Assembly (NCBI RefSeq): GCF_002788215.1
Contig: NZ_CP024845.1
Location: 2,170,001 to 2,234,000, forward strand
From: Halohasta litchfieldiae
GTDB taxonomy: Archaea > Halobacteriota > Halobacteria > Halobacteriales > Haloferacaceae
Direction of reading: 5' to 3'
DNA: 64,000 nt
Part shown: in pieces, positions 1 through 64,000 of the stretch
Layout: the number at the start of each line of letters is the position of its first letter
Numbering within the stretch: position 1 is the first letter of the stretch
Notes under the pieces: generated by a model
Seen by the model: the letters and a program-made list of their open reading frames with translations, nothing else
The model's database searches: none
What the model was told of the DNA's origin: nothing
Position numbers and translations under genes: made by a program

Positions 1-2
1 CC

Positions 3-2399
3 TCCGATGGCGGTGAGCCGGTGGCCGCCGAGTATTCGTCCGACGACGGTGGCTCTCAATCGTCGGCCGTCGACTGGCAGCATCTCTCTTCGAAGCTCTC
101 GACGGCAATGCAACAGTGCGCCGAGGGTGATCTCACTGTCCGACTCGACGTCGACCACGACGACGACAACGCCGCCGAGGTGGCACGGTCGTTCAACCAC
201 ATGCTCGATGAGTTCGAGGACACGATCCAGACCGTAGACGAGTTTGGCAATCAGGTCGAGGGCGCGACCGAGCGCGTGACCGGCCGCGTCGACGAGGTCA
301 AATCCGCGAGCAAGGAGGTCAGTCACTCCGTGTCGGGCATCTCGGACGATACCGCCAAACAACACGAGATGGTCGACGATCTCTCCAACGAGATCCGGTC
401 GCTGTCGGCAGCCACCGAGGAGGTCGCCTCCTCGGCCAACGAGGTCGCCGAAGCCTCCGAAACTGCCGCCCAGCGCGGCGAGAAAGGCCGCGAGCTGGCG
501 ACAAACGCCCTGGCCGAACTCGACGAGATCGATACGCGCACCAGCCGGACGCTGGAGGCCACCGAGGAACTCGACGAGCTAATTGGCGAGATCGAGGACA
601 TCGCGGAGTTCATCGGCGAGGTCGCCAGCCAGACCAACATCCTCGCGCTCAACGCCTCCATCGAGGCCGCCCGCGCCGGGGAAGCTGGCGAAGGGTTCGC
701 CGTCGTCGCAAACGAGGTCAAAAGTCTCGCCGAGGACGCCGAGGAGGCTGCCGGCGACATCGAGAAATCGATTGGCAACGTCCGCGAACAGGCCGACACC
801 ACCGTCGACGAGATGCACGAAACCCGCGAACGGATCGACGCCGGTGTCGACACCATCGAGGGCGCAGTCAAAACGTTCCGCGAGATCGCAGACGACGTCG
901 AAGAAACCAACGTCGGTGTCCAAGAGATCAGCGAGGCGACCGACAGTCAGGCGAACTCGCTGCAGGAGGCCGCTGCGATGGTCGACGACGTGGGCGATAT
1001 CTCCGACGAGACCGCCGAGCGGTCGGTGACGGCGGCCTCGGCGGCCGAACAGCAGACCACCGCGCTGGCCGAAGTCTCAACCGGTGTGACGACCCTCGAC
1101 GAACGGGTCGACACACTCGACAAACTGGTTAACTCCTACCAGACCCGTGATACCCGCTCCAAGACGTCCGTGGACGCGAACGTCACCTCCATCGAGTTCT
1201 GGCACGCGATGGGTGGCGAAAAGGGGCTGCTGCTCGAAGAGCTGATCCGGGAGTTCGAAGAGCAGGCCGACGGGATCCAGATCAACGCCACCTCGAAAGG
1301 CAGCTACCGCGGTACCTTCCAGTCGACGCTGTCGGCCGCCGAGAAGGGGTCCGGACCGGCGCTGGCCCAAATTTACGAGATCGGGACCGCCCAAGCCCTC
1401 GATAGCGGGGCGTTCACCCCCGTCGAGGGTGTCCTTCCTCGTAGCGTTTCGATGAGCGACTATGTCGACCCCGTGTTGAGCTACTACCGAACCAACGGTA
1501 CGCTGAACTCGATGCCGTTCAACTCCTCGGTGCCGATCCTCTGTTACAACGAGCAGGCCTTCGAGCGGGCCGGACTCGACCCCAACAACCCGCCGACAAC
1601 GTTCGCCGAGGTCACCAGAGCGGCCGAACAGATCGTCGACAACGGCGTCGCCGAGAAGGGAATCACCTTTGCCAACTACTCGTGGTTCGTCGAGCAGTGG
1701 TTCGCAACCGCGGGCCAAGAGATCGTCAACAAACAGAACGGCCGAGCCGGAACGCCCGACGAGGCCTTCTTCGACAGCGATGCGGCCAAGGAAATCTACA
1801 CCTGGTGGACCAACCTCGACCGAGAGGGACTGTATCACAACCCCGGCATGGAGGCCCGCGGGAAGGCCAAATCGGCGTTCTACGAGGGAACCGCGCCGAT
1901 GGTCATCGCCTCCTCCTCATCGGTGGGCGGAATTACCGACGAAGCCTCCTTCGATGTCGGTATCAGCGGCCACCCGACGCCCGGTCAGGGCGAGGGACTC
2001 ATTGTCGGCGGCGCGTCGCTGTGGGTCTCCGAATCGGCCACCCAAGACGAGCGGGATGCAGCTGGCGAGTTCCTCGCGTGGCTCACCCAGCCCGAACAGC
2101 AGGCCCACTGGCACCGCGAGACCGGCTACCTGCCGGTCCACGAGGGTGGTATCGACAAGCTAGAGCGAGATGGTTGGTTCCGACAGAACCCCGGCCACAA
2201 GGTCGCTATCGACCAACTGCTTTCAAGCAAGGACAGCCCCGCCACCAACGGCGCGCGGATCGGCCCGTTCAGCACGGTCCGCACGCTCGTCGGCGAGGCC
2301 TACCCCGACATGGTCGACGGGGATGTAGAGGAGGAACTCGCTCGGCTCAACGACCGGGTCGAACGACAGCTCGAATCCTACAGCCAAAATCAGCGATAG
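3..2399 (+). CDS. Methyl-accepting transducer fused to an extracellular-type solute-binding domain (5' partial)
   Basis: The reading frame is open to the left edge, so the true start lies outside the window; the GTG at 21 is only an internal candidate. The first visible part resembles a HAMP segment (DLTVRLDVD...[10 protein letters not shown]). A long methyl-accepting signalling coiled coil follows, with the conserved tip [20 protein letters not shown] around residue 200-220. From about residue 385 the protein becomes a UgpB/family-1 solute-binding module ([12 protein letters not shown], then [12 protein letters not shown] and [11 protein letters not shown]) that runs almost to the stop. The product should signal to CheA/CheW, sensing through the C-terminal module. 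No membrane segment separates the two parts in the visible sequence, so the binding module appears to lie on the cytoplasmic side, which is odd. Family calls are firm; the ligand is unknown, with a sugar or glycerol phosphate an inference from family only. Confidence 0.88.
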
Positions 2400-2468
2400 C
2401 CGTCTCCAAATTGTCTGTTACTTTCCAACTGGCATCAGTGTAAAGACCGTCGGGGACGACATCCTAGT

Positions 2469-2762
2469 ATGGAACGCACACTGACTGTCGTCCCGGATGA
2501 TGGACTTCACGCACGCCCAGCAGCGACCTTCGTCGAAACCGCCGGTGGGTTCGACGCCAACATAACTGTCGAAGCTGTCGAGGGCAACCGCCCGGCAGTG
2601 TCGGCCGACAGCATGCTCGGCGTCACTGGGCTCGGTGTCCGTGGCGGTGACGAGGTCCGACTGGTCGCCACTGGTCCCGATGCCGAGGCTGCTCTCGACG
2701 CGCTCGAAGCGATTCTGTCGATGCCAGAAGACGAACTCGACGAGGCCGGTGGAACGCGGTGA
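2469..2762 (+). CDS. ptsH: Phosphocarrier protein HPr
   Basis: A 97-residue HPr, the small cytoplasmic carrier that takes phosphate from enzyme I and passes it to PTS acceptor proteins. The active-site motif GLHARPA is present near the N-terminus with the phosphorylated histidine at residue 14. A serine-containing segment (SADSMLGVTGLG) occupies the place of the regulatory Ser-46 region of bacterial HPr. The stop overlaps the start of the enzyme I gene by four bases (GTGA), so the two are surely co-translated. The only PTS acceptor in the window is DhaM at 6702-7082, which suggests that dihydroxyacetone phosphorylation is at least one use of this carrier. Confidence 0.95.
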   Translation: MERTLTVVPDDGLHARPAATFVETAGGFDANITVEAVEGNRPAVSADSMLGVTGLGVRGGDEVRLVATGPDAEAALDALEAILSMPEDELDEAGGTR

Positions 2763-4498
2763 GCCAACGACAGTTCGAGGGGATCGGTGCCACCCCAACG
2801 GTCGGTATCGGCACTGCGGTGTGGTACCGACCAACCAACGTCACTGACCTCGGCGAGCCACCACAGTCCGACAGCGTCGACCCAGCCGCTGAACGCGAGC
2901 GGTTCGACGCGAGCCAAGACGACGCCGAGGCCGAACTGAAAGCCGAACGCGAGCAAACACGAGAGCGTGTCGGCGACGAGGAGGCTGCGGTGTTCGACGC
3001 CCATCTCCAGTTCCTCCGGGATCCACAGATCGAATCCGGCGTCCAAGACGCCGTCGACGATGGCCTTCCGGCCCCACATGCGGTCAAACAGGCCTTCGAA
3101 GGCCCAATCGAGCAGTTCGAGGGGATGGACGGGATGATGGCCGAACGCGCCGACGACCTGCGGGATATCCGGGACCGCTTGCTCCGCCTGCTGACCGGCA
3201 GCGAGCGAACCGACCTCGGTGAGCTACCGGATGGCTCGGTCATCCTCGCAGAACTCCTTACACCGAGTGACACAGCCCAACTCGACCCGGAGGCGGTTGC
3301 GGGGATTGCGACGATCAAGGGCGGTCGAACCGCCCACGCCGCGATCATCGCCCGTTCGCTGGGGATTCCAGCGGTCGTCGGTATCGGTGAGGCTCTCCGA
3401 GAGATCGACGACGGCACACAGGTCGTCGTCGACGGTGAGGCCGAAGCCGTCATCGCCAACCCAAACGAAGAGACCCGCACGCGGGCCGCCGAGTCGACCC
3501 AAACACCGGTTATCAGCGAGTCAGTCTCGACTACCGACGGCACGGCCATCGAAGTCGCCGCAAATCTCGGCACGCCGGCCGAGGCCGAACCGGCGGTCGA
3601 CCGCGGGGCCGACGGTGTCGGCCTGTTCCGCACCGAGTTCTGCTTTCTCGACCGGCAGTCGCCGCCCGACGAAGCCGAACAGTTTGCGGCCTACCACTCG
3701 GTCTGTGAGACGTTCGCCGAGGGTGTCGACAGCGAGGCTACTGCCTCGAAGCCCGACAGCGAAGATGAGCCACGAATCGTCGTCCGCACGGCGGATATCG
3801 GCGGCGACAAACCCATCGACTATCTGGATATCGACGCTGAACAAAACGGCTTTCTCGGCGCACGCGGGGTTCGGCTCTCGTTGGAGGAACACGCTGACCT
3901 CTTTGAGACACAGCTCCGCGCCTTACTCCGTGTTGCGGCGACCGACGCCGGAGCGGGACTGGCGGTTATGTTCCCCCTCGTGTCGACGGTCGAGGAACTG
4001 GAGGCTGCACTCGACCGCGTTGAGGAGATTGCCGACGACCTCGACAGTGAGGGCGTCGACTACGCCATCCCCGAACTCGGTGTGATGATCGAAACCCCGG
4101 CCTCGACGTATCTGGCCGACACCTTCGCCGAGCGCGTCGACTTTCTGTCGATTGGAACCAACGATCTCACCCAGTACGTTCAAGCCGCCCAGCGGGATCT
4201 CGACCGGATGAACGATTATCAGGACCCACTGGCTCCCGGCGTGATCCGAGCCATCGACCGCACCGTCACCGCAGGCCACGCGGGCGGCGCGTGGGTCGGC
4301 ATGTGTGGCGAGATGGCCGGCGATCCGGACCTCACCGAACTCCTCGTCGGGCTTGGGCTCGACGAGCTCTCGATGAGCGCGGTCACGATTCCGGACGTCA
4401 AAACGGCAATCCAGGATGTCGACGTCGAGTCGGCCGAACAACTGGCTGCGTCGGTTCTCGACGCCGAGACGCGGGCCGACGTGTACGACCGGCTGTGA
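2759..4498 (+). CDS. ptsI: PEP-protein phosphotransferase (PTS enzyme I)
   Basis: A 579-residue enzyme I, the cytoplasmic enzyme that autophosphorylates with phosphoenolpyruvate and charges HPr. Three blocks are visible in order: an N-terminal HPr-binding region, the phosphohistidine swivel domain with GGRTAHAAIIARSLGIPAVVG (active His at about residue 193), and a C-terminal PEP-binding barrel with GLFRTEF, IGTNDLTQYVQA and the conserved cysteine in VGMCGEMAGD. Length matches the bacterial family (about 570). It starts with GTG inside the HPr stop codon. It converges on the ligase gene with only one base between the two stop codons. The family in haloarchaea is thought to derive from bacteria. 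Confidence 0.95.
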   Translation: MSQRQFEGIGATPTVGIGTAVWYRPTNVTDLGEPPQSDSVDPAAERERFDASQDDAEAELKAEREQTRERVGDEEAAVFDAHLQFLRDPQIESGVQDAVDDGLPAPHAVKQAFEGPIEQFEGMDGMMAERADDLRDIRDRLLRLLTGSERTDLGELPDGSVILAELLTPSDTAQLDPEAVAGIATIKGGRTAHAAIIARSLGIPAVVGIGEALREIDDGTQVVVDGEAEAVIANPNEETRTRAAESTQTPVISESVSTTDGTAIEVAANLGTPAEAEPAVDRGADGVGLFRTEFCFLDRQSPPDEAEQFAAYHSVCETFAEGVDSEATASKPDSEDEPRIVVRTADIGGDKPIDYLDIDAEQNGFLGARGVRLSLEEHADLFETQLRALLRVAATDAGAGLAVMFPLVSTVEELEAALDRVEEIADDLDSEGVDYAIPELGVMIETPASTYLADTFAERVDFLSIGTNDLTQYVQAAQRDLDRMNDYQDPLAPGVIRAIDRTVTAGHAGGAWVGMCGEMAGDPDLTELLVGLGLDELSMSAVTIPDVKTAIQDVDVESAEQLAASVLDAETRADVYDRL

Positions 4499-4499
4499 A

Positions 4500-5735
4500 C
4501 TAGCGGCTGGCGGATTTTAGCTGATACTCCCGGTAGGAATCCTCGAAGACGATCCGGTTCGTTTTCAGATCCCGCTCGATTTCCAGTGAGCCAGCGTCCT
4601 CGACTGCGGTCGGCACCGAGTCGACATGGTGGACGCGGATATGCTCGATCACACCGTCACCAACCGCACTAAACGCCTCTTTTATCGGTGGGCTCCGAGC
4701 GAACAGGTTCGTTCGGAACACTGCCCCGTCGGTGGGGTCGCCGCCAGCCACGTAGATGTCGACTGCGGGTTTCATCTCGGGACGAGAGACGACAGCGGTC
4801 CACTCGTCGATACCATGCCCATACGTCTCCTCGATGGCCGTCTGTAGCTGCTGTTCGTACAGCGGTGCCCCGCCGAGATTGATCGTATCGTCCTCCCGAC
4901 CCAGCACGCGGAGTCGGGGGATATCGTTGTCTTGGGGGAGTACCGTGACGATATCGCCGATTCGGTACCGGGTAAACGGAAACCCCTCCCGGTGTGGGTC
5001 CGACACAAGGAGTGAGCCGGTTCGCTGGCGTGTTAGCTCTCGGATGTCGACTGGTGTCCCCGTCTCGTCGTCGTCCGGGATGATCTCGAAGACGAGTTTG
5101 TCCACCAGCGGTACGAGCTTCTGTGTCTCGTCGGTTCCAACCGCGAGCACGTCCGCCTCGACGGAGCCGTACAGACTGCGAAGCTCCTCGAACCCCCACT
5201 GCTGGCGGAGCTGTGTCCGGAGATGCGGCGGGAGATGATCACCGAACAGCAATCCCAATCGGAGGTTCGGGAACACCTCGTGGGGCAGGCCGTAGTTGGC
5301 GGCGATTTCCTCGCCAATCGATTGGGCGACCAAAGGGGTTGCAAACAGCGCGGTGACCTCGGTTGCCTCTTGCCACTCGATTATTTGCTTGTAATCGTTG
5401 AACGACCGATTGAGGACGTCGGCCCCGAGTTCACGGGAGCCGGATCGACTCGCCCACCCCGAAATCCCGTCGAGCGGGGCGGCCAACGTCATCACGACAT
5501 CATCCGACTGGAGTCCTGCCAGTTCAAAGGCGTGGGCCTCGTGTCGTTTCTGGGCCGGGAGCTGTGTGTAGGCGTAGGGAATTCGTTTCGGCTCGCCGTT
5601 CGTTCCGGAGGTTTCGAACAGCATCGTCTCGTCTGTCGCGGCCTCCGCGCCGCGTGCTTCCAGCTCGGCGGCGGTGATGATGTCGTCGCCAGCGGTGTCG
5701 TGGTCGACGTGTTCGTTGTGCAGTGTGGGCGACAT
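4500..5735 (-). CDS. Adenylate-forming ligase, PaaK/LuxE-like
   Basis: About 411 residues. The phosphate-binding loop ETSGTNGEPKRIPY, the YRIGDIV motif and GREDDTINLGG are signatures of the ANL (acyl/aryl adenylate-forming) superfamily, closest in style to phenylacetate-CoA ligase and LuxE-like enzymes. Such enzymes activate a carboxylic acid with ATP, usually for transfer to CoA or a protein thiol. The ATG at 5735 lies just after the stop of the upstream methyltransferase (two-base gap), so the two form one transcription unit; an in-frame extension upstream would overlap that gene and is less likely. The substrate cannot be read from sequence. A C-terminal lysine (DLKTNRIV) could be the usual catalytic lysine. 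Placement beside the dihydroxyacetone kinase genes may be coincidental. Confidence 0.75.
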   Translation of the reverse strand: MSPTLHNEHVDHDTAGDDIITAAELEARGAEAATDETMLFETSGTNGEPKRIPYAYTQLPAQKRHEAHAFELAGLQSDDVVMTLAAPLDGISGWASRSGSRELGADVLNRSFNDYKQIIEWQEATEVTALFATPLVAQSIGEEIAANYGLPHEVFPNLRLGLLFGDHLPPHLRTQLRQQWGFEELRSLYGSVEADVLAVGTDETQKLVPLVDKLVFEIIPDDDETGTPVDIRELTRQRTGSLLVSDPHREGFPFTRYRIGDIVTVLPQDNDIPRLRVLGREDDTINLGGAPLYEQQLQTAIEETYGHGIDEWTAVVSRPEMKPAVDIYVAGGDPTDGAVFRTNLFARSPPIKEAFSAVGDGVIEHIRVHHVDSVPTAVEDAGSLEIERDLKTNRIVFEDSYREYQLKSASR

Positions 5736-5737
5736 CG

Positions 5738-6580
5738 TTAGGACTCGGTTTCCAGTACGTAGAGTGGAATCTCTGGACCTGCCTGTGGGTTTGCCCGCTG
5801 TTCCTCGACGACTGATTCGGCCCACTCTCGACGCTCGTCGTCATCGAGTAGTTCCATCGGATACAACAACCCAGCTGCGTCGGCCGAAAGCGTGTCCTGC
5901 CGAACAACCGAGAGGCCACGCTGTTCGAACACCGTTTTCAGCCGGTCTTCCGGGAACGCGTACTGATGCCAGCTCGTCTGCTCGCCGTCGACGGTAATGT
6001 CGGTCATCTCCATATACGGCAGCTCCCGTTTTTCGTCCCATCCGGCGAACTCGGGGAACAGTTCGGTGGCCGTCTCATCCGGCACGGTGAGTATCAGTAT
6101 TCCGTCTTCGCTCAGGGCCTCGGCTAGTGCGCGTATCATCCTGAGTGGATCGGCCGTATCCTGCACCATATTGATTGCATAGATAACATCCAGCGGCCGA
6201 AGCTCCGGGAGTACGCGTTCGGCATCACCACCGACAACGACGACGTTCTCGCTGTCGACAAACCGACCCTGTGCGACGTCGTATGCACCGGCTGCAAACT
6301 CGATACCGAGTACTTTCGACGACTGATACCGCTCAGCGAGCGCCGCGGTGAGCACACCGGCTCCACAGCCGATATCGCCGATCCGACAGGCTGACTGGTC
6401 GGTCAATCCAGCCGTCTCGGCCGGTATCTGGAGTAGCTCTTCGCGGGACTCCCCCACTCCCGTCGGTGAGATCCAACTGACCGAGTCGGTGTCCAGTCGC
6501 TGTGATGCAATAAAATCAGCAACCTCTGTCCGTGTCTCTGACCGTTGTTGTGGGTCTGTGAGCGAATCCTGTCCAACCAT
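5738..6580 (-). CDS. SAM-dependent methyltransferase (class I)
   Basis: 280 residues with a clear Rossmann methyltransferase core. Motif I is IGDIGCGAGVLTAAL (about residues 87-101), followed by the acidic ligand in VLGIEFA and the motif-IV-like region LDVIYAINMVQDTADP. The C-terminal part probably shapes the acceptor site; the acceptor is unknown. The gene immediately precedes the adenylate-forming ligase with a two-base gap, so the pair may modify or activate the same small carboxylic acid. Its upstream region (about 6581-6660) is strikingly AT-rich for this genome and probably holds its own promoter, which separates it from the dha genes. Confidence 0.82.
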   Translation of the reverse strand: MVGQDSLTDPQQRSETRTEVADFIASQRLDTDSVSWISPTGVGESREELLQIPAETAGLTDQSACRIGDIGCGAGVLTAALAERYQSSKVLGIEFAAGAYDVAQGRFVDSENVVVVGGDAERVLPELRPLDVIYAINMVQDTADPLRMIRALAEALSEDGILILTVPDETATELFPEFAGWDEKRELPYMEMTDITVDGEQTSWHQYAFPEDRLKTVFEQRGLSVVRQDTLSADAAGLLYPMELLDDDERREWAESVVEEQRANPQAGPEIPLYVLETES

Positions 6581-6584
6581 ATAA

Positions 6585-6660
6585 TATACTTACAGTCACA
6601 GTACGAATAGTTTACTGATAAGAATTATAGATAGATTCGTATAAAATATGGATGGTGTTG
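6585..6660 (-). promoter_or_regulatory. AT-rich promoter region of the methyltransferase-ligase unit
   Basis: The stretch upstream of the methyltransferase start is rich in TATA-like strings (TATATT, TTATAG, TATAAAAT) and contrasts with the GC-rich surroundings. It suggests independent transcription of the two downstream genes rather than read-through from dhaM. The exact box cannot be chosen by eye. Confidence 0.45.
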
Positions 6661-6701
6661 GTGGCTGACCGTGACACCTATTCCAAACGGGCGGCGGCTG
6701 C

Positions 6702-7082
6702 TCAGGATAGCTTTCGGTAGGTCTGTGCTTCTTCGGCCTTCTCGACGACGCTGTCGACGGTGGCCTTTTTACTGGTGGCTTCGACAGCCGCGTTGAGTGT
6801 CCCTTCGAGAATCGGGGCATCGGCGATTACCGCCTCAGTGTCACCCATCTCGATAGCGAGTTCGGCGTTCATCACTGCGCTGCCGAGGTCGACAAGGACG
6901 ACGACTCCCTCACCGTCGTCGGCGGCCTCGATCTTCTCTTGGATTCGTGTGGCGTCGGTACCGATCTCGCCGTCATCGCCGCCCGCGGGTTTGAGTGGGG
7001 CGTCGCCACCCATCTCGGCGGCGAGTTCGCAGATCCCCTCGGCGGCTTTCGCGCTGTGGGAGACGACAACGAGTCCGATCAC
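6702..7082 (-). CDS. dhaM: PTS-dependent dihydroxyacetone kinase, phosphotransferase subunit DhaM
   Basis: 126 residues of the EIIA-mannose fold. The N-terminus IGLVVVSHSAKAAEG places the phosphorylated histidine at residue 9, followed by VVVLVDLGSAVMNAELAIE, typical of DhaM. It takes phosphate from HPr and re-phosphorylates the ADP bound to DhaL. Unlike the E. coli protein, which also carries HPr- and enzyme I-like domains, this is a single domain and must depend on separate HPr/enzyme I such as those at 2469-4498. The GTG start overlaps the dhaL stop by four bases, giving tight coupling. Confidence 0.93.
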   Translation of the reverse strand: MIGLVVVSHSAKAAEGICELAAEMGGDAPLKPAGGDDGEIGTDATRIQEKIEAADDGEGVVVLVDLGSAVMNAELAIEMGDTEAVIADAPILEGTLNAAVEATSKKATVDSVVEKAEEAQTYRKLS

Positions 7083-7798
7083 GCGTCGTCCTCATCTGCG
7101 TCGGGTGTTTCGTCCGGAATCGTCGGCGAGCGGGCGTCGACATCGGTCTCGCCATCGAGGTAGTCGTCGGCTACCGACAGTAACTCCTGCATAATGAACC
7201 ACGTCGAGGTCGCACCGGGGTCTTGATGGCCGACCGACCGCCAGCCCAGATAGGAGGCTCGTCCCTTCTGTGCCCGGATCGGAACGGTGAACTCCACGCC
7301 ACGTTCGGCGGCCGCGGTCGACTTTGCGAGGGCGGTCAGCGGTGGCAGATCGTCGACCTCAATCGACTTTTTGTAGGTGTGGACCGCCGGCGTCAGCGCG
7401 TCGACCATCGTCTTTGCGCCGAGTTGTGCATCGCCCCGATCTTTGACTTTCTCCAAATACGCCTCCGCGAATGCAACTGAAGTTTCGGCGGTCACTCCGT
7501 CGTCGAGCGTCTGGCTGGCGCTCATAATCGATCCTCCATACAGTGGGCCCGAGGCCCCGCCGACCTTCGAGATCAGCGTGACGCCCATCTTTTTGACCAA
7601 CTCTTGGGGCGTCGACTCGGTGTCGTCTTTGACTGCATCGGCGGCTGCCCGAAAGCCGCGGGCGAGATTCGAACCGTGGTCGGCATCACCAATCGCTGAA
7701 TCCAGCTCAGTCAAATACTCTTTTTCGGCCTCAAGCCGGTCGGCGACCGCTTCTGCGGCTGCCCGAATTGCTTCCTGCTGTGTCTCTTCATCTACCAT
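7079..7798 (-). CDS. dhaL: Dihydroxyacetone kinase, ADP-binding subunit DhaL
   Basis: 239 residues. DhaL holds a tightly bound nucleotide and carries phosphate from DhaM to the substrate bound in DhaK. The magnesium/nucleotide motif SAIGDADHGSNLARGF is near residues 33-48, and GVTLISKVGGASGPLYGG and RASYLGWRSVGHQDPGA are also typical. The acidic C-terminal extension (about 25 residues) is haloarchaeal in style. A TATA-like element about 30 bases upstream (7824-7834) suggests it can be transcribed independently of dhaK. It overlaps dhaM by four bases. Confidence 0.95.
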   Translation of the reverse strand: MVDEETQQEAIRAAAEAVADRLEAEKEYLTELDSAIGDADHGSNLARGFRAAADAVKDDTESTPQELVKKMGVTLISKVGGASGPLYGGSIMSASQTLDDGVTAETSVAFAEAYLEKVKDRGDAQLGAKTMVDALTPAVHTYKKSIEVDDLPPLTALAKSTAAAERGVEFTVPIRAQKGRASYLGWRSVGHQDPGATSTWFIMQELLSVADDYLDGETDVDARSPTIPDETPDADEDDA

Positions 7799-7823
7799 AT
7801 GCTATGAGTGTCGCCCGAACGTC

Positions 7824-7834
7824 AAAGTATTTAT
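7824..7834 (-). promoter_or_regulatory. Probable TATA box of dhaL-dhaM
   Basis: On the minus strand the segment reads ATAAATACTTT, centred about 31 bases before the dhaL ATG, the spacing expected for a leaderless haloarchaeal transcript. Confidence 0.5.
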
Positions 7835-7842
7835 GTCGAACG

Positions 7843-7897
7843 ATAATGGTAATCTGGAAATACGTATCAGTTACACTGTCTCTCCGTCGACCATTAT
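7843..7897. repeat. Spaced 8-bp inverted repeat in the dhaK-dhaL gap
   Basis: ATAATGGT at 7843-7850 and its exact complement ACCATTAT at 7890-7897 lie in the 127-base gap between dhaK and dhaL, just upstream of the dhaL TATA box. It could be a regulator site or part of the dhaK 3' end. Confidence 0.4.
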
Positions 7898-7925
7898 AAA
7901 AAAAGTAGACTGCGAAATTGCGAGT

Positions 7926-8921
7926 TCAGACGGTGAGTCCGGGCGTATCGGCCGTGGCAGTGAGGAGTTCTTTGAGCTCCTCGTCGACCGCCGCGATGGT
8001 GATCGAGGCTCCCATCATATCGAGGGAAGTCATGTAGTCGCCGACCCACGCGTCCCACGCTTCGAGGTCGTGGTCGTCGACGATCTCTTGGAGTCTGCGG
8101 TTGAGGATGAACAGCTCGGACTGCGGAGTGCCACCCATGCCGTTGACCATCGTGATGATCTCTTGGCCCTCGTCGAGATCAAGGTCTTCGAGGACCTTCT
8201 CGGTGAGGTGATCGGTGATTTCGTCGGCGCTCATCATGTCGACGCGCTCGGTGCCCGGCTCGCCGTGAATCCCGATTCCGAGTTCGATTTCGTCCTCCGG
8301 TAGATCAAACGTTGGCTCACCCTTGTCGGGTGTGACACAGGAGGTGAGTGCGACCCCCATTGTCGCGACGTTGTCGATCATCTTGTTGGCGACGCGTTCG
8401 ACCTCGTCGAGATCCGCGCCCTCGGCGGCTTTTGCCCCCGCAACTTTGTGAACGAAGATCGTGCCCGCAACGCCCCGTCGACCACTGGTATATAACGAGT
8501 CTTCGACGGCCACGTCGTCGTTGACGACCACCTGTCTGACATCCGCGTCCTCCATTTCGGCCATCTCACCAGCTGTTTCGAAGTTCATCACGTCGCCTTC
8601 GTAGTTTTTGACGACACAGAGGACGCCTTCGCCGGAGTCACAGGCCTGGATCATCTCGTTGAGCTGGTCGGCAGTCGGCGAAGTGAACACCTCACCGGCA
8701 GCCGCCCCATCCAACATTCCGTCGCCAATAAAGCCAGCGTGTGTGGGTTCGTGACCACTCCCACCGCCGGAGACGATTCCAACTTTGCCCGAAACGGGTC
8801 CGTCAGCCCGGACAAGTACTTCGATATCATCCAACCGGCGCAGCCGTTCCGGATACGCCGCGACCATTCCATCGAGCATTTCGTCGACGACTGCCTCCGG
8901 ACTGTTGATGAGTTTCTTCAT
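7926..8921 (-). CDS. dhaK: Dihydroxyacetone kinase, substrate-binding subunit DhaK
   Basis: 331 residues, the usual DhaK length. It binds dihydroxyacetone covalently through a histidine and receives phosphate from DhaL to make dihydroxyacetone phosphate, feeding glycolysis/gluconeogenesis. Visible signatures are the glycine-rich loop VSGGGSGHEPTHAGFIG (about residues 50-66) and GIGIHGEPG, which contains the substrate-binding histidine. The start is ATG at 8921; a TATA-like string lies roughly 30 bases upstream on the minus strand. It is the first gene of the minus-strand dha series and diverges from the phosphoglycolate phosphatase gene. Confidence 0.96.
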   Translation of the reverse strand: MKKLINSPEAVVDEMLDGMVAAYPERLRRLDDIEVLVRADGPVSGKVGIVSGGGSGHEPTHAGFIGDGMLDGAAAGEVFTSPTADQLNEMIQACDSGEGVLCVVKNYEGDVMNFETAGEMAEMEDADVRQVVVNDDVAVEDSLYTSGRRGVAGTIFVHKVAGAKAAEGADLDEVERVANKMIDNVATMGVALTSCVTPDKGEPTFDLPEDEIELGIGIHGEPGTERVDMMSADEITDHLTEKVLEDLDLDEGQEIITMVNGMGGTPQSELFILNRRLQEIVDDHDLEAWDAWVGDYMTSLDMMGASITIAAVDEELKELLTATADTPGLTV

Positions 8922-8996
8922 GCCTCAGCATCTATTACATCATCTATTATCATAAAGGTATTTTCTATCCAACTGACACCGCTGCTTGTCGTGACG

Positions 8997-9004
8997 TTTT
9001 ATAT
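8997..9004 (+). promoter_or_regulatory. TATA box of the phosphatase gene
   Basis: TTTTATAT lies 21-28 bases before the ATG at 9025, so the mRNA is probably leaderless. Confidence 0.6.
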
Positions 9005-9024
9005 CGCTCTCACAAAGGCTTGGT

Positions 9025-9702
9025 ATGGCTCCACCGCTCGCGCTTGATATCGATGGCACGCTCACGACGCCGACCCACCAGATCGATCCTCGCGTGTTCG
9101 AACAGCTCCCCGACTGGCCAGCTCCGGTCGTGATCGCCACGGGCAAATCGTTTCCCTACCCAATCGCACTCTGTCACTTTTTGGGAATCCCCGAGCGCGT
9201 CATCGCCGAAAACGGCGGCGTCGTCTGTGTTGACGACCAGCTGTCGTTTCAGGGCGACCGGTCGACCGCCGAGGCGGCCATTGATCGCTTCGAGACGAAG
9301 GGCGGTGATTTGGGGTGGGGTGAGGCCGACACCACGAATCGGTGGCGAGAGACCGAAATCGCCGCCTCGCTGGACGCCGACGAGGAACTGCTGCGCTCGG
9401 TGGCCGACGAGTTCGGCTTGGAAGTCGTCGACACCGGCTACGCCTACCATTTAAAAACGCCGGGCGTCGAGAAGGGCGACGGACTCCGCGCGGTCACCGA
9501 GCAGTTGGACCTCGACCCAAGTGAGTTCGTCGCCATCGGTGACAGTATCAATGACGTCTCGATGTTCGGGGTCGCTGGTGAATCGTATGCAGTCGCCAAC
9601 GCCGACGACCGTGCGCTGGCGGCGGCCGACACCGTCACAGAGGCTTCTTACTTCGATGGCACGCTGTCGGTGCTGGAGTCGCTCGTAGCCGACGACTACT
9701 GA
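9025..9702 (+). CDS. pgp: Phosphoglycolate phosphatase (archaeal HAD type)
   Basis: 225 residues. It hydrolyses 2-phosphoglycolate to glycolate and phosphate. HAD motif I is [10 protein letters not shown] at the N-terminus, motif II is [10 protein letters not shown], and the C-terminal [14 protein letters not shown] holds the metal-binding aspartates of motif IV. The cap between motifs II and III fits the archaeal phosphoglycolate phosphatase / sucrose-phosphatase-like branch and the length is normal for it. A TATA box sits at the distance expected for a leaderless start. It is divergent from dhaK. A related sugar phosphatase role is possible. Confidence 0.88.
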
Positions 9703-9763
9703 TCTGTTAGCACCCGACTACTCCGAGAGACGGGGCCCCTCGGCGTCGGCGTGTTCCAAACGG

Positions 9764-9769
9764 TTTATA
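9764..9769 (+). promoter_or_regulatory. TATA box of the eIF-5A operon
   Basis: TTTATA lies 25-30 bases before the ATG at 9794. This favours that ATG, rather than the one at 9788, as a leaderless start. Confidence 0.6.
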
Positions 9770-9793
9770 CTGGCCCCTCAAGAAGGGATGTTC

Positions 9794-10168
9794 ATGCCGC
9801 GAGAACAGAAGCAGGTTCGCGAACTCCAAGAGGGAAGCTACGTGATGATGGACGATGCACCGTGCAAGATCAACCACTATAGTACGGCCAAGCCGGGCAA
9901 ACACGGCAGTGCCAAGGCCCGTGTCGAAGGCAAGGGCGTCTTCGACGAGCGCAAACGTAGTCTCAGCCAGCCCGTCGACGCCAAGGTCTGGGTGCCGATC
10001 ATCGAGCGAAAGCAGGGACAGGTCGTCTCTGTGACCGGTGACGACGCCCAAGTGATGGACCTCGATACCTACGAGACGTTCACCATGCGTATTCCGGAGG
10101 GCGAAACCTTCGAGAGCGATATGGATATCGAATACCTCGAGTACGAGGGCCAGCGAAAGGTCGTGTAA
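9794..10168 (+). CDS. eif5A: Translation factor eIF-5A (archaeal aIF5A)
   Basis: 124 residues from the preferred ATG at 9794 (an ATG two codons earlier is possible). It begins [20 protein letters not shown] and has the modification loop [18 protein letters not shown], in which the lysine before HGS is the site converted to hypusine or a related agmatine-derived residue. The protein helps ribosomes through difficult peptide bonds. The stop codon overlaps the start of the agmatinase-family gene (TAATG), a pairing that fits a role for that enzyme in making the modified lysine. Confidence 0.96.
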
Positions 10169-10980
10169 TGTTTCCCGGCGCGACTGTCGACCGCGAGGCT
10201 GCTTCCTACGTGGTCGTCGGCGCGCCCCTCGACGTCACGACCACCTTTCAAGCCGGGACCCGCTTCGGTCCCGACCGCATTCGCCGTTTTGCAGAGAGTT
10301 ACGATAACTACGACCACCGGACGGACCAGCGATTCACCGACCTCGGGGTCCACGACGCGGGCGACATCCGCCCATGGGACGACGTTGCGGAGTACTGCGA
10401 CTACCTCGGCGGTCAGCTCCGCGATATCGTCTGGGACGAGGTGATTCCCATCGTGCTCGGTGGCGAGCATACGGTTAGCCGCCCGGCTGTCGAGGCTGTC
10501 GACCCCGACGTGTTCGTCTGTCTCGACGCCCACCTAGACCTCCGAGATGAGTACGACGGCAACACATGGAGCCACGCCTGCGTGACTCGGCGCGTGCTTG
10601 AGACTGTTGACGAAGCAGTGATTCTCGGTGCACGAACCGGCTCCGAAGCCGAGTGGGACCGAGCCGAGGAAGACGATGTGACCGTGGTTGCACCCGAATC
10701 GGTCGACGATTGGCTGGCCGATCCACCGGGATTCGGGGAACAGTCGGTCTATCTGAGTGTCGACATCGATGCCGCCGATCCGGGCTTTGCGCCCGGCACG
10801 GGAACGATGGAACCGTTTGGACTCACGCCTCGGCAGATGCGGGATGTGGTTCGGGCGGTTGCACCGCACTGTGATGGCTTTGATGTCGTGGAGGTCAACG
10901 ATCGCGACGACGGCCAAGCCGCCGCGCTTGCGGGGAAACTGCTCCGGGAGTTCGTTTTCTCACACGCAGTGTCGGACTGA
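10168..10980 (+). CDS. speB: Agmatinase-family ureohydrolase
   Basis: 270 residues of the arginase/agmatinase fold. The manganese-binding motifs GGEHTVSRP, VCLDAHLDLRDEYDG and SVDIDAADPGFAPGTG are all intact, so it should be active. Family members split agmatine into putrescine and urea. In haloarchaea the homologue next to eIF-5A has been linked to hypusine formation, removing urea from an agmatine-derived lysine on eIF-5A. The start overlaps the eIF-5A stop by one base, which supports that link. Free agmatine as an additional substrate cannot be excluded. Confidence 0.92.
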   Translation: MFPGATVDREAASYVVVGAPLDVTTTFQAGTRFGPDRIRRFAESYDNYDHRTDQRFTDLGVHDAGDIRPWDDVAEYCDYLGGQLRDIVWDEVIPIVLGGEHTVSRPAVEAVDPDVFVCLDAHLDLRDEYDGNTWSHACVTRRVLETVDEAVILGARTGSEAEWDRAEEDDVTVVAPESVDDWLADPPGFGEQSVYLSVDIDAADPGFAPGTGTMEPFGLTPRQMRDVVRAVAPHCDGFDVVEVNDRDDGQAAALAGKLLREFVFSHAVSD

Positions 10981-11033
10981 CTCGATTCGGACTATATAGA
11001 CTCCCCAGATCGCTATACAGATCCTAGACACGT

Positions 11034-11042
11034 CTTTTAGCT
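11034..11042 (+). promoter_or_regulatory. TATA-like box of the phosphoesterase gene
   Basis: CTTTTAGCT lies about 25 bases before the ATG at 11064 and supports that start over the ATG at 11103. Confidence 0.4.
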
Positions 11043-11063
11043 CTCGCTCCCGAGTCGACCCTA

Positions 11064-12113
11064 ATGCGTGGTCGCCAGTTTCGGCAGTTCGGCAGCACAG
11101 TGATGGCCCGGCTCACTGCCCCCACAGCCCCGCGTCCCACACGGCTGGCGGTCGTCGCGGACCCCCACGTGTCGACGCGGGCCACAGACTCTCCAAAGCA
11201 GTTCGAAAAAACTGCCTCGCTATTTAAATCGACTATCATGGACATCAACAGCCGCGATGTGAACGCGGTCCTTTCGGTCGGAGATCTCACGAAGGACGGC
11301 GCGCCGTGGGATTTCGACCGCGTCGACGACCTGCTGGCGGAGCTCGACGCACCCTTCTTCGCGGTCCCCGGCAACCACGACGTGCCGAAAACGTTCGACG
11401 ACCATCGCTCGGCCTCCCGTGGCCGGTTTATCGACCACTACACGCCGGGGACGCTCCCCTACCAGATCGAGGTCGGCGGCGTCGACATCTTCGCCCTCGA
11501 CAGCGCGTGGACAGCCGACGGCGACCTCCGAGATAGCCACGATGGCCGCATTACCGACGACCAACTGGCATGGCTCACCGACCGGATCGAGACGGCCGAC
11601 TGTCCGCTTGTTTTCACACACCACAATCTCCCGCCGACGGCCCGACAGGCCGAAGCCTCCGGTGTGGCCTCCGGCATCGATATGTCCGGTGTGCCGATCA
11701 TGCGGAACGGCGACGAGGTGATGGAAACGCTGGCGGCTGCTGGCGTTCCGCTGGTCGTCACTGGTCACATTCATCTCCCCGGCGTCGCCCACTACGATAG
11801 CCCAACGGTCGGTGACGGGACCGTGACGGAGGTCACCTCGCCAGCGACCTGCACGTTCCCGCAGGCGTACCTCCTGCTCGATATCGATAGCCGCGGAACG
11901 ACGGTGCGGTACGTCCCAATCGCTTCCGAGCGTGAGTCGCTGGACGCCTACCACGCCCGACTCGGTGGCACTGACGTCGACCGTGGACAGGCCGCGCTGG
12001 GAGCTATCCGAACCGCACAGTTCCCACTCCACGAGGAATGGGTCCCAACACAGTCCCGCCCACAGCAGCCGCCAACGTCACCGCGCTCACGTTCGCCGAG
12101 TGTCGACAACTAA
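11064..12113 (+). CDS. Calcineurin-like metallophosphoesterase
   Basis: 349 residues. The five metallophosphoesterase motifs occur in order: VVADPHVS (D-x-H), SVGDLTKDG, VPGNHDVPK, FTHHNLPP and VTGHIHLPG. It should therefore be a two-metal cytoplasmic phosphatase or phosphodiesterase of the CpdA-like branch; no signal peptide is seen. The substrate is unknown. The C-terminal 40 or so residues are low in structure and rich in Pro/Ser/Gln. The gene stands alone, with a promoter-like element upstream and a convergent coiled-coil gene downstream. Confidence 0.85.
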   Translation: MRGRQFRQFGSTVMARLTAPTAPRPTRLAVVADPHVSTRATDSPKQFEKTASLFKSTIMDINSRDVNAVLSVGDLTKDGAPWDFDRVDDLLAELDAPFFAVPGNHDVPKTFDDHRSASRGRFIDHYTPGTLPYQIEVGGVDIFALDSAWTADGDLRDSHDGRITDDQLAWLTDRIETADCPLVFTHHNLPPTARQAEASGVASGIDMSGVPIMRNGDEVMETLAAAGVPLVVTGHIHLPGVAHYDSPTVGDGTVTEVTSPATCTFPQAYLLLDIDSRGTTVRYVPIASERESLDAYHARLGGTDVDRGQAALGAIRTAQFPLHEEWVPTQSRPQQPPTSPRSRSPSVDN

Positions 12114-12122
12114 CTGTCGCGT

Positions 12123-12515
12123 TTACAACCAGCTTTTGAGTCGACCGAGGAGACCGCGTCGGTCGTCATTGCTGTCTGCGGTAGCTGATTCCGGCGCGGT
12201 TGCGGCCGCCGATTCGAGTTCCGAAATAATGCGTTCGTATCGGTCGACCATCGCCGCCTCGGCATCCTTCTGATTGGCAAGCTGTTTTCGAAGCAGCTCG
12301 ACCTGTGATTCGAGCCGCTGGATCTCGGCTTCGGCCTGCTTGTGTTCCTCACGGAGCGCGGTGAGTTCGGCCTGAAGCGTCGCGTTTTGCTCGGCTGTTT
12401 CGTGGGCAGGCTGGTCGACTCGCTGGGGTGACTGTGGCGTCGACTGCTCCGGGAAGGTTCGACTCCCGAGTCCCTCCTCGCGCACGGTTCCTGTCGGCAG
12501 TGTTGACGACCACAT
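12123..12515 (-). CDS. Coiled-coil protein of unknown function
   Basis: 130 residues from the ATG at 12515, chosen because a TATA-like T-run (12541-12550) lies about 27 bases upstream; an ATG at 12542 is the alternative. The central part (about residues 40-95) is a continuous heptad-rich coiled coil (LQAELTALREEHKQAEAEIQ, then VELLRKQLANQ). The C-terminus is short and basic (RRGLLGRLKSWL). No enzyme motif or signal peptide is seen. It could be a structural or adaptor protein. The function is not recognisable. Confidence 0.65.
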   Translation of the reverse strand: MWSSTLPTGTVREEGLGSRTFPEQSTPQSPQRVDQPAHETAEQNATLQAELTALREEHKQAEAEIQRLESQVELLRKQLANQKDAEAAMVDRYERIISELESAAATAPESATADSNDDRRGLLGRLKSWL

Positions 12516-12612
12516 ACTCCGAGAGTGTTTCTCTGAGGACAAAAAAGCGCGTCAGACTGTCGCAAGACGCCGGTATTACCATCTTATACCCGGTTGTTTG
12601 CGGGGTGATGAC

Positions 12613-14004
12613 CTACTCGGATTTCGAACGGAGTTTCCGGTAGCCAAGATACGCGATCCCGAGGCCACCCGCCAGTACCGTGAGGAGCGTCGAGTCAACC
12701 GTGTTCGACACCCGCTTGGAGACGCGACCGGATATCGAGGCGTCCGTGTTGATGTGTTCCAAGACAGCATCGGTGTCGTTCGGCACCGGCTCGGGATCGT
12801 CGCCCGCGGCGAAGGCGGCATCGGGGTCCTTCAGCAGGTGGCCAGTCGTCAGACAGACCACCGATTCGTCGGCATCAATCTCGCCGGACGCCCGGAGTTT
12901 TCGAAGGCCAGCAACCGAGGCCGCCGAGGCCGGTTCGACACCGATTCCCTCGCCAGCAAGCTGGCGTTGTGCGTCGGTGATCTCCTCGTCAGTGACCGCG
13001 ACCGCCGTCCCACCGGTGTTGCGGATTCCGGGCAGTGCCTTCGGTGCGTTGACCGGGTTACCGATTCGGATCGCGGTCGCCTTCGTCTCGACGTGCTCCC
13101 AGCGCCGAACTTCGTCGTTGCCTTCGCGTACTGCTTCGACCATCGGCGCGGCTCCCTCGGCTTGAACGCCGGTGAGTTTCGGCACCTGATCCTCGTCGAG
13201 TGAGCCACTCTGGACGAGTTCGCGGAATGCCTTGTAGAGCGCCGAGGTGTTGCCCGCGTTGCCGACCGGCAGCACGATCCGGTCGGGGTACTCGCCGTAG
13301 TCTTCGTAATGTTCTTCGAGAATCTCGAAGCCAATCGTCTTCTGTCCTTCAAGTCGGAAGGGGTTCAGCGAGTTCAGCAGGTAGGCCTCACCGAGGGCCG
13401 CGAGGTCCTGCACGATGTCGAGACAGCTATCGAAGTTGCCGTCGACTTCCAGAATTCGTGCGCCGTGCAGACTTGCCTGTGCGATCTTCCCGGCCGCAAC
13501 TTTGCCCGAGGGCAACAGGACGAGGGTTTCCATCCCGCCGCGAGCACCGTAGGCGGCGAGTGCCGCGCTGGTGTTGCCGGTCGAGGCGCAGGCCAAGCGG
13601 TCGACGCCGAGTTCTTCGGCGACCCGGACGCCGACGGTCATGCCGCGGTCCTTGAACGAGCCGGTGGGGTTCATCCCCTCGTGTTTGATGCGGAGTTTGT
13701 CGACGCCGATATCCTCGCGGAGTCGCGGCACCTCGTGGAGGGGAGTGTCACCCTCGGGGAGCGTGACGCCGACCTCGAAGGGGAGGCCAGCGTTGTATCG
13801 CCAGACGCCGCGACCTTCGAACTCATCGAACGTCGGTGGGTTGGCGTACCGGACCTCTAGGAGGCCGTCGCAGTCGTCACACGTGTAGCGGATGTCCTCG
13901 AAGGGGCCGAACTGTTCGGCACACTCGATACATTCCAGCCAGACGCCGTCGTCGTTGGCACAGGCCGGGGCGGGTTGGGCCGGTGCAGACAGCTCAAGAC
14001 TCAT
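12613..14004 (-). CDS. thrC: Threonine synthase with C-terminal membrane-like tail
   Basis: 463 residues of PLP fold-type II. It converts O-phosphohomoserine to threonine. An N-terminal zinc-ribbon-like part has C-x2-C pairs (ECIECAEQFG, YTCDDCDG). The PLP-lysine motif is GMNPTGSFKDRGM, and the glycine-rich phosphate loop is PVGNAGNTSALY. The catalytic part ends near residue 420. The last 35 residues add STLLTVLAGGLGIAYLGYRKLR, a hydrophobic helix with a basic flank that looks like a tail anchor. This is unusual for a soluble amino-acid enzyme. The frame shows no break, so the extension seems genuine. Confidence 0.92.
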   Translation of the reverse strand: MSLELSAPAQPAPACANDDGVWLECIECAEQFGPFEDIRYTCDDCDGLLEVRYANPPTFDEFEGRGVWRYNAGLPFEVGVTLPEGDTPLHEVPRLREDIGVDKLRIKHEGMNPTGSFKDRGMTVGVRVAEELGVDRLACASTGNTSAALAAYGARGGMETLVLLPSGKVAAGKIAQASLHGARILEVDGNFDSCLDIVQDLAALGEAYLLNSLNPFRLEGQKTIGFEILEEHYEDYGEYPDRIVLPVGNAGNTSALYKAFRELVQSGSLDEDQVPKLTGVQAEGAAPMVEAVREGNDEVRRWEHVETKATAIRIGNPVNAPKALPGIRNTGGTAVAVTDEEITDAQRQLAGEGIGVEPASAASVAGLRKLRASGEIDADESVVCLTTGHLLKDPDAAFAAGDDPEPVPNDTDAVLEHINTDASISGRVSKRVSNTVDSTLLTVLAGGLGIAYLGYRKLRSKSE

Positions 14005-14057
14005 TATCTAATCCTGACGTGGCGGCCTCAAAAACGGGTCGGTTGTCGGTGGGACCG

Positions 14058-14231
14058 TCACTCTAGTTCGGCCATCCGCTTTTCATGATACCGTTCGAAG
14101 CCGTAAAGTCCGAGGCCCACGAGCAGGACCAGCACCCCCAGTGGAATCAGGAGTCCTGAACTAACAAGGGCGAAAACGAACGACAGGACGAGCAACAACA
14201 GCCCGATACCGATGATGTCTGTGGAGTCCAT
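14058..14231 (-). CDS. Small two-helix membrane protein
   Basis: A 57-residue frame from ATG 14231 to TGA 14058. It starts MDSTDIIGIG and continues with two hydrophobic stretches (about residues 7-24 and 27-44) separated by SSGLLIP. The tail is charged (FERYHEKRMAELE). The composition fits a small integral membrane protein and the codon use matches neighbours. It lies between the threonine synthase and a winged-helix regulator. Its function is not recognisable; similar tiny two-helix proteins are frequent in haloarchaea. Confidence 0.6.
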   Translation of the reverse strand: MDSTDIIGIGLLLLVLSFVFALVSSGLLIPLGVLVLLVGLGLYGFERYHEKRMAELE

Positions 14232-14291
14232 ACGAATCAGTTAGTCGACTATCACATATATGTTGGCTATCTGACTTATGCGACCAGACGC

Positions 14292-14660
14292 TCAGTCGCC
14301 GAACCCGTCGATGGAGTCGTGGACTGCCTCGGCCCACTCGTCGAGGGCCTCGTGGAGCATCGTTTTCGCTGTCGGCAGGTCGACCGCGGTGTACTGATAG
14401 ACGTAGCCGCCGGGGTCCAGCAGGCGGCGCTCCCGGTCGACAAGTCCCTTCTCGCGGAGCGTCGACAGCGAGCGGTTGACGTTGCTCCGGTCGCGGTCGA
14501 GCGTGTTGGCGAGTTCCTCGACGGTGCTGCCGGGGCAGTCGAGCAGCGTGAGATAGGTTCGGCTCTCGTGGTCACGGATGCCGAAGACACAGGAGAGAAT
14601 GTGGGTGAACTCCGGATCTGTATTGCCGACGAGGTTTTCGATGTCGGGCGACTGCGTCAT
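14292..14660 (-). CDS. TrmB-like winged-helix transcription regulator
   Basis: 122 residues. The central part reads ESRTYLTLLDCPGSTVEELA followed by LDRDRSNVNRSLSTLREKGL, a clear winged helix-turn-helix, followed by a beta-wing segment (VDRERRLLDPGGYVYQYTAV). This is the TrmB/sugar-sensing-like DNA-binding domain without the large effector domain, so it may respond through protein contacts or simply through its own level. The C-terminal helix may form a dimer. Its target is unknown; it is encoded alone on the minus strand. Confidence 0.82.
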   Translation of the reverse strand: MTQSPDIENLVGNTDPEFTHILSCVFGIRDHESRTYLTLLDCPGSTVEELANTLDRDRSNVNRSLSTLREKGLVDRERRLLDPGGYVYQYTAVDLPTAKTMLHEALDEWAEAVHDSIDGFGD

Positions 14661-14721
14661 AATCTTCGTTAGGGGTGACCCACAGTAAAACTATCCGGCT
14701 TTCGGGCAGCCGGTTGTGGGG

Positions 14722-14955
14722 TTATTTTCCATACCCCATCTCCTGGACACAGTTTCGCATTTCGCTCTCGTCGCTGTGTTTGTGGAGTCGTGTCGGCGTA
14801 TCACAGTAGTAGAGTTCGCCGTCGTACCGGAGGCTGATCTCTTTGGGTTGCCCAAGCATCTCGACGGTCACCAAAATTCGTCGACCCGCTTTGAGTTCGT
14901 CGACGATCTCGTCGGCTGTCCGTTCGCCGGGGTCGATGCGTAACGGCTCGGTCAT
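14722..14955 (-). CDS. Small haloarchaeal conserved protein
   Basis: 77 residues from ATG 14955 (a longer frame exists but its added part looks like non-coding sequence). The protein begins MTEPLRIDPGERTADEIVDE and has a compact alpha/beta pattern with RRILVTVEMLGQPKEISLRY and a C-terminal YCDTPTRLHKHSDESEMRNC segment. Two cysteines and two histidines near the end might bind metal. It is soluble and unassigned. It lies 49 bases downstream of the preceding minus-strand gene and may share its transcript. Confidence 0.65.
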   Translation of the reverse strand: MTEPLRIDPGERTADEIVDELKAGRRILVTVEMLGQPKEISLRYDGELYYCDTPTRLHKHSDESEMRNCVQEMGYGK

Positions 14956-15004
14956 TGTGCAGTGTTTGGAAGGGGCTCCCTTAGGCTGTTGGGTCCCTCG
15001 GATT

Positions 15005-15712
15005 TCAGTTCGTCGTCGACTTGGTATCGTCGCTTTCGGAAGGTGGCGGCTCGACACCTTCGGCGGCTTCGACGTTTGCGGTATCCTTCTCGGTGGTGAC
15101 GTGCCAACGGTCGATGGTGTCTTCGTACTCGCCGAGCTGTTGGGAGACCTGCTCTTTGAGGTCGTCGTCGTTGACGTTCACCTCGAAAATGAACTCCTCT
15201 TCGCCGTTGTCGCCTTGGGCTGTCTTCTGAATATTCGCGCTGATTAGATCGTTGTCGAAGTAGTAGGGCGCGAGCTGTGTCATCACCTTTTCGTACACTG
15301 TGGTTTCGACAGTCCGAATCGCCTTTCGGCTCACCGAGTCCGCCGCCCGGGTCACGTAGTCGATGGAGTCCTGCCATCGTTCGACTGCGCCCTCGTCGTC
15401 GCCGTCTTCCATCTTGTCGTAAGACTCCGAGAGCTTCTCGCCTGCGGTCCGTACGTCGTCGGTCGCCGCCTTCCCGGCCTTCTCGCCCTCGCCTTCGGCA
15501 ACGCTGGCTTGATCTGCGGTCTTCTTGTTCACGTCTTTGTTCAGCCGCTCGTGGGCCTTGGGTCGCCACTCGTTCCACTCATCGAACGCCTCGGCGAACG
15601 ACCCCTCCTCGGCTGTGCCCGTCTCCCGGAGTGACTGAGTGATGCGCTCGCCGTGTTCGACGACCTCGCCCCACTCGCCGCGTACTTTGAATCCGGAGAT
15701 GCTCTCTTCCAT
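15005..15712 (-). CDS. DUF5828-type haloarchaeal protein
   Basis: 235 residues, soluble, very acidic and helix-rich, starting MEESISGFKVRGEWGEVVEH. I associate this N-terminus with a haloarchaeal family named DUF5828; that assignment is from memory. The middle has alternating charged helices (HERLNKDVNKKTADQASVAE). The C-terminal half has a mixed alpha/beta part (EEEFIFEVNVNDDDLKEQVS) ending in a disordered Ser/Asp/Thr tail. No catalytic motif is evident. It diverges from the HTH-10 regulator gene, with 141 bases between the starts. Confidence 0.75.
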   Translation of the reverse strand: MEESISGFKVRGEWGEVVEHGERITQSLRETGTAEEGSFAEAFDEWNEWRPKAHERLNKDVNKKTADQASVAEGEGEKAGKAATDDVRTAGEKLSESYDKMEDGDDEGAVERWQDSIDYVTRAADSVSRKAIRTVETTVYEKVMTQLAPYYFDNDLISANIQKTAQGDNGEEEFIFEVNVNDDDLKEQVSQQLGEYEDTIDRWHVTTEKDTANVEAAEGVEPPPSESDDTKSTTN

Positions 15713-15821
15713 CTCGTTGGAAACCTCCTACGAAGTCCGGCTACATAAACTTCGTTGACCAGTGCCACCACGTCGACTGTCACTGTCGACCACTCGCGCC
15801 ACAACCGGAATCACGTCCGTT

Positions 15822-15830
15822 CTTATATAT
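15822..15830 (+). promoter_or_regulatory. TATA box of the HTH-10 regulator
   Basis: CTTATATAT lies 24-32 bases before the ATG at 15854 and indicates a leaderless start there rather than at the upstream in-frame ATG (15755). Confidence 0.6.
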
Positions 15831-15853
15831 CGAGGCCATTGCAGACAGCGTCT

Positions 15854-16540
15854 ATGGCGCTCGTCGCCGAGTTCGATATTCCGTGCGAACAGCTCCCGCT
15901 TGTCAGCGTTGCGGCTGCGGTCCCAGCCGCGACGGTAGTCCTCACACTTCAATTTAACCACGGAAATCGACCACAGTTTCTCATCACCGTCACTGATGGC
16001 TCACAGCCAGCCGTCGAGACGGCTCTCTCGGAAGCCGTCGACGTGGCGGCGTACACGCTGATCGGAGAAGCAGGTGATACTCTGCGCTACAAGGCCGAGC
16101 CAGCACTCAGCTTGGCCGAACAGCTCGGCGCTCAGATTGATGACCTCTCCGAACTAGAGGCGCTTGCCACCGAAGACGCGATCATCGACCGGATCGAGGT
16201 GACCGACAACGGCTGGACCCAAACTGGGTGGTTCGCCAACAGGGAGGCGTTCACCGAGTTCCGAACCTTCTGGCAGCAGAACACCGGGTTTCGACTCAGT
16301 CGACTCACCCACGAGGGAGAGCCCGAATCTCCCGGTAATGGGCTCACCGACCGCCAAACTGAAGCGCTTCGGACGGCCTACGAACTGGGCTACTTCGACA
16401 TCCCCCGCGGAGCCTCGCTAGAAGACGTCGCCACCGAGTTAGACATCTCCGCGTCGTCGGTCTCAGAACGCCTGCGCCGGGCCCAGACCCAACTCATCGA
16501 AGAGACGGTCGCACCGATGTGGCCGCCACTGCCCAACTGA
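15854..16540 (+). CDS. Bacterio-opsin-activator-type HTH-10 regulator
   Basis: 228 residues. The C-terminal 60 residues carry the HTH-10 domain of haloarchaeal Bat-like regulators: LTDRQTEALRTAYELGYFDIPR, with DVATELDISASSVSERLRRA as the recognition helix region. The N-terminal part (about residues 1-150) is an unassigned sensory/regulatory fold of the kind usually found with HTH-10. It should be a cytoplasmic transcription regulator; its targets are unknown. The leaderless start is supported by a TATA box. Confidence 0.85.
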   Translation: MALVAEFDIPCEQLPLVSVAAAVPAATVVLTLQFNHGNRPQFLITVTDGSQPAVETALSEAVDVAAYTLIGEAGDTLRYKAEPALSLAEQLGAQIDDLSELEALATEDAIIDRIEVTDNGWTQTGWFANREAFTEFRTFWQQNTGFRLSRLTHEGEPESPGNGLTDRQTEALRTAYELGYFDIPRGASLEDVATELDISASSVSERLRRAQTQLIEETVAPMWPPLPN

Positions 16541-16669
16541 CCACTGAAACAACACAGCCAGCGTCGACTGTGATGTCGCGCGACCAGCGTTGACCGCGGC
16601 TCTTTATTTAAACTACCGGACGACTGAGAGACACGCCTACCCGACTATCGTCCCTAGCAGTAAATCCTG

Positions 16670-17446
16670 ATGCAGACAGTCACGTCGACAGACGGCACTC
16701 GGATTGCGTACGAAGAACATGGTACTGGTCACCCCCTCGTCCTGCTCCATGGTGGCTCCGCGACACGCCACAGTTGGGGCCCGCTCATCCCGCATCTCGC
16801 TGCGGAGTTCAGACTCATCGTTCCCGACCGACGAGGACGCGGTGAGAGCGGCGACGGCGACGACTACAGCCTTGCCCGTGAGGTCCAAGATCTTCGCTCG
16901 CTGGTCGACAACATTGAGGGCGATGTCTCGGTGTTCGGCCACTCTTTTGGCGGTCTCGTTGCCCTCGCGGCAGCCGCCGAGACCGACATCCAGCGACTCA
17001 TCCTCTACGAGCCAGCGCTACTGGTCGGCGACCATCGTGGCGACAACCTCGCGGCTCGCATGCGAGAGCAGGTTGCAGCAGGTGACCGAGAGGAGGCGAT
17101 GAAACTCTTTTATCGGGAGGGTGCTGGAATCCCCGACCCGGAGGCGTTGCCGATCTGGCCCGCGAAGTTCGACTTCGATCTCGTCGACACGGTCATTCGG
17201 GAGAACGCCGCTGTCGAGGGCTACGAACTGCCCAGTGAGGTCGACATCGTGGCTCCCACACTCCTCCTGACGGGCGACCGCGGGCCGCCGCATCTCGGCG
17301 ATGCCGTGCGGACGCTTGATGATCAGCTCTCGGAGAGCCGCCTCGTGGAACTCGACGGCGTCGGTCACATTGGAACTCAGACGGCACCCGAACGGGTCGC
17401 AACAGAGATTAGATCGTTCTTGCAGGAACCGATCCCGCAAGCATAA
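16670..17446 (+). CDS. Alpha/beta hydrolase
   Basis: 258 residues. The nucleophile elbow is GHSFGG (about residues 90-95). The oxyanion motif LLHGGSATRHSWG is near residue 25, an acid occurs in LLTGDRGPP and a C-terminal histidine in GVGHIGTQ. This completes a Ser-Asp-His triad, so it should be an active soluble esterase/hydrolase or C-C hydrolase-like enzyme. The substrate cannot be told. A TATA-like string (TTTATTTAAA near 16605) lies about 55 bases upstream, which would give a short leader. Confidence 0.85.
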   Translation: MQTVTSTDGTRIAYEEHGTGHPLVLLHGGSATRHSWGPLIPHLAAEFRLIVPDRRGRGESGDGDDYSLAREVQDLRSLVDNIEGDVSVFGHSFGGLVALAAAAETDIQRLILYEPALLVGDHRGDNLAARMREQVAAGDREEAMKLFYREGAGIPDPEALPIWPAKFDFDLVDTVIRENAAVEGYELPSEVDIVAPTLLLTGDRGPPHLGDAVRTLDDQLSESRLVELDGVGHIGTQTAPERVATEIRSFLQEPIPQA

Positions 17447-17610
17447 CACCGGCGATATTCCCCGTCGACAGTGCCAGCAGCCGAACGAGACAGCTTGTAC
17501 CCCAGTTTTCCTCCACACCTTTCAATTACGCCCGGTTTGTCCCACGTTGCCACTCCATACCTGTCAACCCGAGACAGCACTGTTTTCACCGTCCCGACTA
17601 ATCGATCTGT

Positions 17611-18129
17611 ATGGCAAACCCAACCGCAACCCTCGTGACGAACCACGGCGAGATCGTCGTCGAACTGTTCGAAGAGCGCGCCCCCAACACCGTCGGCAAC
17701 TTCATCGGTCTCGCAACCGGCTCGAAAGAGTGGACCGACCCCGAATCGGGCGACACCGTCGAAAACGAACCGCTGTACGACGACGTCATCTTCCACCGAA
17801 TCATCGAGGACTTCATGATTCAGGGTGGCGACCCAACCGGCACCGGCCGCGGCGGCCCCGGCTACCAGTTCGACGACGAGTTCCACGACGAACTCACTCA
17901 CGACAGCGCCGGCACGCTGTCGATGGCCAACTCCGGGCCAAACACCAACGGCTCGCAGTTCTTCATCACCCTTGATGCTACCCCGCACCTCGACGGCAAA
18001 CACTCCGTCTTCGGCGAAGTCATCGAAGGGATGGACACCGTCGAAGAGATCGGCTCGGTCCGAACTGACCGCAAAGACAAGCCACGCGACGAGGTCGTCC
18101 TCGAAACGGTCGACGTCGAGTGGAACTAG
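17611..18129 (+). CDS. Cyclophilin-type peptidyl-prolyl isomerase
   Basis: 172 residues, a minimal cytoplasmic cyclophilin that catalyses cis-trans isomerisation of proline peptide bonds and aids folding. The catalytic arginine motif FHRIIEDFMIQGGDPTGTG is present, as are SMANSGPNTNGSQFFIT and LDGKHSVFGEV. An acidic insertion (SKEWTDPESGDTVENEP) before the catalytic motif is common in haloarchaeal forms. No signal peptide is seen. The gene stands alone. Confidence 0.95.
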   Translation: MANPTATLVTNHGEIVVELFEERAPNTVGNFIGLATGSKEWTDPESGDTVENEPLYDDVIFHRIIEDFMIQGGDPTGTGRGGPGYQFDDEFHDELTHDSAGTLSMANSGPNTNGSQFFITLDATPHLDGKHSVFGEVIEGMDTVEEIGSVRTDRKDKPRDEVVLETVDVEWN

Positions 18130-18218
18130 TCGACCACCGCTCTCGCCGTTGACTCCTCGTTTGTGCTGTTTTACTAACTATACGTTCCGTTCTGTAACCG
18201 AGCGGTCAGTTTGCGGTC

Positions 18219-18229
18219 CGATATAAATA
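18219..18229 (+). promoter_or_regulatory. TATA box of the 18255 gene
   Basis: GATATAAATAC, 26-36 bases before the ATG at 18255. Confidence 0.6.
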
Positions 18230-18254
18230 CTTGCGACAACGCTTATCAGTGGCC

Positions 18255-18623
18255 ATGGTATATCTTACCATGGATAGTATGTTCGAGCAATTTTCCGGCG
18301 GCTACTACCTCGGGGAACTGTACGTTGAACCGCATGATTGCGACCGTGCGGTCATCCAGCGCGAAGACCACGAAGCGGTCAACGAGCAGCTGTATGCCGA
18401 CGGCGAGGGCGTCGAGCGGCTCGACGCGCCGCTCGTCATGAAGGTCGACAACACACACTTCCCAGTCCTCGGCGACGAGGGAGTCCCGTCGGGAACACTT
18501 GCAGTTCCGGCGGAGCTACTTGAGGAGGGGTCGGCGAGCAAGCGCGAGGTACTGTTGGCGAAGGCCAACCGGGCGATGGAACTCCTTCGCTACTCCGGCT
18601 GGCAGGCAGTAGCCGGCACCTAA
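18255..18623 (+). CDS. DUF5802-type haloarchaeal protein
   Basis: 122 residues from ATG 18255, which fits a leaderless transcript; an ATG at 18270 (MDSMFEQF) is the alternative. The region FEQFSGGYYLGELYVEPHD and the later AVIQREDHEAVNEQLYADGE match, from memory, a small haloarchaeal family labelled DUF5802. It is soluble and acidic, with an alpha-helical C-terminus (KREVLLAKANRAMELLRYSG). No known motif or function. A hairpin (18615-18644) covers its stop codon and may end the transcript. Confidence 0.75.
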   Translation: MVYLTMDSMFEQFSGGYYLGELYVEPHDCDRAVIQREDHEAVNEQLYADGEGVERLDAPLVMKVDNTHFPVLGDEGVPSGTLAVPAELLEEGSASKREVLLAKANRAMELLRYSGWQAVAGT

Positions 18624-18655
18624 CGGTCGACGTTAGTTGGTGCCTAACAGTCGAC
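18615..18655 (+). repeat. Hairpin and direct repeat at a gene 3' end
   Basis: GGCACCTAAC (18615-18624) pairs with GTTAG..GGTGCC (18632-18644) around the stop codon. In addition, CCTAACgGTCGAC is directly repeated as CCTAACaGTCGAC (18619-18631 and 18643-18655). It could act in 3' end formation. Confidence 0.4.
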
Positions 18656-18691
18656 CCAACGTTTCAAGTTCGCTGAACACCCCCTTGGAGT

Positions 18692-19597
18692 ATGCTTGAT
18701 GCACTGCTCGGACGGGCCGAACTCAAGGAACGTATCGAGGAGTTGACCGAGGAAAAACACCACTTAGAGCGACAGCTGGAGGCCGAATCCGAGCGGCGAG
18801 CCGACGCGGTCAGCGACCGGCAGGCGGCCGAAAAGCGAGTTAATCAGCTCGAAGACAAGATTACCGAACTCGAAGACCGCGTCGACCAAAGCGAGACGGC
18901 GACCGACCGATCCGTTCGAGGGACCGAATCGCTCCGTGGCGGTCGACTCGCCGAGATACTCGACCGACTCCGCTCGTTCAAGACCGGTCCCGAGGGCGCA
19001 CTGAGTGCCGTCATCGAGGGCGAGGACGCCTCGCTCCCCGACTCAGTGAGCGACGTGGCTGGCGACTGCGGACCGCTGGTTCGCGGCGTCGCCCCGACAA
19101 TCTACTACACTGACGACGCGGGACTGATTTCGGTGGCGCTTCGGCCACCGCTGCTGCCCGAGGCGTTCGTCGACTGGAACGATTCGTTCCGGGTCGACGA
19201 GGCGTGGTTCCGGCCGACTGGCACCCTCGTCTTCGGCGTGGTTCGGGCCGACGTGTTCGCGGTTGGTGTCTACGAGGGCACCGAACGCCTCGACTACGCG
19301 GGCTTCGAGTCCAACGTCAAATCAGACCACTCGAAGGGCGGCTTCTCACAGGATCGCTTCGAGAGAATCAGAAACGAACAGATCGACGACCATCTCGACG
19401 AGGCCCGCGAGCGACTGACCGACAAGATCGACGCTGTCGACCCCGACCGCGTCATCCTCACTGGTGAGCAGTCAATACTCACCCAGCTCGACGATCTTGC
19501 CGACCACACCGCCAGCACTGATGCCGGCGGCAAACCCGAGGCCGCCCTCGATCACGCCTTCTCGGACTTCTGGACAACCCGATTAGTCACGTTTTAA
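18692..19597 (+). CDS. Vms1/eRF1-like (VLRF1-type) protein, possible peptidyl-tRNA hydrolase
   Basis: 301 residues. The first 80 form an N-terminal coiled coil (KERIEELTEEKHHLERQLEA). The remainder has the eRF1 domain-2-like fold of the Vms1/ANKZF1 family, with the loop KSDHSKGGFSQDRFERIRNE, where GGFSQ occupies the place of the GGQ release-factor loop. Family members release peptides from tRNA on stalled ribosomes. The glutamine is retained, so activity is plausible. The protein is soluble. The assignment rests on the loop and overall layout. Confidence 0.72.
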   Translation: MLDALLGRAELKERIEELTEEKHHLERQLEAESERRADAVSDRQAAEKRVNQLEDKITELEDRVDQSETATDRSVRGTESLRGGRLAEILDRLRSFKTGPEGALSAVIEGEDASLPDSVSDVAGDCGPLVRGVAPTIYYTDDAGLISVALRPPLLPEAFVDWNDSFRVDEAWFRPTGTLVFGVVRADVFAVGVYEGTERLDYAGFESNVKSDHSKGGFSQDRFERIRNEQIDDHLDEARERLTDKIDAVDPDRVILTGEQSILTQLDDLADHTASTDAGGKPEAALDHAFSDFWTTRLVTF

Positions 19598-19646
19598 CTG
19601 TCTCTTTGAAACTCGTAGCCGTCGACTACTGTCGGTAGCTGTTCAC

Positions 19647-20069
19647 TCACCGAACGACCGTCACCGGCACCGGCGACCGTCGAACGACGGTTTCGGCGAC
19701 GCTGCCCAACAGAAGTCTAGCCGCGCCATCCCGGCCGTGGCTTCCCATGACGATCTCGTCGACCGCGTTGTCTTGAGCGAATGTGACGATCTCGCTTGCG
19801 GCTCGGCCGGACAGCAGTTCGGTGTCGACGAGTCGCTCCTCGCCAGCGATCTCGCGGGCCGTCTCGAACAGTTCGGTGGCTAGCGTCTCCTGTTCGTCGA
19901 GGACGTCGGCCGTCTCGCTCACGAGATCGTCCAAATTGCTAATGCCCGCCGCAGGGTTCAACACGTGGACGACGACCAAATCGGCGTCCGGAAACGTCTC
20001 GACAGCATACCGCAGTGCCTCCTTTGACTGCGGTGAGCCATCGAGTGGAACCAGTAGTCTCCGTGTCAT
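19647..20069 (-). CDS. Universal stress protein UspA family
   Basis: 140 residues from ATG 20069, which precedes TRRLLVPLDGSPQSKEALRY, the canonical UspA N-terminus; the longer upstream frame looks non-coding. The ATP-binding signature is MGSHGRDGAARLLLGSVAETVVRRSPVPV near the C-terminus, so it probably binds nucleotide as a dimer. It is a single-domain cytoplasmic stress protein. Its target process is unknown. Confidence 0.92.
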   Translation of the reverse strand: MTRRLLVPLDGSPQSKEALRYAVETFPDADLVVVHVLNPAAGISNLDDLVSETADVLDEQETLATELFETAREIAGEERLVDTELLSGRAASEIVTFAQDNAVDEIVMGSHGRDGAARLLLGSVAETVVRRSPVPVTVVR

Positions 20070-20243
20070 TGCATCCGTATTCAGATGCAGGCTACTAAAA
20101 TCACTGTGCCAGTTCAGATCGGAGTTTCGAAGGCCCGATGTCGGAGGACGGACGTCGACTGTGTAGTCCACACTGCATTCTGTGGTCCTACGTTGACAGC
20201 CAGAGCCGTCTCACTGCCGTCGTCCCGTTTGTGGGACACGACG

Positions 20244-21257
20244 CTATTCGAACTCCGTCTCTCGGAGGATGAACGGTCCCATCGCGAGGGTATGTTTGGC
20301 AACCGTTGCGATCCGTAGAATGAACACGATAAAGACGACAAACGGTGCCAGACTGAATGCGAAGCCAGCACTGGTCACCCAGACGAGATTGTCGACACCA
20401 AGCGTCGTGCCGTAGAGCGTGGTTGCGTCGATGAACATGAGAAACACACCGACTACCGCTAGTGCGGGCACCGAGATGTAGAGCAGTGCCCGTGAGAGAT
20501 TGATCAGCTCCCACTGAAAATACAGTGTCTTGAAATGTTCGCGCGCCTCGCCGAAGAACTTCAACAGCGAGAGCAGTTCGTCGAGCGCCTCGCTCGCCTC
20601 GCTTGACAGCGCTTCGCCGTGTCGGTGGCGTATCCGGCGGGCCGCATAGATTTTCCACGAGTAGTTGAAGTTGAGCGCTGCGGCCATCACATCGAACTTC
20701 CCGAACTGTGCGCCGTCGAGTTCGTTCCTCACTGTCTCCGCGTTCCGTGTGACGTCGTCGACGAACCCTTCGACCAGTTCGGTACGATCCGCATCATGGT
20801 CGGCCACCATTGCCTCGGTGAGTCGGGTGGCTCGGTCTTCGATTCCGCTGACGAGCTCAGCGAGGAACGCCGCGGGCTCCGGCTCACTGACACCGACCCC
20901 GAGTTTCGATTCGACATCGGTTTGGAACTCCATTGCCTCCTGCATTCGATCCCGCTGGTCGCCGACAGCACCGAGTTCCTGTGAGAGCACGAGCTGGTTG
21001 ATCGTGACGACGATAGATGTACCAGTGATAATCGCGCCGATGAACGGCGAAAATAGCCATCTGAGACCCGTTTCGGTGGCCGCGATCTGGCGGAGGGAAG
21101 CCAGTCCAAGCTGACTCGCAACGACGAGGAGACAGAACACTGCGCCGAGGATGACTGCAACCAGAAGCCATCGGTTGACATGGATCAGCAGGGACATCCA
21201 GTAGTTGCTGCCTTCAGTCCGCTGTTCGAGACGATCACTCGGCGTTGACTCGCTCAT
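20244..21257 (-). CDS. Four-helix membrane protein, copy A of a paralogous pair
   Basis: 337 residues with two N-terminal membrane segments (about 30-52 and 70-90), a long cytoplasmic helical middle, and two C-terminal membrane segments (about 250-275 and 295-320). The second helix ends in IVVTINQLVLSQELGAVG. The middle contains GEAREHFKTLYFQWEL. The gene at 34109-35119 encodes a clear homologue sharing the same two signatures and the same layout. No known family is recognised; the arrangement recalls a channel or a sensor with a helical core. A lone gene on the minus strand between the stress protein and PspA. Confidence 0.7.
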   Translation of the reverse strand: MSESTPSDRLEQRTEGSNYWMSLLIHVNRWLLVAVILGAVFCLLVVASQLGLASLRQIAATETGLRWLFSPFIGAIITGTSIVVTINQLVLSQELGAVGDQRDRMQEAMEFQTDVESKLGVGVSEPEPAAFLAELVSGIEDRATRLTEAMVADHDADRTELVEGFVDDVTRNAETVRNELDGAQFGKFDVMAAALNFNYSWKIYAARRIRHRHGEALSSEASEALDELLSLLKFFGEAREHFKTLYFQWELINLSRALLYISVPALAVVGVFLMFIDATTLYGTTLGVDNLVWVTSAGFAFSLAPFVVFIVFILRIATVAKHTLAMGPFILRETEFE

Positions 21258-21344
21258 CCGGTGTCGCTACCGACGGGCGAGACCCCCAAAACAGTCCGGA
21301 GCCTTCGGACTGAGGGACAGTCGACAGTGCTGGCCAGTCGAGCG

Positions 21345-22193
21345 TTACGACTTGTCGTCTTTGAGTTCGTCCAGCTCGGCTTCGACCTCAGCGTCTTCGA
21401 GTTCGGCATCCACGTCGACGTCGCCGTCGGCGTTCAGTTCCTCGTCGAGGTCGGTCGACTCCTCGGTGTCGGTCTCCGGTTCTTCCTCGGCGGGTGCTTT
21501 CCCCATCTCGGCTTTCAGCGTGTCGAGTTCGGAGTCGACCTCCCGGCTTGAGGAGAGCTCTTCGAGTTCGCGGTCGATGCTGTCCTTATCCGAGAGGGCG
21601 TCCTCGAAGGCACCCGAATCCTCCAGTTCGTCCATCGCTTCCGAGCGGGCCTCCATCTCGTCGGTCTGCTCCTCGGCGCGCTCGATAGAGCGGGCGACAT
21701 CGTCCATCTCGTCGCCAACGCCGGTCATCGCTTCCGAGACGCGCGTGGAGGCTTCGGCGGCCTCGTAGCGCGCCTTCATGGTTTCCTTTTTGGTTCGGAA
21801 CTCCTCGATGCGACCCTGGAGTTTGTTCTTTTTCTCGACGAGGTTGTCCTGTGTATCCTGGAGATTGGCGATCTGTCCCTCCAATTCCTCGATCTGGGAC
21901 ATCTTTGATTTCTTCTTTTCGAGTGCCTGGCGGGCGAGGTCGTCACGGTCCTGCTGGACGGCCTCGCGGGCCTGACTGTTGTGTTTCTCGACGTTCTCTT
22001 CGAGCCTGCGTTTCTGGATCTCCAGTCGCTTTTTCTGGGTCGTCAGGTCCGCAATTCCCTGTTTGACGTCCTGGAGTTCGTCACGCATCTTCTCGTAGGA
22101 GTAGTCGAGCGACTCGCCGGGGTCCTCCGACCGGTTGAGCAACGCGTTGATTTTCGACCGGATGACGTAGGAGGTGCGCGAAAGGATTCCCAT
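21345..22193 (-). CDS. pspA: PspA/IM30 family membrane-stress protein
   Basis: 282 residues. The N-terminus MGILSRTSYVIRSKINALLN, then EDPGESLDYSYEKMRDEL, is the PspA/Vipp1 start; a long helical hairpin with many Lys/Glu/Gln heptads follows to about residue 200. The last 70 residues are a very acidic Glu/Asp tail (DTEESTDLDEELNADGD), a haloarchaeal extension. Proteins of this family coat and protect the cytoplasmic membrane by forming large oligomers. It lies 87 bases upstream of the preceding membrane-protein gene on the same strand. Confidence 0.93.
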   Translation of the reverse strand: MGILSRTSYVIRSKINALLNRSEDPGESLDYSYEKMRDELQDVKQGIADLTTQKKRLEIQKRRLEENVEKHNSQAREAVQQDRDDLARQALEKKKSKMSQIEELEGQIANLQDTQDNLVEKKNKLQGRIEEFRTKKETMKARYEAAEASTRVSEAMTGVGDEMDDVARSIERAEEQTDEMEARSEAMDELEDSGAFEDALSDKDSIDRELEELSSSREVDSELDTLKAEMGKAPAEEEPETDTEESTDLDEELNADGDVDVDAELEDAEVEAELDELKDDKS

Positions 22194-22331
22194 AGCCGCC
22201 TTTGGGACACACGGGGCTTAAATCCTCATACAGTCGATAGCTTTCAGCGCCGATTTCGCCGCCAATCACACCTCCCATCCTCTGTGACTATTGAAAAAAC
22301 CGACAGGATGAGAAATGATTTACACGATGAG

Positions 22332-22347
22332 TACTCAGTACTGAGTA
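22332..22347. promoter_or_regulatory. Perfect 16-bp palindrome before the repeat-peptide gene
   Basis: TACTCAGTACTGAGTA is fully self-complementary. It ends 13 bases before the ATG at 22361 and lies just after a TATA-like string (GATTTACA, about 22317-22324), so it would cover the transcription start of a leaderless mRNA. This is the placement of a repressor operator. Confidence 0.5.
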
Positions 22348-22360
22348 AATACTTCGAGTC

Positions 22361-22663
22361 ATGAACGAGACAGAAGAGTTTGACATCGTCGAGGAAAGCG
22401 ACAGCGAGAAGGAACGGAAGGCCGCTGGCCCGTACGGCGATGACGGCATTGTCGAGGAAAGCGAGTCGGATAAAGAACGCAGAGCAGCCGGTCCGTACGG
22501 TGACACGGGCGTCGTTACCGAGAGCGACACCGACGACAATGCGAAGTCGAACGAACCGTACGGTGACGACCTCGTCGAAGAGCGTGACACCGATGACAAC
22601 GCGAAGTCAAACGAGCCGTATGGCGACGAGTTCGTCGACGAACCCATCGAAGACGGCGCGTAG
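22361..22663 (+). CDS. Acidic tandem-repeat peptide of unknown function
   Basis: 100 residues built almost wholly from four tandem units of about 20-22 residues. Each has the pattern (V/I)-(V/E)-E-(S/R)-D-(S/T)-(E/D) followed by a charged stretch and the box PYGDD/PYGDE. Units 1-2 share KERKAAGPYGDD-like sequence; units 3-4 share DDNAKSNEPYGDD-like sequence, so the array grew by two rounds of duplication. It has no signal peptide or hydrophobic segment and is very acidic. It starts 167 bases from the divergent pspA gene. The opposite strand is also open (22288-22827), but its product has no recognisable character. Confidence 0.6.
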   Translation: MNETEEFDIVEESDSEKERKAAGPYGDDGIVEESESDKERRAAGPYGDTGVVTESDTDDNAKSNEPYGDDLVEERDTDDNAKSNEPYGDEFVDEPIEDGA

Positions 22664-22758
22664 TCGGCACCACGCGATTGAATCGGCTGTTGGTTTCGTT
22701 TGAACCGGATTGGTCGACCGCAAAAACAGCCATCACTGGCAGGCCCCTCGGTCGGACA

Positions 22759-22926
22759 ATGGCCAAGCGTATCTACAGTATCGACGCGATGCGGATCGTT
22801 GCGATGCTGTTTGTGGTCATGATTCACACCGACCCGTTTGCGGGTGTCACCGAGTACGGGAACATGATCACGTTCGTCATCAAAACCACCGGCCGGTTCG
22901 CGGTGCCATTCTTTTTCATTACGTCG
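22759..22926 (+). pseudogene. Acyltransferase-3 family gene, 5' fragment, split by insertion sequences
   Basis: The first 56 codons read MAKRIYSIDAMRIVAMLFVV followed by HTDPFAG and a second hydrophobic segment ending FFFITS, the typical start of a multi-pass acyltransferase-3 (OafA/NodX-like) protein, including the conserved histidine in VMIHTDPF. The frame then enters the insertion sequence and stops six codons later (GVIE*). The remaining gene resumes in the same frame at 25081. Without the 2,154-bp insert the product would be 370 residues, a normal length, so disruption appears recent. Confidence 0.85.
22920..22926. repeat. Target-site duplication, left copy
   Basis: TACGTCG directly precedes the left end of insertion copy 1. 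The same 7-mer recurs at 23996-24002 (between the copies) and at 25074-25080 (after copy 2). Confidence 0.85.
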
Positions 22927-23995
22927 GAGGGTGTCATAGAATAGTTCTCATAGCGTGATGACGGTGCTTCCTGGATTGTCTCCGCGTTCGTCGTTGGTGA
23001 TCGCAATAACGAGACGAAGGCACAGCGCGAGGAACACTTGTGCTCGTGCGTGGACGCGGCCTCGGGCGCGAACGTGCCCGAGGCCGCAGTCCTTGACGGC
23101 GTCGTTGGTTCGTTCGACTCCACTCCGGCGGTTGTACGTCTCGTCTAGCGTCGATTGCTTCAGCTGAACGTCCTCGCTGTGTTCGTCGATGCGGGCTTCG
23201 ACCCTGTACTCGATGTCTTTCGGATCGTCGGTGTTTCGTGCGTTGTACGGAGCGACTGGCACGACCCCTGCGGCCAGCAGGTGGTCGTGCCAGCCGAGCG
23301 TGTCGTAGGCGCTGTCTCCAAGCATCCAGATCGGTTTCTCGACGGCGAGCGCGTCACACGTGACGCGCATCGCCGTCTCCTCTGGCGCTTGCTTGCTCTC
23401 GGTGAACTCCGCGGCAATCGGGATCTTTTGCCCGGTCGAGACGATCGTACAGCCGTAGCCGTGGTAGTACTCTTCGGCGGTTGGATCGTAGCCTTTCGAC
23501 GCGTCTTGGTCGGCGGGCATCGTCCTCACGTCGGTGGAATCGATGGAGTAGGTCAAGTCGAGCAGGCCGCGGCAGGCGGCCTGCTCGACGAGGCGGTCGA
23601 AGACCTCGTCGACGACGTGTTCGAGGTCGGTGAGGAAGCGATCGACCGCGTCTCTCGACGGCGGTCGATCGAAGCCACAGCTGAGCCAGACGACCGTGTT
23701 CTGGAGTTCTCGCGTGACTGGACGGATGCCGTAGACGTTCTTGTAGTAGCAGTGCAGGAACGCTCGGAAGAGTGCTGGTGGGTGATGATCTCGTGTTCGC
23801 CCCCGGCGAGCGGGGGCGAACACATCGAATTCTTCGAGAAAGTCGAACTCAAGATGCTCGAACAACGCGAGCGTCTCGGTCGCCATTACATTGAAGAACT
23901 CGTCGATAGAAGTCTCCTCTTGCAGGATGCTGGCGCTCGTAGACACAGTTCCAACATCCTGCGTCTTCGTGTGTGACGCTTTCTATGACACCCTC
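22927..23995 (-). mobile_element. IS5-like insertion sequence, copy 1 (1,069 bp)
   Basis: The ends are perfect 15-bp terminal inverted repeats (GAGGGTGTCATAGAA at the left, its complement at the right). It encodes one transposase on the minus strand and is flanked by the 7-bp duplication TACGTCG. The size, 15-bp ends and 7-bp duplication agree with what I recall for the haloarchaeal ISH11 type; the exact name needs a database match. Copy 2 follows after only the 7-bp duplication and appears identical. Confidence 0.9.
22948..23946 (-). CDS. Transposase, IS5-like (copy 1)
   Basis: 332 residues with a DDE/RNase-H-like transposase layout: an N-terminal DNA-binding half (HPPALFRAFLHCYYKNVYGI), the first catalytic aspartate in YSIDSTDV, the second in WMLGDSAYDTLGWHDHL, and the glutamate in RRSGVERTNDAVKDCGLGH. 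It moves the element by cut-and-paste. The frame is intact, starts near the right end of the element and ends 21 bases inside the left end. The upstream ATG is used; an internal ATG 20 codons later (MATETLALFEH) is possible. The translated product is identical to that of copy 2. Confidence 0.93.
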   Translation of the reverse strand: MSTSASILQEETSIDEFFNVMATETLALFEHLEFDFLEEFDVFAPARRGRTRDHHPPALFRAFLHCYYKNVYGIRPVTRELQNTVVWLSCGFDRPPSRDAVDRFLTDLEHVVDEVFDRLVEQAACRGLLDLTYSIDSTDVRTMPADQDASKGYDPTAEEYYHGYGCTIVSTGQKIPIAAEFTESKQAPEETAMRVTCDALAVEKPIWMLGDSAYDTLGWHDHLLAAGVVPVAPYNARNTDDPKDIEYRVEARIDEHSEDVQLKQSTLDETYNRRSGVERTNDAVKDCGLGHVRARGRVHARAQVFLALCLRLVIAITNDERGDNPGSTVITL

Positions 23996-24002
23996 TACGT
24001 CG
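23996..24002. repeat. Target-site duplication between the two insertion copies
   Basis: TACGTCG is the only sequence between the right end of copy 1 and the left end of copy 2. It is the middle member of three copies of the target. Confidence 0.85.
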
Positions 24003-25071
24003 GAGGGTGTCATAGAATAGTTCTCATAGCGTGATGACGGTGCTTCCTGGATTGTCTCCGCGTTCGTCGTTGGTGATCGCAATAACGAGACGAAGGCACA
24101 GCGCGAGGAACACTTGTGCTCGTGCGTGGACGCGGCCTCGGGCGCGAACGTGCCCGAGGCCGCAGTCCTTGACGGCGTCGTTGGTTCGTTCGACTCCACT
24201 CCGGCGGTTGTACGTCTCGTCTAGCGTCGATTGCTTCAGCTGAACGTCCTCGCTGTGTTCGTCGATGCGGGCTTCGACCCTGTACTCGATGTCTTTCGGA
24301 TCGTCGGTGTTTCGTGCGTTGTACGGAGCGACTGGCACGACCCCTGCGGCCAGCAGGTGGTCGTGCCAGCCGAGCGTGTCGTAGGCGCTGTCTCCAAGCA
24401 TCCAGATCGGTTTCTCGACGGCGAGCGCGTCACACGTGACGCGCATCGCCGTCTCCTCTGGCGCTTGCTTGCTCTCGGTGAACTCCGCGGCAATCGGGAT
24501 CTTTTGCCCGGTCGAGACGATCGTACAGCCGTAGCCGTGGTAGTACTCTTCGGCGGTTGGATCGTAGCCTTTCGACGCGTCTTGGTCGGCGGGCATCGTC
24601 CTCACGTCGGTGGAATCGATGGAGTAGGTCAAGTCGAGCAGGCCGCGGCAGGCGGCCTGCTCGACGAGGCGGTCGAAGACCTCGTCGACGACGTGTTCGA
24701 GGTCGGTGAGGAAGCGATCGACCGCGTCTCTCGACGGCGGTCGATCGAAGCCACAGCTGAGCCAGACGACCGTGTTCTGGAGTTCTCGCGTGACTGGACG
24801 GATGCCGTAGACGTTCTTGTAGTAGCAGTGCAGGAACGCTCGGAAGAGTGCTGGTGGGTGATGATCTCGTGTTCGCCCCCGGCGAGCGGGGGCGAACACA
24901 TCGAATTCTTCGAGAAAGTCGAACTCAAGATGCTCGAACAACGCGAGCGTCTCGGTCGCCATTACATTGAAGAACTCGTCGATAGAAGTCTCCTCTTGCA
25001 GGATGCTGGCGCTCGTAGACACAGTTCCAACATCCTGCGTCTTCGTGTGTGACGCTTTCTATGACACCCTC
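24003..25071 (-). mobile_element. IS5-like insertion sequence, copy 2 (1,069 bp)
   Basis: Same length, same 15-bp terminal inverted repeats and same transposase translation as copy 1, in the same orientation. On its right an extra TC (25072-25073) separates the terminal repeat from the third TACGTCG, a 2-bp deviation not seen at the copy 1 junction. Confidence 0.9.
24024..25022 (-). CDS. Transposase, IS5-like (copy 2)
   Basis: 332 residues, identical in translation to the transposase at 22948-23946, with all three catalytic acidic positions (DSTD, GDSAYD, GVERTND) intact. Both copies therefore look active. The complete lack of differences between the copies, including overlapping frames on the other strand, points to very recent duplication. 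Confidence 0.93.
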   Translation of the reverse strand: MSTSASILQEETSIDEFFNVMATETLALFEHLEFDFLEEFDVFAPARRGRTRDHHPPALFRAFLHCYYKNVYGIRPVTRELQNTVVWLSCGFDRPPSRDAVDRFLTDLEHVVDEVFDRLVEQAACRGLLDLTYSIDSTDVRTMPADQDASKGYDPTAEEYYHGYGCTIVSTGQKIPIAAEFTESKQAPEETAMRVTCDALAVEKPIWMLGDSAYDTLGWHDHLLAAGVVPVAPYNARNTDDPKDIEYRVEARIDEHSEDVQLKQSTLDETYNRRSGVERTNDAVKDCGLGHVRARGRVHARAQVFLALCLRLVIAITNDERGDNPGSTVITL

Positions 25072-25073
25072 TC

Positions 25074-25080
25074 TACGTCG
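25074..25080. repeat. Target-site duplication, right copy
   Basis: Third copy of TACGTCG. The acyltransferase frame continues directly after it with GGC TAC TTT. Confidence 0.8.
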
Positions 25081-26025
25081 GGCTACTTTTTCGCGCTCAA
25101 GATCGCACAGCGTGATCCCACTGACTACGTCCACAAGCAGGCTGCCACTATTTCGTCATACTACGTGTTCGGGCTGGTGTTAGCCGCGCCGACGTTTCTG
25201 GCCGGTCGACTCGTGCGCGCGGCTCTCGATGGCCGATCCCTCGCCGAAACCACCTACAGCAGTCTCGCTTCGTTCGTCGACCCTGTCGCCCTGATCTACT
25301 ACGGCACCTCGGTCTCCGAAATCCTCTGGTTCCTCCCCGCGCTCCTGTTTTCGTTTCTGTTCGTCTATCTGTTCATCCTGCTCGGCGTGCCAACCGCCGC
25401 CCTGCCGGTCGCACTGGGGTTCCACGTCGTCGGCCTGTTGGGCGGCACCTATACGATGTTCCTTGAGGTCCCCTTTGAGATTCGAGACGCCCTGTTCTTT
25501 GGGTTCTTTTATACCAGCCTCGGCTTCACCATCGCTGCCCGCGACTGGAGGCCGAGCACCGACCGCAGTCGACTGTATCTCGGTCTCACGCTCGGTTTCG
25601 CCATCCTCCAACTGGTCGAACTCTACGTGTTGGGCTACCCCCTGCGCGGCGAGCCGTTCGGTGCCTACGTCTATGCGCCGAGTTACGGGATCACCACCGC
25701 GCTGTTCACCGCCTCGCTGTTCATCTACCTCCTTTCGCGGCCGAAGCTCGGCGTCGACACGCCGCTGCCGTCGTGGGGCAAATACGCGGTTGGAATTTAT
25801 GTCACCCATCCGGCGGTGTTTGCGGTGATCCGGGCGGTTCGGGACACACTGGAGCATGTCGGCTACACCGTCGACGAGTTGATTGTGTGGCATTTGCTGT
25901 TGACGCCGATGTTGTTTTATCTGTCCTACCTCGTCTACATCGCGGCCGACAAGCTCCGCGTTATCGAGATCGGTGGCACGCATTTCCCCGGTCGACCGTG
26001 GCTGCGAGCAATGAGATCCGGATAA
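25081..26025 (+). pseudogene. Acyltransferase-3 family gene, 3' fragment
   Basis: 314 codons continuing the gene begun at 22759, with about eight further hydrophobic segments (VFGLVLAAPTFLAG, LLFSFLFVYLFILLGV, LLTPMLFYLSYLVYIA and others). The late GKYAVGIYVTHPAVFAV block is typical of acyltransferase-3 membrane enzymes, which transfer acyl groups to surface sugars. A frame runs in from the insertion sequence (open from 24967), so a chimeric truncated protein could be made, but without the N-terminal helices and the essential histidine it would be inactive. Precise loss of the insert would restore the gene. Confidence 0.85.
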
Positions 26026-26031
26026 GCGCTG

Positions 26032-26361
26032 TTAGTTGTAGCCACGCCAGCGGTAGCCGCACTCTTTGCATTTAAAAAACCGCGTCGGTGGCTCGTCGGC
26101 CGCGCCGGTCTGTTTGATCGTGTACCACGCCTCTTGATTTTCACACTCGTCGCAGACGATATCGTTGGCGGTCGGTTTCCCCTCGAACTCTGCGCCCTCG
26201 ACGGTTTCGATGAGTTCGTCGGTGCTTTGGGATTCCGTTGAGGTGAACTCCGCGGCGCGGTCGGCGTCTTGGTCAGCGGTTGCCCCACACTCCTCGCTGG
26301 CACAGACCATCTGCCCGTTTTCCGAGCGCATCATCGAGCCACACTCGTCGCAGAATTGCAT
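26032..26361 (-). CDS. tfs: Transcription elongation/cleavage factor TFS
   Basis: 109 residues. TFS binds RNA polymerase and stimulates cleavage of backtracked RNA. An N-terminal zinc ribbon (MQFCDECGSMMRSENGQMVC plus SEEC) and a C-terminal TFIIS-type ribbon (CDECENQEAWYTIKQTG, then TRFFKCKECGYRWR) are both present. The acidic catalytic pair lies in the loop AADEPP. The start at 26361 gives the standard N-terminus; upstream codons in that frame are not credible. It lies six bases from the acyltransferase stop, convergent with it. Confidence 0.95.
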   Translation of the reverse strand: MQFCDECGSMMRSENGQMVCASEECGATADQDADRAAEFTSTESQSTDELIETVEGAEFEGKPTANDIVCDECENQEAWYTIKQTGAADEPPTRFFKCKECGYRWRGYN

Positions 26362-26384
26362 ACCTCGCCTTCGCACTCCGGCAG

Positions 26385-27101
26385 TTAATGTTCGTCGTTC
26401 AAAATCGTGCGATCCGGACCCGTGTCGGTGACGACCGGGCAGTTGCTCACGCGGAACTGGCCGTCTTCGAGCACTTCGATGATTTCGGTTCCCTCGTGGG
26501 TACAGCTGACCTCCGGCGGCTCGGTGAAGAAGGGACACTGCTGGCAGTAGTCACGTTTGTCGACGAGCGTTTCGCTCCCGGCTGACGTGGCTCGTTTGTC
26601 GGCCTGCCCCCGACTGGTGGCCTGCTCGTCGGGCGTCGACGCCGACGCACCCGGCTCGTCGGTGTCGAACTCGGTGGCCGAGTCTGTGGATTCCTCGGTA
26701 TCGAACGACCGGGCATCGGCCTCCGTATCGGCCAGTTCGTCCCACAGCGCCTCGCCGTCGACCTCGTCGACGCCCATCTCGTCGAACACCTCGTCGGCGT
26801 CGGGTGCCTCTTCGGTCTCCGAGAGCCCACTGGCTGACTCGGTGGAGTCGGTGAACGTGTCGGTTGGCTCGGTTTCTGTAAACTGGTCGACCTCTGTGTT
26901 GTCTGGATCGGGTTCGGTAAACTCCTCGACCTTGGTGTCTGTCGACGCTGATTCGTCGACCTCCGCTACCTCGGAGTCGTTCGGATCGGGTTCGGTAAAC
27001 TCCTCGAACTCGGCGTCGTCCGGGTTGGTTTCGGCGAACTTGTCGACCTCCTCCCAGAGGTCGCCGGTCGACTCCTCGTCATCCTCAGAGTTACCGCTCA
27101 T
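26385..27101 (-). CDS. Highly acidic protein with a C-terminal cysteine motif
   Basis: 238 residues. The first about 170 are low-complexity and very acidic, with near-repeats of the type EEFTEPDPNDSEV / EEFTEPDPDNTEV / DQFTETEPTDTF. The last 50 form a compact domain with YCQQCPFFTEPPEVSCTHEG and RVSNCPVV, four cysteines that could bind zinc. No signal peptide is seen. The start overlaps the stop of the coiled-coil zinc protein upstream (ATGA), so the two are translationally coupled and probably partners. It precedes tfs by 23 bases and may share its transcript. Confidence 0.75.
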   Translation of the reverse strand: MSGNSEDDEESTGDLWEEVDKFAETNPDDAEFEEFTEPDPNDSEVAEVDESASTDTKVEEFTEPDPDNTEVDQFTETEPTDTFTDSTESASGLSETEEAPDADEVFDEMGVDEVDGEALWDELADTEADARSFDTEESTDSATEFDTDEPGASASTPDEQATSRGQADKRATSAGSETLVDKRDYCQQCPFFTEPPEVSCTHEGTEIIEVLEDGQFRVSNCPVVTDTGPDRTILNDEH

Positions 27102-27973
27102 CGCTCATCCTGCCGCGCCCGGTCGTCGGTTGCGGGCTGCGATTCGGTGTCGGCATCGAACGGTTCCTCGGTGGTCGACCCCGCTTCGAGCGCTGGCCGG
27201 TCGGCGATGGTGAGCCACGCCGAGTTGAAGAACATCGACCCCGGCTCGATGCCGTCGAAGGCGCTCCGACAGTGTGGACAGGCAGGCTCGACGAGCAGCC
27301 CCAGTCTGACCATCTCACTACAGTTGTCACACTTTGCTTTCTCGATGTCCTCACGGGCCGCCGTTTCGAGCAGCTTCGCCAGCGCGGTTTGATGGCTCAC
27401 GTGGCTTTCGACCCGCTTGAGCCGCCGCCGGAGGTCGACCACCGCCCCCGCGAGCCGGTCGGCTTTCGCTTCGAGCGTCTCGACGGACGCCGACATCGAT
27501 TCGACGTCGTCGTCGGTCTCCGCAAGCCGGGCTTCGATCCCGTCGTAGCGCTCGGCGGTCTCGCCCTTCAGCTCGTCGAGCCGTGATTCGACGGCCTCTT
27601 GATCTGCTTCGATCCCTGCGAGTCGGTCGAACTCCGCGTGGCTGTGATCGGCTGGCGCGCGTGATCGAGCCTCCTTGACCACGTCGACGATCCGCGACCG
27701 GAGATCATCGACGTGCTCGTCGAGATCCGCTTCGAGTTCCGCGATCCGGTCGACATCCGGGTCGGATTCGAGTGCCCCGATCCGGGCCTCCAGATCCGAC
27801 AGTGCCGTCTCCAAGGCGTCGTCTTCGTCCTCGTTCTCCGCAAGCAGTCGGTAGGATGCAACCGCACGAGCAAGCACTGTCTCACGACTATCTCCGGTTT
27901 CGGCTGTCCGATCCGTCACCCACTCTTCGATCTGCGCTGGAAGTGGGGCCGGATCTTCCTGCTCACTCGCCAT
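27098..27973 (-). CDS. Coiled-coil protein with zinc-finger domain
   Basis: 291 residues. A short N-terminal helical part (EEWVTDRTAETGDSRETVLA) resembles a small DNA- or membrane-associated helix bundle. It is followed by about 130 residues of coiled coil (residues 50-185). A C-terminal treble-clef-like finger follows: KCDNCSEMVRLGLL, then PACPHCRSAFDGIEP. The end is acidic and disordered. It overlaps the downstream acidic protein gene by four bases. No catalytic motif is seen. It is probably a scaffold; function unknown. Confidence 0.78.
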   Translation of the reverse strand: MASEQEDPAPLPAQIEEWVTDRTAETGDSRETVLARAVASYRLLAENEDEDDALETALSDLEARIGALESDPDVDRIAELEADLDEHVDDLRSRIVDVVKEARSRAPADHSHAEFDRLAGIEADQEAVESRLDELKGETAERYDGIEARLAETDDDVESMSASVETLEAKADRLAGAVVDLRRRLKRVESHVSHQTALAKLLETAAREDIEKAKCDNCSEMVRLGLLVEPACPHCRSAFDGIEPGSMFFNSAWLTIADRPALEAGSTTEEPFDADTESQPATDDRARQDER

Positions 27974-28086
27974 TACTGGCTATCTATCATCCTCTAAACT
28001 TAAATATCCTCCATAAATGATTGGACACGATCTGTGTCCTTACAAACTGACTACGACGCGTTAGTGACTGCCTACGTTCGCACTCC

Positions 28087-28923
28087 TCATCTGATCTTCC
28101 GGACGTTGCTCAGATCGTAGCCGCCTTCGTGAATCTCGCTTTCGAACTGGACGATATCCTCCTGTTCGAGCCGCGAGAGGACGCCACGGAACTGTTTGAC
28201 GACCATCACGCGGGCGCGTTTCGAGCCGCCGGTCTCCCACGAGAAGTTGATCGTGCCGCTGGCGGCATCCGAAAGCTGTCCGAGTTTGGTCGCCGTCAGC
28301 GTCTCCTCGCTGGCCAACACGAGGATCAGCCCGCCCCACTGGGCGGCGGCCCGTTTGAGTCCACGAACCAACATTGGAATGTCGTTCCACCCCAGATCGT
28401 CGCCAAGCGCACCCAACAGATCAGTAATCGAATCGAAGATGACGAGATTCCCCGAGGCGTGTTCGGTCAAATAATCACCAAGCACGCTGAGGACTTTCTC
28501 GCGGTTGCCGCCGCCGCTGAGATCCGAGAGATCGGTCGTCCGACCCAGATACCAGTCCTGTGGAATCCGGCTTGACTGGAAGTATTCGACCGACAGATCC
28601 TTGTACTGGATATGATCGATGGCGTCGTCGACGATATCATCCGACAGGGTGTAGCGCAACTCCTCTTCGAGCGTCTCCTTCGAGGAGGTAAACGAGACAT
28701 AATGGACCTCCGGTGGGAGAATTGCGCCCTCCGGTAGCTCGCCGTAGTGGAGATCGAACAAGTCCTCGTTCGTGTGGGCCAACGCGTTCATCGCCGCGCT
28801 TGTATAGACGAACTCGCGGGCCCCCGCCCCCGCTTCGCCCGACAGGAGGACCACACTACCGGGAGGCGCACCACCCTCCAGCAGCGAGTCGAGCCGCGAG
28901 ATCCCGAACGGAATATCTTGCAT
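28087..28923 (-). CDS. RecA/KaiC-like protein with degenerate Walker A
   Basis: 278 residues from ATG 28923. The fold is that of RAD55/KaiC-like proteins: FGISRLDSLLEGGAPPGSVVLLSG at the N-terminus, then a Walker-B-like strand (ASGNLVIFDSITDLLGALGD) and a C-terminal helix-turn-helix-like part (FRGVLSRLEQEDIVQFESEI). The Walker A segment reads GEAGAGAREF, without the GK(T/S) core, so ATP hydrolysis is unlikely. Haloarchaea often encode such proteins, sometimes labelled HTR-like. It may bind a partner or act as a regulator. It stands alone on the minus strand. Confidence 0.78.
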   Translation of the reverse strand: MQDIPFGISRLDSLLEGGAPPGSVVLLSGEAGAGAREFVYTSAAMNALAHTNEDLFDLHYGELPEGAILPPEVHYVSFTSSKETLEEELRYTLSDDIVDDAIDHIQYKDLSVEYFQSSRIPQDWYLGRTTDLSDLSGGGNREKVLSVLGDYLTEHASGNLVIFDSITDLLGALGDDLGWNDIPMLVRGLKRAAAQWGGLILVLASEETLTATKLGQLSDAASGTINFSWETGGSKRARVMVVKQFRGVLSRLEQEDIVQFESEIHEGGYDLSNVRKIR

Positions 28924-29003
28924 AGCTATCAATATCAGGGGCTGTCCTTAGCCGTTACGCCGTTCCTACGCTGCAGTATGCGTTGCCTACTCGGTCGACC
29001 AAC

Positions 29004-29069
29004 TTGTCTACCGACCTGACCACGGGTGTCTACCGACCCGACCACGGGTGTCTACCGACCCGACCACGG
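29004..29069. repeat. Three tandem 22-bp repeats at a gene 3' end
   Basis: The unit GTGTCTACCGACCCGACCACGG occurs at 29026-29047 and 29048-29069, with a near copy (starts TTG, one T for C) at 29004-29025. The last copy encodes the C-terminal residues and stop codon of the GHMP-family gene on the minus strand, so the array is a re-duplication of that gene's end. Confidence 0.85.
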
Positions 29070-30032
29070 CTCACCGTCGACACGCGCACCCTGATTTCGC
29101 CCGGCGGCGATCAGTACCTCGCCGTTGAGTCCGGCCGAGTCGAGGGCGGCCTCGCCAGCAGTACGGGCTGCCTCGGCGTTGGCCCTGTCTGTCACCCCGT
29201 ACACCGCGGGTCCCCACGATGACTGGCCGGCTCCGTAGACGGCCGGTTCGTCGGCCACCCAGTCGACGAGTTCGCCGACCGGCGGCCGGTAGACGCCGCC
29301 CTGCTCGTCGGCGTACCACGTGCCGTTGAGTCGACCGATGTCGGCGACTGCGCTCCCGAACTGGTCGGCGTTGCCGGTTGCGACGGCCGGCAGCACACCG
29401 CGGGTGATCCGGCCCGCAATCCTGTCGGCGGGCGCGGGGTCGGCGCGTTCGACCACGCCCCGAATGCTGTCGTCTTCGGTCTCGCCGCTCCGTCCGGGGT
29501 CGGCATCCGGCAGGACGATCAAAAACCGCCAGTCGTCCGGGATTCGGTGGCGGGCGGCCACCGGGGGAACTGTCCACGCGCCGTCGGCGGGGCGGGCGGT
29601 GGTAAACCGTGCGGTCGGATGGCCGCCGTCGAGCACGAAGCCGCCCGCCTCGAAGGTGGCGACGCCGATGCCCGACCGGCCGCCGCGCCCGAGTTTGGGC
29701 GCGAGTTCTCGGACGTCGACCGACCGGTCGTAGCTCTCGCCGATAGCGACCGCAATCGCCAGCGCCAGTTGGGTGCCGCTCCCGAGACCGACGTGTGGCG
29801 GGAGCGAGTCACGGATGGTGACGGTTGCACCCGGCACGTCGAGGTGGGTACAGACGGTCTCGACGAGCGTCTCACACCGTGGCGGGGCAGTCACACCCTC
29901 GGCTGGCTCCGCCGCCAGTGAGAGCCGTGGCTCGTCGAGTGCAACCCCGAGTGCCCCATACAGTCGCTCGTGGGCCAGCGAAAGGTTCCCGAAGCCGAAA
30001 TGCAGCCGCGATCCAACGTCGACCCTCGTCAT
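29052..30032 (-). CDS. GHMP-family beta-ribofuranosylaminobenzene 5'-phosphate synthase-like protein
   Basis: 326 residues from ATG 30032; a much longer upstream frame is not credible. The start TRVDVGSRLHFGFGNLSLAH and the loop LPPHVGLGSGTQLALAIAVA match the GHMP-superfamily proteins that make beta-RFA-phosphate, the first committed step of methanopterin-type cofactors, by joining p-aminobenzoate and phosphoribosyl pyrophosphate. A second glycine-rich site is GRGGRSGIGVATFEAGG. In haloarchaea, which are not methanogens, the product may serve a modified folate. Another GHMP kinase activity is possible. The 3' end is duplicated in a tandem array. Confidence 0.82.
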   Translation of the reverse strand: MTRVDVGSRLHFGFGNLSLAHERLYGALGVALDEPRLSLAAEPAEGVTAPPRCETLVETVCTHLDVPGATVTIRDSLPPHVGLGSGTQLALAIAVAIGESYDRSVDVRELAPKLGRGGRSGIGVATFEAGGFVLDGGHPTARFTTARPADGAWTVPPVAARHRIPDDWRFLIVLPDADPGRSGETEDDSIRGVVERADPAPADRIAGRITRGVLPAVATGNADQFGSAVADIGRLNGTWYADEQGGVYRPPVGELVDWVADEPAVYGAGQSSWGPAVYGVTDRANAEAARTAGEAALDSAGLNGEVLIAAGRNQGARVDGEPWSGR

Positions 30033-30182
30033 ACCCCCCGTTTGTAGCCGTCCGGTATTCGGGTTTCGACGGTGGCAACGAGCAGTGGCTACCCGAGACG
30101 GATTCATGCACATTGGTACCATCCATAGTCCCGGTACATCACAGCCTCCACCCTTTTTGTGTCGACGTGCCAACAGACAGGT

Positions 30183-31229
30183 ATGGACTCCCTGCTGATC
30201 TATGGCGCCTACGGCTACACGGGTGAACTCATCGCCCGTGCGGCGGTCGACCGTGGGTTTGACCCCGTGGTGGCTGGCCGCGATCCGGATCGTATCCACA
30301 CTCTCGGCACCGACCTCGACTGTCGAAGCCGCGCGTTCGATCTGACTGACGACATCCAAGCCCACCTGTCGGGAATTGACACACTGCTCAACTGCGCCGG
30401 TCCGTTTGAGGAAACTGCCGACCCGCTGGTTGCGGCCTGTCTTGCTCGCGGCGTCGACTATCTGGACATCACCGGTGAACTCCCTGTCTTCGAGCGACTG
30501 GCTCGCCGGGACAGCGAGGCCGTCGACGCGGGCGTCTCGCTTATGCCCGGCGTCGGCTACGATGTGGTACCGACCGACTCGCTTGCGGCCCACTTGCACG
30601 AGCGGCTCCCGGAGGCAACCCATCTCTCGTTGGCGCTTTCGGCGTCGGGCTCGCTGTCGGGTGGAACTCTCAAGACGCTTATCAACGGGTTCGGCTCGGG
30701 GAGCGCGATCCGCGAGGACGGCCAACTCCGCGCGATCCCCTCGGCGTCCAAACAGCGCGTCGTCGACTTCGGCTCGGGTACCCAAACGGTGATGACGATC
30801 CCGTGGGGGGATCTGTCGACGGCCTACCGAACGACCGGGATTCCGAACATCGCGGTGTACGTCGCTGTCCCCGACGCGGTTCGCCACGCCATCCAAATCG
30901 CCCGGCCGTTCGAGGGGCTGATGGCCACTGACCTGGTTCAGCGGCTATTAAAAGGACTCGTCGACCGGTTCGTCGACGGGCCGAGCGAGGCCGACCGCGC
31001 GGCCAGCGAGACCACTGTTTGGGGTGAGGCATGGAACGAGGAAAGTGGTGAGACGGTCCAGTCGCTGCTCCGAACGCCCGATACCTACGAACTGACTGTC
31101 GAGGCCGCACTGGCCTGTGCCGAACGCGTCGAAGCGGGAGAGGCTCCAACCGGATTCACGACGCCCGCAGGCGCGTTCGGCCCCGATCTCGTCCTCGACC
31201 TGCCGGGTGTGAGTCGACAGGATCTGTGA
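30183..31229 (+). CDS. Saccharopine-dehydrogenase-like NAD(P)-binding protein
   Basis: 348 residues from ATG 30183. The N-terminal Rossmann motif is LLIYGAYGYTGELIARAAVD, followed by VVAGRDPDRI and TLLNCAGPFEETADPLVAAC, characteristic of the saccharopine-dehydrogenase/trans-acting enoyl reductase family. The C-terminal half is the family's substrate or lipid domain. It is cytoplasmic and lacks obvious lysine-pathway neighbours, so a role in lipid or another reduction is as likely as saccharopine. It is divergent from the GHMP gene, with 150 bases between starts. Confidence 0.85.
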   Translation: MDSLLIYGAYGYTGELIARAAVDRGFDPVVAGRDPDRIHTLGTDLDCRSRAFDLTDDIQAHLSGIDTLLNCAGPFEETADPLVAACLARGVDYLDITGELPVFERLARRDSEAVDAGVSLMPGVGYDVVPTDSLAAHLHERLPEATHLSLALSASGSLSGGTLKTLINGFGSGSAIREDGQLRAIPSASKQRVVDFGSGTQTVMTIPWGDLSTAYRTTGIPNIAVYVAVPDAVRHAIQIARPFEGLMATDLVQRLLKGLVDRFVDGPSEADRAASETTVWGEAWNEESGETVQSLLRTPDTYELTVEAALACAERVEAGEAPTGFTTPAGAFGPDLVLDLPGVSRQDL

Positions 31230-31389
31230 GACGGTCTGCTGTCGACTGGTACCGCGTGACTGTACCCCATGGAGTAGTCGGTAACGTCCGCCAACAGATC
31301 CCATGAGGTAGACTCCCTATCTCAGCGAGGGGTGTCTTACGGTATCAAAACGGAGTGTGGATCGTCAGGATTGCTACAGTAGTCGACCG

Positions 31390-31758
31390 TTAGGCGTTGG
31401 ACTCGCCAGCGTTGTCGGCTGGTCCGCCACCTACCAGACTACTCAGTGATTCGCCGAGGGAGTCGACGCCGCCATCCTGGAACGATTGGATGGTGTCAAG
31501 GACCGAACTCACGTGGTCGGGAACCTGCTCGGGCAGGCCGTCGCTCGGTCCGACGTTGGCCGCGGCATCCGCGGGTGCTTCGCTGTTGGCAGTGTCCTCG
31601 GAGTCTGTATCCGAGTCGACGTCATCCGTGTTCTCTGCGTGTGCGTCCGATGCGGTGTCGGGTGCCTGATCCGCCGGCGCTGCGGCACCGACCGCCGTCG
31701 CCCCGCCGATCAGGAACAGTGCTGCAACCGTGATCGTGATGAGTTGTCTTGCGTTCAT
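31390..31758 (-). CDS. Small secreted acidic protein
   Basis: 122 residues. The N-terminus NARQLITITVAALFLIGGA followed by TAVGAAAPADQ is a Sec-type signal peptide with a likely cut near AVGA-AAP. The mature protein is Asp/Ser/Ala-rich and disordered to about residue 80, then has an amphipathic part (DHVSSVLDTIQSFQDGG, then LGESLSSLV) and ends GGGPADNAGESNA. This last part resembles the region before the repeats of the secreted protein at 38348-39763. Function unknown. It is probably exported or cell-surface. Confidence 0.72.
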   Translation of the reverse strand: MNARQLITITVAALFLIGGATAVGAAAPADQAPDTASDAHAENTDDVDSDTDSEDTANSEAPADAAANVGPSDGLPEQVPDHVSSVLDTIQSFQDGGVDSLGESLSSLVGGGPADNAGESNA

Positions 31759-32252
31759 TGCATCTGACCGACGGTGCTACTGCCACATAAGGTGGGGAAG
31801 CCGTAAATCCGGATACAAGCGTTTTAAACCCGATTTACGCCGGATTTCGATGAGTTTCGGATGAGTTGTAGACGTTTTCCGGCAACTACGGGCGGTGTGG
31901 GCCACGACTCCCAACATGGCTGCTCAACTGGCTCGGCACGCGGCGAATGAGTCCATGTCGACGCGGCGTCCGTTGAAGAGATGACCTCTGACCGGAGCAA
32001 ACTCCTGAAATCACAGCAGCGAGTCGAAGTGAGAGCTGACACTGGCTTCATTTTCTTACTATCTTAGTTCAATATGTATTAATCATGTCTGGTCCGGACT
32101 TTTTTGACTGAGCCAACCGAGCACCGTCGCATGCCATGGCACCTCCAGTCAACTGTTTCGTCTCTCCGTGTTGGCTGTCATCTGTCAGTACTCACTGACG
32201 GTTCGACCGGGTCGTCGACGCTGGATTGGCTCGTTGTCCCCGTGAGTGGTGT
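31759..32252. other. 494-base intergenic region without recognised gene
   Basis: The divergent gap between the secreted acidic protein and the channel gene. No credible frame or tRNA is seen. An AT-rich patch lies at about 32050-32110, and GTCAGT(32184-32189)/ACTGAC(32194-32199) is a small hairpin. The promoters of both flanking genes must lie here. Confidence 0.5.
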
Positions 32253-33320
32253 ATGGACGTAGCGCGACTGCAGACCGTGGTTTCCACAGGAGCCTCTCCG
32301 GTTCAGATCGATGCGATAGTCAACCCGCTCTACGTTGTTCTCGGTGTTGTCCTGCTCATCGCTTTGGTCGTCGACCTGCTGTGGACGACGCTGTGGGTCG
32401 ACGGCGGAAGCGGCCCCCTGTCGGCTCGGTTGGCGACCGGTGTCTGGCGGATTCTTCGGCGACTCGGCCGTCGACACTCCCGATTCCTGAGTCTCGCTGG
32501 CCCGTTCGTGTTGGTGCTCACTCTCAGTATGTGGATCGGACTCCTCTGGGCGGGGTGGACGTTCGTATTCGCAGGCGGTGAGTATGCCCTGATCGACACC
32601 CGAAACGGCGGTCCTGCCGACTGGTCGGGACGCATCTACTACGTCGCCTACACCATGTTTACCGACGGTAACGGTGATTTCACGCCGAACGGTGACCTCT
32701 GGGAGATGGCCTCCTCGTTTACGACGGCCAGTGGGATGCTCGTTGCGACACTGAGCGTCTCATATATCCTCTCGATACTCGGCGCGGTCTCCCAAAAGCG
32801 GTCGTTCGCAAACGGTGTCACAGCGTTAGGAATGCGAAGCGAGGCGTTCCTGCAGTCTGGATGGGATGGCGAGGATTTCACCGATCTGGATCTGCTGCTC
32901 GACACGCTGTCGTCGGACCTGAACATGCTTGCCGAACAGCACAAATCGTATCCGATTCTCCACTACTACCATAGTGAAAACGAAACGGAAGCCTCGGCGA
33001 TGGCTGTCGCCATTCTGGCTGATGCGATGTTTCTCCTCGAAGTCGCCGTCCCGGATGCGAACGAACCCAACGAGGCCCTGACCGAGAGCACACGGTCGAG
33101 CGTCAATGATTATCTGGAAACGCTCAACAACGCCTTCATACAGCCGGCCGAACAGCCGCCGCCACCACCGGATCTCGACCACCTCCGTGAGGCGGACATT
33201 CCGACGGTCTCGGACCGGGAGTTTGCCGAGGCACTCGCCGAGCGTGAGGACTCCCGACGAAAGCTCCTCGGTGCGGTCGACGCCGATGCGTGGTACTGGC
33301 CATCCGAGAACCTCGAATGA
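32253..33320 (+). CDS. Potassium-channel-like ion channel with atypical filter
   Basis: 355 residues from ATG 32253. Membrane segments lie at about residues 22-48 and 78-108, followed by a pore loop and a third segment near 155-180 (ASGMLVATLSVSYILSILGA). The pore region reads AYTMFTDGNGDFTPNGDLWE, aligned with the TxGYGD-type filter of two-helix potassium channels but with GNGD in place of GYGD. The C-terminal 150 residues are soluble and helical. The paralogous four-helix membrane gene at 34109 is close by. Ion specificity cannot be assumed from the altered filter. Confidence 0.72.
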   Translation: MDVARLQTVVSTGASPVQIDAIVNPLYVVLGVVLLIALVVDLLWTTLWVDGGSGPLSARLATGVWRILRRLGRRHSRFLSLAGPFVLVLTLSMWIGLLWAGWTFVFAGGEYALIDTRNGGPADWSGRIYYVAYTMFTDGNGDFTPNGDLWEMASSFTTASGMLVATLSVSYILSILGAVSQKRSFANGVTALGMRSEAFLQSGWDGEDFTDLDLLLDTLSSDLNMLAEQHKSYPILHYYHSENETEASAMAVAILADAMFLLEVAVPDANEPNEALTESTRSSVNDYLETLNNAFIQPAEQPPPPPDLDHLREADIPTVSDREFAEALAEREDSRRKLLGAVDADAWYWPSENLE

Positions 33321-33334
33321 GGATGCAGCTCTCT

Positions 33335-33937
33335 TCAGTCAGGAACGCCGAGGACGGCAATTTCGTAGTCCGCAATATCCGACGGTGAGGCCAACAGAAT
33401 CACCTCGAACTGCCAGGCGTTGCCTGCGGCGAGATCACTCGTGCGGGCGATATACAGACCGAGTTGCGCGCCGGTGGCGTTGTAGACGCGGACACGGACC
33501 TCGACGGTTCGGACGACCTCGCTGCCGGTGTTGACCACCGTGCCCTGGACGACCGGCCCTTTGTACCCCTGGGTGAGGACATACTCGTGTGACTCCAAGA
33601 CGAGTGAATCGAGGGGTACGGCATTGGTGGTTGGCTCCGTTATCGCGGCCGCTTCCGCGGCGGTCGTCTGCTGGGCTGTCCGCTCGGTGGCGTTGGTTTG
33701 GTTGGTTTGGTTGGTTTGGTTGGTTTGGTTGGTCTGATTGGTTTGGTTGGTTTGGTTGGTTTGGTTGGTTTGGTTGGTCTGATTGGTTTGGTTGGTCTGA
33801 TTGGTTTGGTTCAGCTGCCCGTCTTGATACGGTGGGCTACTGCTTGTTTCGGCACAGCCACCGAGAACAGCCACCACTCCTCCGCCACAGACGGCGACAA
33901 ACCCACGGCGGGTCGTTCCAGTAGCGCGGTCGGTCAT
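33335..33937 (-). CDS. Tat-type lipoprotein with NQT sequon repeats and FxLYD-like domain
   Basis: 200 residues. The N-terminus has a twin-arginine motif ([13 protein letters not shown]) and a lipobox LGGC with the lipidated cysteine at residue 28. Residues 43-81 are 13 uninterrupted Asn-Gln-Thr triplets followed by Asn-Ala-Thr. Each triplet is an N-glycosylation sequon, so the stalk could be densely glycosylated. The C-terminal 100 residues ([20 protein letters not shown], then [20 protein letters not shown]) look like an FxLYD beta-sandwich. It is anchored outside the cell. It converges on the channel gene with a 14-base gap. Confidence 0.82.
33695..33811. repeat. 13 tandem 9-bp units (NQT codons)
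   Basis: GGTTTGGTT (ten copies) and the variant GGTCTGATT (three copies) are arrayed head to tail over 117 bases, each encoding Asn-Gln-Thr on the minus strand. The copy number is likely to vary between strains by slippage. Confidence 0.95.
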
Positions 33938-34108
33938 TGTCGACTGATCCCCTCACGCCGTGTCGTGAAAACTCGCATGGCCGACACATCGACCGACATC
34001 ACGGACTTATCCTGTTGAACGTGATATTCCACGCGTAACGGCCGTCTCTGTACAGTATTGGCTGTGTTGGGAATAACCTACTTTGGGCCCTCGACCCGTG
34101 GTAGTCGT

Positions 34109-35119
34109 ATGGCTTCTTCGGGGTCCTCTGACACAGGGGCACAATCCGAGCCGCGTTTGGAGCATGACCCACGATCACGGAATCGGCTCATCGAATGGCT
34201 CGTGGTCGACGGGAGTCGACTGCTGCTCACGATCATCATCTCAGTCGGTCTCTTCGGGCTGCTTTTGATTCTCAACGCGCTGGGGGTGATCGGATTCACC
34301 GATCAAGGGTCAGTGACCCGCATGGCAAGCGGGATGATTGCTGGCTCGCTGTCGCTTGTCACGCTCGTCGTCTCAGTGAATCAACTCATTTTGTCGCAAG
34401 AATTCTCCCCGGTTGGAAAACACCGCGATCAGTTCAGTAGTGTGATGCAGTTTCGGCAAGATATCGAACAGCAGGCAGATATTCCACGAACACCGATGGA
34501 GCCAACGCGAGTCCTATCGGTGCTCGCCGACACGATTGGGACGAATGCCAGCCGACTGGCCGAGTCGGTTGCAGACAGTCCCAACGCGGCGTACAGACAG
34601 CAGGTCACACAGTACGCCCAGAGCGTCGAGGACAACGCCCAGTGGGTCGACCAGTCGGTAGACGAGCCTCAGACGAATGCGTTCGATGCGCTCTCGGTCG
34701 CAATCGCCTACGATGACGGCTGGCAGTTGTCGACCGCTCGCTATCTCCGTAACAGCGCCCCGGCGCTCTCGGCTGAGACCGAAACCGCGTTCGATGACCT
34801 GATCGAGTCGACACGCCTGTTTAGTAGCGCCCAAGAACATTTCAAAACGGTGTACCTCCAGCGTGAACTCACCCGGTTTTCACAGCTCATTATCTACACC
34901 GGTGTTCCAGCCGTCTTTGCAGCGGTGTTTATCATACTCATACACGGCGGGCTTGGGACCCCGGCGATCAGCGCGGCGGCTCTTCCATCCGTCGTCTCGC
35001 TGCTCGTCACGCTCGTGTTCGTTCCCTTGGTGCTGCTCGCCGTGTTTATTTTGCGGACCGCAACCATCATCCGACGGACCGCCACTGTTGGCCCGATGCT
35101 GTTAGGAGAACGCAGGTAA
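34109..35119 (+). CDS. Four-helix membrane protein, copy B of a paralogous pair
   Basis: 336 residues from ATG 34109. Two N-terminal membrane segments (about 38-60 and 80-98) are followed by [20 protein letters not shown], a helical cytoplasmic middle with [16 protein letters not shown], and two C-terminal membrane segments. The layout and the two signature blocks match the gene at 20244-21257, so they are paralogues of one uncharacterised family. It lies about 800 bases downstream of the ion-channel gene, on the same strand. Function unknown; an ion-transport or membrane-sensing role is inference only. Confidence 0.72.
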
Positions 35120-35234
35120 CCCGTGTCGCGTCGACAGCCTCGCAGCACTCCCGTGGCGGTGTCGAGCATGCCAACGACACCCAGCCAGTCGACCCTATCG
35201 AAACCGTTTTGATGAAACCTTGCGGACAGTCAGT

Positions 35235-36899
35235 ATGCCGACGGAACCTACAACGGGATACGACCCCACACTGGGGAAGAAGTTTATTTTTGTAACGGGA
35301 GGTGTCATGTCCGGCCTCGGGAAAGGGATCACAGCCGCGAGTACGGGCCGACTGCTGGCCAACGCGGGCTTCGACGTCACCGCGGTCAAAGTCGACCCCT
35401 ACCTCAACGTCGACGCCGGGACGATGAATCCCTACGAACACGGCGAGGTGTACGTCCTCAAAGACGGCGGCGAGGTCGACCTCGATCTGGGGAACTACGA
35501 GCGGTTCCTCGGGATCGATATGACCTCCGATCACAACGTGACGACGGGGAAAACCTACCAGAGCGTGATCGAAGCCGAGCGCGCGGGCGACTATTTGGGC
35601 AAAACGGTCCAGATTATTCCCCACGTCACCGACGACATCAAGCGGCGCATCCGGGAGGCCGCCGAGGGCACCGACGTCTGTATCGTCGAGATCGGCGGCA
35701 CCGTCGGCGACATCGAGTCGATGCCGTTCTTGGAATCCCTCCGGCAGTTCGCTAGCGAGGAGGACGACGAGGATTTACTCTTCATGCACGTGACGCTCGT
35801 CCCCGACTCGATGAACGGCGAGCAGAAAACCAAACCCACCCAACACAGCGTCAAAGAACTCCGATCTATCGGTCTGCAGCCTGATATTCTCGTTGGGCGG
35901 AACGAAGACCATCTCGAAGAACAGACAAAGACCAAGATCGCCCGTTTCTGTGATGTCTCGACGGATGCGGTCTTCTCGAATCCCGATGTCGACGACATCT
36001 ACAAGGTCCCGCTGATGGTCGAAGACGAGGGACTCGACGAGTACGTAATGGAGCGACTCGGTATCGCTAAGAGCGCACTGCCGAAAGCCGAGCGCTCCCA
36101 GCGCTGGCGAGAACTCGTCACCCGTGACCGTGAGGGAACTGTCGAAATCGCACTCGTCGGCAAGTATGGCTTAGAAGACGCCTACATGTCGATCCACGAG
36201 GCGCTGAAACACGCCGGCATCGAACGCGAAGTCGACGTCGACGTACTCTGGGTCGACTCCGACCAGATGCACGACGAACACACCGAGCGACTCGAAGCCG
36301 CCGACGGAATCATCGTCCCCGGCGGCTTTGGCTCCCGTGGCACCGACGGCAAGATCGACGCCGTGCGCCACGCCCGCGAAAACAACGTTCCGTTCCTCGG
36401 GCTCTGTCTGGGCTTCCAGATGGCCGTCATCGAACACGCCCGCAACGTCCTCGGACTCGAAGACGCCAACTCCGCGGAACTCGACGAAGAGACCCCACAC
36501 CCCGTCATCGATATCCTCCCCGAACAGAAGGAGGTCGACGACATGGGCGGCACGATGCGACTCGGTGCACACGAGACCCAGATCGAACCCGGTACGCTCG
36601 CGGCCAGAATCTACGCCGACGATTCGTGTACCGAACGACACCGCCACCGCTACGAAGTTAACCCCAACTACATCGACCAACTCGAATCCGAGGGGCTGGC
36701 CTTTTCCGGCACGGCGGGTCGACGGATGGAGATTCTCGAACACGAGGATCATCCGTTCTTTTTCGGCACGCAGTTCCACCCCGAGTTCCGGTCCCGACCG
36801 GACCGAGCCAGCCCGCCGTTCGTGGGCTTTTTGAAGGCCGTTGTCGACCGCAGCGAATCCGAAACCGAACCGCAGTCCGAAGACGAGGTCACCATCTAA
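35235..36899 (+). CDS. pyrG: CTP synthase
   Basis: 554 residues from ATG 35235 (an ATG five codons earlier is possible). It makes CTP from UTP, ATP and glutamine. The synthase domain starts [20 protein letters not shown]. The C-terminal class-I glutamine amidotransferase domain has the catalytic cysteine in [12 protein letters not shown] and the His/Glu in [12 protein letters not shown]. The length is typical. Its stop overlaps the start of the GMP synthase gene (TAATG), making a three-gene nucleotide operon with the two genes downstream. Confidence 0.97.
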
Positions 36900-37816
36900 T
36901 GGTAAACCCAACAGAGTTCATCGACGAGGCAGTCGAATCGATTAAAGAACAGATCGGCGACGAAAACGCGATCATCGCGCTGTCCGGCGGCGTCGACTCC
37001 TCGGTCGCAGCCACGCTGGCCTACCGAGCAATCGGCGAGCAGTTGACCCCCGTCTACGTCGACACCGGCCTCATGCGCAAAGGCGAGACCGACCAGATTC
37101 GAGATACCTTTTCGTTCATGGAGAGTCTCGAAATCGTCGACGCCCGCGAACGGTTTTACGAGGGTCTCGAAGGCGTGACTGACCCCGAAGAGAAACGCAA
37201 GGTAATCGGTGAGCAGTTCATCCGGGAGTTCGAACGCGAAGCCAAGGAGACCGACGCCCAGTATCTCGTCCAAGGGACCATTTATCCCGACCGCATCGAA
37301 AGCGAGGGCAACATCAAATCCCACCACAACGTCGGTGGGCTTCCGGAGCGCGTCGACTTCGAGGGAATCGTCGAACCGGTCCGTGACCTCTACAAGGACG
37401 AGGTCCGCGAGGTCGCCCGCGAACTCGAACTCGAAGACATCATCTCCGAGCGCATGCCGTTCCCCGGCCCCGGCCTCGCCGTCCGAATCATTGGCGAAGT
37501 CACCCCGGAAAAGGTCGAGGTGGCCCGCGAGTCCTGCCACGTCGTCGAAGAGGAACTCGAAGAGTACGAGCCGTGGCAGGCGTTCGCCGCTGTGATCGGT
37601 AAAGCCACGGGTGTCAAAGGCGATAATCGAGTCCACGGCTGGGTCGTCGCCGTGCGGTCGGTCGAGAGCCGCGATGGGATGACCGCCCGCGCCCAAGAGA
37701 TCGACTGGTCGACGCTCCAGCGGATTCAGAGCCGGATTACTGGCGAAAACGAGAACGTCGCCCGCGTCGTCTACGACGTCACACACAAACCGCCAGCGAC
37801 CATCGAGTACGAGTAA
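36899..37816 (+). CDS. guaAB: GMP synthase, ATP pyrophosphatase subunit
   Basis: 305 residues. In archaea GMP synthase is split; this is the subunit that activates XMP with ATP and accepts ammonia from a separate glutaminase. The PP-loop [19 protein letters not shown] and the C-terminal dimer/XMP-binding motifs ([27 protein letters not shown]) are intact. The glutaminase subunit is not in the window. It overlaps pyrG upstream and the small gene downstream by one base each, so all three are translated together. Confidence 0.96.
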
Positions 37817-38148
37817 TGAGCCAGATTGCAATCGTCGCCGGTCCTGACCCTGACGGACTCGGCGATGCACTGGAAGCCGAGGGGGTTACGATCCACCGGA
37901 TCACTGGCGTCGTCTCGCTGTCGACGCTCCAAGAGGCCGGCCTCGACGAGGCCGATCTGCTGGTGTTGACCGACATTGGCGAAGCCAGCGGGATTCCGGT
38001 CGCCAAGGAAAACACCCCCGAGATACGCGTGGTCGTCTACAGTCCGAAGAACCTGCCGGACTTCGTCAAGGGTCAAGCAGATTTGGCCGTCGACCCCGAA
38101 CTACTCGATGTGAGTGTCGTCGCCGAGGAACTGGCCGCCGAGAACTAA
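37816..38148 (+). CDS. Small conserved protein in the pyrG-guaAB operon
   Basis: 110 residues, soluble, alternating alpha/beta (QIAIVAGPDPDGLGDALEAE, DLLVLTDIGEASGIPVAKEN, IRVVVYSPKNLPDFVKGQAD). It resembles a Rossmann-like or receiver-like half domain without obvious catalytic residues. I recall a haloarchaeal family (DUF7126) found next to guaAB; that label is tentative. The one-base overlap with guaAB suggests it acts with the nucleotide enzymes, perhaps as a regulator. Confidence 0.75.
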   Translation: MSQIAIVAGPDPDGLGDALEAEGVTIHRITGVVSLSTLQEAGLDEADLLVLTDIGEASGIPVAKENTPEIRVVVYSPKNLPDFVKGQADLAVDPELLDVSVVAEELAAEN

Positions 38149-38347
38149 TCCGCGCCCCACCGATGTGGTCGACCGTTCGGTAGCGATGGGTCGACTCACT
38201 GTTGGTCGATCTAAAATATACCGGGTTATATTGCTGACATTCTCTCCTCATATAAAAAACCACACGACGTTTACGGGAGTAATCCGGCGCAAATGGGGTC
38301 CACTACTGTTCTCATACAAGTACTATCCTCCAATATGATAGGTCGTA

Positions 38348-39763
38348 ATGCGCCGAAATCTACTGATGGCAATCGTCCTGACAGTCTGTCTGTCTATGGC
38401 AATCCCCGCCATGGCGACAACTGCTGGGGCCCAGACAGCCGACGACGGTGAGAGCTTCGCATTCGACGCGACGCTCGACAACGAAACCGTCACTGTGTCT
38501 GTAACATCGAATGACACGGCCGTCGAGAACGCGACGGTCGCGGTCAATGGTAGCGAGGCAGGAACAACTGACGCCAACGGCACTCTGCAGTTCGGTCTCG
38601 ACAACCGCTCTGCGGTCGAACTCGGGGTCACCGTCGACGGCAGCACCCAGACGACCACCTACGAGGTAGTCGACGGGAGCCTCGTCGAGCAGACCGAGAG
38701 TCCCGACACGACCGACTTCGCGTTCGGCGCAACACTCGACAACGAGACGGTAACGGTGTCGGTCACATCGAACGACACCGCAGTCGAGAACGCGACGGTC
38801 GCAGTCAACGACACTAATGTCGGTCCCACTGACGCGAACGGAACCCTCCAGTTCGGTCTCGATAATCGCTCGGCACTCGACATCTCGGTGACTGTCGACG
38901 GGACCACCCAGACGACGACCTACGAGGTTGTCGACGGTGAACTCGTTGCACAAGACGACACCGACGAGACCACCGAGTTCGACTTCGGTGCGACACTCGA
39001 CAACGAGACCGTGACGGTCTCAGTCGCCTCCAATGGGACGGCTGTCGAGAACGCGGCGGTCGCAGTCAACGGTAGCGATGTGGGCACCACTGACGCGAAC
39101 GGAACTCTCCAGTTCGGTCTTGACGACCGACCAGCAGTTGACATTGCGGTGACGGTTGATGGCACCACCCAGTCGACGATCTACGAGGTTGTCGGCGGTG
39201 AACTCATCACCCAAGAGAGTGTCGAGGACGCACAAGAGGTCCCCGAGGAGGCAGCCGATCAGGTCTCAACGATCCAGAAACTGATCTCGGCGTTCCGTAA
39301 CGGCGAGATCGAGAAACTCGGCCCAATCGTCTCCGAGGCCGCCGGTCGCGGGCCACCGGCGGATGCCGGTAACGGCTCGGGTAACGCACCAGAAGATGCC
39401 GGTAATGGACAGGGCAATGCACCAGAGGATGCCGGTAACGGGCAGGGCAACGCGCCAGAAGACGCCGGTAACGGGCAGGGCAACGCGCCAGAGGATGCCG
39501 GTAACGGACAGGGCAACGCACCAGAAGACGCCGGTAACGGGCAGGGCAATGCACCGGAAGACGCCGGTAACGGACAGGGCAATGCACCGGAAGACGCCGG
39601 TAATGGGCAGGGCAACGGCAACGCAGACCGTGGCGGAAGCGGTAGCAGTCAGGGCAACGGCGGTAACGGTGGCAATGGCGGTAACGGCGGCTCCGGCGGC
39701 AACAGCGGTCAGGGCAACGGGCAGGGCGGTGGACCACCTGCATCCATCGCTACTAGCCGATAA
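38348..39763 (+). CDS. Secreted modular repeat protein
   Basis: 471 residues. A signal peptide (NLLMAIVLTVCLSMAIPAMA) is followed by three consecutive 87-residue modules starting at 38456, 38717 and 38978, each an Ig/carboxypeptidase-regulatory-like beta fold (ATLDNETVTVSV, then NATVAVNGS, TDANGTLQFGLDNR, TTTYEVVDG). Next is a short helical part (QVSTIQKLISAFRNGEIEKL), then seven 11-residue units DAGNG(S/Q)GNAPE and a partial eighth, and a Gly/Asn/Gln-rich tail. The modules hold many N-x-T/S sequons. It should be an exported surface or matrix protein. No anchor motif is seen at the C-terminus. Confidence 0.82.
   Translation: MRRNLLMAIVLTVCLSMAIPAMATTAGAQTADDGESFAFDATLDNETVTVSVTSNDTAVENATVAVNGSEAGTTDANGTLQFGLDNRSAVELGVTVDGSTQTTTYEVVDGSLVEQTESPDTTDFAFGATLDNETVTVSVTSNDTAVENATVAVNDTNVGPTDANGTLQFGLDNRSALDISVTVDGTTQTTTYEVVDGELVAQDDTDETTEFDFGATLDNETVTVSVASNGTAVENAAVAVNGSDVGTTDANGTLQFGLDDRPAVDIAVTVDGTTQSTIYEVVGGELITQESVEDAQEVPEEAADQVSTIQKLISAFRNGEIEKLGPIVSEAAGRGPPADAGNGSGNAPEDAGNGQGNAPEDAGNGQGNAPEDAGNGQGNAPEDAGNGQGNAPEDAGNGQGNAPEDAGNGQGNAPEDAGNGQGNGNADRGGSGSSQGNGGNGGNGGNGGSGGNSGQGNGQGGGPPASIATSR
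39362..39616 (+). repeat. Seven and a partial eighth 33-bp tandem repeats in a secreted protein gene
   Basis: Units of 33 bases (GATGCCGGTAACGG...CCAGAA type) encode DAGNGxGNAPE. The copies differ mainly at third codon positions, so the peptide is under selection and the array is not a fresh expansion. Confidence 0.9.
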
Positions 39764-40004
39764 GTAACGATCCGATAGCCGAAGGTACGGATCGTCACTG
39801 AACACACCACACTCATCACACTCCGATCTGCGGGCAGTCAGAACGAGCACCCCTCTCCGCGCTCCGTTCGTCGGGCAAACGAACGAGCCATACGCCATTT
39901 TCGAGCAGTATTCCTTTCGGTTCGTCCGTGTTTCAGCCGAGTGGTGACAACCCTCTCTGGGAGCCAAACAGCTAAGTGAGTGACACACGTTACCACAAAC
40001 CAGT

Positions 40005-40187
40005 ATGGCCTCAGCACAGACCACTGATGACGAGTTGTTCGACGAGTTCCTTTCGGCAAACGGACACGATACGGTACCGGCAGGATGGGACCACTCGTAT
40101 AACAAAAAGCAGTGTCCCGAGTGCGGAGGCATCCACGACGACGACGCACAGAAATGCGCTGTCTGTGGTTGGTTCCCCGAGCGGTAG
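40005..40187 (+). CDS. HVO_0416-type small zinc-finger protein
   Basis: 60 residues. The C-terminal half has two CxxC pairs (KKQCPECGGIHDDDAQKCAV, then CGWFPER), a compact zinc ribbon. The N-terminus is acidic and helical (TDDELFDEFLSANGHD). It matches my memory of a haloarchaeal micro-protein family named after HVO_0416. It probably binds one zinc ion and acts in protein or nucleic-acid contacts; no function is established here. Confidence 0.8.
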   Translation: MASAQTTDDELFDEFLSANGHDTVPAGWDHSYNKKQCPECGGIHDDDAQKCAVCGWFPER

Positions 40188-40258
40188 TCGACTCCTTCCG
40201 CAACTCAGTTTCCCCGCGAGCGGTGCCCAGCCGTCGACTTCGGCGACCGAAGTCACGT

Positions 40259-40266
40259 CGTTTATC
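40259..40266 (+). promoter_or_regulatory. TATA-like box of the helicase operon
   Basis: A GTTTATCA-type string lies about 27-34 bases before the ATG at 40293. Confidence 0.45.
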
Positions 40267-40292
40267 AGGTCGGGGCACGTGCAAATGGTACA

Positions 40293-42170
40293 ATGAGTAC
40301 CACGGACGTGCAGATAACCCGCCTGTTCGGTGGTCCCGGCAGCGGGAAGACGACAGCCCTACTCGACCGCGTCGAGACGATTCTCGAAGACGACGACGTC
40401 GACACGCGTGACATTCTGGTCGTCTCCTACACCCGAGCGGCCGCCGCCGAGATCCGCGAGCGGCTCGCCGAGCGGTTGGAGACGACACCCCGCGAACTGA
40501 AGGGCAACGTCTGCACGATGCACGCGAAAGCCTACGAACTGCTGAACCTCTCCCGTGGTGATGTCGTCGGTGAAGACGACAAAACGGAGTTCTGCGAGGA
40601 TTTCGGCCTCGAATACGAAGACGAGTACCAGAGCGGCGGCCGCCGCACCGCTCGGTCGACGACCCTCGGCAACAAGATCATCTCGACGAGTCAGTGGCTC
40701 CAGCGGACCAGCCGAGAGGTTTCGGACTGGTACGATGTCCCTTTCCAGTGGAACGTCGAGGAGGTCCGCCTCCCACCCGAGATCGACCCCAACGCCCAAG
40801 AGGGCAATAAGTACACCCCGACGTGGACGGCTGACGACGACCGCGTCGACATCCCCGAGGCGATCCGTGCGTGGCGCAGTTATAAAGGCGACCACGAACT
40901 GGTCGGCTTCGCCGACATGCTCGAACGCGTCAAACAGCGCTCGCTGCTGCCGAACGTCGACTATCTCGTCATCGACGAGTTTCAGGATATCACGACGCTG
41001 CAGTATGACGTCTTCGAGGAGTGGAAACCCCACATGAAGCAGGTGCTGATCGCCGGCGACGACGACCAGGTCGTCTACGCCTGGCAGGGTGCGGACCCGA
41101 ACCTCCTGCTCGATGCCGAGCGCGATGAGGATGTCGTCCTCCCGAATTCCTACCGACTCCCCTCGCGGATCCTCAACGTCGTCGACAGGGAGATCCAGCA
41201 TATCGAAAAACGCCAAGAGAAGGACCTCAAACCCCGCAAAGAGGGCGGTGTCGTCGAGGGTGTCGAAAACGCCTCGATGCTCGAACTCGTTCGGAACGTC
41301 CGGTACACGGTCCAAGAAGACGACGGTAGCGTGATGGTGCTGTTCCGCGCCCGCTACCAACTGTTCCAGTTCATCGAGGAGTTCATCGACGAGGGGATTC
41401 CATTCAAGGCGCTGACCGACCAGCGGCTCTGGACCGACCGACTCGTCGACTACGTCCGGGCCATCGAAGCCTACGACGCTGACGAGGACCTCACTCTCCT
41501 ACAGGGGCGTCGACTGGCTGATATGCTCCAGACCTCGGCGTTCGGTTCCAACGAGCGCGACGAGTTCTACGAGTTCCTCGAAGACCGCGAAGAGGCGGCT
41601 GAAACCGAGGATCTCACGGAGGTTCCGCTGGCTCCCGAAGACGTCAAGAACTTCGCCCCGTTCATTCCTGATCCGGCCTCGGCCAGCGACATGGTCCGAA
41701 AAGTGACGAGCTTCCAGCGAAAGTCGATCAACGCCTACTTCGAGGGCGACTACCACGGTCAGGACCCCAACCTCGTGCGGGTGGGAACGATCCACTCCGC
41801 GAAGGGTCGTGAGGCCGACCACGTCTTTGTTGGGACCGATCTCACCGAGAAGGTCGTCGAACAGATGGCCGCGACCGTCACCGGCCGCGAAGAGAGCGAT
41901 GTCGAGCCCTCTGACGACGAGCTTCCGGGCGAAGACGAATTTACCAAACACACCAATCCGGTGCCGCTGCTGACCGACAACGAGCGCCGCGTGTTCTACG
42001 TCGGGATGAGCCGTGCCCGCGAGCGGCTCGTGCTCCTCGAAAACCTGATCGACGGCGCGCCGACGGTGCCGATCAGCGTCTTGCTCCACAACGAGATCCG
42101 CCAGCAGCCTGCCAACGAGTTGCTCGATGCGGCCCAAGCCGCCGAGGATGCCCCCGAACCCGAACCGTGA
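40293..42170 (+). CDS. UvrD/Rep-family superfamily 1 helicase
   Basis: 625 residues. The Walker A motif is FGGPGSGKTTALLDRVE, motif Ia-like IVVSYTRAAAAEI, Walker B DYLVIDEFQDITTLQ, motif III IAGDDDQVVYAWQGADP, motif V VGTIHSAKGREADHVFVG and motif VI RRVFYVGMSRARERLVL. All helicase motifs are intact, so it should be an active 3'-5' DNA helicase or translocase. It is shorter than UvrD (about 720). The stop overlaps the next gene by four bases (GTGA), linking it to the M24-like protein. Confidence 0.93.
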   Translation: MSTTDVQITRLFGGPGSGKTTALLDRVETILEDDDVDTRDILVVSYTRAAAAEIRERLAERLETTPRELKGNVCTMHAKAYELLNLSRGDVVGEDDKTEFCEDFGLEYEDEYQSGGRRTARSTTLGNKIISTSQWLQRTSREVSDWYDVPFQWNVEEVRLPPEIDPNAQEGNKYTPTWTADDDRVDIPEAIRAWRSYKGDHELVGFADMLERVKQRSLLPNVDYLVIDEFQDITTLQYDVFEEWKPHMKQVLIAGDDDQVVYAWQGADPNLLLDAERDEDVVLPNSYRLPSRILNVVDREIQHIEKRQEKDLKPRKEGGVVEGVENASMLELVRNVRYTVQEDDGSVMVLFRARYQLFQFIEEFIDEGIPFKALTDQRLWTDRLVDYVRAIEAYDADEDLTLLQGRRLADMLQTSAFGSNERDEFYEFLEDREEAAETEDLTEVPLAPEDVKNFAPFIPDPASASDMVRKVTSFQRKSINAYFEGDYHGQDPNLVRVGTIHSAKGREADHVFVGTDLTEKVVEQMAATVTGREESDVEPSDDELPGEDEFTKHTNPVPLLTDNERRVFYVGMSRARERLVLLENLIDGAPTVPISVLLHNEIRQQPANELLDAAQAAEDAPEPEP

Positions 42171-49692: not shown

Positions 49693-51561
49693 TCAGGTGG
49701 TGTTGTCTTTCGACTCGGCGGCCGTGACTGCCGGCAATCGAACCGTGATTCGGCTTCCCTGTGGGTCGACGGCCTCGTAGTCGAGTTCGCCGCCCGCACT
49801 GTCGATGGCCCACCGGACGAGCCACAGCCCGATGCCGATGGCGTGGTCGGTCGGCGTCTCGGTTGTATCGGTGAACGCCTGCTGTTCGGCCGCCGGGATT
49901 CCGGGACCGTCGTCGGTGATCCGAATTCGGAGTTCAGTGTCGACCTCCGAGACGGTAACGCTGACCTGTGGAGCGTCCTGATCCGAGTGGAGCGCTGCGT
50001 TCGACAGCAGTTCGGTCAGTGCGAACGTGACTGCGGCTTTCGACTGGACCCGCGCCGTCTCGGGGACGGTATGCTCGAAGACAGCGGCTGGATACGTCTC
50101 GGAAACCTCCCTGAGACAGTCCGAAAGGATTGCCGCGAGCTCTATGGTGGTTGTCGACTCGGCATCGGTCTCGATTGCCGCCCGGAACCGTCTGGTTTTG
50201 TCGCTCAGCTCCAACAGCTCCTCGGCAGTCTCACAGATCTTCCCCGCATGAATCGGGACTGCCTCGGTGTTGGCACCCTCTGTGAGCGTTTGAGCGTGGC
50301 CCAACACCACGTTGAGCCGGTTTCTGAGGTTGTGTCGGAGCACGCGGTCGAGCACTGCAAGCTGGTTCTGCTGGGATCGGGTGGCGGTCACATCCCGTTG
50401 GAAGCCCAAGAAATGGGTTAGCTCGCCGTCCTGATGGACCGGCGAGATGTCGAGGGCGTTGTGCCACTCGGTGCCGTCGGTATACTGATTGAGGAGTTCG
50501 ACCGAGACCGCCTCCCCGTTGTCGACCGCCTGCCGGATTTCGGCGATAGTGTCGGGATTGGTCCGTGGCGATTGGGGGAACCGTGGATTCCGACCGAGAA
50601 CCTCCTCGCTGTCAAGTCCGGTCAGTCGTTCGAACTCTTCGTTGACGTAGACCAGCGGATTGTCGGCTTGTCTGGCGTCCGTGATCGTAATGCCGACAGT
50701 CGCCCCGTCCATCGCTTTTCGGTAGAGCCGGAGCTGATCTTCTCGCTCGTTGCGCTCGGTCATATCCCGACAGATGAGCTGGACCGAATCGCCAGTGAGA
50801 CCGACGGCCGTCGAAGCCGCTTCGATCTCGACCGCCCGCCCGTCGACGGCGAGTTCGAACTCGACGAACTCGGGGGCGGTACCCGAGACGGTCTCGCTTT
50901 GCTCGGTGACCGCAAGCAGGTCGGCCGCGGTCGACCGGTCGCCGGCGGCGATATAGTCGAGAAACGCGCTCCCGAGCAGGGTCGACTCGCTGGCACCGAA
51001 CAGACATTCGGCCGCGGTGTTGACGTATTTGATCGTCCCCTCGGAGACGACGAGGACGGCCTCCGGAAGCAGTTCCAACAGCTCCCGATGGTGGGTGTTC
51101 GAACTGGCCAGCTGTTTGGATTGCTGACGCATCTTCAACGACGTCCGCAGCCGTCGCCGGAGCTGGGACTTCCGAACCGGTGTCGTGATCACATCCGTCA
51201 CAAGCGGCTGATATTTGTCCGGGACGGTCGTCGACTCCCCGGCGGCGCTCGTCGCCGTGGGTCGACCCGTCGTTATCAACAGACAGGGCAACGTAATCGG
51301 TTGGGCATCCGTGCTTCGTTCGAGGAGCCGGTCACCGACCGCGTTCAGCGTCGACTGGTCGATCAGACAGAGATCAAACGGCGCGGTGACGAGTTCCTCG
51401 GGGGTGGTTGTCGAGACCGTCACCCCCTCAACCGAGCCGAGCCAGTCGACGAGGAGTTCGCGGTCCCGGTCGCCCCGAACCGAACAGACCACATGCAGCG
51501 GTGTCGACGCCGCTGTATCGATCCAGTCGACTGCCTGTAGTGTGGAGGGCTGGTCAGTCAT
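49693..51561 (-). CDS. PAS/LOV-like sensor histidine kinase
   Basis: 622 residues, soluble. Residues 1-125 look like a degenerate receiver domain (DLCLIDQS). A first PAS follows (RELLELLPEAVLVVSEGTI), then a second PAS from about 285 with VGITITDARQADNPLVYVNE and GRNPRFPQSPRTNPDTIAEI. The latter is LOV-like, but the photoactive cysteine of GRNCRFLQ is proline. The kinase core has the H-box LRHNLRNRLNVVLGHAQ, N-box NAALHSDQ, and the G-boxes DDGPGIPAAEQ and GIGLWLVRWAI. It lies two bases after the KaiC-like gene and is co-transcribed with it. Confidence 0.9.
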   Translation of the reverse strand: MTDQPSTLQAVDWIDTAASTPLHVVCSVRGDRDRELLVDWLGSVEGVTVSTTTPEELVTAPFDLCLIDQSTLNAVGDRLLERSTDAQPITLPCLLITTGRPTATSAAGESTTVPDKYQPLVTDVITTPVRKSQLRRRLRTSLKMRQQSKQLASSNTHHRELLELLPEAVLVVSEGTIKYVNTAAECLFGASESTLLGSAFLDYIAAGDRSTAADLLAVTEQSETVSGTAPEFVEFELAVDGRAVEIEAASTAVGLTGDSVQLICRDMTERNEREDQLRLYRKAMDGATVGITITDARQADNPLVYVNEEFERLTGLDSEEVLGRNPRFPQSPRTNPDTIAEIRQAVDNGEAVSVELLNQYTDGTEWHNALDISPVHQDGELTHFLGFQRDVTATRSQQNQLAVLDRVLRHNLRNRLNVVLGHAQTLTEGANTEAVPIHAGKICETAEELLELSDKTRRFRAAIETDAESTTTIELAAILSDCLREVSETYPAAVFEHTVPETARVQSKAAVTFALTELLSNAALHSDQDAPQVSVTVSEVDTELRIRITDDGPGIPAAEQQAFTDTTETPTDHAIGIGLWLVRWAIDSAGGELDYEAVDPQGSRITVRLPAVTAAESKDNTT

Positions 51562-51563
51562 TG

Positions 51564-53012
51564 TTACATCCTGTCGATCATCTCCGGGCTTCCCGACAGA
51601 ATGCCACGAAGCCCAGTGAGTTTCTCACCAATCTGAATGCCGTCGGCAGTGATCTCGAAGGACCGCAGGCTTCGCTCGAAATCACTGGCTCGCTTTTTCA
51701 AGACGCCCACGGCCTTTTTGAGCTCACTGTCGACTTCGAGATAGCGGAGCATGATGACGTTGTCCGCGAGATAGCTGATCTGGTGGCTCGTCACCTCGGT
51801 GTTGCCCGTGATGTTCGAGACATCGTCGAGCAGGACCGTCGTCACCCCCATGTTTTTGAGGTAGCGACACAGCGAGTGGAGTTCGGTGACGATATCGTCA
51901 TCGTCGCTCCGCATCGAGAGCCGGTAGCCCGAGATGCCGTCGATCATCACGAACTGTGTCCCGTGGGTTTCGACTTCCTCTCTGACCGCGTGTGCGAACT
52001 CGTCGGGCGAAATCGTGACCGGCTCGACGGCTTCGATGGCGAGTGTGCCGTCGGCTGCCCGCTCGTCGACCGGCATCCCGATTCCCGAACAGCGATGTCG
52101 AAACGTCCCCGTCGACTCCTCGAACAGGTAGACTGCTGCCCGCTCGCCGCGGGTGGCCGATTCGACCGCGAAACTAGTGCCGGTCGTCGTCTTGCCGACG
52201 CCGGTCGAGCCACTCAGAACCGTCACGGTCCCGCGTTCGATGCCGCCGTTGAGCAACGAATCGAGCCCCACTACGCCCGATGATACCGTTTCGGGCACGA
52301 ACTCCCGTTCGTACTCGCCGGGCACGAGTTTCGGATAGACGACCATCCCTGTGTCGGTGATTCGCACGGTATGTCGACCGCTCTGAAACGACGAGCCACG
52401 GAGTTTGGTGATTTGGACCGTCCGGCCTTTCGGCCCGAATTCGAGTTCGAGTGTGCCGTCGACCAGAAACTGCAGTTCGTCGTCGGGCATCTCGCTTGTC
52501 GGCTGGGTGGTAAACAGCACGGTGCCACCGACATCGGTCAGCTGTTCCAGCATCGAGATAAGCTGTTGGCGGAACTGGTAGCGGTCGGCAGTCAGTGCCT
52601 CCATCCGGTTGACCGAATCCAGCACGATCCGATCCGGCTGGAGTCGGTCGACCGTCTCGCTGATCGTCTCGGTGAGCGTCCCGACTTCAACCTCGTCCGG
52701 CTCGAAAATGCTGTAGGGCCGTGTATCCGAAAACAGCTCACCGCTGGGCGTGAGATCCAGAAACTCGACTCCTGAGACGTCAAAGACGAGTCGCGCCGCG
52801 TTCTCGATGATGTTCTCGGGCGGCTCCTCGAAGCTGAGATAGAGCGCTGTCTCGTCGTTTTCGATCCCTGCCAGCAGATACTGGAGTCCGAGAATCGTCT
52901 TGCCCGTGCCCGGCCCCCCACGAACGAGATAGGACCGCTCGGGGAGCACGCCACCCGCGAGGATCGAATCTAGCCCGGAGACGCCGAGGGAGAGTCGAGG
53001 GTCCATCGTCAT
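51564..53012 (-). CDS. KaiC-like ATPase with two RecA domains
   Basis: 482 residues from ATG 53012. Two tandem RecA/KaiC domains are seen. The first has Walker A VRGGPGTGKTILGLQYL and Walker B DRIVLDSVNRMEAL; the second has LSGSTGVGKTTTGTSF and FVMIDGISGYRLS. Unlike the protein at 28087, both P-loops keep the lysine, so both may bind ATP. Such proteins in haloarchaea often pair with histidine kinases as signalling ATPases, without evidence of a clock. The kinase follows after two bases. This domain composition is close to a full KaiC (about 519). Confidence 0.9.
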   Translation of the reverse strand: MTMDPRLSLGVSGLDSILAGGVLPERSYLVRGGPGTGKTILGLQYLLAGIENDETALYLSFEEPPENIIENAARLVFDVSGVEFLDLTPSGELFSDTRPYSIFEPDEVEVGTLTETISETVDRLQPDRIVLDSVNRMEALTADRYQFRQQLISMLEQLTDVGGTVLFTTQPTSEMPDDELQFLVDGTLELEFGPKGRTVQITKLRGSSFQSGRHTVRITDTGMVVYPKLVPGEYEREFVPETVSSGVVGLDSLLNGGIERGTVTVLSGSTGVGKTTTGTSFAVESATRGERAAVYLFEESTGTFRHRCSGIGMPVDERAADGTLAIEAVEPVTISPDEFAHAVREEVETHGTQFVMIDGISGYRLSMRSDDDDIVTELHSLCRYLKNMGVTTVLLDDVSNITGNTEVTSHQISYLADNVIMLRYLEVDSELKKAVGVLKKRASDFERSLRSFEITADGIQIGEKLTGLRGILSGSPEMIDRM

Positions 53013-53043
53013 TGGCTCACATTGACCACGAACCCGTATTAAC

Positions 53044-54153
53044 CTACCCCTGATCTGTCTTATCAGTATCCGGATACTGCGGGCACCGGAGGGAGTCTGC
53101 GCTCCCTGAAACAACGGGCAGACTAACGCCCGCTGCGTCGACCAATTTCTCGTTCGTCTGGACGGTGACTGTATCAAGGGGTGTCTCGAAGCTCACAAAC
53201 GCCAGCGCGATTGGCTCGTCGAGCGACGGGCTTTCGATGGCGCGGGTTATCTCGCCGACCTCCTCGCCGTCGACCGACACTGTCGCTCCGGTCTCGACTA
53301 CCTCCGCAGTCCGAAGACCCACCAGTCTCGAACTCGGCTGGCCACGGTTTTCGACCTTCGAGACGAGTTCCTGACCCACGTAACAGCCCTTGTCGAAGTC
53401 GAGTGCATGTCGGAGGCCGACGGTGTTCGGGATCTGCCCGTCGAGTTCCGAGTCGAACAGCGGGGTGCCGGCTTCGAGAGTCAGCGACTCCCACGTTCGG
53501 TAGCCGAACTGGGTGGCGTTGAGCCCGCGGGTCAGCAGGGTGTCGTAGACGTTCGGCGCTTCGGCGGCCTCGCAGATGACTTCGTAGCCGTCCTCACCGG
53601 TGGGGTTGTCGCTGGCGATCACGGTCACCCCGGAGTCGGCCATCGAGCCGCGCTCGAAGGTGAGTTCGGGCTCGGGTGCGCCCGCATGATTGAGTACGGA
53701 GGCGACTTTTTCCGTGGCGATGGGACCGTGAACGCCGAAGACGCCGAACTGGTCGGAGACGTCCTCGATGTCGACGTCCTGAATGAAGACTTTCGACTGC
53801 CAGTCCTCAACCAGTGGCTCGGCTTCGGCTGGCGGCGTAAACAGCAGGAGCTTCTCACCGGCATTATAAATGTAGAGATCCGACTGGATCGCGCCCTGTG
53901 GGTCCAAGAGGAGTGCGTAGCAGCCGTTGCCATTTTCAGCGGGGACGCGGTTGGAGACGATGTTGTCGACGTATTCGATGCGGTCGTCGCCGGTGATCGA
54001 GACGATGCCGTACCCCATTTCGATGATTCCGACCCCGTTTCGCACGGCCTTGTGAGCGACTTCGGGGCGGCCGTAGTGGTCGACGACCTCGCGGCCGCTG
54101 CGGGTGGTGAACGTCGCCCCGAGATCGGTGTGCTGGCCTCCGACAAGTGTCAT
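53044..54153 (-). CDS. ygfZ: YgfZ/GcvT-like folate-binding protein
   Basis: 369 residues of the aminomethyltransferase fold. The YgfZ signature K-G-C-Y-x-G-Q-E occurs as FDKGCYVGQELVSK, pointing to the YgfZ branch, which helps make or repair certain iron-sulphur clusters with tetrahydrofolate, rather than to the glycine-cleavage T protein. Other fold features are ITGDDRIEYVDNIVSNRVPA and a C-terminal beta domain (GEEVGEITRAIESPSLDEPI). It is cytoplasmic. No glycine-cleavage genes are nearby. An aminomethyltransferase of broader function cannot be excluded. Confidence 0.87.
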   Translation of the reverse strand: MTLVGGQHTDLGATFTTRSGREVVDHYGRPEVAHKAVRNGVGIIEMGYGIVSITGDDRIEYVDNIVSNRVPAENGNGCYALLLDPQGAIQSDLYIYNAGEKLLLFTPPAEAEPLVEDWQSKVFIQDVDIEDVSDQFGVFGVHGPIATEKVASVLNHAGAPEPELTFERGSMADSGVTVIASDNPTGEDGYEVICEAAEAPNVYDTLLTRGLNATQFGYRTWESLTLEAGTPLFDSELDGQIPNTVGLRHALDFDKGCYVGQELVSKVENRGQPSSRLVGLRTAEVVETGATVSVDGEEVGEITRAIESPSLDEPIALAFVSFETPLDTVTVQTNEKLVDAAGVSLPVVSGSADSLRCPQYPDTDKTDQG

Positions 54154-54464
54154 TGTGAGGTCAATGGCCCGATACAGTAAAACAGCGACGCCTCACGATG
54201 TGGTCGACTGTTAGTGTGCTATTCTTGACGACCGTCTGCTCACCGGATTTAAATCTGATATTCGGTCGACAGCCGCGATGCAGTCGACACGCCATCCCCC
54301 AGACGACTAGCGTCAAGGCACTGGCCCAGTGCGGCTATCGACGGCCACACCGCAGTCCAGGACGCCCGTACCAGATTAGCCCACGCAATCTCCGCCGAAT
54401 GCGGTGTTAAAATTCCCTCCACACCCTCGCTGCAGCGCTTGGCTGTCTAAGCGATAGGAGCCAG
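54154..54464. other. 311-base intergenic region without recognised gene
   Basis: Between the YgfZ start (minus) and the acetyltransferase stop (minus). It includes several GTCGAC sites and a short palindrome GATTTAAATC (54246-54255). No tRNA or protein frame of note is seen; the ygfZ promoter must lie at its left side. Confidence 0.45.
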
Positions 54465-54992
54465 TCAGTCCGTCAGTTCCAACCGCATCTCCACGTGTGG
54501 GATGCCAGCCTCTTCAAAAGGCTCGCCGACGACCCCGTAGCCTTGTCGATGATAAAACTCTTCGACACGCCGCTGGGCATGGAGAATGCACTTATCCAGC
54601 CCACGTTCGCGCGCAATCGTCTCGCAGACCGCCATCAGCCGCTCACCCCAGCCAGCACCGCGATCCGAGGCCCTGACGGCAATGCGCTCGCATTTGAGCG
54701 CGCCATCAGCACGCCGCACCCGTGCGGTTCCAATCGGCCGCCCCTCGTCGACCAGCAGCACGTGCTCGGCGACGGTCTCGTACTCGTCCCACTCGATGGC
54801 CACGTCAACGCCCTGTTCATCCACGAAGATTGCATAGCGAATCGCAGCGATAGTTGCCAGTGACCCGACCCCACCGTCGGTCGGTGTGCCACCGACTCGG
54901 TCTGCGGCCCCGTCGATACCGCCCTCGGCAACCGCCTTCGACCGGTCGACCACGGCTGTCGACGGGGCGACGATTCGAACGATGACTGTCAT
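54465..54992 (-). CDS. GNAT-family N-acetyltransferase (ElaA-like)
   Basis: 175 residues. The acetyl-CoA-binding region is ERIAVRASDRGAGWGERLMA, the Q/R-x-x-G-x-G/A-like loop, followed by LHAQRRVEEFYHRQGYGVVG. The start of the fold is AIRYAIFVDEQGVDVAIEWD, a signature of ElaA/YitI-type acetyltransferases. An unusual 45-residue N-terminal extension (SKAVAEGGIDGAADRVGGTP) precedes it and may be an insertion or a mis-set start, but no better ATG lies after it. The acceptor is unknown. Confidence 0.87.
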   Translation of the reverse strand: MTVIVRIVAPSTAVVDRSKAVAEGGIDGAADRVGGTPTDGGVGSLATIAAIRYAIFVDEQGVDVAIEWDEYETVAEHVLLVDEGRPIGTARVRRADGALKCERIAVRASDRGAGWGERLMAVCETIARERGLDKCILHAQRRVEEFYHRQGYGVVGEPFEEAGIPHVEMRLELTD

Positions 54993-55121
54993 TGGGTTCG
55001 GATCTGTTGGCTGGCGACTCGAAGCTATCTATTCGGCGGCTCCATCGTGTTCAGGGATCGACCACGCGAATCATAGCTGTCAGCTGTCGGTGAGTTCCGC
55101 CGTTCGGTGAGATTCCTACGA

Positions 55122-55142
55122 GACGACAAGCGGCTTGTCGTC
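55122..55142. repeat. Perfect 9-bp hairpin, possible terminator or small RNA
   Basis: GACGACAAG (55122-55130), loop CGG, CTTGTCGTC (55134-55142). It lies in the 274-base gap 54993-55266 between the acetyltransferase start and the stop of the next minus-strand gene. No T-run follows on either strand. Confidence 0.55.
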
Positions 55143-55266
55143 GCGCGCATCAAGCGACGGGGCGGCGCGTACACTGCTGACGACTAGCTGCTTGTGAGTG
55201 GCCGCTATCGTCTCCATCTTACACACGTTTCCGTATAGAAGAGCTCCGTGGGACCCGATTCCGGAT

Positions 55267-55566
55267 CTACAACCCAAGCCGATCCCGAAGCACGTCGACC
55301 AGCGTCTGGTCTTCCTCGTCGGGCGTCGGGTCAGTGGCGATCACGTGGTCGGCGGGCTGGATGCGGATCGTCTCGCCCTGCTTGTCGACCGAAATGAGGT
55401 TGTCGCTTTTTAAGGTCGACAGCGCGGTTTCGATCTGATCGATGTCGCGGTCGACGACCGCCCGTAGTTCGAGTACGGTCATTCCCTCGTCGGCGCGGTC
55501 GACGAGCGCATCGAGGATGTCGACCTCGACGGTCGGTCGGTCCCGATACTCGGGCTTTGCTCCCAT
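55267..55566 (-). CDS. DUF6432-type winged-helix protein
   Basis: 99 residues from ATG 55566 (an ATG two codons earlier is possible). The pattern GAKPEYRDRPTVEVDILDAL, then DEGMTVLELRAVVDRDIDQI and ETALSTLKSDNLISVDKQGE, is a small winged helix and matches, from memory, the haloarchaeal family DUF6432. It probably binds DNA or a protein. It is divergent from the acidic zinc protein gene at 55684, with 117 bases between the starts. Confidence 0.8.
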   Translation of the reverse strand: MGAKPEYRDRPTVEVDILDALVDRADEGMTVLELRAVVDRDIDQIETALSTLKSDNLISVDKQGETIRIQPADHVIATDPTPDEEDQTLVDVLRDRLGL

Positions 55567-55683
55567 GGCCATACCTAACAACCTGTATTGATTTACGTGT
55601 ACCGGCGTGGGGCCGTTGACAGCGTCAGACGGATGGCGGACAGAGGGAGTAGCTTTTAGTCGAGTAAATCGATATGTCGTCCA

Positions 55684-56664
55684 ATGGGACTCCGGTGTCT
55701 GCTCAGCCACGATTTTGGCGAGCCCGAACTCGAACGCGAACGCGAAGAACAGGGAAACGAAGTGGTCATCACGGTCAACGAGGTCAAAACGTGCTCTCGG
55801 TGTGGTGAACGGCGGACGATCAGCGAAAACACCGAGGTCACCTCGATGGAACAGCTCACTGCCACGGCGACCGACAACGGCGGCGCGCCCGACGCCGGGG
55901 CACCCACGCAGGAGCCTGTCGGTGGCTCGCCACAGGCCGAGCCAACGCCGGCCACGGAGTCGACGGGAACCGAGGACATCGGCGTCACCATCGACGACTC
56001 CGTGACCGACGACGCCGAAGTGCTCACTGACACCAGCGACGACGGCGACGACAACGACAGCAACGGCGAACCGGAGGATCTCGGAACCGCAACGACAGCC
56101 AACATGACCGTCGACGATGTCGAGTCGGCTGCGGCCGAGCAGGCCAGCGCGGTTGAGCCTGACGACGACGTGGCGTCTGACGACGAACTGGACTCGGCTG
56201 AGGACGACGGTGTTATTCTGGATGCTGATGACGAAGACGACGAGGAACCAGTCGACCGCGAACCGGGTGAGTGGCCCGAATACGAGTCCAATGATGAGGG
56301 TGATGGTGAGGCTCCATGGCCCGACGTGGAGGGCGACGACGAAGGCTACTCGGCCGAGGAGCCAGCCGAGGAGCCGGAGGATATGACGTTCGGCGGCGGC
56401 TTCACCCCGGAGATCACCAAATCCGAGTCGGGGTCGGTTGCCGACGCGGGCGAGGCTGTCGAGGCCGCTGGTGAGAATCCGGAGCTTTCGTTTACCCGTG
56501 CCGAGGAGGCCTCCGTCGAGTTCGAACCAACCGTCGACGACATCGAAACGGAGTTCTACTGCCCCGAGTGCGGCTTAGCGCGTCGCTCCGGGAACTCCTC
56601 GATGCGGGCTGGCGACATCTGTCCGGACTGCAAGCGCGGCTATATCTCCGAGCGGCAGACCTAA
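55684..56664 (+). CDS. Acidic protein with N- and C-terminal zinc ribbons (DUF7093-like)
   Basis: 326 residues. The N-terminus GLRCLLSHDFGEPELERERE, followed by KTCSRCGERRTISENTE, is a short zinc-binding domain (one CxxC pair plus nearby Cys/His). Residues 60-265 are very acidic and disordered (DDDVASDDELDSAEDDG). The C-terminal ribbon is FYCPECGLARRSGNSSMRAG, then DICPDCKRGYISERQ. I recall an N-terminal haloarchaeal family (DUF7093) of this type. A linker protein with two nucleic-acid- or protein-binding ends is plausible; function unknown. Confidence 0.78.
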   Translation: MGLRCLLSHDFGEPELEREREEQGNEVVITVNEVKTCSRCGERRTISENTEVTSMEQLTATATDNGGAPDAGAPTQEPVGGSPQAEPTPATESTGTEDIGVTIDDSVTDDAEVLTDTSDDGDDNDSNGEPEDLGTATTANMTVDDVESAAAEQASAVEPDDDVASDDELDSAEDDGVILDADDEDDEEPVDREPGEWPEYESNDEGDGEAPWPDVEGDDEGYSAEEPAEEPEDMTFGGGFTPEITKSESGSVADAGEAVEAAGENPELSFTRAEEASVEFEPTVDDIETEFYCPECGLARRSGNSSMRAGDICPDCKRGYISERQT

Positions 56665-56731
56665 TCTTCTAGCTATATATCAGATCTAAACGACGAAACA
56701 GGTAAACCGCCGCCTCGCCAATCAGCGCCCG

Positions 56732-57115
56732 ATGAAGGAGTACAAGATGCGTCGCGGCGAGCATCTCGACGACCGCGTCCCCGACCTCAAGTCGACGATT
56801 GAATCGTACTTTGGTCCCGTCACCGGTACCACAGAAGAAGATGGCCACGAACTGTACGTCATCGGTGAACCGGACAACGCCGTGTTCGACCAGATTCTCG
56901 CTGGCGCGGCCGAGTACAGCAGCAAGAAAGACCAACTCGTGGTTCATTTCGAGGAACGACCGGCCGAGGAGGTTATCGCCGCCGGCGAGGCTGACGCCGC
57001 CGCCGAGGCCGTCTCGCTGAAAAACGAGTTCCTGCTTGAGGCGACCGGACGCGACGCGAAATCCCGTCGCAAGTCGATGAAACGCACCGTCGAGGACGAC
57101 ACCCCCGACTACTAA
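56732..57115 (+). CDS. DUF5611-type haloarchaeal protein
   Basis: 127 residues, soluble and acidic, starting KEYKMRRGEHLDDRVPDLKS. An alpha/beta part with ESYFGPVTGTTEEDGHELYV and a helical C-terminus (FLLEATGRDAKSRRKSMKRT) match, from memory, a conserved family labelled DUF5611. No catalytic residue pattern is clear. It follows the zinc-ribbon gene by 67 bases on the same strand. Unassigned. Confidence 0.8.
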   Translation: MKEYKMRRGEHLDDRVPDLKSTIESYFGPVTGTTEEDGHELYVIGEPDNAVFDQILAGAAEYSSKKDQLVVHFEERPAEEVIAAGEADAAAEAVSLKNEFLLEATGRDAKSRRKSMKRTVEDDTPDY

Positions 57116-57221
57116 GCCTGTTTTCTCGGGTTCTTACCTTATCACCGACCACCGTGAGAAGTATCGGCAGAGGTGAGCCAAAACGTCTTAATTAAGTGCC
57201 ACGGCACTCCCCACACAGGTG

Positions 57222-58190
57222 ATGGCCTACTACGTGGGCGTCGACCTCGGGGCAACGAACGTGCGAGCGGTCGTCGCAGACGGATCAGCGACGATCCTCG
57301 GCTCTGCCCGTGGCTCGACGCCGCGCGGACCGACTGGCATTGCGGTCACCGAAGCGATCCTCGATCTCATCCGCGAAGCCTGCGTCGAGGCGGGCGTCGA
57401 CCCCGTAGCGGCGACTGCCTGTGGGATCGGCTCGATTGGCCCACTGGATCTCGCCGCCGGTGCGGTCGAAGATCCAGCCAATCTTCCGGATGTAATCGAG
57501 CGAATCCCGCTTACTGGCCCGATCTCGAAGCTCCTCGATACTGACGAGATACATCTTCACAACGACACGATTGCGGGTGTGATCGGCGAGCGGTTCCACT
57601 CCGAGCGCAACCCCGACGACATGGTCTATCTCACGATGTCGTCGGGCATCGGCGCGGGCGTCTGTGTCGACGGCCACGTTATCGCTGGCTGGGACGGCAA
57701 CGCCGGCGAGGTCGGCCACCTGACGCTCGATCCACAGGGGATCATGACCTGCGGCTGTGGCCACGACGGCCACTGGGAGGCCTACTGCTCGGGCAACAAC
57801 ATCCCGCGCTATGCCCGCCGGCTCCACGATGAGGACCCCATCGACACCGCCCTCCCGCTGGAAGACCCCGACTTCTCTGCGGTCGACGTCTTCGATCACG
57901 CCGGCTCCGACACGTTCGCCGACCACGTCATTGAGCAGGTCACTCACTGGAACGCGATGGGCGTGGCGAACATCGTCCACGCCTACGCCCCGCTGGTGAT
58001 CAGCGTCGGCGGCGCGGTCGCACTCAACAACCCCGAGAAGGTGGTCGACCCGCTTCGCGAACGCCTCGACGAGATGGTGATGTCGAACATCCCTGAAGTC
58101 AGGCTGACCGATCTCGGCGATGACGTCGTCGTCAAGGGGGCTGTCGCCAGCGCGCTGACAGACGGAACGGGCGACCGCTCGCGGCTGTAG
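57222..58190 (+). CDS. ROK-family sugar kinase (glucokinase-like)
   Basis: 322 residues from ATG 57222. The phosphate-binding motif is YYVGVDLGATNVRAVVADGS, then GIGSIGPLDLAAGAV and the catalytic-base region HLHNDTIAGVIGERF. The ROK zinc-binding motif GEVGHLTLDPQGIMTCGCGH is followed by HWEAYCSG, so the usual GCxE cysteine is a histidine. It should phosphorylate glucose or a related hexose at the C6 position. A TATA-like string (CTTAATTA, 57187-57194) precedes it by about 28 bases. The family is broad, so the substrate is tentative. Confidence 0.88.
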   Translation: MAYYVGVDLGATNVRAVVADGSATILGSARGSTPRGPTGIAVTEAILDLIREACVEAGVDPVAATACGIGSIGPLDLAAGAVEDPANLPDVIERIPLTGPISKLLDTDEIHLHNDTIAGVIGERFHSERNPDDMVYLTMSSGIGAGVCVDGHVIAGWDGNAGEVGHLTLDPQGIMTCGCGHDGHWEAYCSGNNIPRYARRLHDEDPIDTALPLEDPDFSAVDVFDHAGSDTFADHVIEQVTHWNAMGVANIVHAYAPLVISVGGAVALNNPEKVVDPLRERLDEMVMSNIPEVRLTDLGDDVVVKGAVASALTDGTGDRSRL

Positions 58191-58218
58191 GGTTTCCTTT
58201 CGTTCGACGGCTCACATC

Positions 58219-58227
58219 CTTTATTCG
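58219..58227 (+). promoter_or_regulatory. TATA-like box of the LVIVD protein gene
   Basis: CCTTTATTC lies about 23-31 bases before the ATG at 58250, consistent with leaderless transcription. Confidence 0.45.
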
Positions 58228-58249
58228 CTTCGACCGCTTTGCCACCGGT

Positions 58250-59524
58250 ATGCATCGACGCGAGGCGCTGGGACTCGGGGCGGTCGGACTCCTCGGCTCC
58301 GGCGTCGTCTACGGTGTCGCCACCCGTTCGGACGACGAAAGCGGGCCGACCAACCCCTACGAACCGCTCGGCTCGGTCGACATCGATGGCACCGCCGAGG
58401 TCGTGACGAGCGACGACGGGCGTACCGCCTACGTGGCAACGACTTCCGGCTACGCGACAGTCGACATCTCCGACCCCGAGAATCCAACCGTTCTCGCTGA
58501 CATCCGCGACCCGCTTTCCGACCTGTCCGGTGGACCACTTCGGGATATTTTGGATGTCGATCTCTCGGGCGACCGACTGCTGGTCGCCGGACCTGCCCAC
58601 GACCACGACGCAGACCTGCAGGCTGTCCTGCTCGTCGACGTTTCGGATCCGGCCGATCCGACCCGACTCGGTGTTTTCGAGACGGACTCCCACATTCACA
58701 ACGTCTTTCTCGACGGTGACTATGCCTATCTCTGCGGCAACGACATGGCTCGCAACCCGCTTGTCATCGTCGACGTCACCGATCCAACCGACCTACGCGA
58801 GGTGGCCCGCTGGTCGATTCTCGACGCCCGTCCCGACTGGGAGCCGGTCGCGCCAATCTTGCGGTATCTCCACGACGTCTGGGTTCACGATGGGCTGGCG
58901 GTGTTGCCCTACTGGGACGCCGGGACGTGGCTGGTCGACGTCTCCGAGCCAACGCAGCCAACGTTGCTGAGCCGAATTGGTCCACACGAACCCGCCGACC
59001 TCGGGGGGCTCGCGAACAGTGGGGTCGCCACCGAACAGCAAACGCTCCCGGGCAACGCCCACTACGGGTCGACCGATCCGACCAACTCGGTGCTGGCGCT
59101 CGGCCGCGAGGCGTGGGCGGTCGACACCGACGGCGAGCAGGGCGGTCCCGGAGGAATCGAACTGTACGATATTAGCGAGTCGACCGCGCCCCAGCAGCTC
59201 GCGGCCATCGAGCCGCCCGAGACGCCGGATGCGACGTTCGATGGGACGTGGACCTCCGCCCACAACTTCGAGCTGTCGACCGACCGGCTTTACAGTTCGT
59301 GGTATCAGGGCGGGGTGATGATCCACGACATCACTGATCCCGCCGATCCCAGCCGGATTGCGGCGTGGCGCGACCCCGAGCGACTCAGCTTCTGGACCGC
59401 CCGGCAGGCGCTCGACGGCGAGAGCGTCGTCGCCAGTAGCATGGGCCGCCACGGGAGTTCGCCGGGGCTCTGGATCTTTCCGGACCGGGCCGGTCGACAG
59501 CCGGACCGACCACCGCTGGAGTAG
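58250..59524 (+). CDS. Exported LVIVD-repeat beta-propeller protein
   Basis: 424 residues. The N-terminus HRREALGLGAVGLLGSGVVY is twin-arginine-like with a hydrophobic core and no lipobox, suggesting Tat export of a folded protein. The body repeats a blade motif of the type VDISDPENPTVLADIRDPLS, VDVSDPADPTRLGVFETDSH, VDVTDPTDLREVARWSILDA and so on, the LVIVD propeller family. Such proteins are extracellular and of unknown ligand. Seven or so blades are expected; histidines in HIHNVFLDGDYAYLCGND and HNFELS may bind metal. Confidence 0.85.
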   Translation: MHRREALGLGAVGLLGSGVVYGVATRSDDESGPTNPYEPLGSVDIDGTAEVVTSDDGRTAYVATTSGYATVDISDPENPTVLADIRDPLSDLSGGPLRDILDVDLSGDRLLVAGPAHDHDADLQAVLLVDVSDPADPTRLGVFETDSHIHNVFLDGDYAYLCGNDMARNPLVIVDVTDPTDLREVARWSILDARPDWEPVAPILRYLHDVWVHDGLAVLPYWDAGTWLVDVSEPTQPTLLSRIGPHEPADLGGLANSGVATEQQTLPGNAHYGSTDPTNSVLALGREAWAVDTDGEQGGPGGIELYDISESTAPQQLAAIEPPETPDATFDGTWTSAHNFELSTDRLYSSWYQGGVMIHDITDPADPSRIAAWRDPERLSFWTARQALDGESVVASSMGRHGSSPGLWIFPDRAGRQPDRPPLE

Positions 59525-59593
59525 CATGATCGTTTGTTACTGACTCGCATTTCAACCACAACTTACCCATACCTGCGGCCCAAAGGGTAGATA

Positions 59594-59920
59594 ATGACTG
59601 ACGAGAGCCTCAAATCACGAGTCGAGACGTGGATGGTCAAACAGATGCCGATCATCCAGATGCACGGCGGCACGAGCGTCGTCCGTGAGGCCGACGCCGA
59701 AAGCGGACAGGTCGTCGTCGAACTCGGCGGCACCTGCTCGGGTTGTGGGATTTCGAACGTGACTGCCCAGAACATCAAGCGAGATATGTTCATGGAGTTC
59801 GAGGAAATCGAAAACGTCGAAGTCAAAGTTCCCTCGACCGGCGATACCGGTGCTGATACGGTCGAAGGCGGCCGCGGCGGCGATCTGCAGTACTCCAACG
59901 AATCGGCCGGTCACTTCTGA
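59594..59920 (+). CDS. NifU C-terminal-domain Fe-S protein
   Basis: 108 residues. The core is the NifU-like scaffold domain with the ligand pair in [18 protein letters not shown] (C-S-G-C), which carries a transient iron-sulphur cluster for delivery to client proteins. The N-terminal helix ([20 protein letters not shown]) is typical. The acidic, glycine-rich tail ([17 protein letters not shown]) is an extension. The gene stands alone; no suf or isc genes are nearby. Confidence 0.93.
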
Positions 59921-60137
59921 GTCGACGCTCTCTCTCGCTGGTTTCAGTATCGTTACAGTCGGGTTCGTCTATCTCTTCGCGGTCGACGTCGTCCAGTCCG
60001 GTCGCCAGTGTGCATCGGTATGTTCATGATGATCAGTTAGCGTGGTACTAACAATAGCTGATGTCGATGTTGAATACACCTATCGTGTTGCCGTCGACCA
60101 GTGTCAGGCCGTCGACTCCCATGCGTAGTGAGTACAA

Positions 60138-60698
60138 ATGAGCCTGCAAACACCGTTTCTCACGGATGTGACGCCGCTTTTCACCCTCGCCGGCGGGATC
60201 GAAACGCTCGTCGAGTCGGCGACCGGCTGGCCCGGGATGGGAATTATTTTCGTCTACTCGTTTCTGATTGCGTTCATCCTCCCCGGCCCGAGCGAGGTCG
60301 TCCTCGTCGCGCCGATTGATCTCGGCTTTAGCCCGGTGACACAGCTCGCCAGCATCATGCTCGTGAGCGCGACCGGGAAGGCCGCCGGGAGTGTCTTTGC
60401 GTTCCACATCGGCCAAGAGGTCAAACAGTCGGGACCGATTGTGCGGTGGCTCCGCAACTCGCGGTGGAACATCTTGGCGTGGTCCGAAAAACAGTCGGTC
60501 ACACTCGCCCGTCAGTACGGCTACGCCGGGCTGGCGATGGCGCTCTCGGTGCCGTTTTTCCCCGATACCATTTCGATCTACGCGTTTTCGATCCTCGAAA
60601 AGGACTACCTGAAGTTCGCCATTGCGACGTTCATCGGGAGTCTGGGTCGACTGCTCGTCACGGTCGGTATTTTCGGCGGTGTCTCGGCGATTATCTGA
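60138..60698 (+). CDS. DedA/VTT-like membrane protein
   Basis: 186 residues. It contains FVYSFLIAFILPGPSEVVLV, an early re-entrant-like segment, and GKAAGSVFAFHIGQEVKQSG, a pattern of the DedA/VTT (SNARE-associated Golgi) fold, which often acts as a lipid flippase or proton-driven transporter. Hydrophobic segments lie at about 28-50, 55-75, 125-145 and 160-180. A late YGYAGLAMALSVPFFPDTIS segment also fits. The start ATG is the first available; the closely following hisH gene is on the same strand, 70 bases on. Confidence 0.78.
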   Translation: MSLQTPFLTDVTPLFTLAGGIETLVESATGWPGMGIIFVYSFLIAFILPGPSEVVLVAPIDLGFSPVTQLASIMLVSATGKAAGSVFAFHIGQEVKQSGPIVRWLRNSRWNILAWSEKQSVTLARQYGYAGLAMALSVPFFPDTISIYAFSILEKDYLKFAIATFIGSLGRLLVTVGIFGGVSAII

Positions 60699-60768
60699 GT
60701 TCCTCCCATCGGCGTTCGCATACTGCGCGAACGGAAAACCACTTGCACCTCGCCGCGAGAGTGTCTGT

Positions 60769-61422
60769 ATGAGCACGACCCCACCCGAGCAGACGGCCGC
60801 CGAGGTTGTCGTCGTCGACTACGGCCTCGGCAACCTCCGTAGCGTCACCCGCGGCCTCGAACGCGCCGGCGCGGGCGTCACCATCTCCGAGGACCCCGAC
60901 ACCTTCGCCGATGCCGACGGTATCGTTCTCCCCGGCGTCGGCGCGTTCCGCGAGGGGATGGACAACGCCGGCCCCTACCGCAAAGCCCTCGCCGAGGCCG
61001 CCGACCGCGGCCAGCCCATCTTCGGGATCTGTCTCGGCATGCAGATGCTCCTTGGATCGAGTGAGGAAGCCGAACACGCCGGTGAGGGCGACGTCGAGGG
61101 CCTGAACTTCATTCCCGGCACGAACGTTCGGTTCGACGTCGACCGGAAAGTCCCACACATGGGCTGGAACGAACTCGACGTGCAGCGAGACCACCCGCTT
61201 GTTGAGGGCGTCGACGGCGAGTACGCCTATTTCGTTCACTCGTATTACGCTGACCCCGACGATGACCACGCAGTCGTCGCCACCACCGACTACGGCGTCG
61301 ACTTCCCTGCGGTGATCGCCAACGACGAGGGAACCGTCTTCGGCACTCAGTTCCATCCCGAAAAGAGCGGTGAGACCGGCCTGCAGATTCTGCGGAACTT
61401 CGTCGACCTCTGTGCTGAATAG
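60769..61422 (+). CDS. hisH: Imidazole glycerol phosphate synthase, glutaminase subunit
   Basis: 217 residues from ATG 60769. HisH releases ammonia from glutamine for HisF in histidine (and AICAR) synthesis. The catalytic triad is visible: the cysteine in IFGICLGMQMLL, the histidine and glutamate in [14 protein letters not shown]. The N-terminus VVVVDYGLGNLRSVTRGLER is standard. HisF is not in the window. A longer frame extends to 60622 but its first residues overlap the DedA-like gene and are not family-like. Confidence 0.95.
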   Translation: MSTTPPEQTAAEVVVVDYGLGNLRSVTRGLERAGAGVTISEDPDTFADADGIVLPGVGAFREGMDNAGPYRKALAEAADRGQPIFGICLGMQMLLGSSEEAEHAGEGDVEGLNFIPGTNVRFDVDRKVPHMGWNELDVQRDHPLVEGVDGEYAYFVHSYYADPDDDHAVVATTDYGVDFPAVIANDEGTVFGTQFHPEKSGETGLQILRNFVDLCAE

Positions 61423-61465
61423 CTGTCTTCGTTTATAAATAGCCGCCGAGTAATTTTAAATCCGC

Positions 61466-62134
61466 TTAGTCGAACCGAACGCCCAGATCGTGCAGGCCGT
61501 CGTTGTTCATCGCGACGTTGATCAACAGCGGCGTGACCGCCTCGATCTCAGCGGCGTTTGCGATGCCACCTGCATCCAGTGCCCGAAGTCCATCGATATC
61601 CTCGGCCAGCGATTCGACCGTCGATTTTGCAGATTCGTCGTCACCGATCACCAGCGTGTCGATCCCCAACTCGGCGTCCAGATCGGTCAGTCGACCGGCC
61701 GCGAGGTTGTGGAACGCACCGACCACCGGGATACCCTCAGGGGCCGCCTCGACCGCGATCTTCGTCACACTGCCCGCGCCGGGCTTGTGGTAGTGGAACC
61801 CCTCGTCGTCGCGTTTCATCCCTGTCGCTGGCGTGATGAGGATGTCACCCTCGTGGAGAGATCCCTCAACGGCCTCGATGGTGTCGGCGATGTGGTAGGC
61901 CGGGACCGCGAGGACAATTATGTCGGCGCGGTCGGCGGCCATCCCGTTTTCAAAGCCCGTGATCTTGGTGTCGACGCCCCGATCCTCGATTTTGGCCTCG
62001 TACTCGTTGGCCTTCGAGCGTGCCTTTTCAGGGTCTCGGGAGCCGATTACGATGTCGTGGTTGCTGTGGAACGCCCACCGCAGGGCGAGTCCTTCACCGA
62101 TATCGCCAGTGCCGCCAAGGAGTGCGATTCGCAT
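61466..62134 (-). CDS. npdG: F420-dependent NADP reductase
   Basis: 222 residues. The NADP-binding motif is RIALLGGTGDIGEGLALRWA, followed by DIVIGSRDPEKARSKANEYE. The motif AVPAYHIADTIEAVEGSLHE and the late GGIANAAEIEAVTPLLINVA are typical of NpdG. It moves electrons between coenzyme F420 and NADPH, a major source of NADPH in haloarchaea. It converges on hisH with 43 bases between. Confidence 0.94.
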   Translation of the reverse strand: MRIALLGGTGDIGEGLALRWAFHSNHDIVIGSRDPEKARSKANEYEAKIEDRGVDTKITGFENGMAADRADIIVLAVPAYHIADTIEAVEGSLHEGDILITPATGMKRDDEGFHYHKPGAGSVTKIAVEAAPEGIPVVGAFHNLAAGRLTDLDAELGIDTLVIGDDESAKSTVESLAEDIDGLRALDAGGIANAAEIEAVTPLLINVAMNNDGLHDLGVRFD

Positions 62135-62219
62135 GCCACATAGTGGGCGCTATCCCCGCCTAAGCGTTGTGTGTTCGGCCAACGCTCCCGGTATCGATGA
62201 CAGCGTCAGTAGTCCGTCT

Positions 62220-63086
62220 CTAATTTAAATAGTCCGGTAGATCGTTGATCGACTCCAGTACGCCCGTAGCCCCGGCGTCGACGAACTTCTCGCGGCCCAC
62301 GTCGCCGGTCAGCCCGCCAGTGAGAACGCCGATTCCTTTATATGAGATTTTGCTGTCTGCAGCCGCCGCGTTGGTCGCTGTCTCGATATCATCCAGCGTG
62401 TCGCCAACGAAGACGACCGATTCAGAATCGAATCGGTCTACGAGTGTCATGAGTGCGTAGGGGTGGGGTTTGCCCTCCTCCCAGTTATCCATCGTGAACC
62501 GGTGGTTATCGTCGACCTCCAAGCCAACACGATCCAAGGCAATCGTCGCCTCGGCGGCCGGTCGACCCGTTACCACGCCGACATTGTAGCTGTCGGTCAG
62601 TGTGTCCAGCGTCTTGGGGTCGACCAACACTGGCTCGTCGTGAATGTAGCCCGCCGTCTCGAACGGTGGCTCGCCGCCTTCGAGCTCTCGGAACAGCTCG
62701 CTCCCGAGATACAGTGCCTGAAACACCGTTCGGAGCTGGTCTGGATCCCACTGCTCGATGACCTCCTCGAAGGTCGCATTCGGGATTTCGGCCGCCAGCT
62801 CGGCCTCTGCGCCCTCCAGCCCGCCGCCGTGGGCAGCGATGCCATCGGTAAACGTCGCAATGTCGCTCTCGAAGCCAGCCTGCTGTGCGAGTACGTAGAG
62901 GGCGACCGCGTCGGTCACCAGCCAGTCGTTGTTGAAGCCGCCGGCGTCTTTGAACGCCTGTAAGGCCTCGCGGTCGACCGTTTCGCCGTACACGCGGTCG
63001 ACGCTGTCGACGATGGCCTGCCGGTAGGAGTCGGCCACGTCGACCAGTACACCGTCGATGTCGAGTACGACCGTATCTACGTCCAT
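62220..63086 (-). CDS. HAD-superfamily phosphatase (TIGR01548-like)
   Basis: 288 residues from ATG 63086. HAD motif I is [20 protein letters not shown], motif [22 protein letters not shown], motif III with the lysine in [12 protein letters not shown], and motif [21 protein letters not shown]. The helical cap lies between motifs I and II (about residues 20-180). I recall a haloarchaeal HAD family of this layout (TIGR01548). It is an active-looking phosphatase; the substrate is unknown. Divergent from the archaemetzincin gene. Confidence 0.88.
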
Positions 63087-63226
63087 TAACCGAACTGAAC
63101 CGGCGGACTGAAAAAAACGTACCGAGATACGGCAGTGGTCACTGCGTGCCATATCTCTTCACAATCGGCGGACGGAACGCAGTCGGTGGCGTGAGACTTA
63201 ATAACAACCCCTTCATAACGCCCTTC

Positions 63227-63748
63227 ATGCTTGTCGACATCGTGCCGATTGGGGATGTCCCCGCCCAGGTCAAGCGGGAGTCATCGGCTAGCCTCCGGTC
63301 GGTCTATGGCTGTGATGTGACCGTCCATGACAGCCAGCCGATCCCCGACGGCGCGTTCGATCCCAACCGGGATCAACACCGCGCAGAGGATCTGATCGAA
63401 CTGGTTAGCCGCGTGGGATCGGGTGACAAAAACATCGGCATCACCGCCGAAGATCTCTACTACCGCCGCCGCAACTACGTGTTCGGGCTGGCCTATCTCA
63501 ACGGCAACGGCTCTGTGATCTCTACGTACCGCCTTCAGACCTCCTCCGACGGCGGCATCACCTCCAAACCCGAAACCGAAGTGTTCGCCGACCGCGTCCG
63601 CAAAGAGGTCGTCCACGAAATCGGTCACACCCTCGGCCTCGAACACTGTGACAACTCCAAATGCGTCATGAGCTTCTCACCGACCGTCCGGGAGGTCGAC
63701 GTCAAAGAGGAGAACCTCTGTGGCTCCTGTAGTCGACTGGTTCGTTGA
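63227..63748 (+). CDS. amzA: Archaemetzincin metalloprotease
   Basis: 173 residues from ATG 63227; earlier in-frame codons are not family-like. The zinc motif is VVHEIGHTLGLEHCDNSKCV with the glutamate of HExxH and the extended HExxHxxGxxH arrangement, followed by the Met-turn SFSPTVREVD and a second cysteine pair (NLCGSCSRL), which binds an additional zinc. It is a small cytoplasmic metzincin thought to cleave peptides, of unknown physiological role. It stands alone at the right end of the window. Confidence 0.95.
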   Translation: MLVDIVPIGDVPAQVKRESSASLRSVYGCDVTVHDSQPIPDGAFDPNRDQHRAEDLIELVSRVGSGDKNIGITAEDLYYRRRNYVFGLAYLNGNGSVISTYRLQTSSDGGITSKPETEVFADRVRKEVVHEIGHTLGLEHCDNSKCVMSFSPTVREVDVKEENLCGSCSRLVR

Positions 63749-63876
63749 GATTTACTGTTGAAGAAGATGAAACTGACCACTTCTCAGCTGATTTCACCCT
63801 GCTATACTTAGAGTCTGAGTCTGTCACCAGCATCCGCGCGAGCAGGGCGAGCGCGGTTCTCCGAGGGCGAGACCAG

Positions 63877-63898
63877 AGGCCGAGCCCTCGGCCTTTTT
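63877..63898 (+). terminator. Hairpin followed by a T-run
   Basis: AGGCCGAG (63877-63884), CC, CTCGGCCT (63887-63894), then a T-run to 63898. It lies about 130 bases after the archaemetzincin stop and resembles an intrinsic terminator, although archaeal termination relies more on the T-run than on the hairpin. Confidence 0.45.
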
Positions 63899-63911
63899 CA
63901 TCGAAGTTTTT

Positions 63912-63961
63912 GCGCCGAGCGGTTCGCCTCTGGCGAACCCGAGGCGGAAAAAGTTCGGCGC
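63912..63961. repeat. Nested palindromic element
   Basis: The outer arms GCGCCGA (63912-63918) and TCGGCGC (63955-63961) enclose a perfect hairpin GGTTCGCC (63921-63928), loop TCT, GGCGAACC (63932-63939). Flanking CGAAGTTTTTG and the complement of CAAAAAG-like sequence (GGAAAAAGTTCG) extend the symmetry. It could be a structured RNA or a miniature repeat element. Confidence 0.5.
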
Positions 63962-64000
63962 TCGCAGTCTTGTAGTACCCTGTTCACTCCGTAATCAGTG

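Follow-up and report, generated by a model that had tools for sequence, protein, structure and literature searches.

A haloarchaeal chemoreceptor with a C-terminal UgpB-type binding domain, predicted to sense glycerol 3-phosphate inside the cell

Introduction

In the haloarchaeal BasT/BasB and CosT/CosB systems, the transducer spans the membrane and a separate binding protein on the outside recognizes the ligand. Here we describe a transducer gene of Halohasta litchfieldiae whose product would likewise owe its ligand recognition to a solute-binding protein (SBP). Whereas the binding protein is separate and external in BasT and CosT, here it is covalently attached at the C terminus in a single polypeptide and is predicted to lie inside the cell.

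Car (Htr11) of Halobacterium salinarum is a haloarchaeal cytoplasmic nutrient transducer, for arginine, and its description mentions no SBP domain in the part cited (PMC3579733). Soluble receptors of the TlpD type are also cytoplasmic and carry their sensor after the signalling hairpin, as the fused protein does, according to the part cited of a preprint (PMC12871147); the TlpD sensor CZB is a zinc-binding helical domain, whereas that of the fused protein is a two-lobed binding protein. UgpB, the glycerol 3-phosphate-binding protein of a CUT1 ABC transporter (structures 4AQ4, 6X84 and 9LFF), has its fold and eight of nine ligand contacts in common with the fused domain. UgpB is exported and feeds permeases, whereas the fused domain has no export pattern, is joined to a signalling domain and is encoded at loci without ugpA or ugpE.

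Solute-binding proteins have been described as extracytosolic, and many members of their Pfam families as cytosolic proteins or signalling sensor domains (PMC9602780, in the part cited). Glycerol is named as one of the main carbon sources that algae provide in salterns (PMC5228507, in the part cited). The parts of the present receptor are known; what is new is the combination of a cytoplasmic binding-protein sensor with a predicted catabolic-intermediate ligand. No description of an MCP–SBP fusion was found among the titles and abstract openings listed from the open-access literature searched, and an account of it may already have been published. The comparison presented below points to a conserved internal sensor that has an intact predicted pocket and would derive from a solute-binding protein.

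Architecture of the fused gene

The window, the whole 64,000-nucleotide stretch analysed, covers positions 2170001–2234000 of a genome assembled as a single contig of 3,332,022 bases. Its first 798 codons (bases 3–2399) form a stop-free single frame, which the earlier note had read as a methyl-accepting signalling domain continuous with a complete, C-terminal UgpB-like module. Domain profiles and the full-length gene confirm this layout. With the left flank included, as that note had advised, the frame spans 949 codons from stop to stop and encodes 929 aa from its first ATG (G000:C1:2169610, 391 bp left of the window edge). The protein begins with a basic start and a hydrophobic stretch (residues ~21–58), followed by an acidic low-complexity linker and then HAMP. 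All three domains exceed their Pfam cut-offs: HAMP at 30.2 bits against 25, the MCP signalling domain at 142.5 against 34.6 and, in window residues 413–714, SBP_bac_8 at 143.5 against 27 (E 1.1e-41) (Table 1).

Table 1 Features of the fused gene and its right-hand neighbours, in window coordinates
Feature	Position	Strand	Basis or remark
Fused chemoreceptor gene, 3′ part	1..2399	+	Frame from base 3; full gene 929 aa
HAMP (PF00672)	93..218	+	Window aa 31–72; full-length residues 162–203
MCP signalling domain (PF00015)	453..998	+	Window aa 151–332, E 7.9e-42; full-length residues 294–463
UgpB-type solute-binding domain (PF13416/PF01547)	1167..2396	+	Full-length residues about 520–929
HPr (PTS phosphocarrier)	2469..2762	+	Next downstream, 69 bases past fused-gene stop
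PTS enzyme I	2759..4498	+	ORF list and domain profile
DhaM-like EIIA-man protein	6702..7082	-	ORF list and domain profile
DhaL	7079..7798	-	Label from position and sequence
DhaK, dihydroxyacetone kinase Dak1 domain	7926..8921	-	ORF list and domain profile

An AlphaFold model of the fused protein (mean pLDDT 64.7, pTM 0.50) has high confidence for most of the binding domain, middling to low confidence for the signalling hairpin, and very low confidence without usable structure for residues 1–151. In this model, a short linker, with the helix ending at residue 508 and the first domain strand starting from 526, attaches the SBP domain where the second helix of the hairpin stops, at the HAMP-proximal end. 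The C-terminal CZB domains of TlpD, which straddle the coiled coil, provide a precedent for this sensor placement (PMC12871147, preprint, in the part cited).

A TATA-like TTTATTTTAA lies 23–32 bases upstream of the ATG, a spacing that would fit a leaderless archaeal transcript. An IS element is inserted to the left of the window, at about G000:C1 2168502–2169570 (L009:8502-9570 in our map of the locus, with a DDE transposase at L009:8551-9549), and stops about 8 bases short of the TATA-like box. The motif ACACAAG occurs at both junctions as a 6–7-bp target repeat, and the same site is uninterrupted by the IS in Halohasta salina (L061). The insertion may have cut off upstream control of the fused gene.

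Distribution of the fusion

Of the 392 Halobacteriales genomes searched, 62 have a match to the fused domain in a long frame, by our own count of matches of at least 47% identity in frames of at least 606 aa. The conservation among species that the earlier note had asked for extends to three families of the order (f1, f4 and f7). Conservation in this many genomes rules out chance, an assembly error or a frameshift as the source of the fusion.

The MCP half is seen by alignment in 41 of the 62 carriers, the other 21 being called by frame length; one of the 41 (G234, L041) has a 606-aa frame with part of the MCP domain only. An additional genome (G233, L057) has the fused gene split over two frames. 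Frames of 455–548 aa hold almost all of the remaining matches listed, which were taken as unfused; among these, G299, with 548 aa and cut where its contig begins, was excluded from the 62. None of five matches with 37–38% identity and frames of 759–798 aa (G021, G068, G228, G317:C30 and G334) was counted as fused, and two of these genomes yielded rejected candidates, the loci L051 (G228) and L052 (G021) being single 459-aa lipoprotein-type frames. Also rejected was a giant GlpK–MCP–SBP fusion in L102 (2402 aa), the frame of which crosses a 3.9-kb block of N.

In a scan of named genomes, 14 of the 81 SBP frames at the best 80 loci have the MCP half, 13 of them in records named as haloarchaea and one in an ‘uncultured archaeon’. 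The named carriers are Halohasta salina, Halonotius pteroides, Halobiforma nitratireducens, Halorubrum, Haloarcula, Haloferax and two Halobacteriales archaea. An MCP match was absent from the other 67 SBP frames of these best 80 loci, and the fusion was found there only in the records just listed; remote bacterial fusions are possible.

Location of the binding domain

Beyond residue 60 of the fused protein, no 19-residue segment has a mean hydropathy above 1.0, which confirms that no membrane segment separates the MCP and binding modules. CheW and CheA are cytoplasmic. With nothing hydrophobic past residue 60, the chain cannot cross a membrane between the signalling tip and the binding domain, which supports a location of the latter in the cytoplasm.

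The N termini of the homologues agree with this placement. Our check covered 37 fused sequences, from which a repeat genome (L026), a contig end (L070) and the 606-aa frame (L041) were left out. Among the remaining 34, an N-terminal membrane segment is absent in 30, a count that includes two (L045 and L060) with one hydrophobic segment only, upstream of a start methionine picked by eye; the other 28 have no such segment. Judged by the lack of a membrane segment, the mark of the cytoplasmic haloarchaeal transducers Car, Htr13 and Htr15, the fused family is divided between these 30 and the window copy with four relatives. Four homologues (L061, L062, L063 and L068) have the same N-terminal hydrophobic stretch as the Halohasta litchfieldiae copy and, together with L070, which is incomplete at a contig end, are its nearest relatives in the tree described below. 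In this group, the stretch consists of two hydrophobic runs around a polar turn (SSLTD in the window copy). The two runs probably form a tight hairpin with both ends inside, tethering the window copy and its close relatives to the membrane, a topology left unproven by the very low model confidence of the first 151 residues.

A combined twin-arginine and lipobox-like pattern is found at none of 32 fused N termini versus 25 of 28 unfused ones, and a looser version is visible by eye in the three unfused N termini that miss it. For this set, as for the tree and the conservation analysis, only domains of at least 350 aa were kept, which excluded both pieces of L057. We regard a BasT/CosT-like arrangement, with the binding domain exported or external after all, as highly improbable. 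The window copy does have one N-terminal hydrophobic block, which, read as a single pass, would give an N-in, C-out protein, and at L090 (below) an SBP of the same family is encoded on its own, as a lipoprotein-type protein next to a transducer that has two hydrophobic segments. However, a C-out orientation would put the signalling tip outside too, given that nothing hydrophobic lies between the two domains. We ruled out an external module on hydropathy, on the 30 homologues without a membrane segment and on the missing export pattern; of the grounds for refutation named in the earlier note, a membrane segment between the modules was not found in the window copy, nor was the export pattern at the 32 fused N termini. 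The suggestion in that note that the module is cytoplasmic and may sense an intracellular ligand is accordingly supported by topology, conservation and export pattern, with localization and binding both inferred.

Origin of the binding domain

In a tree of 60 binding domains, a single branch with support 100/99 separates all 32 fused domains from the 28 others, and none of 500 label shuffles gave a fused/unfused split as low. The broken fused gene of L057 had been placed in the unfused tally of 29 maps; the true unfused loci number 28, and its glpK was left out. ugpA is present at 24 of these 28 loci versus none of the 32 fused loci, from all of which ugpE is absent as well. Genes for ugpC-type ATPases (28–30% identity) occur at three fused loci. 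The fused domains form a clade of single origin, and the neighbours of this clade are Tat-type lipoproteins encoded at Ugp transporter loci.

This tree, rooted at its midpoint, is naturally read as capture of the domain from a lipoprotein that was exported, but does not prove it. The Tat pathway exports proteins that are already folded, which would readily explain how a domain of this kind could function in the cytoplasm with little adaptation. On balance, we lean towards an evolutionary scenario in which a Tat-exported, glycerol-phosphate-binding lipoprotein was captured once, kept in the cytoplasm and coupled to CheA, often beside glycerol kinase. The result would be an archaeal receptor class for taxis by the level of an intracellular catabolic intermediate, read through the clamp of a binding protein.

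A separate transducer gene was found near unfused relatives at one of 28 loci (L090). There, in genome G220 (L090:8072-12149), a divergent lipoprotein-type SBP of the same family is encoded head to head with an 816-aa transducer that has two hydrophobic segments; this pair is the classical arrangement of separate SBP and transducer.

Binding pocket

Among solved relatives, a sequence search ranked E. coli UgpB first (E 1.2e-60). In structure comparison, the domain matches UgpB 6X84 with Z 52.9 and 1.5 Å over 402 residues, and UgpB 4AQ4 and 9LFF with Z 47.8 and 46.8, at 31% identity. The label ‘UgpB-like’ was therefore right by sequence search and by fold; the NCBIfam UgpB equivalog NF008211 scores 237 bits, under its cut-off of 411.

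Nine contacts to glycerol 1-phosphate (G1P) and glycerol 3-phosphate (G3P) are named in Phaeobacter UgpB (PMC12718374, in the part cited). We mapped them by alignment, a single offset fitting all nine. Eight are identical in all 32 fused domains: the phosphate contacts Y64, S143, S266 and Y342, the hydroxyl contacts E88, G303 and R393, and the clamp residue W191. The corresponding residues of the window copy are Y566, E590, S640, W692, S768, G801, Y840 and R891. The ninth, the clamp tryptophan W188, is replaced by Asn in 26 and Thr in 6 of the 32 fused domains (N689 in the window copy) and by Asn in 28 of 28 unfused ones, which suggests a shifted specificity across the haloarchaeal SBP family.

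With this tryptophan changed in all aligned domains, the ligand of the same cytoplasmic receptor could be another glycerophosphate: a glycerophosphodiester such as glycerophosphocholine (GPC), or G1P from lipid metabolism. The published analysis of the pocket fits such a ligand, in that both tryptophans arose as the pocket narrowed from GPC-binding proteins to UgpB and in that UgpB binds G1P and G3P alike (PMC12718374, in the part cited), and the structures matched by fold include that of M. tuberculosis UgpB with GPC. We nevertheless consider this reading unlikely, as the repeated genomic linkage, presented below, is to glpK and glpA, whose products make and use G3P.

Mean conservation is 0.98 at the nine contact sites versus 0.70 overall, and none of 10,000 random nine-column sets is as conserved. 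Among nearer unfused relatives, R393 is kept in 17 of 17 and E88 in 14 of 17, and in all 11 distant ones, including the second copy in the same genome (L056), both residues are lost. A domain retained as a passive relic, a spacer or dimerization module that binds nothing, is very hard to reconcile with such pocket conservation, or with fused domains having kept two positions that the distant homologues changed.

Linkage to glycerol genes

The genes to the left of the fused gene are, in order, glpC-glpB-glpA (left-facing), glpK, a gene for a 326-aa membrane protein, an Orc1/Cdc6-like gene and the IS; to its right follow HPr, enzyme I, two left-facing genes and a left-facing dhaM-dhaL-dhaK. Here, glpA was identified by profile scan, and glpB and glpC are our own labels.

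glpK lies directly downstream of the fused gene, on the same strand and 129–218 bp past the SBP match, in 20 of the 62 carriers, all of family f4. It is within 10 kb in at least 26 carriers, a lower bound in that the partial glpK at a contig end in G168 (L063) missed the cut-off and draft contig ends may hide others; it was not found within 10 kb in 36, including all of genus g2 and six of seven in g7. Anywhere in the genome, glpK is found in 60 of 62 carriers versus 13 of 20 match-free f1 genomes (Fisher p 0.0005), counts that are not independent, with the adjacent glpK cases confined to one family (f4) and the 20 controls to another (f1). Nine intact f4 maps were drawn, and in four of them (L043, L046, L078 and L079) the fused gene sits between a left-facing glpA and glpK. 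Together, the retained pocket and the linkage to glpK suggest G3P as the predicted ligand.

Other neighbours vary. In L074 (genus g2, probably Halorubrum), a glycerate 2-kinase-like gene, which scores below the model cut-off, lies three genes away from the fused one, and in L067 the upstream neighbour encodes an alpha-glucan phosphorylase. The Halohasta litchfieldiae genome has two more glpK copies (G000:C1:662959-664476 and 935193-936719), which share 97% and 82% identity with the glpK close to the window. The 326-aa membrane-like protein encoded right after glpK (L009:6141-7121) has no Pfam or NCBIfam match and is a candidate glycerol facilitator; of the 32 fused maps, 7 show it near glpK. 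The Orc1/Cdc6-like AAA+ protein (L009:7277-8446) is encoded in 7 of the 32 fused maps and in 5 of the 29 others, one of the latter being the broken L057; it falls under the Orc1 cut-offs, has a weak Lrs14-like match at its C terminus and is possibly a regulator, not a replication protein.

Signalling and proposed mechanism

Just ahead of the MCP signalling stretch, at full-length residues 266–275, a methylation-like motif is present in 26 of 26 aligned sequences. The genome itself has 11 MCP genes above cut-off, eight archaellin-family matches and two CheW-domain genes, one with a frame of 161 aa and the other, presumably CheA, with a frame of 735 aa. A working taxis system is plausible with MCP, CheW-domain and archaellin genes all present.

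From its sequence and modelled fold, the fused protein is probably a cytoplasmic G3P chemoreceptor that uses a former Ugp-type binding protein as its sensor and reports glycerol catabolism to CheA. Glycerol would enter the cell and be converted by GlpK into sn-glycerol-3-phosphate, on which the SBP domain would close, as other binding proteins do. Through the short linker, this closure would change packing at the HAMP-proximal end of the receptor dimer and, via CheW, alter CheA activity and archaellum switching, and the cell would follow glycerol through its own catabolic intermediate. Archaeal lipids are built from glycerol 1-phosphate, so the 3-phosphate would reflect the use of glycerol fairly cleanly. 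If true, this mechanism would give a concrete molecular route for metabolism-dependent taxis to glycerol in widespread haloarchaea.

The receptor could instead signal through CheA-like partners to an output other than swimming, for example control of the surrounding glycerol, PTS and dihydroxyacetone genes with the SBP domain supplying the metabolite input. The gene for HPr adjoins the fused gene not only here but also in L062, L063 and L070, and that for enzyme I does so in L061; DhaK, DhaL and DhaM are also encoded close to the fused gene in the window. We judge this output quite unlikely, however, with the signalling tip and the methylation-like motif conserved and CheW-domain genes and archaellins present in the same genome. 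Between the PTS genes and dhaM, at window positions 4500–6580 on the minus strand, we noted by eye an adenylate-forming/acyl-ligase-like gene that overlaps a methyltransferase-like gene.
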